DNA of 36,547 bases, taken from contig JALUNK010000075.1 of assembly GCA_027055255.1 (NCBI GenBank), positions 1 to 36,547 on the forward strand, given 5' to 3'. A program made the translations under genes and the position numbers. The notes under the pieces are model-generated. The model saw nothing but the letters and a program-made list of their open reading frames with translations, was not told the DNA's origin and ran no database searches. The stretch is from Ghiorsea sp. Its GTDB lineage: Bacteria > Pseudomonadota > Zetaproteobacteria > Mariprofundales > Mariprofundaceae. Positions 1-36,547 of the stretch are shown one piece after another. Within the stretch, counting starts at the first letter, position 1. Each line of letters opens with the position of its first letter.

Positions 1-1044
1 TGCAACAGCTAAAGTATCTAACCTTCTGCGCTCTGCATAGGTTTGCCCAATCAGTGGTTTACTTAAATCCTTTGCCCACGGTTGACTTAAAATATCCGCC
101 AACACCGCCACATCTCTTAAACCCAGATTCATACCCTGCCCTGCCACAGGATGAATGGTGTGTGCCGCATTACCCGCCAACAACACCCGTCCTTTAGCAA
201 ATGCTTTGGCAACCCTCAGCTCAAGTGGAAACGACGCGCGCGCACCTAAGCTTGTGAAACCACCGAGCTTAGCCATCACTTCATCACCCGCCACATGGGC
301 TAACATCTGCAAAAAGCCTTCATCACTTAAACTCAGCAATTCAACAGCAGTTTTGGGAGCTACCGACCACACCAACGAAAATCTACCATCCGCAAGTGGA
401 AGCAGCGCCAAAGGTCCATCTTCTTTAAAGCATTCATAGGCTGTGTTGCCATGCCCATACTCACAAGCAATGGATGCAACAATGCCCAAACGGTTATGGT
501 CGTAGCCATAGGTTTGAATGCCTGCAAAGCTACGGATAAAGCTGTTTGTACCATCTGCCCCTACCAATAGTTTGGCATGAATATCTAAGGCTTTGTTATC
601 TTGCTCAATTTGCAGCGATACGCCTTTCGCATGTTGCGTAAAACCTAGGCATTTTGCATGGTAAAAAGTCGTAATATGTTCGGGAAAAGCTTGCTGGACA
701 GGTTCAAGCACATGACGAATTTCAAGCACATAACCCAAAGCATCTGCATGTTCTAAAGCACCATGATGCATGTCCACTGCGCCTGTATTACTAGGTTCGG
801 AAACATGGATATGCTGAATCAACCCTGCCCCATGCGCCAAGATATTCTGCCACACGCCCAAATCGTCCATGTATCTTGCAGAGCCTTCTGATAAAGCAAT
901 CACACGCTCTGGGTTGGTGGCATCCAATGATGGCTGCTGTGCATCCAGCAACGCAATACGATAACCTTGTTGCGACAAATTCAATGCTAGGGCGCTACCA
1001 ATCACACCTGCACCCACAATCGCTATATCGTATTCTTCAGCCAT
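1..1044 (-). CDS. UbiH/UbiF/VisC-type FAD-dependent hydroxylase, C-terminus cut by the window edge
   Basis: Minus-strand frame from ATG at 1044 is open to the window edge and so is absent from the ORF track. It begins MAEEYDIAIVGAGVIGSALALNLSQQGYRIALLD (FAD GxGxxG), with LLVGADGTNS and VLLAGNAAHTIHPVAGQGMNLGLRDVAVLA motifs. Confidence 0.9.
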   Translation of the reverse strand, partial: MAEEYDIAIVGAGVIGSALALNLSQQGYRIALLDAQQPSLDATNPERVIALSEGSARYMDDLGVWQNILAHGAGLIQHIHVSEPSNTGAVDMHHGALEHADALGYVLEIRHVLEPVQQAFPEHITTFYHAKCLGFTQHAKGVSLQIEQDNKALDIHAKLLVGADGTNSFIRSFAGIQTYGYDHNRLGIVASIACEYGHGNTAYECFKEDGPLALLPLADGRFSLVWSVAPKTAVELLSLSDEGFLQMLAHVAGDEVMAKLGGFTSLGARASFPLELRVAKAFAKGRVLLAGNAAHTIHPVAGQGMNLGLRDVAVLADILSQPWAKDLSKPLIGQTYAERRRLDTLAVA

Positions 1045-1151
1045 GAATCCCTACCCCTTCAAAGAAAAAGGAACTGTAAGCCGCATTCGGATTAAGGTCT
1101 ATATTTTAGCGTAGTGTTTCAAAAAATGGGAATGTCCATTATGCTTTTGCC

Positions 1152-1532
1152 ATGAGTATTTTTGGTATAGGAACAGACATTGTACAAATCAAACGCATTG
1201 AGCAATCCCTTAGCCGTTTTGGTCAACGTTTTATTGAGCGTGTTTATACAGCCAATGAATATAGTTTGGCACAACAACGCGGTACTTTTCGTAGGCTGGC
1301 CATGTTTTTTGCGGCCAAAGAAGCTGTTGCCAAAGCACTAGGCACAGGGTTTATAGGTTTTGCCATGAAAGATATTGAAGTCGTCTATTTGGATAGTGGA
1401 AAACCCGAAATAAACTTACATGGTAGAGCTAGATTAAAAGCTCAAGAGCTTGATATCATAAACATTCATGTATCTCTAACCGATGATGCAGGCACTGCTA
1501 TGGCATTTGTTATTGCCGAAACAAGCAGCTAA
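1152..1532 (+). CDS. acpS: Holo-[acyl-carrier-protein] synthase
   Basis: MSIFGIGTDIVQIKRIEQSL...FAAKEAVAKALGTGF, typical AcpS motifs and length. Confidence 0.95.
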   Translation: MSIFGIGTDIVQIKRIEQSLSRFGQRFIERVYTANEYSLAQQRGTFRRLAMFFAAKEAVAKALGTGFIGFAMKDIEVVYLDSGKPEINLHGRARLKAQELDIINIHVSLTDDAGTAMAFVIAETSS

Positions 1533-1539
1533 ATCACTA

Positions 1540-3780
1540 CTACTTCTGCGTGCCCTCTGAGAGAGGCTCAATTTCACCTGTAAACTCAACGTCTATTTCT
1601 GTAAACTCAACTTTTTCCTCTTCAGGCTCACTTTCTTTCAACTCTTCTTCAACATCAAAATCAACTTCTAACATCAACTCATCATCTGTTGTTTCTTCAA
1701 CCTTACCCCACTTCCCAACATCTTCTGTATCCATAAATTTAGCTTCTGTGCTTACTTCGTTACTATTCCATTTCGCTAAATCTTTAGCATTCATCACCAC
1801 AGTTTTATCCATAATATCATCAGGAATGGATTTTGCTTCCTTATTTTCATCTTGAGTAACCAAGGGTTCTTGTTCAGATGTACTTAACACGTCTAAGTCT
1901 GAAATCGCCAAAAGGCTGTCCATCTCCTCTGCAGCAAGGTTAGAGCGTTCAATACCGGACTCAAGCACTTCCCCGGTAAAACTAATCACGCGCTCATCTT
2001 GAAGTTCATGCCAAACATCATCATCAAATAATGAACAAAAATGATTCCATTTCGTCTGGTCATACGTTGAATACAAACTCAACAGGCTTTTATTTCTATC
2101 AATAATACGCTTTTCATAATGTAACATTTGAATGTACGATGCTTGAATCCTAGGTTGCATTTGTACATTCTTAGCCATACCATGATAGTGAAGCTCTGCT
2201 GATTCCCAATCTTTTTTCTGTATCACCACTTCAAAATGTGCGGCATGGTCAATATAGATTTTCTCACTCTTCTCTTCCACACGCTCATTTTTTTCTTCAT
2301 CGGCTAGGTCTTTAACCACACTTTCTTCTTTACCTGCCGCAGGTATTTCATTGTCCATAATGTGAGGAGGAGAAGTCGGATCATCAGAATTCTTCGCTAA
2401 AACCGATAAGTCACCATCAAGTGCATTATCAGCAAACTCGGGTTGCATAATAAGGTCATCGTCCAATAATTCTTTTTCTAACTCTGGCACATCATCAAGC
2501 GATTCTTTTTCTAACTCTGGCACATCATAAACATGTTTATATTGTGCTTTCTCTAAGTTATCCTGCCACGATCGGAGCTGCTTACGATACAAGAAGAAAA
2601 GCAGCAATAAAATATTCAGAACCAGAAGGAATAAAAACCACCACCAACCATAACCTCCTTGACTATTTTTTTGTGTCATATTGTTTTGAACAAGATTCAT
2701 CTGAGCTAAAGCTTCAACCTTTTGGTGGAGTGAACGTACTTCTTCAGCAAGGCTATCAATCTTTACACCAATACTGTCAATACGGATATTTGATGCCATC
2801 ACTTGATCATGCAACGGCTCCAATTTTTTCAGCCTGCTCAAAATAACCGCATCATGAATAGAAGTATCCGATTTCCTGGTAGCACCCAAACTTTCTGTCA
2901 TACCTAGAGAGACCTTGCTATGAAATTTCCTCTTGGGTTGTTCAGCTGAATATCCACCACTTTTAGTGTTTACTTCCTGAACTTTCTTTTTCTTACGCTG
3001 TAACATGTCCTTCAAGTCTTGGTAGTTTGGTGAATTTAAAAAAGTCTGCACATCTTGCAGCGTAGGCACGTTAAGAAAAGCACCTTTTTTTAACCTGTTA
3101 ATATCTTGACGTTCAAAGGCTTGGGGATTCTCATCAAAAAGCGCCAACATAACTTGATGATTTGAAAACCGTTTGTCCTTGCGTAAACGATAAGCAATTT
3201 CACTCAAATTATCACCCGATTGGACTGGGCCATAACTTGTGCGCCTCGCCCAATCCGAAGAAAGTGGTACAGCTAAACCATTTGGCAGCAGGGCACTGAC
3301 TTCTACAGGTGAACTTTCAATCGGTGTAACATCATCCGTTGTAGCAACATTTTTGCCTACATTCGGTTTCGTGTTATCTGGCTGTTTTGATTGGTGCCAA
3401 ACTGGATCCAAAAAAAGTTGGATGCTTTTATAAAAATTACCACGTCCGCGCTGTACCTTCAAAACAATTGTCAAAAATGATTCGTCAATGGCTTGTACCG
3501 ATGAAACCTTAACCGACAGCGTACCATCGTCATCTATCACATCAGCGCGTAATAAGGAATAAGTTTTTGGTATATTTTGCTCAAGTGTTTTATACTCTTG
3601 TGGTGTTGCCAGCATCACTTGTAGTTTACTTTTTCTCTCTTCATCACTCAACACCAAAGGAACACGGATATCCAAAGGTTCACTCAAGTAACTCTTGCTC
3701 TCAACATTGCCAAAACCAACCGCCCAAACCATGGAGCACGTTAGCATCGATAAAAGGAATAGGCTCAGACGCAAAATCAT
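1540..3780 (-). CDS. fimV: FimV-like inner-membrane protein with LysM-type region and acidic cytoplasmic tail
   Basis: Signal peptide, FimV N-terminal pattern (GFGNVESKSYLSEPLDIRVPLVLSDEE...), LysM-like segment (YGPVQSGDNLSEIAYRLRKDKRFSNHQVMLALFDENPQAF), one TM helix (WWWFLFLLVLNILLLLFFLYRK), acidic C-terminus. Confidence 0.8.
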   Translation of the reverse strand: MILRLSLFLLSMLTCSMVWAVGFGNVESKSYLSEPLDIRVPLVLSDEERKSKLQVMLATPQEYKTLEQNIPKTYSLLRADVIDDDGTLSVKVSSVQAIDESFLTIVLKVQRGRGNFYKSIQLFLDPVWHQSKQPDNTKPNVGKNVATTDDVTPIESSPVEVSALLPNGLAVPLSSDWARRTSYGPVQSGDNLSEIAYRLRKDKRFSNHQVMLALFDENPQAFERQDINRLKKGAFLNVPTLQDVQTFLNSPNYQDLKDMLQRKKKKVQEVNTKSGGYSAEQPKRKFHSKVSLGMTESLGATRKSDTSIHDAVILSRLKKLEPLHDQVMASNIRIDSIGVKIDSLAEEVRSLHQKVEALAQMNLVQNNMTQKNSQGGYGWWWFLFLLVLNILLLLFFLYRKQLRSWQDNLEKAQYKHVYDVPELEKESLDDVPELEKELLDDDLIMQPEFADNALDGDLSVLAKNSDDPTSPPHIMDNEIPAAGKEESVVKDLADEEKNERVEEKSEKIYIDHAAHFEVVIQKKDWESAELHYHGMAKNVQMQPRIQASYIQMLHYEKRIIDRNKSLLSLYSTYDQTKWNHFCSLFDDDVWHELQDERVISFTGEVLESGIERSNLAAEEMDSLLAISDLDVLSTSEQEPLVTQDENKEAKSIPDDIMDKTVVMNAKDLAKWNSNEVSTEAKFMDTEDVGKWGKVEETTDDELMLEVDFDVEEELKESEPEEEKVEFTEIDVEFTGEIEPLSEGTQK
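2470..2528. repeat. In-frame tandem duplication, 33-bp unit (DVPELEKE[S/L]LD), in the fimV-like gene
   Basis: TTCTTTTTCTAACTCTGGCACATCAT starts at 2470 and again at 2503. Confidence 0.85.
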
Positions 3781-3851
3781 AAGGCGAAGCTTATCAAGAA
3801 GTGAGTATAAGTCATTGTAAATGTGGGATTAATCACTTGTTATAACACGCA

Positions 3852-5315
3852 TTGAAATATCCTGTGTTTTTTATCACACCTTATATTTCTAATGCAAAGC
3901 CAAGCATCCTTGCCTATTCTATGCCATTAGCAGACTACAGAGAGGTTTTCAACTTGGATATTTGGCTTTATATTTCATCAGTTCTCAGCACCTTTTTTAT
4001 ATTGCTTCTCCCTTGGTTTTTACAATTATCCAAACAAAACAAAACACTGCAGAAGCAGCTGTCAGATAGTCATAATACTGCTAAAGAAAATATCACCCTT
4101 GAGCAACAACTGCGCACGGCTAACCAACAACTTGAACAACAAAAGCAACAGTTATGCCAACTACAAACTGAAAATAAAGGTTTAAGCACTTCATTGACTA
4201 AGCTACAAACAGAACACGAACTCATGCAACAGAGCAATATCGAAAAACTGGCTTTGCTTGAAGATGCGAAAACCAAACTTTCCCATGAGTTCAAAAACCT
4301 TGCTGACCAAATCTTTGAAGAAAAACAACATAAGATGACGGAATCCAGCAAAGAGACTTTAGACAACATCATCAAACCCATGCAAAAAGATATGTCTGAG
4401 TTTAAGGCGCGTATGGAGCAGGTGCATAAAGAAGATATTGAGGCTCGCTCGGCCCTTTCCCAACATTTGTCCCAGCTCAAAGAACTGAACCAACAAATGA
4501 GCCAAGAAGCTTTGAACCTCACCCAAGCCCTGAAAAGTGATAGCAAGGTTCAGGGTAATTGGGGTGAAATGATTTTAGAAAACATCCTTGAAAACAGTGG
4601 CTTGCGTGAAGGGTTAGAGTTTGACCGTGAAAAGTCATTCACCGATAATGAAGGTAAACGTCAACGCCCTGATGTGATCATTAATATGCCCGGCAAGAAA
4701 CATGTGATTGTTGATGCCAAGGTGTCACTCACCGACTACGAACGTGCTATGTCTGCTGCCAATAAGGAAGACAAAGAAGCCGCCATAAAAGCGCATGTCA
4801 AAAGCCTGCAAAAACATATCCAAGAGCTTTCAGCCAAAGATTACCAACATATTCATCAAATTAACTCGCCTGATTATGTGTTGATGTTTGTACCTATTGA
4901 AGGTGCCTATTTGATGGCGATTGAAGCCAACAGTAGCATTTTTGAAGCTGCCTTTACCCAAAACATTGCCGTGGTCACGCCTTCTACATTGTACGCCACA
5001 CTTAAACTTGTAGAGCAGCTTTGGCGCTATGAAAAGCAGAGTGGTAATGTTGCCAAGCTCACCAAACAAGCAGGCAGTTTGCATGATAAGTTTGTTACAT
5101 TTATCAAATCTTTTGAAGATATTGAAACCCACCTTGGCCGTGCACAAAAAAGCTATGATACTGCATTCGGTCAGCTAAAAGATGGGCGTGGCAACTTAGT
5201 CAACCAAGTCAAAACATTGGCTGACCTTTCAGGCAAAGCCAAAAAAGAAATTCCTGAACATTTATTGGAAGACGCAGACATTGGAGAACAACATGAGCTT
5301 AAAGACGAATCGTAA
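3852..5315 (+). CDS. rmuC: RmuC-family DNA recombination protein
   Basis: N-terminal TM, long coiled coil, then RmuC core (QGNWGEMILENILENSGLREGLEF...RQRPDVIINMPGKKHVIVDAKVSLTDYERAM). The true start may be an internal ATG such as 3921. Confidence 0.92.
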   Translation: MKYPVFFITPYISNAKPSILAYSMPLADYREVFNLDIWLYISSVLSTFFILLLPWFLQLSKQNKTLQKQLSDSHNTAKENITLEQQLRTANQQLEQQKQQLCQLQTENKGLSTSLTKLQTEHELMQQSNIEKLALLEDAKTKLSHEFKNLADQIFEEKQHKMTESSKETLDNIIKPMQKDMSEFKARMEQVHKEDIEARSALSQHLSQLKELNQQMSQEALNLTQALKSDSKVQGNWGEMILENILENSGLREGLEFDREKSFTDNEGKRQRPDVIINMPGKKHVIVDAKVSLTDYERAMSAANKEDKEAAIKAHVKSLQKHIQELSAKDYQHIHQINSPDYVLMFVPIEGAYLMAIEANSSIFEAAFTQNIAVVTPSTLYATLKLVEQLWRYEKQSGNVAKLTKQAGSLHDKFVTFIKSFEDIETHLGRAQKSYDTAFGQLKDGRGNLVNQVKTLADLSGKAKKEIPEHLLEDADIGEQHELKDES

Positions 5316-6174
5316 TCAACTGGTGATGACTGGCGTGCAAGGCGGTGTATCCCCTGCACAAATGTGGGCACCTTTTGAGGTAGGCAGCCAAGGTGAAGTC
5401 TTTTCTTGGCCTTCGACTGGTGGTATCACTTATAATGTAAAAGTCGGTGATTCTGTGTTTGGTTGGGCTGGTGAACATATCGAACCAGGCGTTTCTTCAA
5501 CACTTAGCCATAAAAACCGTAAGTCTGAAGATGGTTATCAGTTTCATGCTTGCTGTGGCAATCAAGCTCGAGTCATTTCAGGCGAAGCCAAGGGTGCAGT
5601 TGGCACCGTACTTGGTCACCATGGTGGTGTGAACCATTTGATGATTGATTTTCCTGATGCAACTTTGGATAAACTGACCTGCGATGATAAGTTTATGATT
5701 AAAGGCTTTGGGCAAGGACTGAAGTTTACCGACCATGATAATGTATATATTTACAATATCGACCCTGACTTGCTTGAAAAAATGGGGCTAAAGGAAAACG
5801 CAGAGGGTCAAATTGAAGTGCCTGTGAATGTGATTGTGCCCAACTATGCGATGGGTTCGGGCATTGGTGCGCTATCCGTCACCACGGGTGATTATGATAT
5901 TCTTTGCCATGATAAAGATATGGTCAAAGAGCATGGGCTGGATAAACTTAGATTTGGTGATTTTGTTGCTGTGCTCGATCATGACAATAATTATGGGCGA
6001 ACATTCAGGCGAGATGCAGTGACTATTGGCATGGTGATACATTCCGATTCACCACTTGCAGGTCATGGCCCCGGCATGATGACCATCATGTCTGCTTGCG
6101 ACAATAAACTGCTTCCCGTATTAGATGAAAAGGCTAATATGGGGCAATACTTGGGAGTGGGACGTTATGTATAA
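5293..6174 (+). CDS. DUF4438 domain-containing protein
   Basis: MSLKTNRNQLVMTGVQGGVSPAQMWAPFEVGSQGEVFSWPSTGG...CCGNQARVISGEAKGAVGTVLGHHGGVNHLMIDFP resembles the DUF4438 family. ATG at 5293 preferred over TTG at 5281; overlaps the rmuC 3' end. Confidence 0.75.
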   Translation: MSLKTNRNQLVMTGVQGGVSPAQMWAPFEVGSQGEVFSWPSTGGITYNVKVGDSVFGWAGEHIEPGVSSTLSHKNRKSEDGYQFHACCGNQARVISGEAKGAVGTVLGHHGGVNHLMIDFPDATLDKLTCDDKFMIKGFGQGLKFTDHDNVYIYNIDPDLLEKMGLKENAEGQIEVPVNVIVPNYAMGSGIGALSVTTGDYDILCHDKDMVKEHGLDKLRFGDFVAVLDHDNNYGRTFRRDAVTIGMVIHSDSPLAGHGPGMMTIMSACDNKLLPVLDEKANMGQYLGVGRYV

Positions 6175-6409
6175 ATATATTTTTCTTAGTTTGTTCTTGA
6201 CCATACCAAACCTTGTCCACGCAGAATTATATAAAGTCATCAACGAGTATGGTGAAATTATTTTTACCGATACCAAACCAAGCATTGATGCCAAAGAGCA
6301 TGTTCCCGGGCGCATAAGTTCGGTTAAAAATGAAGCATTCAATAAAAAAAGAATAAAAGCAGACAAAAAAGCTCGCGAAAAAGCTAAGCAAGAAGCTAGT
6401 GATAATTAA
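6167..6409 (+). CDS. Small secreted DUF4124-like protein
   Basis: MYKYIFLSLFLTIPNLVHAELYKVINEYGEIIFTDTKPS: signal peptide plus the short LYKxxxxxGxxxFTDxxP signature. In-frame ATG at 6167 chosen over the ORF-track start at 6125. Confidence 0.7.
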   Translation: MYKYIFLSLFLTIPNLVHAELYKVINEYGEIIFTDTKPSIDAKEHVPGRISSVKNEAFNKKRIKADKKAREKAKQEASDN

Positions 6410-7220
6410 ACAAACATGTGTCGCTGCATGTATGCAGTTGAATAGCAGCGACAGTATTGTTGATAATATGCAAACAATCCAAGCATTATTGGATAACAAC
6501 ACCCCAAATATCGACTTACTTGTTCTACCTGAAAATGCACTACTCATCACCAATAATACCGGTCTAAAGCAACAAGCAACACGACCTGAAACAATCCAAG
6601 GTATATTTAATTTTTTTAGCCAGCTTGCTAAGCAACATCAATGCTGGCTTGTTGCAGGCTCGCTACTTGTACCCGATAAAGACAACCCCAATAAATACTT
6701 TAACCAATGCCCCATATTTTCACCTGATGGAAAGTTGGTTAAAACATACAAAAAAATACATTTGTTTGATGCGGATTTAGGCAGTGAATCATGGCAGGAA
6801 TCCGCGACCATTACAGCAGGACATCAACCCACAACAGTCAGTTGTGGTGATACGTGGAAAGTAGGGTTATCTATTTGTTATGACCTACGCTTTCCAGAAT
6901 TGTACCGCGCATACAGTAAACAAGGCTGCAATATCTTGACCGTACCTGCCGCATTTACCGTGCCTACGGGCAAAGCCCACTGGGAAACATTGCTCAGAGC
7001 CAGAGCCATTGAGAATCAGAGCTACACCCTTGCAGCAGGGCAAGTCGGCGCACATCAAGATAACCGTGAAACTTACGGTCATAGTTTAATCATTGACCCT
7101 TGGGGTGAAGTGCTCGCCGAATTAGAACATGGTGAAGGTATTCTCACAGCTGCATTATCCTACCAACACTTATCCAATATTCGCCAGCAACTTCCCACCT
7201 TAAAACATCATAAACTATGA
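6399..7220 (+). CDS. Carbon-nitrogen hydrolase (nitrilase superfamily; deaminated-glutathione-amidase-like)
   Basis: Glu-Lys-Cys triad context: LLVLPENAL, KTYKKIHLFDADL, VGLSICYDLRFPELYR. Confidence 0.92.
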   Translation: MIIKQTCVAACMQLNSSDSIVDNMQTIQALLDNNTPNIDLLVLPENALLITNNTGLKQQATRPETIQGIFNFFSQLAKQHQCWLVAGSLLVPDKDNPNKYFNQCPIFSPDGKLVKTYKKIHLFDADLGSESWQESATITAGHQPTTVSCGDTWKVGLSICYDLRFPELYRAYSKQGCNILTVPAAFTVPTGKAHWETLLRARAIENQSYTLAAGQVGAHQDNRETYGHSLIIDPWGEVLAELEHGEGILTAALSYQHLSNIRQQLPTLKHHKL

Positions 7221-7816
7221 ATTATGATGTCCCTATGGCATCACTTTGTGATGAGCAAGTCATTAAAAAAAGCCGCTTTATTACACATATCCAAAGGGTT
7301 AAAAATAAAGAGGAAGCCAAGGCTTTTATCGAAGCTATTAAAAAACAATACCCTGATGCCAGACACCATTGCTGGGCATATATCGCAGGTCACCCCACAG
7401 CCACCACAGATATTGGCTTTAGTGATGATGGTGAACCATCAGGCACAGCAGGTAAACCCATTCTAAATGTATTGCAGCATAAACATGTGGGCGAGATTGC
7501 ATTGGTGGTGGTGCGTTATTTTGGCGGCATCAAGTTGGGCGCAGGTGGTCTGGTTCGTGCTTATTCCAGTTCAGCTAGCCTTGCTATGGATAAGCTTGAA
7601 GTGATAACGCTTGTGGAAAGTAAAACATTTGTAGTCACCTTTGATTACAACTTAGAAACTAATATTAAACACTTGTTTGAAACACATAACATTGTCATTC
7701 AACAGAAAAATTATACAACGCGCATATCACTCAGCATTGATGTGCCAACTACTGACATTGAAAGCCTAAATACTCAACTCATCAATATCAGCCATGGGCA
7801 AGTTTCCTTAATTTAA
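7217..7816 (+). CDS. yigZ: YigZ/IMPACT family protein
   Basis: KKSRFITHIQRVKNKEEAKAFIEAIKKQYPDARHHCWAYIAG...FSDDGEPSGTAGKPIL...VVVRYFGGIKLGAGGLVRAYS. Confidence 0.93.
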   Translation: MNYDVPMASLCDEQVIKKSRFITHIQRVKNKEEAKAFIEAIKKQYPDARHHCWAYIAGHPTATTDIGFSDDGEPSGTAGKPILNVLQHKHVGEIALVVVRYFGGIKLGAGGLVRAYSSSASLAMDKLEVITLVESKTFVVTFDYNLETNIKHLFETHNIVIQQKNYTTRISLSIDVPTTDIESLNTQLINISHGQVSLI

Positions 7817-8973
7817 CGCTTCTCAATCGGAATATATGCTTGATTGTTTTGACCATTATAAATTTGCATAGGCCGATAAATGCGACCATCTGTCAACTGC
7901 TCACGCCAGTGTGCAAGCCAACCTGCAACACGTGATACCGCAAACACAGGCGTAAATAAGTCTGTTTCAATACCTAACTTACGATAAACAATGCCTGAAT
8001 AAAAATCCACATTGGGGCAAATACCTTTCTTGCCTAGTGTTTCTTTAGAGAACTGCTCAATATATTTTGCAATTTCATAGGTCGGGTCTTCACCCAACTC
8101 CAAAGCTAATTTATGGTATAGTTTTTGTAATAAGGTCGCTCTTGGGTCTTTGGTTTTGTAAATTCTATGCCCTAAACCTGCAATTTTTTCTTTGTTCTTG
8201 AGTTTATTTTGCAAATAATGCTCTGCTTTATCCAAGGAACCAATTTCATCCAACATGTACAACACATCTTCATTGGCTCCGCCATGCAGTGCACCCGATA
8301 ATGAGCCTATCGCTGCGCTAATCGATGAATAAGGGTCAGCTTGAGATGAAGCAACAACCATGGTCGAGAATGTACTGGCATTCATGGTGTGTTCGGCATG
8401 TACAATCAATGCCACATCCATAATTCGCTCAGCCAAAGGGCTAGGCACATTGCCTGTTAGCATGTATAAAAAGTTTGCGGCATGAGATAAGTCAGTGCGC
8501 GGAGGAATCGGGTCATCTCCTTTCCGCATCCGTGCATGTGCTGCAACAATCGTAGGAAGCTTGGCAATCAAACGCAGATATACTTGGCGAATTTCATCTT
8601 CTTCTAGCGTTTGGTTTAACCCTGACTCAATGGGGTAAAACATGCCCAGCACCGCAACACAAGCTTGAAGTGCATCCATAGGGTGAGCCGATTCAGGAAA
8701 ACATTTGATGACATCACGAACACGAAACTTAATGGTGCGATGGTAACGAAGTTCCTCATCCCATTTTGCCAATTCATCAGCCGTGGGTAGCCTTCCATAA
8801 ATCAATAAGTATGACGTTTCTTCATAGGAAGACTGCTCAGCTAATTCTTCGATATCCATGCCACGATATGCAAGCATACCTTTTTGCCCGTCAATCGTAG
8901 ACACACCTGACTCAGCCACAGGAATCCCTGCTAAACCAGGTGAGTAACATGCAATATCTTGCTTAGAAGCCAT
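7813..8973 (-). CDS. gltA: Citrate synthase (citrate/2-methylcitrate synthase family)
   Basis: AYRGMDIEELAEQSSYEETSYLLIYGRLPT...GALHGGANEDVLYML...GLGHRIYKTKDPRA...CPNVDFYSGIVYRKLG. ATG at 8973 (MASKQDIACYSPGL) preferred. Confidence 0.93.
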   Translation of the reverse strand: MASKQDIACYSPGLAGIPVAESGVSTIDGQKGMLAYRGMDIEELAEQSSYEETSYLLIYGRLPTADELAKWDEELRYHRTIKFRVRDVIKCFPESAHPMDALQACVAVLGMFYPIESGLNQTLEEDEIRQVYLRLIAKLPTIVAAHARMRKGDDPIPPRTDLSHAANFLYMLTGNVPSPLAERIMDVALIVHAEHTMNASTFSTMVVASSQADPYSSISAAIGSLSGALHGGANEDVLYMLDEIGSLDKAEHYLQNKLKNKEKIAGLGHRIYKTKDPRATLLQKLYHKLALELGEDPTYEIAKYIEQFSKETLGKKGICPNVDFYSGIVYRKLGIETDLFTPVFAVSRVAGWLAHWREQLTDGRIYRPMQIYNGQNNQAYIPIEKR

Positions 8974-9122
8974 GATGAATCTCCATATCAATATGTCGTA
9001 AAAAGGCTAGTCACCTTACAAATAAAGCTAAAAATGTCAATACAACATTGTATTTAAAAAATAGTGCCATTGTGATTTAAATCCGTAGTCTTTTGCCTGA
9101 ACAGACTGAGCATGGGGTAATC

Positions 9123-9527
9123 ATGATTAAAGCAATTCTTTTAAAGATTTTTCGTGAAGGTGTAGGTGGACTGATGGCGCTTATCAGCTTTATCACCACA
9201 CCAGCCAAAGTGAAACGTAGCCCTGACGAACAAGAACAAGTGAATGCAGAAGTGCAGCATATGTCATTATACCAGTATTTTGCTTGCCCCTTTTGCATCA
9301 AAGTTCGCCGTCATATTCGCCGTCTGAACTTGCCCATGGAATATTGCGATGCACAGGTCCGTGGTGGAGAGCACAGAAACACTTTAGAAAAAGAAGGTGG
9401 CGCCATTAAAGTACCATGCTTGCGTATTGATGAAGGTGAAGAAACCATTTGGCTGTATGAATCCAATGATATTATTGCCTATTTAAACAACCGATTTGAC
9501 CCAACACTTTCTGAGGAAAAAGCTTAA
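9123..9527 (+). CDS. Glutaredoxin/GST-N-domain thioredoxin-fold protein
   Basis: SLYQYFACPFCIKVRRHIRRLNLPMEYCDAQ...GGAIKVPCLRID...WLYESNDIIAYLNNRF; CPFC active site. ATG 9123 or 9093 start. Confidence 0.82.
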   Translation: MIKAILLKIFREGVGGLMALISFITTPAKVKRSPDEQEQVNAEVQHMSLYQYFACPFCIKVRRHIRRLNLPMEYCDAQVRGGEHRNTLEKEGGAIKVPCLRIDEGEETIWLYESNDIIAYLNNRFDPTLSEEKA

Positions 9528-9534
9528 TTCAGCC

Positions 9535-10203
9535 ATGAACTTGCCAAAAAATCATAGTGTACTTTTGCTTGAAGATGAGCGACCAGCACGCGAACATTTA
9601 GCGGCAGCCATTGATATACACCCGCAATTATCTTTGGTCGATGCTGTTGCTTCGTGTAAAGAGGCCATCAAGGCTCTGGGCGAACACCAGCCTGATATTC
9701 TCGTCTCTGACTTGGGGCTTCCCGATGGGCATGGTGTGCAAGTTATTCGTGAAGCCAAACAATTGTATCCTAATATCGAAATTTTAGTGGTCACCATGTA
9801 TGCCGATGAAGAACATGTCGTTGAAGCCTTAGAAGCTGGTGCAAGTGGTTACTTACTCAAGCGCCAAGCTTTTGAAACATTAGCCGATGCCATTCTTACT
9901 GTTATGCGCGGCGAATCTGCCATTAGCCCTGAAGTTGCCCGCTTTTTACTTAAACGATTCAACCTAAGTCGCCAACCTCCTGAACAACAAGTCAAAAGTC
10001 CTCTTACAGCGCGCGAGCATGACGTGCTTAAGTGGATTGCTAAAGGGTATAGTTATGATGAAATTGCAGATATTTTAAAAATGTCGGTGAATACTGTACG
10101 CACCCATATTCGTAATGTTTATAAGAAGCTTGAAGTCTCATCACGCACAGAAGCTGTATTTGAAGCCACCAACCTTGGTATTTTAGACCTTAAAGCCCAG
10201 TAA
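9535..10203 (+). CDS. NarL/LuxR-family response regulator without an adjacent kinase gene
   Basis: Receiver domain (LLLEDERPAREHL...DILVSDLGLPDGHG...YLLKR) and LuxR HTH (LTAREHDVLKWIAKGYSYDEIADILKMSVNTVRTHIRNVYKKL). Confidence 0.93.
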   Translation: MNLPKNHSVLLLEDERPAREHLAAAIDIHPQLSLVDAVASCKEAIKALGEHQPDILVSDLGLPDGHGVQVIREAKQLYPNIEILVVTMYADEEHVVEALEAGASGYLLKRQAFETLADAILTVMRGESAISPEVARFLLKRFNLSRQPPEQQVKSPLTAREHDVLKWIAKGYSYDEIADILKMSVNTVRTHIRNVYKKLEVSSRTEAVFEATNLGILDLKAQ

Positions 10204-10210
10204 AGGGTAA

Positions 10211-11599
10211 CTAAAACCCTGAATGTTCACCCGAAAAGTTTTCGAAACGCGTAAATTCTTTTAAAAATGTAAGGCGTGTTGTACCAATCGGCCCATTCCG
10301 TTGTTTCGCAATAATAATTTCAGCCAAACCTTCATTTTCAGGCTTTTTATTATAAACCTCATCACGATAAATAAACATAATCACATCGGCATCTTGCTCA
10401 ATCGCACCCGATTCTCGCAAATCTGACATCATTGGGCGTTTATCCGCGCGCGATTCCAAAGAACGGTTAAGCTGAGATAATATAATAATCGGTACATCCA
10501 ACTCTTTGGCTAAACCTTTGAGAGAACGTGTCATTTCACTGATTTCCAAATCTTTTCGATCCGCGTTGGCATTGCCCGTCATCAGTTGCAGATAATCAAT
10601 CAAGACCAAATCCAAGCGGCCTTGTTCACGTTTTAAACGGCGGCATTTGGAGCGTACTTCAAGCACAGATATACCTGGCGTATCATCAACAAATATCGCA
10701 GCTTCAGAAAGTTTTCCTGTGCCTGATGCAAGCTTACGCCAATCATCTGTGGCAAAGCTTCCTGTCCGCATTTTAGACATGTCTACACGCGATTCTGCTG
10801 CCAATAGTCGCATACCGATTTGTTGCGCCGACATTTCAAGTGAGAACACAGCAACGGCATTCGGTTCAACATCACGAATCGCTGCATTTTGTGCTAAGTT
10901 CATCACAAATGCAGTTTTACCCATACTTGGACGACCTGCAATCACGATCAAATCACCACGTTGCAAACCTGCTGTTTTTTCATCCAAGTCCGTAAAACCC
11001 GTGGCAACACCTGTGATTTTACGTTGGTCATCATAACGACGTTGTAACTCTTCATAACCTTCTTTAATAAGGTCTTTAAGGTTTTGAAATGTTGGTTTGG
11101 TTGAGCTAAAGCTTTCCGCCACAGCCAACATTTGTGATTCGGACGCATCCAAATGCTCACCCACAGGTTTAATGGGATTTTCATAAACTTCTTGTGAAAT
11201 TTTTGTGCATACTTTTAACAGTTGACGTAAAATAGCGCGTTCACGCACGATTTCAGCATAATGCCTTACATTCGCAGAGGTTGGTATGAGCGAAATCAAG
11301 TCACCCAAATAGGTTTCTCCACCGCACTGTTCCAATTCACCTGAACGTTCCAAGTAATCTTTAACAGTCAGCGCATCAACAGGGTTGTTTTGACCCGCAA
11401 GGGAAAGAATCGCATGAAATATAAAGCCATTGGCAGCCACATAAAAATGCTCAGGCACAAGAATGCCCTCAAGTCGCTCTAAAGCTTCTGGGTCAAGCAT
11501 AACCCCACCCAACACTGCACACTCAGCATCACGAGCATGAGGAGGAACTCGCTCGCGTAAGTTTAACTCACGCGGCGAGGTATCTCCGTCTTCAATCAA
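10211..11599 (-). CDS. dnaB: Replicative DNA helicase DnaB
   Basis: VPPHARDAECAVLGGVMLDPEAL...VIAGRPSMGKTAFVMNLAQNAA...VLIDYLQLM...QLNRSLESRADKRPMMSDLRESGAIEQDADVI. Start is TTG overlapping the rplI stop. Confidence 0.97.
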   Translation of the reverse strand: MIEDGDTSPRELNLRERVPPHARDAECAVLGGVMLDPEALERLEGILVPEHFYVAANGFIFHAILSLAGQNNPVDALTVKDYLERSGELEQCGGETYLGDLISLIPTSANVRHYAEIVRERAILRQLLKVCTKISQEVYENPIKPVGEHLDASESQMLAVAESFSSTKPTFQNLKDLIKEGYEELQRRYDDQRKITGVATGFTDLDEKTAGLQRGDLIVIAGRPSMGKTAFVMNLAQNAAIRDVEPNAVAVFSLEMSAQQIGMRLLAAESRVDMSKMRTGSFATDDWRKLASGTGKLSEAAIFVDDTPGISVLEVRSKCRRLKREQGRLDLVLIDYLQLMTGNANADRKDLEISEMTRSLKGLAKELDVPIIILSQLNRSLESRADKRPMMSDLRESGAIEQDADVIMFIYRDEVYNKKPENEGLAEIIIAKQRNGPIGTTRLTFLKEFTRFENFSGEHSGF

Positions 11600-12048
11600 G
11601 TAGCTTCAGCTTCCACTGTGATTTTAATCGTTGCAACTACATCAGGGTGCAAACGAACACGAAATTCTTGTTCGCCTACTTCTTTGATAGGTGCGTCTTG
11701 TAAAATATCACGGCGCGCAACATCATAACCTTCCGCACTAATCAATTCTGCCAACTCATTCGAGCCAATAGAACCATACAAATGTTTACCATCTGATGTC
11801 GCACGAACCACGGTTAGGTCCAATGAAGACATTTTTTCAGCTTCAGCTTGTGCTGTTTCTAGCACAGTACGTTGCTGCTCTTCTAGTACTGAACGGCGAC
11901 GTTCAAATACTTTACGGTTACTTGCATTTGCAGATACCGCTTTATTGTTAGGTAGCAAAAAGTTACGACCATACCCATCACGAACTTTAACTTCGTCACC
12001 GACATTACCTAGACCTTCTACACGTTCCAAAAGAATTAAATCCATCAT
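11596..12048 (-). CDS. rplI: 50S ribosomal protein L9
   Basis: MDLILLERVEGLGNVGDEVKVRDGYGRNFLLPNNKAVSA. Confidence 0.97.
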   Translation of the reverse strand: MMDLILLERVEGLGNVGDEVKVRDGYGRNFLLPNNKAVSANASNRKVFERRRSVLEEQQRTVLETAQAEAEKMSSLDLTVVRATSDGKHLYGSIGSNELAELISAEGYDVARRDILQDAPIKEVGEQEFRVRLHPDVVATIKITVEAEAT

Positions 12049-13049
12049 TTTTCTCCTGTTGTCGGAACTATGTTCCGACGAAAATTAAACCAAATATCAA
12101 CCAGTCCAAGCAGCGCAAAAACAACAACCACAAAAGACCAAAAAAACAACATCACATACATCACAAGTATGGTACTCATCATACTACGGCTTTTCAGCCA
12201 AGCGTGAGCAACCACCACACCTTGCACCGCAAGCATACCTGCTAACATCATCACACCGCTCAAGGCTAAATACTGTAAATTTCCGTCTGCTAAATTAGCA
12301 AATCCTAAAAAAATCAACAATACAAAAGCTAATGTTTTCGGTAGCGAAAAGGATAACACATCCTTTTCTTCACCTTGGTAGAAACCATATTTCTGCGCAA
12401 CTTTACGCGCAAAAATTAAATCACTCCACCAAATAATCCACAAACCAAAAATAAAAAAGCCCGGAAACACTTTCACCATCATGCTTTGCAAACCTTGCAT
12501 CGCAATAATGTCTGACTTCGCACCTGGCGGAATCCTTGAAATCATCGTATCAAACACAGGTTGAAACTGCTGATGTACAAAAGCTTCCACATCTTGCGAT
12601 CCCGCACTTACCATCATGGCAAATGCAACACCGAAAAACAAAACCAAAGCCAGTATCCAGCCTGCCTGACCCAAACCTTTTTGCTGCATCACCTGAACAG
12701 CAAATGCAGGAAGCACAACAAACAGCAATATAAACACAAGCACTGTATTCAAGCTTCCCGATGAAAGAACAAACAACAGTATTGCTGCTATTCCACCGGC
12801 TTGAAGGCTATATTTCAAACCACCACCCAAGCTGACCAAAGCAAACAAACTTGGAACAGCAAGGTGCAATAACACACCAAACATTAAGAATACAAAAGCT
12901 ACCATTCTTAAGTTTCCAACCAACATATTGAACCAATATGCCGACGTTAACATCATGACTGCCAACACAGCACAAAGCACCCGATTTGTTAAAAATAAAT
13001 CAACCACTTTCGGCATAGGTGCGCCTGTTGGGCTGGGCTCTGGACTCAT
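12045..13049 (-). CDS. DUF2232-like multi-pass membrane protein
   Basis: About eight hydrophobic segments; sits between rpsR and rplI as DUF2232/YybS-like genes do in proteobacteria. ATG at 13049; stop overlaps the rplI start. Confidence 0.75.
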   Translation of the reverse strand: MSPEPSPTGAPMPKVVDLFLTNRVLCAVLAVMMLTSAYWFNMLVGNLRMVAFVFLMFGVLLHLAVPSLFALVSLGGGLKYSLQAGGIAAILLFVLSSGSLNTVLVFILLFVVLPAFAVQVMQQKGLGQAGWILALVLFFGVAFAMMVSAGSQDVEAFVHQQFQPVFDTMISRIPPGAKSDIIAMQGLQSMMVKVFPGFFIFGLWIIWWSDLIFARKVAQKYGFYQGEEKDVLSFSLPKTLAFVLLIFLGFANLADGNLQYLALSGVMMLAGMLAVQGVVVAHAWLKSRSMMSTILVMYVMLFFWSFVVVVFALLGLVDIWFNFRRNIVPTTGEK

Positions 13050-13079
13050 CAATGAATAATCAAGCGAGTGTGCGAACGC

Positions 13080-13442
13080 TTACTTATTATGCAAAGGTGT
13101 AAACGATAACAATGCCAATACACGTGCGCGTTTAATCGCAGTCGTTAATTGACGTTGATGTTTTGCACATGTGCTTGTCACGCGAGACGGAATGATTTTA
13201 GAACGTTCTGAAATGAACTGTCCCAAAAGCACAGGGTCTTTGTGATCAATGTTTAAACTTGTGTCTGCACAAAATTTGCAGAATTTACGACGACGCTGGA
13301 ATTTTCCACCACGGCCACCTGGTCCACGACGTTGTGGACGCTCTGGACGACCACCTTCACGTGTAGGGCGAGCAGGACGAGAATCAGCAGTTCTTGCTGC
13401 TGGTGCTGCCGCTTCTTTTTTTACTGTATTTTCTTCACTCAT
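13080..13442 (-). CDS. rpsR: 30S ribosomal protein S18 with basic N-terminal extension
   Basis: [62 protein letters not shown], preceded by an Arg/Gly/Pro-rich extension of about 50 aa. Confidence 0.96.
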
Positions 13443-13444
13443 TC

Positions 13445-13768
13445 TTATTCTCCTAAATTTGATTGGCTAATTTGACTAATCCAAATTTCAACCTGTCCCC
13501 ACCGTTGCTGCCCATCTCGGCTATAGTAACGGCGGCGAAGCTCACCTTGTATGTTCACGGCCTGACCTTTAAGTTTAATCAAAGATTCAGCGTGTTCACC
13601 TTCGGCGCGTAGTGGCATCGGTTGTTCGTTTATCATTGTGGCTCTTTTTTGACCCAAATGTGGACGTTCAACGATTAAAGATGCAACCACTGCAAGGCTT
13701 CCATCTGGCATCCAGCGATCATGAATATCATCAATGATACCATGAAGCTTGACACAATTAGTCTTCAG
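13445..13768 (-). CDS. priB: PriB-like OB-fold ssDNA-binding protein; start proposed at CTG 13768 (first canonical start is ATG 13711)
   Basis: Lies between rpsF and rpsR. Translation upstream of ATG 13711 reads (L)[37 protein letters not shown], matching a PriB/SSB N-terminus. AGAGG (minus strand, 13779-13775) is 6 nt before the CTG. Confidence 0.7.
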
Positions 13769-14333
13769 CTTTTTCCTCTGTCGCTTCTTCGGCTTTAGCT
13801 TCTTTCTTTACTGTAGCCTTTTTAGCAGGTGCTTTCTTAGGCTCTGCTTCTGCTTTAGCTTCAGTTGCTTTTTCAACTGGTGCTTCTTCAGACTTAGCTT
13901 CAGTTTTTTCTTCGGCTTTAGTTTCAGACTCGGCTTCAGTTGCTTTTTCAGTTGGTGTTTCTTCAGACTTAGCTTCAGCTTTTTCTTCTGTAGGTTTGTC
14001 TTCAGATGCAGCAACGCGACGACGCAATAGCGGCGAAGGCTCATCAGAAAGTTCAGTAATGCTTGTGGTCAAAAAGCGCATCACGCGTTCATCAAGGCGC
14101 AAAGTCTCATCAATCATTTTAGACACGTCCGCAGCACCATCAGTAACAAGTAATGAATAATGTCCGCGATTACGTTTTTGGATAGAATAAGCAAGTGGAC
14201 GAGAACCCCAGTATTCGCGTTTCACGATACGGGCTCCAGCTTTTTCAATTTTATCGACCAACTCATTGGTCATTGTTTCGGTATTTTCCTGAGAGATATC
14301 AGGGTTTACGATAAACACTGTTTCGTAATACAT
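13758..14333 (-). CDS. rpsF: 30S ribosomal protein S6 with long low-complexity Glu/Ala/Lys tail
   Basis: MYYETVFIVNPDISQENTETMTNELVDKIEKAGARIVKREYWGSRPLAYSIQKRNRGHYSLL..., ATG 14333; about 90-aa acidic/basic tail. Confidence 0.95.
   Translation of the reverse strand: MYYETVFIVNPDISQENTETMTNELVDKIEKAGARIVKREYWGSRPLAYSIQKRNRGHYSLLVTDGAADVSKMIDETLRLDERVMRFLTTSITELSDEPSPLLRRRVAASEDKPTEEKAEAKSEETPTEKATEAESETKAEEKTEAKSEEAPVEKATEAKAEAEPKKAPAKKATVKKEAKAEEATEEKAED
13861..13988. repeat. Imperfect direct repeat (75-bp period) in the rpsF tail
   Basis: 13861-13913 and 13936-13988 are near-identical, encoding EAKSEEAPVEKATEA and EAKSEETPTEKATEA. Confidence 0.8.
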
Positions 14334-14482
14334 AGCGCTCCTCTTGGTATGATTATCTTTGCGATAATCTTTGCTTTGAAACATTTTTAGGCGCGTTCAA
14401 AGCAAGGTTATTTTAGTTTCACTACTTTCGCAGCGAGGCGGCACGATAATACCTATATATATAAAGTCAAACTTCTTTAACC

Positions 14483-15307
14483 TTACCAAGACCTGCCATA
14501 ACTCAAGCCAAAAGGGAAAGACCAGACATGACCTCGGTTTGACCATGATGTTTTAGCAGCACCAGCTTCTACGATATAAAAAATATCAGAATCGGTGGAA
14601 TACTGGTAGCCAAGCAATATGCCAAACGATTTACTGGTTGTTTTTACGCTCCTATAAATCGCCTCTCGGTCTGACCAAAGTCTTCCTGTGAAGTCTTCGT
14701 TACTCATAAAGGTATTGATATAGGTAAGATGATTGGGGCTGTACCGATAGCCAGTATTTGCAGATATATCGAACAATTTGGTTGCTGTTTCAGTATTAGC
14801 AACATTTACCCCAGTATTAAACAGTGAATCAAACGTTTTTTCAACAATATTATAGCCCTGATTTTTACTTTCAAACTGCCCGTACTTTGCACTTAAACTA
14901 AATTTTAATCCTTCATCTTTTATAAGTTTTGATCCGCCAAGCAATTGAATCTTTAGCCCTAGGATGCCATAGACATCAAGGTAAGCATCCATGTTTTCGA
15001 GCAAGCCAAAATTGATTAAGAAGTTGAGCTTCTTATCTCGCTTTTTTATGCTTTCTTGAGTGCTCGTAACAAGGTTTGAAGTAGCTATTAGAGAGTCTGT
15101 TTCTATAAAACCAAATTCATATTCGGGCTCTTTAAAAGCAGTAGAAACAATGACATTTCCTTCGGCAAAGCCTCCCGATGTTTCAGGCGTTGAGAAGTGA
15201 AGTAATTTAGGCTGGTGAATAAGTGACACCCTTGATGAGGAACAACCTGCTAAAAGCACCAAGCAACAAAGTGCTATGACATATTTTAACCTTTCTTTAC
15301 TGAACAT
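14483..15307 (-). CDS. Uncharacterised outer-membrane-type lipoprotein, possibly beta-rich
   Basis: MFSKERLKYVIALCCLVLLAGCSSS lipobox; alternating aromatic segments toward the C-terminus (FGILLGYQYSTDSDIFYIVEAGAAKTSW...WSFPFGLSYGRSW). No family recognised. Confidence 0.65.
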   Translation of the reverse strand: MFSKERLKYVIALCCLVLLAGCSSSRVSLIHQPKLLHFSTPETSGGFAEGNVIVSTAFKEPEYEFGFIETDSLIATSNLVTSTQESIKKRDKKLNFLINFGLLENMDAYLDVYGILGLKIQLLGGSKLIKDEGLKFSLSAKYGQFESKNQGYNIVEKTFDSLFNTGVNVANTETATKLFDISANTGYRYSPNHLTYINTFMSNEDFTGRLWSDREAIYRSVKTTSKSFGILLGYQYSTDSDIFYIVEAGAAKTSWSNRGHVWSFPFGLSYGRSW

Positions 15308-15339
15308 GAGGTACAGATTAATTGTTATACCAAATAGCG

Positions 15340-15993
15340 TCAACCTTTTGCATGAACATTTAACAACGCTAAAAATCTTTCTCTTGAAACATTTTCAGCA
15401 CCCAGGCTTAGCAAATGATCGGTAGACATTTGGCAATCAATCATGGTGATACCCTCGGCTATCGCCCAATCACAAAGGTAGGACATCGCCATTTTTGAGC
15501 CATCGCGTTGTCTGCTAAACATGGATTCGGCAAAGAACACATCATTTAAACGCACCCCATAAAGCCCGCCAATAAGCTCACCCTCATCATAAACCTCAAA
15601 CGAATGGGCATAACCCAAAACAAAAAGCCGTGAATAGGCTTCAATCATCTCTGGCAAAATCCATGTTCCACCCATTGTGCCATCTTTTTCCCTTCTCGGT
15701 GCTGCACATGCCGTTATCACCGCTTCAAAATCTTTATCCATATAAGCATGATATCTGCTTTGTTTGAGGCGGCGTTTGAGGCGTGTAGAGCGGTGAAACT
15801 TTTCTGGGAAAAGTACCGTTCTAGGGTCAGGTGACCACCATAAAATTGGTTCACCCTCTGCATACCAAGGGAAAATGCCCATGCCATAAGCCTGCAATAA
15901 TGTCTCAGGATTTAAGTCGCCACCCATCGCCAGCAAACCATCTTCATTGGCTTGGCTGGGGTGGGGAAATCGTATCTCTAACACTTGATTCAT
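15340..15993 (-). CDS. aat: Leucyl/phenylalanyl-tRNA--protein transferase
   Basis: FPHPSQANEDGLLAMGGDLNPETLLQAYGMGIFPWYAEGEPILWWSPDPRTVLFPEKFHRSTRLKRRLKQ...GGLYGVRLNDVFFAESMFSR. Confidence 0.97.
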   Translation of the reverse strand: MNQVLEIRFPHPSQANEDGLLAMGGDLNPETLLQAYGMGIFPWYAEGEPILWWSPDPRTVLFPEKFHRSTRLKRRLKQSRYHAYMDKDFEAVITACAAPRREKDGTMGGTWILPEMIEAYSRLFVLGYAHSFEVYDEGELIGGLYGVRLNDVFFAESMFSRQRDGSKMAMSYLCDWAIAEGITMIDCQMSTDHLLSLGAENVSRERFLALLNVHAKG

Positions 15994-16049
15994 ACGCCAA
16001 ACCTATGCAAATGTTTGACATGCTCCATCTGTTTTTCAGTATCACCCCT

Positions 16050-17171
16050 ATGACAGTTGATATTTGTAAACCAAGACCCAAACAAAACATGAACTTTTCA
16101 ATGCAAGGGCTGTATGAACTCCCTGAAGAAGAAGTGATTAAACGCATTCATGAGCTGCGTGCCGAGCTTGGCGAAAACTTATTAATTTTAGGGCATCATT
16201 ATCAACGCGAAGAAGTGATTGGCTTTGCCGATATCACTGGCGATTCCTTAAAGCTTGCCCAAGAAGCCGCCAAAACCAAAGCTCCCTACATTATTTTCTG
16301 CGGCGTACATTTTATGGCCGAAATGGCAGATGTGCTCACCGATGATACACAAACGGTGATTCTGCCTGACCCTGCCGCGGGCTGCTCCATGGCGGATATG
16401 GCAGATGATGAACAGGTGCAACGCTGTTGGCATGAATTAGCTAGCGTCATCAACCCTGATGAGAGCGTCACCCCAGTGACCTACATCAATTCAACGGCTG
16501 CGCTCAAAGCCTTCTGCGGCGAACATCAAGGCATAGTTTGCACATCGGGTAATGCCAAGCGCGTGATGACTTGGGCATGGGACAAACGCGAAAAGATTTT
16601 ATTTTTCCCTGACCAACATTTGGGAGAGAATACAGCACTCACCATGGGCATCAGCGATGAAGATATGATTGTTTGGGATCCGTTCAAACCTATGGGCGGT
16701 AATGACGAAGAAAGCATCAAAAATGCCAAATTAATATTATGGAAAGGTTTTTGCTCAGTGCATCAGCTTTTTAAAGCCGAACATGCTACTACCATGCGTA
16801 ACAATCACCCTGATATTCAAATCTTAGCCCACCCTGAATGCTCGCGTGAGGTTTGCGAAACTTCCGATTTTGTCGGTTCCACAGAAATGATTATCAAATA
16901 TGTTGCCGCTGCACCCCAAGGCAGCAAATTTGCGGTGGCAACCGAACTTAACTTAGTCAACCGCTTGCGCATTAACCACCCTGAACATCAGATTTGGTTT
17001 TTATCACCCACGGTGAGCATGTGCTCTACCATGTTTCGTACCGACCCACCGCACCTTTGCTGGGCGATGCAGGAAATCCTTGGTGATAAGCAGTATCATC
17101 AAGTGTCTGTGCCTCAATCACAACAAGACATGGCTTTGGTGTCATTAAATCATATGTTGGATTTGGGGTAA
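16050..17171 (+). CDS. nadA: Quinolinate synthase NadA
   Basis: LLILGHHYQREEVIGFADITGDSLKLAQEAAKTKAPYIIFCGVHFMAEMADVLTDD...PAAGCSMADMA...VCTSGNA...AHPECSREV...SPTVSMCSTMFRTDPPHLCWAM. Likely start 16050; the longer ORF from 15831 overlaps aat. Confidence 0.96.
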   Translation: MTVDICKPRPKQNMNFSMQGLYELPEEEVIKRIHELRAELGENLLILGHHYQREEVIGFADITGDSLKLAQEAAKTKAPYIIFCGVHFMAEMADVLTDDTQTVILPDPAAGCSMADMADDEQVQRCWHELASVINPDESVTPVTYINSTAALKAFCGEHQGIVCTSGNAKRVMTWAWDKREKILFFPDQHLGENTALTMGISDEDMIVWDPFKPMGGNDEESIKNAKLILWKGFCSVHQLFKAEHATTMRNNHPDIQILAHPECSREVCETSDFVGSTEMIIKYVAAAPQGSKFAVATELNLVNRLRINHPEHQIWFLSPTVSMCSTMFRTDPPHLCWAMQEILGDKQYHQVSVPQSQQDMALVSLNHMLDLG

Positions 17172-17174
17172 ACC

Positions 17175-18689
17175 ATGAAACATTTCTTTTTTGTTTTATT
17201 CCTGCTCAGCTTCGCTTCTTTGGGTAACGCCGCCACATACGAAGAAATGAATCAACAGGTTGAAAGCTTTGAGAAAAGTGGGCAAGCCCGTTTTGCACCA
17301 GCAACCATGAAACGCGTCAAAGCATTTCAGGGGGCATCCATGCTCGCCGCGGAAGAGCAAAGCGGCTTTGACCAACAAGACCAACCTTCAAACCCATTGC
17401 AACGTACGATTGATAAAACATTAACCACACTCAACGATGCGAAAAACAATGCATTATCATTTAAACAGACCTTTCCTGAACTTTTGAACTTGGAAAAACA
17501 AGCCAACAAAGCCCTGGTCTATCACCACAATCCACAAAGTTTACCTGAGCCAAATGTGCAAACCTTATCCCATGATGCACAAGCTCAAATGACTATCGCT
17601 ATCAGTGCCACAGAAAAAGGAAAACTCAATCAAGCTCGGCAAGCAGCCAAAAAAGCTACCATATTTTTTAATAAGACCATTGATGCAGCCATGCCCGGTT
17701 TGATTGAACAGACTGAACGCGCATTGTCACAGGCTAGAAGCACCAACGCCAAAGAATATGCACCAAAAACTTATGGTGAAGCTGACCAAGCCTTTGAACA
17801 ACTTGAAACTTATGCGGAAAACATCATACAACCCAAAGATAAACGTGAAGCCATTCCTCGCCCTGAAAAGATAGGTTATGCACTTGAAATGGCGGTATAT
17901 TCACAGAAAATAGCCATTAAAGTTAAAGACTGGAAACGCTACCAAGGCACCTATGAAAAACTCTTCTTAGCCGCCAAACAAGACAGGTTAAACCTTGCCA
18001 AAGCCATGCATATCCCATTGGATTTTGATAATGTAGAAGTCGATATTTCTAGTGATGAACTATTAAAACATGTGCAAAAAATACAACATGATTTCATCCA
18101 AGAACGTCAAGCACATGCTGATGACTTGGCAAACACCAATGAAATGTTTCAAGAGAAACTTGAGCAACGCTTACATGAGCAACGCCTTAAAGATCAACAA
18201 GGGTTTCAAGCCAAAGTTGCCAACATCAAAGCTTCATTTAACAGTAAACTTGAACGTGAAACCTTTGAGAAGAAACGACAACAGAAAGTGCGTGACTTGT
18301 TTCAAAAAGGTGAAGTAGAAATTATCGCAAACCTTGATGGTTCACTCATGATTCGTGCCAAGAAAATTAGGTTTGGTTCCAATAGCAGTAAAGTTGATGG
18401 TCAATACTTTGACTTCCTTGGACGCATCAAAGAAGCATTGGATTTATACCCTGAACGCAACATCATTATTGAAGGACATACCGATAGCTCTGGCGATGCC
18501 AAAGAAAATCGCAAGCTTTCTCTTGGTCGCGCAGAAGCTGTGCAAGAATTTTTGATTGCTGCGGGTATTGATAGCGAACGCATCAAAGCTTTGGGTTATG
18601 GTGAGGTGAAACCCATTGCCACCAATATGTATAAAAAGGGGCGCGCACTCAACCGCCGTATTGATATTATTATCCAAGCCGCACAATGA
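17175..18689 (+). CDS. Periplasmic/outer-membrane OmpA-family C-terminal protein with helical N-terminal region
   Basis: Signal peptide MKHFFFVLFLLSFASLGNA; C-terminal IIIEGHTDSSGDAKENRKLSLGRAEAVQEFLIAAGIDSERIKALGYGEVKPIATN...NRRIDIII. Confidence 0.9.
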   Translation: MKHFFFVLFLLSFASLGNAATYEEMNQQVESFEKSGQARFAPATMKRVKAFQGASMLAAEEQSGFDQQDQPSNPLQRTIDKTLTTLNDAKNNALSFKQTFPELLNLEKQANKALVYHHNPQSLPEPNVQTLSHDAQAQMTIAISATEKGKLNQARQAAKKATIFFNKTIDAAMPGLIEQTERALSQARSTNAKEYAPKTYGEADQAFEQLETYAENIIQPKDKREAIPRPEKIGYALEMAVYSQKIAIKVKDWKRYQGTYEKLFLAAKQDRLNLAKAMHIPLDFDNVEVDISSDELLKHVQKIQHDFIQERQAHADDLANTNEMFQEKLEQRLHEQRLKDQQGFQAKVANIKASFNSKLERETFEKKRQQKVRDLFQKGEVEIIANLDGSLMIRAKKIRFGSNSSKVDGQYFDFLGRIKEALDLYPERNIIIEGHTDSSGDAKENRKLSLGRAEAVQEFLIAAGIDSERIKALGYGEVKPIATNMYKKGRALNRRIDIIIQAAQ

Positions 18690-19669
18690 GTAACCAGCAA
18701 CCAGCAAACACACCCTTCAAACAAGCGTTGATGGATGAGGCAGAAGCACTTATCGCCACTGAACTACCTGAGCACGATTTCAAAATGATAAGCCGTGTCT
18801 TGGCTGAAATGCGCCAAGGCTTAGAAGTGTTTAAACCTTATCAAGCATGGCGAAAAGTCAGTGTGTTTGGTTCTGCCCGCACCAAGGAAAAACATCCGCA
18901 ATACCAACAGGCCAAAGCATGTGGCAAAGCATTAAAAGATGCTGGCTTTATGGTGATTACAGGTGGTGGCCCCGGCATGATGCAAGCCGCCAATGAAGGT
19001 GCAGGGCGCGATGTATCTTTTGGTATTGGTATCAACTTACCCATGGAACAACAGCTTAATCCAGTTGTACATCAATCCCCACGCAGTTTTGAATGCCAAT
19101 ACTTTTTTACACGAAAGTTCTTTTTTCTTAAAGAAAGTGATGCTGTGATTCTCACCCCTGGTGGTTTTGGTACATTTGATGAAAGCTTTGAACTATTAAC
19201 TTTATTACAAACAGGGCGCAATCCCCCTATTCCCGTGGTGATGCTTGAGGCACCGGGTGATGATTTCTGGGGACCTTTTCTCAACTCTTGGGTGCGTAGA
19301 CTGCTGGATGATGGGTTAATTAGCCCTGATGATTTGGGTTTAATTTATCACACCGATAATGCGCAGGATGCGGTCAATCATATTGCTAAGTATTATGCCA
19401 ACTATCACAGCTTTCGATACGTTGGACAAACGGTGCTGCTGCGTTTAAACAATGTTTTATCTGAACAATCACTTGAACGCTTAAATGCAGAATTTTCCAA
19501 TGTCTTACACAAGGGTAGAATTGAGCAAGTGATCAATTGGCCAGAAAACGATGACCCACAATATGCTGCATACCCACGCCTACGCATGCAGCTTAAACAT
19601 GGGCGCATGAACATTTTACCTCAACTTATACAACGTATGAATGCATTATATCAGCAAGAACATCAATAA
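18686..19669 (+). CDS. LOG-family Rossmann-fold nucleotide-binding protein
   Basis: VSVFGSARTKEKHPQYQQAKACGKALKDAGFMVITGGGPGMMQAANEGA...LTPGGFGTFDESFELLTLLQTG; PGGxGTxxE motif. ATGA overlap with the upstream gene. Confidence 0.92.
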   Translation: MSNQQPANTPFKQALMDEAEALIATELPEHDFKMISRVLAEMRQGLEVFKPYQAWRKVSVFGSARTKEKHPQYQQAKACGKALKDAGFMVITGGGPGMMQAANEGAGRDVSFGIGINLPMEQQLNPVVHQSPRSFECQYFFTRKFFFLKESDAVILTPGGFGTFDESFELLTLLQTGRNPPIPVVMLEAPGDDFWGPFLNSWVRRLLDDGLISPDDLGLIYHTDNAQDAVNHIAKYYANYHSFRYVGQTVLLRLNNVLSEQSLERLNAEFSNVLHKGRIEQVINWPENDDPQYAAYPRLRMQLKHGRMNILPQLIQRMNALYQQEHQ

Positions 19670-20574
19670 TTTGGTAGTGTCAACACGGCTTCAGCTTGTT
19701 CTAAAACAAAACTTTTAAACGCTTCAGGAATAGCAGCAAAACGTTTGCCTTCACGGTACACAATATGCCATTGTCGTTTGATGGGGAAATCTTCAACTTC
19801 CAGCACAACCAGTCGCTTGAGTGCCAATTCCATTTCAATCGTATGCAAGGATACAATACCCAAACCAAGTTCAGCCATCACAGCCTGTTTAATCGCTTCT
19901 GACCGATTCATTTCCATACCTGCAATGAGTTCTAATCCATGCTGTTCAAAAAAACGTTCAGTTGCCATACGCGTACCTGATGCAGCTTCGCGCACAATAA
20001 AAGGTTCATCCGCTAAATCGGATAATAAAATGGGTTGCTGGTGCACCAAAGGATGTGAAGGTGATGCAATCACCACCAAGGGGTTATCCATAAAAGGAAT
20101 ACCTTTCAAGTGATGCCCCGATGGTGGTTTGCCCATAATCGCCATATCGGTGTGGTTATGCTCCACTGCATCCACCAAACCAGAACGGTTGGTTACATCC
20201 AAAATAATTTCAGCTTTAGGGAATTTATGCTTAAAAGCTGCAATCAATTGTGGGGCAAAATAGTTAGCTGTGGATGCCATGGTCAGATGCAAACGCCCAC
20301 GCTCCACACCTTTGAGTTCATCCAACATCAATTTGGCTTCGTTCATTTGGTGTGCGATGGATTCCGCATACGTCAATAGTTCTCGCCCTGCTTCGGTCAA
20401 TGCAATTTGTTTACCCACCCTTTCAAACAAGGGCATACCCACATATTCTTCAAGCTGCTTAATTTGCATAGATACTGCCGGTTGGGTTAAGAATAATGAT
20501 TTGGCAGCAATGGTGTAACTTTGATATTCTGCCACGGTTGAAAATATCTTTAATTGTTTAAATGTAAATGCCAT
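19663..20574 (-). CDS. cbbR: LysR-type regulator CbbR
   Basis: MAFTFKQLKIFSTVAEYQSYTIAAKSLFLTQPAVSMQIKQLEEYVGMPLFER; divergent from cbbM. ATG 20574 preferred over the long ORF start. Confidence 0.92.
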   Translation of the reverse strand: MAFTFKQLKIFSTVAEYQSYTIAAKSLFLTQPAVSMQIKQLEEYVGMPLFERVGKQIALTEAGRELLTYAESIAHQMNEAKLMLDELKGVERGRLHLTMASTANYFAPQLIAAFKHKFPKAEIILDVTNRSGLVDAVEHNHTDMAIMGKPPSGHHLKGIPFMDNPLVVIASPSHPLVHQQPILLSDLADEPFIVREAASGTRMATERFFEQHGLELIAGMEMNRSEAIKQAVMAELGLGIVSLHTIEMELALKRLVVLEVEDFPIKRQWHIVYREGKRFAAIPEAFKSFVLEQAEAVLTLPNY

Positions 20575-20584
20575 GGGCACATGG

Positions 20585-20600
20585 TATAAGAAAAACTTAT
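20585..20600. promoter_or_regulatory. Putative CbbR-binding site (TNA-N7-TNA dyad) in the cbbR-cbbM intergenic region
   Basis: ATAAG-AAAAA-CTTAT perfect inverted repeat (20586-20600) containing TAA-GAAAAAC-TTA. Confidence 0.6.
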
Positions 20601-20621
20601 GCAAGTCATCATCAGCTTTGA

Positions 20622-20650
20622 TTGTACATGATACTTGCGCCGTGTACAAT
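20622..20650 (+). promoter_or_regulatory. Putative sigma70-type cbbM promoter, TTGTAC-N17-TACAAT, in an inverted repeat
   Basis: -35 TTGTAC 20622-20627, 17-nt spacer, -10 TACAAT 20645-20650; ATTGTACA (20621-20628) and TGTACAAT (20643-20650) are inverted repeats. Confidence 0.6.
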
Positions 20651-20703
20651 TCGCCGCGTCGGAGGGGAATATCTTCCGAAAATAAACCTTGGAGGATCTC
20701 CTA

Positions 20704-22107
20704 ATGGATCAATCGAATCGTTACGCGGATTTAAGTCTTAAAGAAGAAGACTTGATTGCTGGTGGTAAACACTTTCTAACAGCATACAAATTAAAAACAG
20801 CACCAGGCTATGGCTTTCTAGAAGTTGCGGCGCATATCGCGGCCGAATCTTCTACAGGCACCAATGTTGAAGTATCAACAACTGATGACTTTACTCGCGG
20901 CGTTGACTGCTTGGTATATGAAATTGATGAAACTGCATTTGAAGATGGCTTCGGTCTTTTCAAAGCTGCATACCCAATCGAACTTTTCGACATCAACATC
21001 ACTGATGGTAACTACATGTTATCACAAATGTGGTCTTTAATTCTTGGTAACAACCAAGGCATGGGTGACCACGTTGGTCTTCGTTTGTTGGACTTCATGG
21101 TTCCTCAAGCTATGTTAGAAAAATTTGATGGTCCTAACGTTGGTATTTCTGATCTATGGAAAATCTTGGGTCGTCCTGAAGTCGATGGTGGTTATATCTC
21201 TGGTACAATCATCAAGCCTAAATTGGGTCTTCGTCCTGAGCCGTTTGCAAAAGCTGCATACCAATTCTGGTTGGGTGGCGATTTCATTAAAAATGATGAG
21301 CCTCAAGGCAACCAAACGTTCTGCCCAATGAAAGAAGTGATTCCTAAAGTTGTTGAATCTATGGACAGAGCACAACAAGAAACTGGCGAAGCCAAACTTT
21401 TCTCTGCAAACGTCACCGCTGATTGCTACAAAGAAATGATTGCTCGTGGTAACTACATTCTTGACGAATTCGACAAAATTGGTGCACGTGACCATGTTGC
21501 ATTCTTAGTGGATGGTTTCGTAGCAGGTCCCCATGGCGTAACCACTTGTCGTCGCGAATTCCCAGATGTGTTCTTGCATTATCACCGTGCAGGTCATGGC
21601 GCTGTAACTTCATACAAAACACCAATGGGTATGGATCCATTAGTATTCATGAAGTTCGCACGTATGATTGGTGCTTCTGGTATCCACACTGGAACCATGG
21701 GTTATGGTAAAATGGAAGGTCATGGCGGCGAAACAGTTCTTGCATATATGCTTGAGCGTGACGAGTGCATGGGTCATTACTTCAACCAAAAATGGTATGG
21801 CATGAAACCAACAGTCGCAATTATCTCTGGTGGTATGAATGCTCTACGTCTTCCAGGTTTCTTTGAAAACTTGGGTCATGGTAACGTGATTAACACTTGT
21901 GGTGGTGGTGCTTATGGTCACATCGATAGCCCAGCTGCTGGTGCAAAATCTTTGAGCCAAGCATACGACTGCTGGAAATCTGGTACTGATCCCATTGAAT
22001 ACGCGAAAACTCATAACGAGTTTGCACGCGCATTTGATTCATTCCCAGGCGATGCTGACAAAGTATACGGCGATGACTGGCGTGAAAAAATCGGTTCACA
22101 CAAGTAA
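20704..22107 (+). CDS. cbbM: Ribulose-1,5-bisphosphate carboxylase, form II
   Basis: [32 protein letters not shown]-type N-terminus (here [26 protein letters not shown]), [43 protein letters not shown] active-site Lys loop, [14 protein letters not shown] loop 6. SD GGAGG before ATG 20704. Confidence 0.98.
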
Positions 22108-22137
22108 ACCGAGACTTTCTAAGTCAAACTTTAAGAA

Positions 22138-22165
22138 GGCATCCACGCAAGTGGGTGCCTTTTTT
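22138..22165 (+). terminator. Rho-independent terminator after cbbM
   Basis: GGCATCCAC-GCAA-GTGGGTGCC stem (one G-U) followed by TTTTTT. Confidence 0.9.
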
Positions 22166-22187
22166 ATTGCCCTTTAAAGTATTACCC

Positions 22188-22937
22188 TTAAATACTTTTG
22201 AATAGGTTAAGATGAATAGCTTCAGCTTGTTCAAATTGTGCTTCTGCCACTTCCTTATTCGGCAAAAGCCAGTTGATGCTTGGTAGGTGATGTTTGGTTA
22301 AATAATCATTTGCCCTTGAAAAATAATGCTGCCCAAAAAAACCACGGTGGGCTGATAATGGTGATGGATGTAGTCCCTCAATCACCAAGTGTTTATCCCT
22401 ATCAATAAACGTACCCTTCTTTTGCGCATACGCGCCCCACAAAATAAACACCACATGTTCTTTCTCATCATTAATGCGGGCAATCACTTGGTCTGTAAAT
22501 GTTTCCCAGCCTTTCTTCTGGTGTGATGCTGCTTGGCTTTGCTCTACAGTGAGCACACTGTTCAAAAGCAATACGCCTTGTTTCGCCCAACTCACCAAAC
22601 AACCATGGTTTGGTATCGCTAAAGCCAAATCTTGATGCAGTTCTTTGTAGATGTTTTTAAGGGATGGGGGCGTGCGCACATTCGGTGCAACGGAGAAACA
22701 TAAGCCATGCGCTTGCCCCTCACCGTGATAAGGATCTTGCCCGAGAATGACGACTTTCACCTGCTCAAATGGTGTTAAATTGAGTGCAGCAAAATATTGA
22801 TGCGGTTTAGGGTAAATCGTTTTACCCAATGCAAGTTCTGTTTTCAGAAAGGTGCGCAAGTCCTGCATATAAGTTTTATTAAACTCAGCTTGCAAACGCT
22901 GCTTCCAAGAATCTTCCAACTTCACCTGTTTTTCCAT
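22188..22937 (-). CDS. ung: Uracil-DNA glycosylase (family 1)
   Basis: [56 protein letters not shown]. Confidence 0.97.
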
Positions 22938-22976
22938 AAGAAGAATAGAAGCAGTTTATGGATGGTAAGTCTACTC

Positions 22977-22991
22977 ATCAATAAAATTGAT
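22977..22991. promoter_or_regulatory. Putative second CbbR-type dyad upstream of cbbQ
   Basis: ATCAAT-AAA-ATTGAT perfect 15-bp palindrome containing TCA-ATAAAAT-TGA (TNA-N7-TNA); 52 bp upstream of TATAAT at 23036. Confidence 0.5.
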
Positions 22992-23092
22992 ATAATCCAT
23001 AAGAATTATAAGCATGTATTTTTATTTCTATACCGTATAATTGCGCTTCAATATCGGTTTAAAACATGTTTTCTTAAGGTACGAGGTTATTT

Positions 23093-23896
23093 ATGAGCAA
23101 CGAAGCGCAATACACAATTAAAGAAAAACCATTCTACGAAGCACAAGGTGATGAAGTTGAGCTTTATGAAGCAGCTTATGCAGCGCGCCTGCCTGTCATG
23201 GTCAAAGGGCCTACAGGCTGCGGTAAATCTCGCTTTATTGAATACATGGCTTGGAAACTTGGCAAACCCTTAATCACCGTGGCTTGTAACGAAGACATGA
23301 CCGCATCCGATTTGGTAGGTCGCTACCTGTTGGATGCCAACGGCACCCGCTGGTTGGATGGCCCATTAACTGTGGCTGCACGCATTGGAGCCATTTGTTA
23401 TTTGGATGAAATCGTAGAAGCGCGTCAAGATACAACCGTTGTGATTCACCCGTTGACTGACCATAGACGCACCTTGCCTTTGGATAAAAAAGGCGAATTG
23501 CTTGAAGCCCATGAAGATTTCCAATTGGTGATTTCTTATAACCCAGGTTATCAATCCTTGATGAAAGATTTGAAGCAATCAACCAAACAGCGTTTTACGG
23601 GTTTTGAATTTGATTACCCATCTGAAGCGACTGAAACATCGATTGTTGAAAAAGAAACGGGCATCGATCATGAACTAGCCACCAAGTTGGTCAAAATTGG
23701 TACGGCAGCGCGTAACCTTAAAGGTCATGGCTTGGACGAAGGTATTTCAACACGTTTGCTAACGTATGCTGCAACATTGATTAAAGGTGGTATTGAGCCC
23801 AAAGCCGCTTGCCGCATGGCATTGGTTCGCCCAATCACTGATGATGCTGATATTCGTGTTACTTTAGATCACGCTATTGACACAATTTTTGCCTAA
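23093..23896 (+). CDS. cbbQ: RuBisCO activase AAA+ subunit CbbQ
   Basis: MoxR-type AAA+: VMVKGPTGCGKSRFIEYMAWKLGKPLITVACNEDMTASDLVGRYLL...AICYLDEIVEAR; followed by cbbO. Confidence 0.95.
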   Translation: MSNEAQYTIKEKPFYEAQGDEVELYEAAYAARLPVMVKGPTGCGKSRFIEYMAWKLGKPLITVACNEDMTASDLVGRYLLDANGTRWLDGPLTVAARIGAICYLDEIVEARQDTTVVIHPLTDHRRTLPLDKKGELLEAHEDFQLVISYNPGYQSLMKDLKQSTKQRFTGFEFDYPSEATETSIVEKETGIDHELATKLVKIGTAARNLKGHGLDEGISTRLLTYAATLIKGGIEPKAACRMALVRPITDDADIRVTLDHAIDTIFA

Positions 23897-23905
23897 GTCT
23901 CCAAT

Positions 23906-26182
23906 ATGACTGAAGTTGTAGAACTACAAGAACGCTCTGCTGAAGACTTGGCTTATTGGGAAGCATTAAACTGTCGTTTCCCCGATGCTGATAGAGTTTT
24001 TGATGAGTGTATCAAAGAAGCCAAAGCATTATTAACACCTGCGGGTGTGGATGCTTATATCGAAAACGCACGTTTCATTGGAAAAATGGGTCGAGGTGTT
24101 GAACCCTTACTTATTTATTTGGAAGAAACACCTACCGTGGCATCCATTGTCGGTGAAGAAATTTTACCTGAAATTAAAGAGTTTTGCCTGTTTTTATCGA
24201 CCAATACGAACTTCAAAGCCATTGTTCCTTTCTTGCAAACCTTAGGCGCTGTAAGCAAACGCTTGCATAGCTATGAGCAGCTGCATCATTATTTTGATAT
24301 ACTCAAAGATATGTTGGATAAAACAACCGCATCGGTACATGGGCACCATAAAACTTTCCCAAGCCCGGGTTTACCCTTATTGCTTGAGCAGTCGCCGCGT
24401 TTACTTCGTGCTTTAAGTCTCGAAGGTTATAAGAACTGGATTGATTATGGCGTGAAGTATTATAACAAACACCCTGAACGCCAAAAAGATTATTTTAGCC
24501 TGCAATCACCCGATGCTGTTGCTGTGATGCAACGCGAGCGTCATGGTACATTGATGGTCGATCATGAGCGTCAACTTGATTTGTATTTGCGCGGATTATG
24601 GGAAGATACTGATTACTTAGTACCTTATTCATCTGCTTTTGATGAGTTACGCAAACCCATGCCCTACTTTGATAAATTAGGCATTCGTTTACCTGATGTT
24701 TACGATGATAAAGATGGAGTATCTGGCATTGACCGTTATCGCGCCACGCTAGCACATATGGCAGCGCACCGCCGCTGGAGTAGCCAGATGGTTGTCGATA
24801 ACTGGAGCCCGTTTCAACGGGTTGCCGTGGAAACATTTGAAGACTCTCGTGTTGAGTATTTAGCCATCAAAGAATTCCCTGGTCTGCGCAAGCTTTTCCT
24901 TGCTTTGCATCCTGTGCCTAAAGAAGAAGACTTAGAGATTGAGGGCGAATCTATGGTTCGCCTTAGGCTCGCTTTGTTCTCTCGTGCTGTACTCGACCCT
25001 GAATTTGAAGTCAAACATGATGATATCAGAGAATCAGTCAAACGCTTCTTTATTGAAATGGAAAAAGATGGTGTATCCAGCAGCGAAAACATGGCAAGCC
25101 TTGCCTTAAGTTTCACAGCGCGCACCCGCCGCCAGACTGATTTATCACCCAAAATATACTTTGATAATACCGAAGTGGACTACCGCGATGACAACCGTCA
25201 TTTGTGGATTTACATTGAACAAGGTGATGATGAAGATACGCAGTTTGAGCATCTTGAAGAACAAAAGAAACAAGATGAAGTCAGCTCACTTCCTCCCCGC
25301 CATTATCATGAGTGGGACTATAATTCACAACACTACCGTCCTGATTGGGTGAGTGTGTATGAGGCTATTCACCCCAGTGGTGATGCCAATGTGATTGATA
25401 AGATTCTTGAAAAACATGGCGCACTCGCCAAACGTCTTAAAGCCATCCTTGATGCTTTGAAACCACAACAGAAAGTGCGCATTCGCTACCAAGAAGAAGG
25501 TTCTGAACTTGACTTGGATGTGGCCATCCGCTCATTGATTGACTTAAAAAGTGGTTCGCAACCTGATATGCGTATCAATATGAGCCATAAAAATGATGGT
25601 AGGGATATTGCGGTAATGTTGGTTTTGGATTTATCACAATCACTGAATGAAAAAGCAATGGGAAGCCAACAAACCATTCTTGAACTTTCACAAGAAGCAA
25701 TCACACTGCTTGCTTGGACTATTGAGCAATTGGGCGATAAATTTGCCATTGGTGGGTTTAACTCCAATACACGCCATGATGTTAGATATTCGCACATCAA
25801 AGGTTTTGGTGAACATTTTGATACTGAAGTGAAGCGCAGATTAGCGGCTATGGAAGCCAAATATTCAACGCGTATGGGTGCTGCCATGCGTCATGCTGGT
25901 CACTACTTGGAAGGGCAGAAAGCAGATAAGAAATTGATGCTAGTGCTGACAGATGGTGAGCCTGCAGATATTGATGTGGATGATGATCAACTTTTGATTC
26001 AGGATACACATAAAGCGGTAAAAGAGTTGCAGCAGCAAGGTATTTATAGCTATTGCATTAACTTAGACCCTAAAGCCGATGAGTATGTAAAAGATATTTT
26101 TGGTAGGCATTACACTGTGATTGATAATGTGGATAAACTGCCTGAAAAATTGCCTCAAATTTTTATGTCACTGACCAAATAA
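23906..26182 (+). CDS. cbbO: RuBisCO activase vWA subunit CbbO
   Basis: Large protein with C-terminal VWA domain, MIDAS DLSQS (VMLVLDLSQSLNEKAMG...LMLVLTDGEPADIDV); directly after cbbQ. Confidence 0.95.
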   Translation: MTEVVELQERSAEDLAYWEALNCRFPDADRVFDECIKEAKALLTPAGVDAYIENARFIGKMGRGVEPLLIYLEETPTVASIVGEEILPEIKEFCLFLSTNTNFKAIVPFLQTLGAVSKRLHSYEQLHHYFDILKDMLDKTTASVHGHHKTFPSPGLPLLLEQSPRLLRALSLEGYKNWIDYGVKYYNKHPERQKDYFSLQSPDAVAVMQRERHGTLMVDHERQLDLYLRGLWEDTDYLVPYSSAFDELRKPMPYFDKLGIRLPDVYDDKDGVSGIDRYRATLAHMAAHRRWSSQMVVDNWSPFQRVAVETFEDSRVEYLAIKEFPGLRKLFLALHPVPKEEDLEIEGESMVRLRLALFSRAVLDPEFEVKHDDIRESVKRFFIEMEKDGVSSSENMASLALSFTARTRRQTDLSPKIYFDNTEVDYRDDNRHLWIYIEQGDDEDTQFEHLEEQKKQDEVSSLPPRHYHEWDYNSQHYRPDWVSVYEAIHPSGDANVIDKILEKHGALAKRLKAILDALKPQQKVRIRYQEEGSELDLDVAIRSLIDLKSGSQPDMRINMSHKNDGRDIAVMLVLDLSQSLNEKAMGSQQTILELSQEAITLLAWTIEQLGDKFAIGGFNSNTRHDVRYSHIKGFGEHFDTEVKRRLAAMEAKYSTRMGAAMRHAGHYLEGQKADKKLMLVLTDGEPADIDVDDDQLLIQDTHKAVKELQQQGIYSYCINLDPKADEYVKDIFGRHYTVIDNVDKLPEKLPQIFMSLTK

Positions 26183-26183
26183 A

Positions 26184-27020
26184 CTAAACTTTATTTCTCT
26201 GTAACGTTACAACTAAAATGCCACCCAATATCATCGCCGATGATATGAATAGCTGGGTGGTGATGGGTTCAGCCATTAAAACAACGCCCGCAAATGCAGC
26301 CAGCACAGGGACAAGAAGCTGCACCACAGCTGCATGTATGGTTTGCAAGTGAACCACAGCCATATACCAAATGGTGTAGCCTATACCCGATGCAATAGCT
26401 CCAGAGAGTATGGCATATAGCAAACCTTGTGTACTCACATGCATATCTTGAAAGGATAAAGCTAAAAGTACGAAAAGCATGGGAATACTGCGTATAAAAT
26501 TACAGGTTGTGTCCGCTAAAGGAAACTTCGAGCCTTTACCAATGACCGTATAAAATGCCCATGCGATACCTGATATACTCATGAGCACAAAACCCAACCA
26601 TGAAGGCGCACTTGCACTGGGAAACATTAAATATACAAATCCGAATAGAGCAAAACCAAGACCAAGTCCTTCAAACCTGTTGATACGTTTGCCTTCCCAC
26701 ACTGCGTAGGCAATTAAAGTGATTTGTCCTGCACCAAATAATATGAGTGCACCTGTACCAATATCCAATGAGATATAGGCATACGAGAATGTGACGGCGT
26801 ACAGAAACAATAAAAAACTTGCCAACCAACTTCCTGAACCTTTACTCACCCTCTTCTTCTGCGTGCCAAGTATCAACCACAAGACTAGGGCGCCTGAAAA
26901 CAAACGCACCACAGTAAAACTCCCTGCATCCATCAAACCATCATGTAATGCTAAACGACACAACACAGAATTAGCGGCAAAAGCAATCAAGGCAAGGCTA
27001 GTGGTTATTATAATTTTCAT
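26184..27020 (-). CDS. EamA/DMT-family permease
   Basis: Ten hydrophobic segments, EamA-type repeats (VVRLFSGALVLWLIL; SGIGYTIWYMAVVHLQTIHAAVVQLLVPVLAAFAGVVLMAEPI). Confidence 0.9.
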   Translation of the reverse strand: MKIIITTSLALIAFAANSVLCRLALHDGLMDAGSFTVVRLFSGALVLWLILGTQKKRVSKGSGSWLASFLLFLYAVTFSYAYISLDIGTGALILFGAGQITLIAYAVWEGKRINRFEGLGLGFALFGFVYLMFPSASAPSWLGFVLMSISGIAWAFYTVIGKGSKFPLADTTCNFIRSIPMLFVLLALSFQDMHVSTQGLLYAILSGAIASGIGYTIWYMAVVHLQTIHAAVVQLLVPVLAAFAGVVLMAEPITTQLFISSAMILGGILVVTLQRNKV

Positions 27021-27134
27021 GCTGTGTTTGTCGAAAATAAGCGTTTATCCTTACCTGTGATATTCAACACTGATTTAAGCCGCCTTCTTCGCATACTTGG
27101 GCAGCACGTTACAACATGCAACAATGGAGGCAAT

Positions 27135-27479
27135 ATGATTTCAATAAAAAAGGCTGCAGTCGCTGCAGCATGCACAACAGTTTTGATGGCATCATCTGCG
27201 ATAGCTAACGAAACATATATTTGTAAACATGGCAATCAAGAACGTACAATTAGTATTGTGTATGAAACTGAGGGTCAAGCAGTGCCATGTAAAGTGATTT
27301 ACACTAAAGATACAGGCACTGAAACGCCTTGGAATGCAGAAAACCTAGCAGGCTATTGTGAAGAAAAAGCCGCAGCCTTTGTTGAAAAACAACGTGCTTG
27401 GGGTTGGACTTGTGATAAACAAGAAGCTAAAGCAATGATTCAAGAAGAAACAGACAGTGAAATGAAAGAAGCCATGTAA
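27135..27479 (+). CDS. Small secreted four-Cys hypothetical protein
   Basis: ATG 27135 with SD GGAGG (27126-27130); signal peptide MISIKKAAVAAACTTVLMASSAIA; mature region with four Cys. Confidence 0.75.
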   Translation: MISIKKAAVAAACTTVLMASSAIANETYICKHGNQERTISIVYETEGQAVPCKVIYTKDTGTETPWNAENLAGYCEEKAAAFVEKQRAWGWTCDKQEAKAMIQEETDSEMKEAM

Positions 27480-27504
27480 GATTCCTTTTAAGGATGAATG
27501 TATA

Positions 27505-27531
27505 GGGCTACTTTTTAGTAGCCCTTTCTTT
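27505..27531 (+). terminator. Rho-independent terminator
   Basis: GGGCTAC-TTTTTA-GTAGCCC followed by TTTCTTT. Confidence 0.85.
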
Positions 27532-27889
27532 AAGCCTCTTTATCCGACCACACCGCAAATTCATTACCACTTGGATCCATAAAATGAAAACGTCTACCCC
27601 CAGGAAATGAAAATATGGATTTGCTGATTGTTCCGCCTGATTGTTCAACCTTTTGCTGCGTGCTTTCCAGTTCTGCGCTATACAACACGACCAACACACT
27701 ACCTTGATCAGCAGATACCATTAAATCTGATTGATAAAACCCACCATCAACACCCGATTCATTAAAAGCCACATATTCAGGTCCAAAGCTTGTAAAACTC
27801 CAGCCAAACACATCTTCAAAAAACTTCTGGCTTGCACCTATATCTTTGACAGGAAACTCTAAATAATTGATTTTATTTTGTGCGCTCAT
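27530..27889 (-). CDS. VOC/glyoxalase-family protein
   Basis: INYLEFPVKDIGASQKFFEDVFGWSFTSFGPEYVAF...GGTISKSIFSFPGGRRFHFMDPSGNEFAVWS. Confidence 0.9.
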   Translation of the reverse strand: MSAQNKINYLEFPVKDIGASQKFFEDVFGWSFTSFGPEYVAFNESGVDGGFYQSDLMVSADQGSVLVVLYSAELESTQQKVEQSGGTISKSIFSFPGGRRFHFMDPSGNEFAVWSDKEA

Positions 27890-28004
27890 GATTTACTCCT
27901 TTTTTTAATGGGTTAGCTCAAAAGCTAAACTCACCCAAGCCGCTACCATCAAAAACAATATGCCGACTACCTCTGATTTAAAATAGCATACCTTGTTGGG
28001 ATAA

Positions 28005-28898
28005 TTACATCAATTGAGAACGTAAGTATGGGACAAGAAAATCAACCAGTTTTTTTGCTAAAGGTGAAGCATGGCTGGGTTGTAATAAGCTCATGGGTCG
28101 TGACAAAGTGGGTTTAAATGGGCGAGTGCTCAAAATAGATTCACCCGTTGGTAAACAAAATTGTGATACCACACTGATGCCTAAACCTTGGCGGACAGAT
28201 TCAAGTACGGCAGAGACACCGCCCATACATAATTGAATATTGGGCTGGTTCCCTAAGCTTTTTATCCATGCCTGTTCGAGTACATCGCGTGTGCCTGAGC
28301 CTTTTTCTCGCCAAATCATGGGGTAGTCTTGAAGTTGATGTAAGCTAATGGATGTGTATTTGCTTAGCGGGTGTGATTTTGGCATCACTGCAACCATTGT
28401 ATCTTCACCAAGCGGTTGAATCTCGCAACATTCGGGCGTGCTTGTAGGCAAGGGGCTTTCGATGAAACCCAAATCATGATGCTGCATACGGTTAAAAACC
28501 TCTTGGCTATTTCCACTATCCACAAACACTTCAATATTGGGGTAACGCTGACGAAAAGCAATCAGTGCACTGGGTAAAAGCGAGCCTGCAATCGTTTGGC
28601 TGGCTGAAAGATAGATGCGCCCAGCTTGTAAGCCTCTAAGCTCATCTGCAAAGGCATCAAGCGCTTGCATGGATTGCTGAACCTTTAAAGCATATTTGTA
28701 AAAGGATTCACCCGCCCCCGTAAGTTGCACGCCGCGCCCATGCCGCTGATAAAGTTGCAAACCTAGCCTGTCTTGTAGAAGCTTTAATTGATTGGAAATC
28801 GCAGGCTGCGTCAAAGACCGAGCTTGGGCAGCAGCGCTTACACTGCCCGTTTGCACTAAAGCAACAAAGCTTAATAAATGTTCGGGGTGTATATTCAT
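28005..28898 (-). CDS. LysR-type transcriptional regulator
   Basis: MNIHPEHLLSFVALVQTGSVSAAAQARSLTQPAISNQLKLLQDRLGLQLYQRHGRGVQLTGAGE; divergent from a YeiH-type exporter. Confidence 0.93.
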   Translation of the reverse strand: MNIHPEHLLSFVALVQTGSVSAAAQARSLTQPAISNQLKLLQDRLGLQLYQRHGRGVQLTGAGESFYKYALKVQQSMQALDAFADELRGLQAGRIYLSASQTIAGSLLPSALIAFRQRYPNIEVFVDSGNSQEVFNRMQHHDLGFIESPLPTSTPECCEIQPLGEDTMVAVMPKSHPLSKYTSISLHQLQDYPMIWREKGSGTRDVLEQAWIKSLGNQPNIQLCMGGVSAVLESVRQGLGISVVSQFCLPTGESILSTRPFKPTLSRPMSLLQPSHASPLAKKLVDFLVPYLRSQLM

Positions 28899-28908
28899 GC
28901 GCCCATAT

Positions 28909-28960
28909 TATCATTATATATGATATGTACTATCATTAAATATCATTATTCATGATGATA
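28909..28960. promoter_or_regulatory. Phased array of TATCAT/ATGATA elements, putative LysR operator
   Basis: TATCAT-TATAT-ATGATA (28909-28925, includes T-N11-A), TATCAT at 28931 and 28941, ATGATA at 28955. Confidence 0.6.
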
Positions 28961-29004
28961 TAAAGCTATAAAGTTCCCGCCCATGAGATATATGGAGCAC
29001 ACAC

Positions 29005-30024
29005 ATGTTTAGCAAACCCAGACGCGCAGACACCATCAATGGCATATTGTTTGTTGCCTTATTTGCTTTAGCCGCGATGCAAATAAGCCAGTGGCAGTGG
29101 CTTCAGCAATTGGCGATAAGCCCCCTGATTATTGGCATTATACTCGGTGTGTTCTATGCGAACACATTGCATCATCGTATGCCAGAAGCATGGCTTCCAG
29201 GCATTAGTTTTACAGCACGAAAAGTGCTCCGTTTGGCAGTGATGTTGTATGGTTTTTATATCACACTGCAAGAAGTCATCATGGTTGGTTGGTTTGGGTT
29301 TGCGATGGCATCGTTCATCGTGATAAGTACATTGTCTATCGCGTATGGCATTGGTGTTTATCTTTTGAAAATGGATAAGCATACCACCATGCTTGTGGGT
29401 GCGGGCAGTGCCATTTGTGGTGCAGCAGCTATTTTAGCATTTGAACCTGTGATTAAAGCAAAAGGGCATCAAACATCCGGAGCCGTTGCAACGGTGATTG
29501 TATTTGGAACATTAGCGATGTTTCTTTACCCACTTATATATCAGAGGGGCATCTTTCATCTGGATGCACATGGCTGGGGCATTTTTATTGGTGCAACGGT
29601 GCATGAAGTGGCACAAGTGGTTGGGGCTGCCAGCGATATAGGGCAAACAGTAAGCAATGATGCCGTGATTGTTAAAATGACGCGTGTGATGCTACTTGTG
29701 CCAGCATTATTATTTATGGGATGGTGGTGGCAGAAGTCTGAACCTATTCAGGGGGAGAAAGGTAAACTAACCATACCTTGGTTTGCTTTGGGTTTCTTAG
29801 CAGTTGTGGGGTTCAACTCACTTCATCTACTTCCTTTATCGTGGGTGATGCTGTTGCAGCAGCTTGACCAGTTTCTACTGACCATGGCGATGACCGCATT
29901 GGGTATGGAAACAAACTTTGGCAAATTGAAAGGGGTAGGCATCAAACCTTTTATCCTTGCAAGCATATTATTTGTTTGGCTTATATTTGGAGGGTATGGC
30001 ATGCTTTCCATGCTTCATATATAA
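29005..30024 (+). CDS. YeiH/UPF0324-family putative sulfate exporter
   Basis: Multi-TM; SPLIIGIILGVFYANTL, GISFTARKVLRLAVMLYGFYITLQEV, LVGAGSAICGAAAILAFEPVIKAKGHQTSGAVATVIVFGT, GATVHEVAQVVGA. Confidence 0.9.
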   Translation: MFSKPRRADTINGILFVALFALAAMQISQWQWLQQLAISPLIIGIILGVFYANTLHHRMPEAWLPGISFTARKVLRLAVMLYGFYITLQEVIMVGWFGFAMASFIVISTLSIAYGIGVYLLKMDKHTTMLVGAGSAICGAAAILAFEPVIKAKGHQTSGAVATVIVFGTLAMFLYPLIYQRGIFHLDAHGWGIFIGATVHEVAQVVGAASDIGQTVSNDAVIVKMTRVMLLVPALLFMGWWWQKSEPIQGEKGKLTIPWFALGFLAVVGFNSLHLLPLSWVMLLQQLDQFLLTMAMTALGMETNFGKLKGVGIKPFILASILFVWLIFGGYGMLSMLHI

Positions 30025-30035
30025 ATATGAACTCA

Positions 30036-30503
30036 CTATGCCTGCTTCGATTGCCTCAAACTTTCTTGGGTTAAAATCCTGTCCAAAGCATTGGCAAATG
30101 CTTGTCTGTCGCTATGATTAAATGCTGCTTGTCCGCCTGTGACCACCCCACTGCCTCTTAACTCATCCATAAAATTACGCATGGTAAGCTGCGCTTTAAT
30201 CGTTTCAGGAGAAAATAGGCTTCCCCTTGGATTGAGAGCCAATCCTCCCTTCTCAATCACATCTGCTGCCAGTGGTACATCAGCAGTAATCACCAAATCC
30301 CCTGCTTGCAATGTTTCAACGATATATTGGTCTGCAACATCTGCGCCACTATCCACCTTCACACTGGTAATATAAGCTGATTTGGGCACTTGCATCTTGA
30401 TATTAGCAACCAAAATGGTTGATATTTGCGTGCGTTCTGCCGCGCGAAACAACATCTCTTTCACAGGCACAGGGCAAGCATCGGCATCCACCCAAATTTT
30501 CAT
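30036..30503 (-). CDS. YaiI/YqxD (UPF0178/DUF188) family protein
   Basis: [37 protein letters not shown]...[43 protein letters not shown] 30503 preferred; the ORF-track extension lies in a repeat. Confidence 0.93.
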
Positions 30504-30526
30504 GGTTGAAAGCCTTGTGTTCTCAC

Positions 30527-30582
30527 TGTCATGTCGAGCCTGCCGAGACATCTAAGACCTTTCGACCATGCTCAAGGTGACA
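30527..30582. repeat. Intergenic imperfect palindromic repeat-like element
   Basis: TGTCATGTCGAGC ... GCTCAAGGTGACA; arms form an imperfect hairpin. One copy in this window. Confidence 0.6.
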
Positions 30583-30587
30583 AAAAA

Positions 30588-31202
30588 TCATGCTTTAGTC
30601 GCCATCACCATAAATATGGGATAAGCCTTATCATCTTTATATACCGTGGTTGCCGTATCAAAATGAACGTCTTGAAAGCCCACCCGCTCTAACTTGCTTT
30701 GCAGTTCACTTCTATCAAATCCATGATGAAACACCCCTTCAATATCTTCAGGATGAAAGCTTCCATCTTCTGCATCCAAATCTGCCAAAGCTATCTTTCC
30801 ATCATCTTTGAGGTGGTCATAAAAGCTTTGTAACATGGCATCCGTATCTTGCACATGATGCATCGCCATGGCACTCACAATCACATCAAACTTATCTTCA
30901 TGTTTCTCAGCAATGGGGCAATCTAAAATATCCTGACAAACCGTAGTCACTTTACCTTGCAATTCAGGCTTGGCTGCTAATCGCTCCAACATAGCTGGTG
31001 AAATATCGACTGCTGCAATGCTTTGCACATGCGGCGCAATAGCGGAGCAAATCAGGCCTGTGCCTGCCCCAAAATCCATCACATGATGTTGCGGTTGAAA
31101 CGCCACCTTTTGCACCATCGCTCCACCAATGGCTTGGGAAAGCATTTGCTTCATATCGCCCTTATCCCAATCATCCGCTTTGCTTTCAAATAAGTCTGTC
31201 AT
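30588..31202 (-). CDS. Class I SAM-dependent methyltransferase
   Basis: HHVMDFGAGTGLICSAIAPHVQSIAAVDISPAMLERLAAKPELQGKV...FDVIVSAMAMHHVQD. Confidence 0.93.
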   Translation of the reverse strand: MTDLFESKADDWDKGDMKQMLSQAIGGAMVQKVAFQPQHHVMDFGAGTGLICSAIAPHVQSIAAVDISPAMLERLAAKPELQGKVTTVCQDILDCPIAEKHEDKFDVIVSAMAMHHVQDTDAMLQSFYDHLKDDGKIALADLDAEDGSFHPEDIEGVFHHGFDRSELQSKLERVGFQDVHFDTATTVYKDDKAYPIFMVMATKA

Positions 31203-31203
31203 C

Positions 31204-31908
31204 CTAAGCTCCTAGCGCATCCAACACGGCATACATGGTTTGGTTTAACTGCGTAAACCTTTGTTTATCTGCAAGCATGGTTTGCGCATCTTGCACATAA
31301 GCGCTGCCATCAAGCTCATCGCCACAGTTTTTTATTAATGCTGCCGCTGATTCAGGCGTGGTCTCCAAATGAAACTGAAAGCCCACCACACGATTGTCAT
31401 ATACAAACCCCTGATTCGGGCATGCCGTACTGCTGCCCACAGCTTTCGCACCCTTTGGCACGTCAAACATATCCCCATGCCAGTGAAAAGCCTCCAAAGT
31501 ATCAGGGAATACATCGCCCAACACCGTCTCATCCAGTTCTGCGGACTTGTGAATATCAAACCAACCAATTTCCTTGTGTTGCCCTGCGTACACTGCCCTT
31601 TTTTCTTTCGTGCTACCCAATACATCAGCCATCAACTGCGCACCCAAACAAACCCCCAGCACCGTTTTTCCTGCATCAATGGCTTGCTTGATAAAATCCT
31701 TTTCAGCTTTGAGCCAAGGATAATCCCCATAGTCATAAATCCCCATAGGACCACCCATGACAATCAACCAATCCAAGTCATCCACAGCGGGCAAAGCTTC
31801 GCCCGCATGCAAATGGGTCACACTTAAATCATGCCTTTTCTCCAATAAATAAGGCTGCATAGCACCCAAGCCTTCAAAGGCTACATGTTGAATATAATGA
31901 ATGTTCAT
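31204..31908 (-). CDS. Type 1 glutamine amidotransferase
   Basis: DWLIVMGGPMGIYDYGDYPWLKAEKDFIKQAIDAGKTVLGVCLGAQLMADVLG nucleophile elbow; FQFHLETTPE. Confidence 0.93.
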   Translation of the reverse strand: MNIHYIQHVAFEGLGAMQPYLLEKRHDLSVTHLHAGEALPAVDDLDWLIVMGGPMGIYDYGDYPWLKAEKDFIKQAIDAGKTVLGVCLGAQLMADVLGSTKEKRAVYAGQHKEIGWFDIHKSAELDETVLGDVFPDTLEAFHWHGDMFDVPKGAKAVGSSTACPNQGFVYDNRVVGFQFHLETTPESAAALIKNCGDELDGSAYVQDAQTMLADKQRFTQLNQTMYAVLDALGA

Positions 31909-32201
31909 GTATTTGCACTCCCATATTCACGTAAAACTTCCACAACCTCTATCTTATAAGATTTATACCATATGGATTGCCCTAACGCCTGAGCCTGTAA
32001 ATGTTCGGCATCCTCTTTCCACAACTTTATATTCTCTAAACTCTCCCAGTATGAAATTGATATTTCCTGTGAACCTTCCATCACCGAAACAAAGTCTTTG
32101 CAACCATATTTATCCATGGCTAAATCTCTCATTCGGTTAGCAGTATCCGTATATGCTTTATCTAGCTTCTTGATTTCCGCTTTGAATATTACCGCATACA
32201 T
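31905..32201 (-). CDS. Antibiotic biosynthesis monooxygenase (ABM) family protein
   Basis: MYAVIFKAEI...FVSVMEGSQEISISYWESLENIKLWKEDAEHLQAQALGQSIWYKSYKIEVVEV; ATGA overlap with the downstream amidotransferase gene. Confidence 0.88.
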   Translation of the reverse strand: MYAVIFKAEIKKLDKAYTDTANRMRDLAMDKYGCKDFVSVMEGSQEISISYWESLENIKLWKEDAEHLQAQALGQSIWYKSYKIEVVEVLREYGSANT

Positions 32202-32235
32202 GGCTCAACCCTTACACTCAAATGAGTACCTACTA

Positions 32236-32595
32236 TTATTGCCCATATTTATCCGCAAGCTCACCAAAGCGTTTGCAAGCTGCTGTCTCATCTTGCATGG
32301 CATCGCAGCTTTGCTTCTCCATGCTTTGATAACATGCCAATGCGGGCTCATACAAATCATGGTTTTTCACTGCTTTATCGTAATTATCCACCATGCCCAA
32401 ACACATGTTATCCATGGCTTGCTGCATCATATCTGCCATACCTGCTGGCATACCTTGCATATCTTCAGCAGACATCTGCGCCTTGGCACATTGCTTTATT
32501 TTATTGCAATACCCCCTCATGCTATCTGCCAACTCATCCGCAAACACAGGTTGCGCACACATCATCAATATCAAACTTACTATGATTCTTTTCAT
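32236..32595 (-). CDS. Small secreted Met-rich six-Cys hypothetical protein
   Basis: MKRIIVSLILMMCAQPVFADELADSMRGYCNKIKQCAKAQMSAEDMQGMPAGMADMMQQAMDNMCLG...; signal peptide, six Cys in the mature region. Confidence 0.7.
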   Translation of the reverse strand: MKRIIVSLILMMCAQPVFADELADSMRGYCNKIKQCAKAQMSAEDMQGMPAGMADMMQQAMDNMCLGMVDNYDKAVKNHDLYEPALACYQSMEKQSCDAMQDETAACKRFGELADKYGQ

Positions 32596-32725
32596 TCTTA
32601 GCTCCCTCTTGCTCACACCCTGATACAATCAAAGAAAGCAGCAAAGCACAATCCAAAATTGACAGTGACCAGATTTATCGCTTGTATAAGTTTATCAGGA
32701 AAAGGTTAATAACAAGGATGAACAT

Positions 32726-33130
32726 ATGAATAATAATGCTATTTGCTGCTGTGGTCAGCTTCATATCGAAACAGAAGGAGAACCTCTCGTTCATGCCGTA
32801 TGCCACTGCTCAAACTGCAAAAAAAGAACTGGTAGTGCTTTTGGTGTTTCTGCATATTTTAAGGATACACAAATCATAAACACTGTTGGTGAAGCTAACT
32901 GTTATGAAATCAAAAATGAAAGACATCAAAAGCGTTACTTTTGTAAAAATTGTGGAACAACCTTGTATTGGAAAGTTTCAGTCCTTCCTGGCATTACAGG
33001 GGTTGCAGCAGGCTGTTTTGAAAACCCTATTCCAGAACCAACGCATAACCTTTTAAATGAAAATGCATGTGATTGGATTGAATTACCAGAAACATGGAAA
33101 TCGGAAGTGACAAGAAGAGACTTTCGATAA
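32726..33130 (+). CDS. GFA/CENP-V-type zinc-binding protein
   Basis: ICCCGQLHIETEGEPLVHAVCHCSNCKKRTGSAFGVSAYF...RYFCKNCGTTLYW. Confidence 0.92.
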   Translation: MNNNAICCCGQLHIETEGEPLVHAVCHCSNCKKRTGSAFGVSAYFKDTQIINTVGEANCYEIKNERHQKRYFCKNCGTTLYWKVSVLPGITGVAAGCFENPIPEPTHNLLNENACDWIELPETWKSEVTRRDFR

Positions 33131-33188
33131 AGGTATCACTAGCCCCTAAGCAGGATGTTAATCCGAAAAACCTATCTTGTGCATAGGT

Positions 33189-34481
33189 CTAAACCACCCA
33201 ATCTTGCACTTTGCTTTGATATTTGGGTGAAATACGCACAGATAAACTCAACCATTCTTCATCCGCTTTCTGCTTTAAAATAGAGCCATGCTCATGGCAC
33301 CAAGCTAGCGTTTTACCATCTGAAATAGGCAGCTTGAGGTCTAGCTCGACCATATTTTTCTCGCTCCACTTGGCAAGCAAAGCCATTAAATCAGGCATAC
33401 CTTGCCCTGTGATAGCAGAAAGCGCGATGCGAGAGCCATTAATGTCTTCGCGTAAGGTTGTTTTGATTTCAGGCGTTAAATCAATCTTGTTTAATACTTC
33501 CACAATGGGCGGCGCATGATCCCCATCCAAACCAAGCTCTTTTAAGGTTTCCACGACCACTGCCTTATGATTGGGGCTTTCAGCATCGGATATATCTCGC
33601 ACATGCAAAATCAAATCCGCTTCAATCACTTCTTCCAAAGTAGCGCGAAATGCATCCACCAATTCATGTGGCAGCTCTTGCACAAATCCCACCGTGTCTG
33701 ACATCATCAGAGTGACGCTATTGGGCAACTTAATTTGCCGAAGTGTGGGGTCTAGAGTAGCAAAAAGCTGGTCCGCAACATAGGCATCAGCATTGGTGAT
33801 TTTATTGAACAAGGTGGACTTGCCTGCATTGGTATAACCCACCAAAGCCACGGTGAGCACATCCCTGCGCTTGCGTCCTTCACGCTGCGTGGCGCGCATT
33901 TGTCGAACTTTGGCAAGGTCTTGCTCAATACGTTTGATGCTGTCGCGAATCATACGTTTATCCAGCTCCAACTGCCGCTCACCCGGGCCGCCCATAAACC
34001 CTACACCGCCACGTTGCCGCTCAAGATGCGTCCAAGTGCGCACCAAGCGACTGATTTGATAATTAAGGCTGGCAAGCTCCACCTGCATCACCCCTTCTCG
34101 GGTCTTGGCTCTTGCGCCAAAGATTTCAAGAATTAAACCTGTTCTATCAATCACTTTACAATTAAATGCAGTTTCCAAATTTCGCTGCTGAATGGGTGAT
34201 AATTGATGATCGACAAACACCACAGAAGCTTCATGAATTTCTACACGCCGTGCAATCTCTTTGGCTTGCCCTGTGCCTATCAATGTAGCGGGTAATGCAC
34301 GGCGCACATTCATCATCACTGATTCTTCTAAAGGGCAACCCAGCGACAGAACCAAACGCTCAAACTCTTCTTTGCGGGATGCGCTGGCAGACTCACCCCA
34401 ACGCAATTCATACAGCCGCGGATGCAGTGCCAATACTCTATCTTTTTGTTTTTCCGTTGCCGTTAATTCACTCATGAGCAC
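33189..34481 (-). CDS. hflX: Ribosome-associated GTPase HflX
   Basis: VFVDHQLSPIQQRNLETAFNCKVIDRTGLILEIFGARAKTREGVMQVELASLNYQ...GGVGFMGGPGERQLELDKR...VALVGYTNAGKSTLFN...LMMSDTVGFVQELP. Confidence 0.97.
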   Translation of the reverse strand: MLMSELTATEKQKDRVLALHPRLYELRWGESASASRKEEFERLVLSLGCPLEESVMMNVRRALPATLIGTGQAKEIARRVEIHEASVVFVDHQLSPIQQRNLETAFNCKVIDRTGLILEIFGARAKTREGVMQVELASLNYQISRLVRTWTHLERQRGGVGFMGGPGERQLELDKRMIRDSIKRIEQDLAKVRQMRATQREGRKRRDVLTVALVGYTNAGKSTLFNKITNADAYVADQLFATLDPTLRQIKLPNSVTLMMSDTVGFVQELPHELVDAFRATLEEVIEADLILHVRDISDAESPNHKAVVVETLKELGLDGDHAPPIVEVLNKIDLTPEIKTTLREDINGSRIALSAITGQGMPDLMALLAKWSEKNMVELDLKLPISDGKTLAWCHEHGSILKQKADEEWLSLSVRISPKYQSKVQDWVV

Positions 34482-34604
34482 CTTTAGTTATCATCCATTC
34501 ATTGACAAGCTTACCTTTATCAACCCATGCTTGCACGCCAAGTATGACAACAAATCACATGAAACCTAGCCTTTATCAAACATATAGGAGCAAACGATTC
34601 AAGT

Positions 34605-35900
34605 ATGAATAACAACGGCAACACGAATCTCATCAGCAGCGACCATTTACGTCGTTTGTTTCTTTTCAGAAGCAGCATGATTATTGCTGAAGTATTGTTG
34701 CTGTCCATTGCAGTGCGTTTAAGTGATAGCAGCTTTCCTTTACTACAGGTCATGCTAGTCATTGCTGGATATGCCTTATTTCATCTTATCGCTTGGTTAA
34801 AACGACCACAAACATCGAGCATTTCCCCCCATTATTTCTTTGCTCAACTTTGTATGGATGTTTTAGCACTGAGCATGCTTCTTTATTATACAGGTGGCTC
34901 AAGCAATCCTTTTGTTTCTTTATTTTTACTGCCTCTATTATTGGTCGCCGCTATTTTACCCAAGCCTTATATCTGGGCTATGGCAGCTTTAACCACCCTA
35001 GCCTATGGCTTACTGATGGTCTTCCCATTCACCCATCAAGATATGGCAGGCATGGGACATATGGCTATGCAACAAAGCGGCAACATGATGAATACCCACG
35101 CCATTGGTATGGCGGCAAGCTTCTTATTGAGTGTGATTGTGATTTTATTTTTTGTAGTGTCGATGGCTGAATCTTTACGCGACCGTGAGCGTAAACTTGC
35201 TACAGCTCATGAAAAAGGTCTTAGAGATGAACATGTTGTTGCACTGGGCACGCTTGCAGCAGGTGCAGCCCACGAATTGGGCACACCTCTAGGAACGATG
35301 GCCATTTTAACCAAAGAAATGGAGCGTGAATACGAAGAAGATGTTGAATTGGTTGAACAAATTCAGATTCTTCGTCAACAAGTTGATCGTTGCAAAACTA
35401 CTATTTCCCAAATGAGTAGTAGTGCAGGACAGCTTCGTGCCTCTGGTGGTAAAAATATTCTTATTACCCAATATATCGAAAGCATTGGGCAACAATGGCA
35501 AAGTGAACATGCACTCAGCCAACTTCACATCACTTATGCTGAGCATAAAAAAGCACCCAGCTTGGTCATCGATGACACTTTTCATCAAGCGCTCACCAAC
35601 CTGCTTAACAATGCTGCAGATGCCCATGCCGAACATATTACGCTCAACCTCAATTGGGATGAAACCCACCTACATTTAGCTATTATGGATGATGGTGAAG
35701 GTTTGTCCGATGAAATACAATCTACTCTGGGTAAACCTTTTGTAAGCAGCAAACCTAATGGTCAAGGCTTGGGTTTTTATTTGGCGCAAGCTGTGATTTC
35801 ACGCATGGCTGGTGACATCAATATCCAAAATCAACAAGACCAAGGCGTTTGCATCAATATCCAAATTCCTTTGGCACGTATGGGAGCATCATATGAATGA
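34605..35900 (+). CDS. regB: RegB/PrrB/RoxS-like redox-sensing histidine kinase
   Basis: Six hydrophobic segments, YYTGGSSNPFVSLFLLPLLL (GGxxNPF), H-box LAAGAAHELGTPLGTM, QVDRCKTT redox-Cys context, C-terminal ATPase motifs; adjacent to regA. Confidence 0.9.
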   Translation: MNNNGNTNLISSDHLRRLFLFRSSMIIAEVLLLSIAVRLSDSSFPLLQVMLVIAGYALFHLIAWLKRPQTSSISPHYFFAQLCMDVLALSMLLYYTGGSSNPFVSLFLLPLLLVAAILPKPYIWAMAALTTLAYGLLMVFPFTHQDMAGMGHMAMQQSGNMMNTHAIGMAASFLLSVIVILFFVVSMAESLRDRERKLATAHEKGLRDEHVVALGTLAAGAAHELGTPLGTMAILTKEMEREYEEDVELVEQIQILRQQVDRCKTTISQMSSSAGQLRASGGKNILITQYIESIGQQWQSEHALSQLHITYAEHKKAPSLVIDDTFHQALTNLLNNAADAHAEHITLNLNWDETHLHLAIMDDGEGLSDEIQSTLGKPFVSSKPNGQGLGFYLAQAVISRMAGDINIQNQQDQGVCINIQIPLARMGASYE

Positions 35901-36441
35901 TGTCATTCAAGCCAAACCTACCCTGTTATTGGTCGATGATGATGAATTATATTGCCGTATACTAGGCAATGCCATGGAAAAACGTGGTTTTGCTGTATTG
36001 ATTGCACATCATGTTCAACAAGCTTTAGAGATGGTCGGTGAAGTACCACCCAAATATGCTGTGGTAGACCTTAACATGCCAGGCGAATCAGGTTTGGTCT
36101 TGATTGAAAAAATCCACAAGCTTGACCCTACATCGCATATGGTGGTACTTACAGGTTTCGCTAGTGTTGCAACAGCTGTGGAAGCCATAAAACTGGGCGC
36201 AACCCACTACCTTGCCAAACCAGTAGACGCCGATGAGGTATTAAAAGCGCTGGGTAAAAGTGAAGGTTGTGTGGATATTGAAGTCAAGCAACAACCCATG
36301 TCTCCTAAACGCGTAGAATGGGAACATATTCAGAAAGTACTCACTGAAAATGATGGTAATATTTCCGAAACAGCAAGGCAGTTGGGCATGCACCGCCGCA
36401 CCTTGCAACGCAAACTCAGCAAACGTCCTGTAAGAGAGTAA
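35893..36441 (+). CDS. regA: RegA/PrrA/RoxR-like response regulator with Fis-type HTH
   Basis: TLLLVDDDELYCRILGNAMEKRGFAVLIA...YAVVDLNMPGESGLVLI...HYLAKPVDADEVLKAL; NDGNISETARQLGMHRRTLQRKLSKRPV. ATG 35893 overlaps the regB stop. Confidence 0.93.
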   Translation: MNDVIQAKPTLLLVDDDELYCRILGNAMEKRGFAVLIAHHVQQALEMVGEVPPKYAVVDLNMPGESGLVLIEKIHKLDPTSHMVVLTGFASVATAVEAIKLGATHYLAKPVDADEVLKALGKSEGCVDIEVKQQPMSPKRVEWEHIQKVLTENDGNISETARQLGMHRRTLQRKLSKRPVRE

Positions 36442-36442
36442 G

Positions 36443-36547
36443 CTAGACTCCTATTACGACTCCTGCGACATCGTGCCGCATGGTTTCAAGCGTGTAACCC
36501 TCTAAAGTTCGCCCATCAACATGTGGTGGGAGTGAATCATATGCCAG
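36443..36547 (-). CDS. C-terminal fragment of an unidentified CDS running off the window
   Basis: Minus-strand frame open to the edge: ...LAYDSLPPHVDGRTLEGYTLETMRHDVAGVVIGV*; ends 1 nt from the regA stop. Confidence 0.4.
   Translation of the reverse strand: MAYDSLPPHVDGRTLEGYTLETMRHDVAGVVIGV

Follow-up and report, generated by a model that had tools for sequence, protein, structure and literature searches.

A predicted CbbR-type promoter for the Rubisco activase genes cbbQO in Ghiorsea and other Mariprofundaceae

The genes for the Rubisco activase subunit CbbQ and its partner CbbO in Ghiorsea sp. are very probably under the same switch, the LysR-type regulator CbbR, as Rubisco itself. From sequence comparison, we are confident in reading positions 22977-23041 as a predicted LysR-type, CbbR-dependent promoter of cbbQO. 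Positions are those of the window, the whole stretch of 36,547 nucleotides that was analysed; it corresponds to contig C75 in a draft genome of 2.0 Mb (completeness 85%, contamination 4.8%), and the relatives of its cbbQ put it in the Mariprofundaceae. A first-pass annotation of this DNA had proposed that cbbQO possesses its own CbbR-type promoter resembling that of cbbM. The evidence then available, one dyad and a spacing, was insufficient by itself, and the most conserved part of the element (22998-23016) was missed. The proposal is now supported by held-out phylogenetic footprinting, a shared +59 geometry, cross-recognition between the cbbM and cbbQ motifs, and persistence of the element far from cbbM.

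The cbb locus and its two promoter regions

The presumed binder is the product of cbbR, a LysR-type regulator gene (19663-20574, minus strand) that is divergent from cbbM, the gene for form II Rubisco (20704-22107, plus strand). Upstream of cbbM, on the plus strand, lie a recognition dyad at 20586-20600 (ATAAGAAAAACTTAT; ATAAG-N5-CTTAT, containing TAA-N7-TTA), a second, activation-type dyad ATCA-N7-TGAT at 20608-20622, 22 bp after the first, and a -10 hexamer TACAAT at 20645-20650, at +59 from the dyad start. That cbbM is terminated and set apart from cbbQO, as originally claimed, is borne out by an intrinsic terminator 3′ of the gene (22136-22164, plus strand), a folded stem-loop of about -21.8 kcal/mol followed by T6, and by the intervening ung (uracil-DNA glycosylase; 22188-22937, minus strand), convergent with cbbM and divergent from cbbQ. 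Beyond ung, all on the plus strand, come the predicted cbbQ recognition dyad (ATCAATAAAATTGAT, 22977-22991), read as ATCAAT-AAA-ATTGAT and containing TCA-N7-TGA; a conserved second block, CATAAGAATTATAAGCATG, at 22998-23016, a probable activation site of the form TAA-N6-TAA; and a -10 TATAAT at 23036-23041, again at +59. The -35 position, CATGTA at 23013-23018 with a 17-bp spacer, is a very poor match to TTGACA, and no sigma-70-like site was called there. An alternative -10, a TATAAT at 22991-22996 that overlaps the dyad, was rejected for want of conservation in relatives. The genes served would be cbbQ (23093-23896), an AAA+ protein gene with AAA_5 and CbbQ_C domains, and cbbO (23906-26182), encoding the VWA-domain partner of CbbQ, both on the plus strand and followed by an EamA-family gene on the minus strand. 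The same draft genome also holds a second cbbM-cbbQO copy on a 3.3-kb contig (G000:C57:1-3323; L162). Its identity to another species of the genus is 94%, against 81-86% to the window, and it may be a strain mixture or a true paralogue.

Taken alone, the cbbQ dyad is ordinary and its significance poor. The perfect palindrome with its TCA-N7-TGA core lies where it was first reported, with 6-bp arms and a 3-bp spacer, and all reported coordinates and spacings are correct; the dyad centres of cbbQ (22984) and cbbM (20593) indeed each precede the first base of their own -10 by 52 bp. Equally well founded is the caveat that such dyads arise by chance: perfect 6+3+6 dyads number 12 in the 36.5-kb window, when the 155-bp spacer is dinucleotide-shuffled, 9% of the resulting sequences contain one, and a symmetric ATNA-N7-TNAT is present in about 11% of shuffled spacers. 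The spacing is far more demanding, since 0.12% of shuffles show the same symmetric pattern with a -10 (at least 5/6 matching) at exactly +59, and 0 of 20,000 show it with a perfect TATAAT there. The suggested flanking inverted repeats fared unevenly. TTATGGAT (22956-22963) and ATCCATAA (22995-23002) are exact reverse complements, but while the outer repeat matches 8/8 in the window, only 0-6/8 positions are kept in relatives, and it was rejected as part of the element; its right arm simply runs into the beginning of the conserved second block.

Conservation of a three-part element

The principal evidence comes from cbbQ upstream regions gathered from relatives, in which a blind motif search was run with the window left out. 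Across 27 form II-type cbbQ loci, from Mariprofundaceae and one relative, the search converged on a 68-bp element of three parts: a dyad of consensus AT[C/A]A-N7-T[G/T]AT, a second block, consensus CATAAGAATTATAAGCATG, whose first base lies 21-22 nt from the start of the dyad, and a hexamer resembling TATAAT. Conservation in relatives, put forward in the first-pass annotation as a check, is thereby found, with the composite at 22 of the 27 loci and absent from five relatives that carry cbbQ. The -10 stands at offset +59 in all but two of the element-bearing loci (20/22). With the window left out of training, a motif model gives the window site 69.8 bits, against -22.9 for the next-best position of the same upstream; with a model drawn from other genera only, the window site is still first (43.6 bits versus 9.0). 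The most conserved part is the second block at 22998-23016, stronger than the dyad: by itself, with the genus held out, it is the single best of about 73,000 positions. The dyad arms also co-vary, as T-C-A/T-G-A in 7 of 16 sequences and T-A-A/T-T-A in 5 of 16, a modest signal with one informative varying pair column and a score reached by shuffles in 13 of 500 cases.

These features match what is expected of LysR-type targets. The T-N11-A pattern with dyad symmetry, and its TNA-N7-TNA subset, that define LysR/CbbR sites are found at 22977-22991. Counted from the predicted start, the element likewise has the two-site arrangement of fixed geometry, with recognition near -65 and a second site reaching -35. 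A covariance model (R1), built from 16 relatives with the own genome excluded, recovers the site of the window with E=1.9e-12; with its presence at 22 of 27 cbbQ loci, the element is both enriched above chance and conserved. The sole comparable match in the genome is the second cbbQ copy on the 3.3-kb contig (E=6.8e-13). The next match of R1, at G000:C180:683-725, has an E of 0.0019, covers part of the model only and lies just upstream of an RpoN-like gene. With a cbbM-trained model, the cbbM promoter of this genome is found at E 6e-17 and the next match at 0.09. By the full composite, then, the regulon visible in the draft genome comprises cbbM and cbbQO alone, a definition that weaker or single-dyad sites would escape.

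The cbbM promoters share with cbbQ the first dyad, the second site at +22 and mostly the +59 offset, and in many relatives the dyad-to--10 geometry of +59 is identical at cbbM and cbbQ. When a 15-bp motif derived from cbbM promoters only is applied to 22 upstreams of about 286 positions each, its top-ranking position is the cbbQ dyad in 19 of them; for the window dyad the score is moderate (8.4 bits), ranking second in the upstream and ninth in the whole window. It is the second blocks that differ, TAA-N6-TAA at cbbQ versus TCA-N7-TGA at cbbM, a difference that could give different responses. In two other genera, two-part sites of the cbbM type were also seen in front of transketolase (tkt-gap, following glpX), at L156 ~3870-3916 (G020:C53) and L158 2798-2866 (G017:C12); none was found in the tkt upstreams examined in the window's genus.

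Regulator, proposed switch and competing readings

The product of 19663-20574 carries the Pfam domains HTH_1 and LysR_substrate, and its gene is divergent from the Rubisco gene, the combination expected of CbbR. Among NCBIfam models the product scores best against CbbR NF045990, at 275.9 bits, below the curated cutoff of 450; because that model is named for Rhodobacter-type CbbR, the miss argues only against this narrow subgroup. The closest plasmid-borne relative, a 51% identical Nitrobacter LysR gene, is divergent from cbbF-cbbP-fba and so adjoins other Calvin-cycle genes. At E<=1e-30 the genome holds a single CbbR homologue, the one beside cbbM.

In the mechanism that we propose, a CbbR dimer would sit on the recognition dyad 22977-22991, whose centre falls at about -64 if transcription starts some 7 nt after the -10, and a second dimer would contact the activation block 22998-23016, 22 bp or two helical turns downstream, beside the degenerate -35. 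In the right coinducer state, the DNA bend would relax and RNA polymerase would be recruited to TATAAT. The poor -35 (CATGTA) fits such an activator-dependent promoter. With the same regulator bound to the equally spaced composite upstream of cbbM, Rubisco and activase would be switched together despite the terminator and, in this genome, the opposing ung. What the analysis itself establishes is the sequence, its conservation and geometry, its uniqueness in the genome and the cross-recognition of the two motifs. The tetramer and bend belong to general knowledge of LysR-type regulators; that the binder is CbbR, that this mechanism operates here, that the effect is activation and not repression, and where transcription starts are what we infer for the present element.

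The composite might instead be a LysR-type cbbQO promoter whose binder is a LysR regulator other than the CbbR beside cbbM. The cbbQ second block, being unlike that of cbbM, leaves some room for this, as does a second LysR gene in the window that uses TCA-N7-TGA dyads. This gene (28005-28898, minus strand) is divergent from a PF03601 (YeiH-like) gene, and the spacer at 28899-29004 contains TATCATTATATATGATA and further TCA-N7-TGA-like dyads; since an unrelated LysR gene also has such dyads, the half-site alone fails to identify CbbR. Yet dyad form and +59 geometry are the same as at cbbM, the model trained on cbbQ picks out regions in front of cbbM in outgroups, and the only CbbR homologue of the genome sits beside cbbM, all of which make a different regulator unlikely.

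Two further readings can be given far less credence. Proximity invites the thought that the palindrome serves the divergent ung, or both genes, instead of cbbQ, with the ung start 39 bp to the left of the dyad on the other strand. About 16 relatives nevertheless have the element in front of cbbQ with no ung at that position, which refutes ung as sole explanation, and the -10 and orientation follow cbbQ; a palindrome belonging to ung or to both genes is very improbable. A chance dyad in an AT-rich spacer, for which the 12 equally perfect dyads in the window and the 9-11% of shuffled spacers containing one might speak, is refuted by genus-held-out conservation, arm covariation and fixed spacing, and its probability is negligible. 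A CbbR-dependent promoter of cbbQO is the reading retained below.

History and significance of the cbbQO promoter

The element is kept with cbbQ in three upstream contexts, namely cbbM with its terminator, divergent ung (six genus members) and an unrelated gene; in one genome (G023) cbbQ lies about 25 kb from cbbM and the element is retained. Staying in place across such contexts, it belongs to cbbQ and not to ung. In another genome (G007), ung is downstream of cbbO beside eamA, versus between cbbM and cbbQ in the six genus members, a change of position that is a local rearrangement around the cbb operon. The genome G017 is without form II cbbM and form II-type cbbQ; the element survives there at L155 4390-4856 (G017:C5), adjoining a frameshifted C-terminal cbbO fragment and eamA, and is a relic of a lost cbbQO operon.

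Outside the family the arrangement is different. In a scan of 80 loci spanning several proteobacterial classes, the matches of the cbbQ-trained model in Beta- and Gammaproteobacteria lay upstream of cbbM at 15 of 15 loci, mostly in the cbbR-cbbM spacer, and no cbbM-cbbQ spacer in these two classes gave a match. In these classes cbbM and cbbQ are mostly adjacent. Their cbbR-cbbM-cbbQ-cbbO clusters (for example Gallionella and Thiobacillus MAGs; L190-L264) have a divergent cbbR and, in a subset, the site upstream of cbbM; their cbbQO are presumably co-transcribed with cbbM, unlike those of the window. The empty outgroup spacer suggests, and does not prove, that the second promoter was gained in the Mariprofundaceae lineage, and the best reading is that the cbbQO promoter is largely specific to this family.

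The closest described parallel is Acidithiobacillus ferrooxidans, in which one LysR-type CbbR binds several separate cbb operons in EMSA, at TNA-N7-TNA / T-N11-A sites like those predicted here; there, cbbQ lies inside cbbLS operons, whereas the cbbQO unit of the window carries a site on its own, apart from cbbM (PMC2942843). A fragment with form I and form II Rubisco from an organism of a deep-sea vent carries lysR1/lysR2, cbbM, cbbQ-m and cbbO-m, and in its non-coding regions LysR sites were predicted and binding was seen by EMSA; it resembles the window in joining form II cbbM to cbbQ/cbbO and LysR regulators and differs in its two LysR genes and form I, and the parts of that paper drawn on here describe no comparative two-part cbbQ promoter (PMC5506194). 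Within the open literature searched, no paper joins Zetaproteobacteria and CbbR, and Mariprofundus with cbbM and cbbQ leads only to the A. ferrooxidans paper (PMC2942843). The switch type is well known; its cbbQO instance in Mariprofundaceae appears to be undescribed.

The composite offers a precise regulon motif for marine iron oxidisers, a group on which the open literature searched yielded no work on CbbR, and in its full form permits regulon prediction, as it also marks tkt-gap in two relatives. CbbQO removes inhibitors from Rubisco, and its dosage relative to Rubisco therefore matters. A conserved, separate CbbR-type promoter would show how Rubisco and CbbQO stay together when the operon breaks. 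The chances seem evenly balanced that the family gained, between cbbM and cbbQ, a second promoter that depends on CbbR and has a distinct type of activation site, which freed the activase genes to move while remaining in the regulon, possibly with a response threshold unlike that of cbbM. If so, cbbQO could be separated from cbbM by ung, or by distances of 25 kb or more, without loss of regulon membership.
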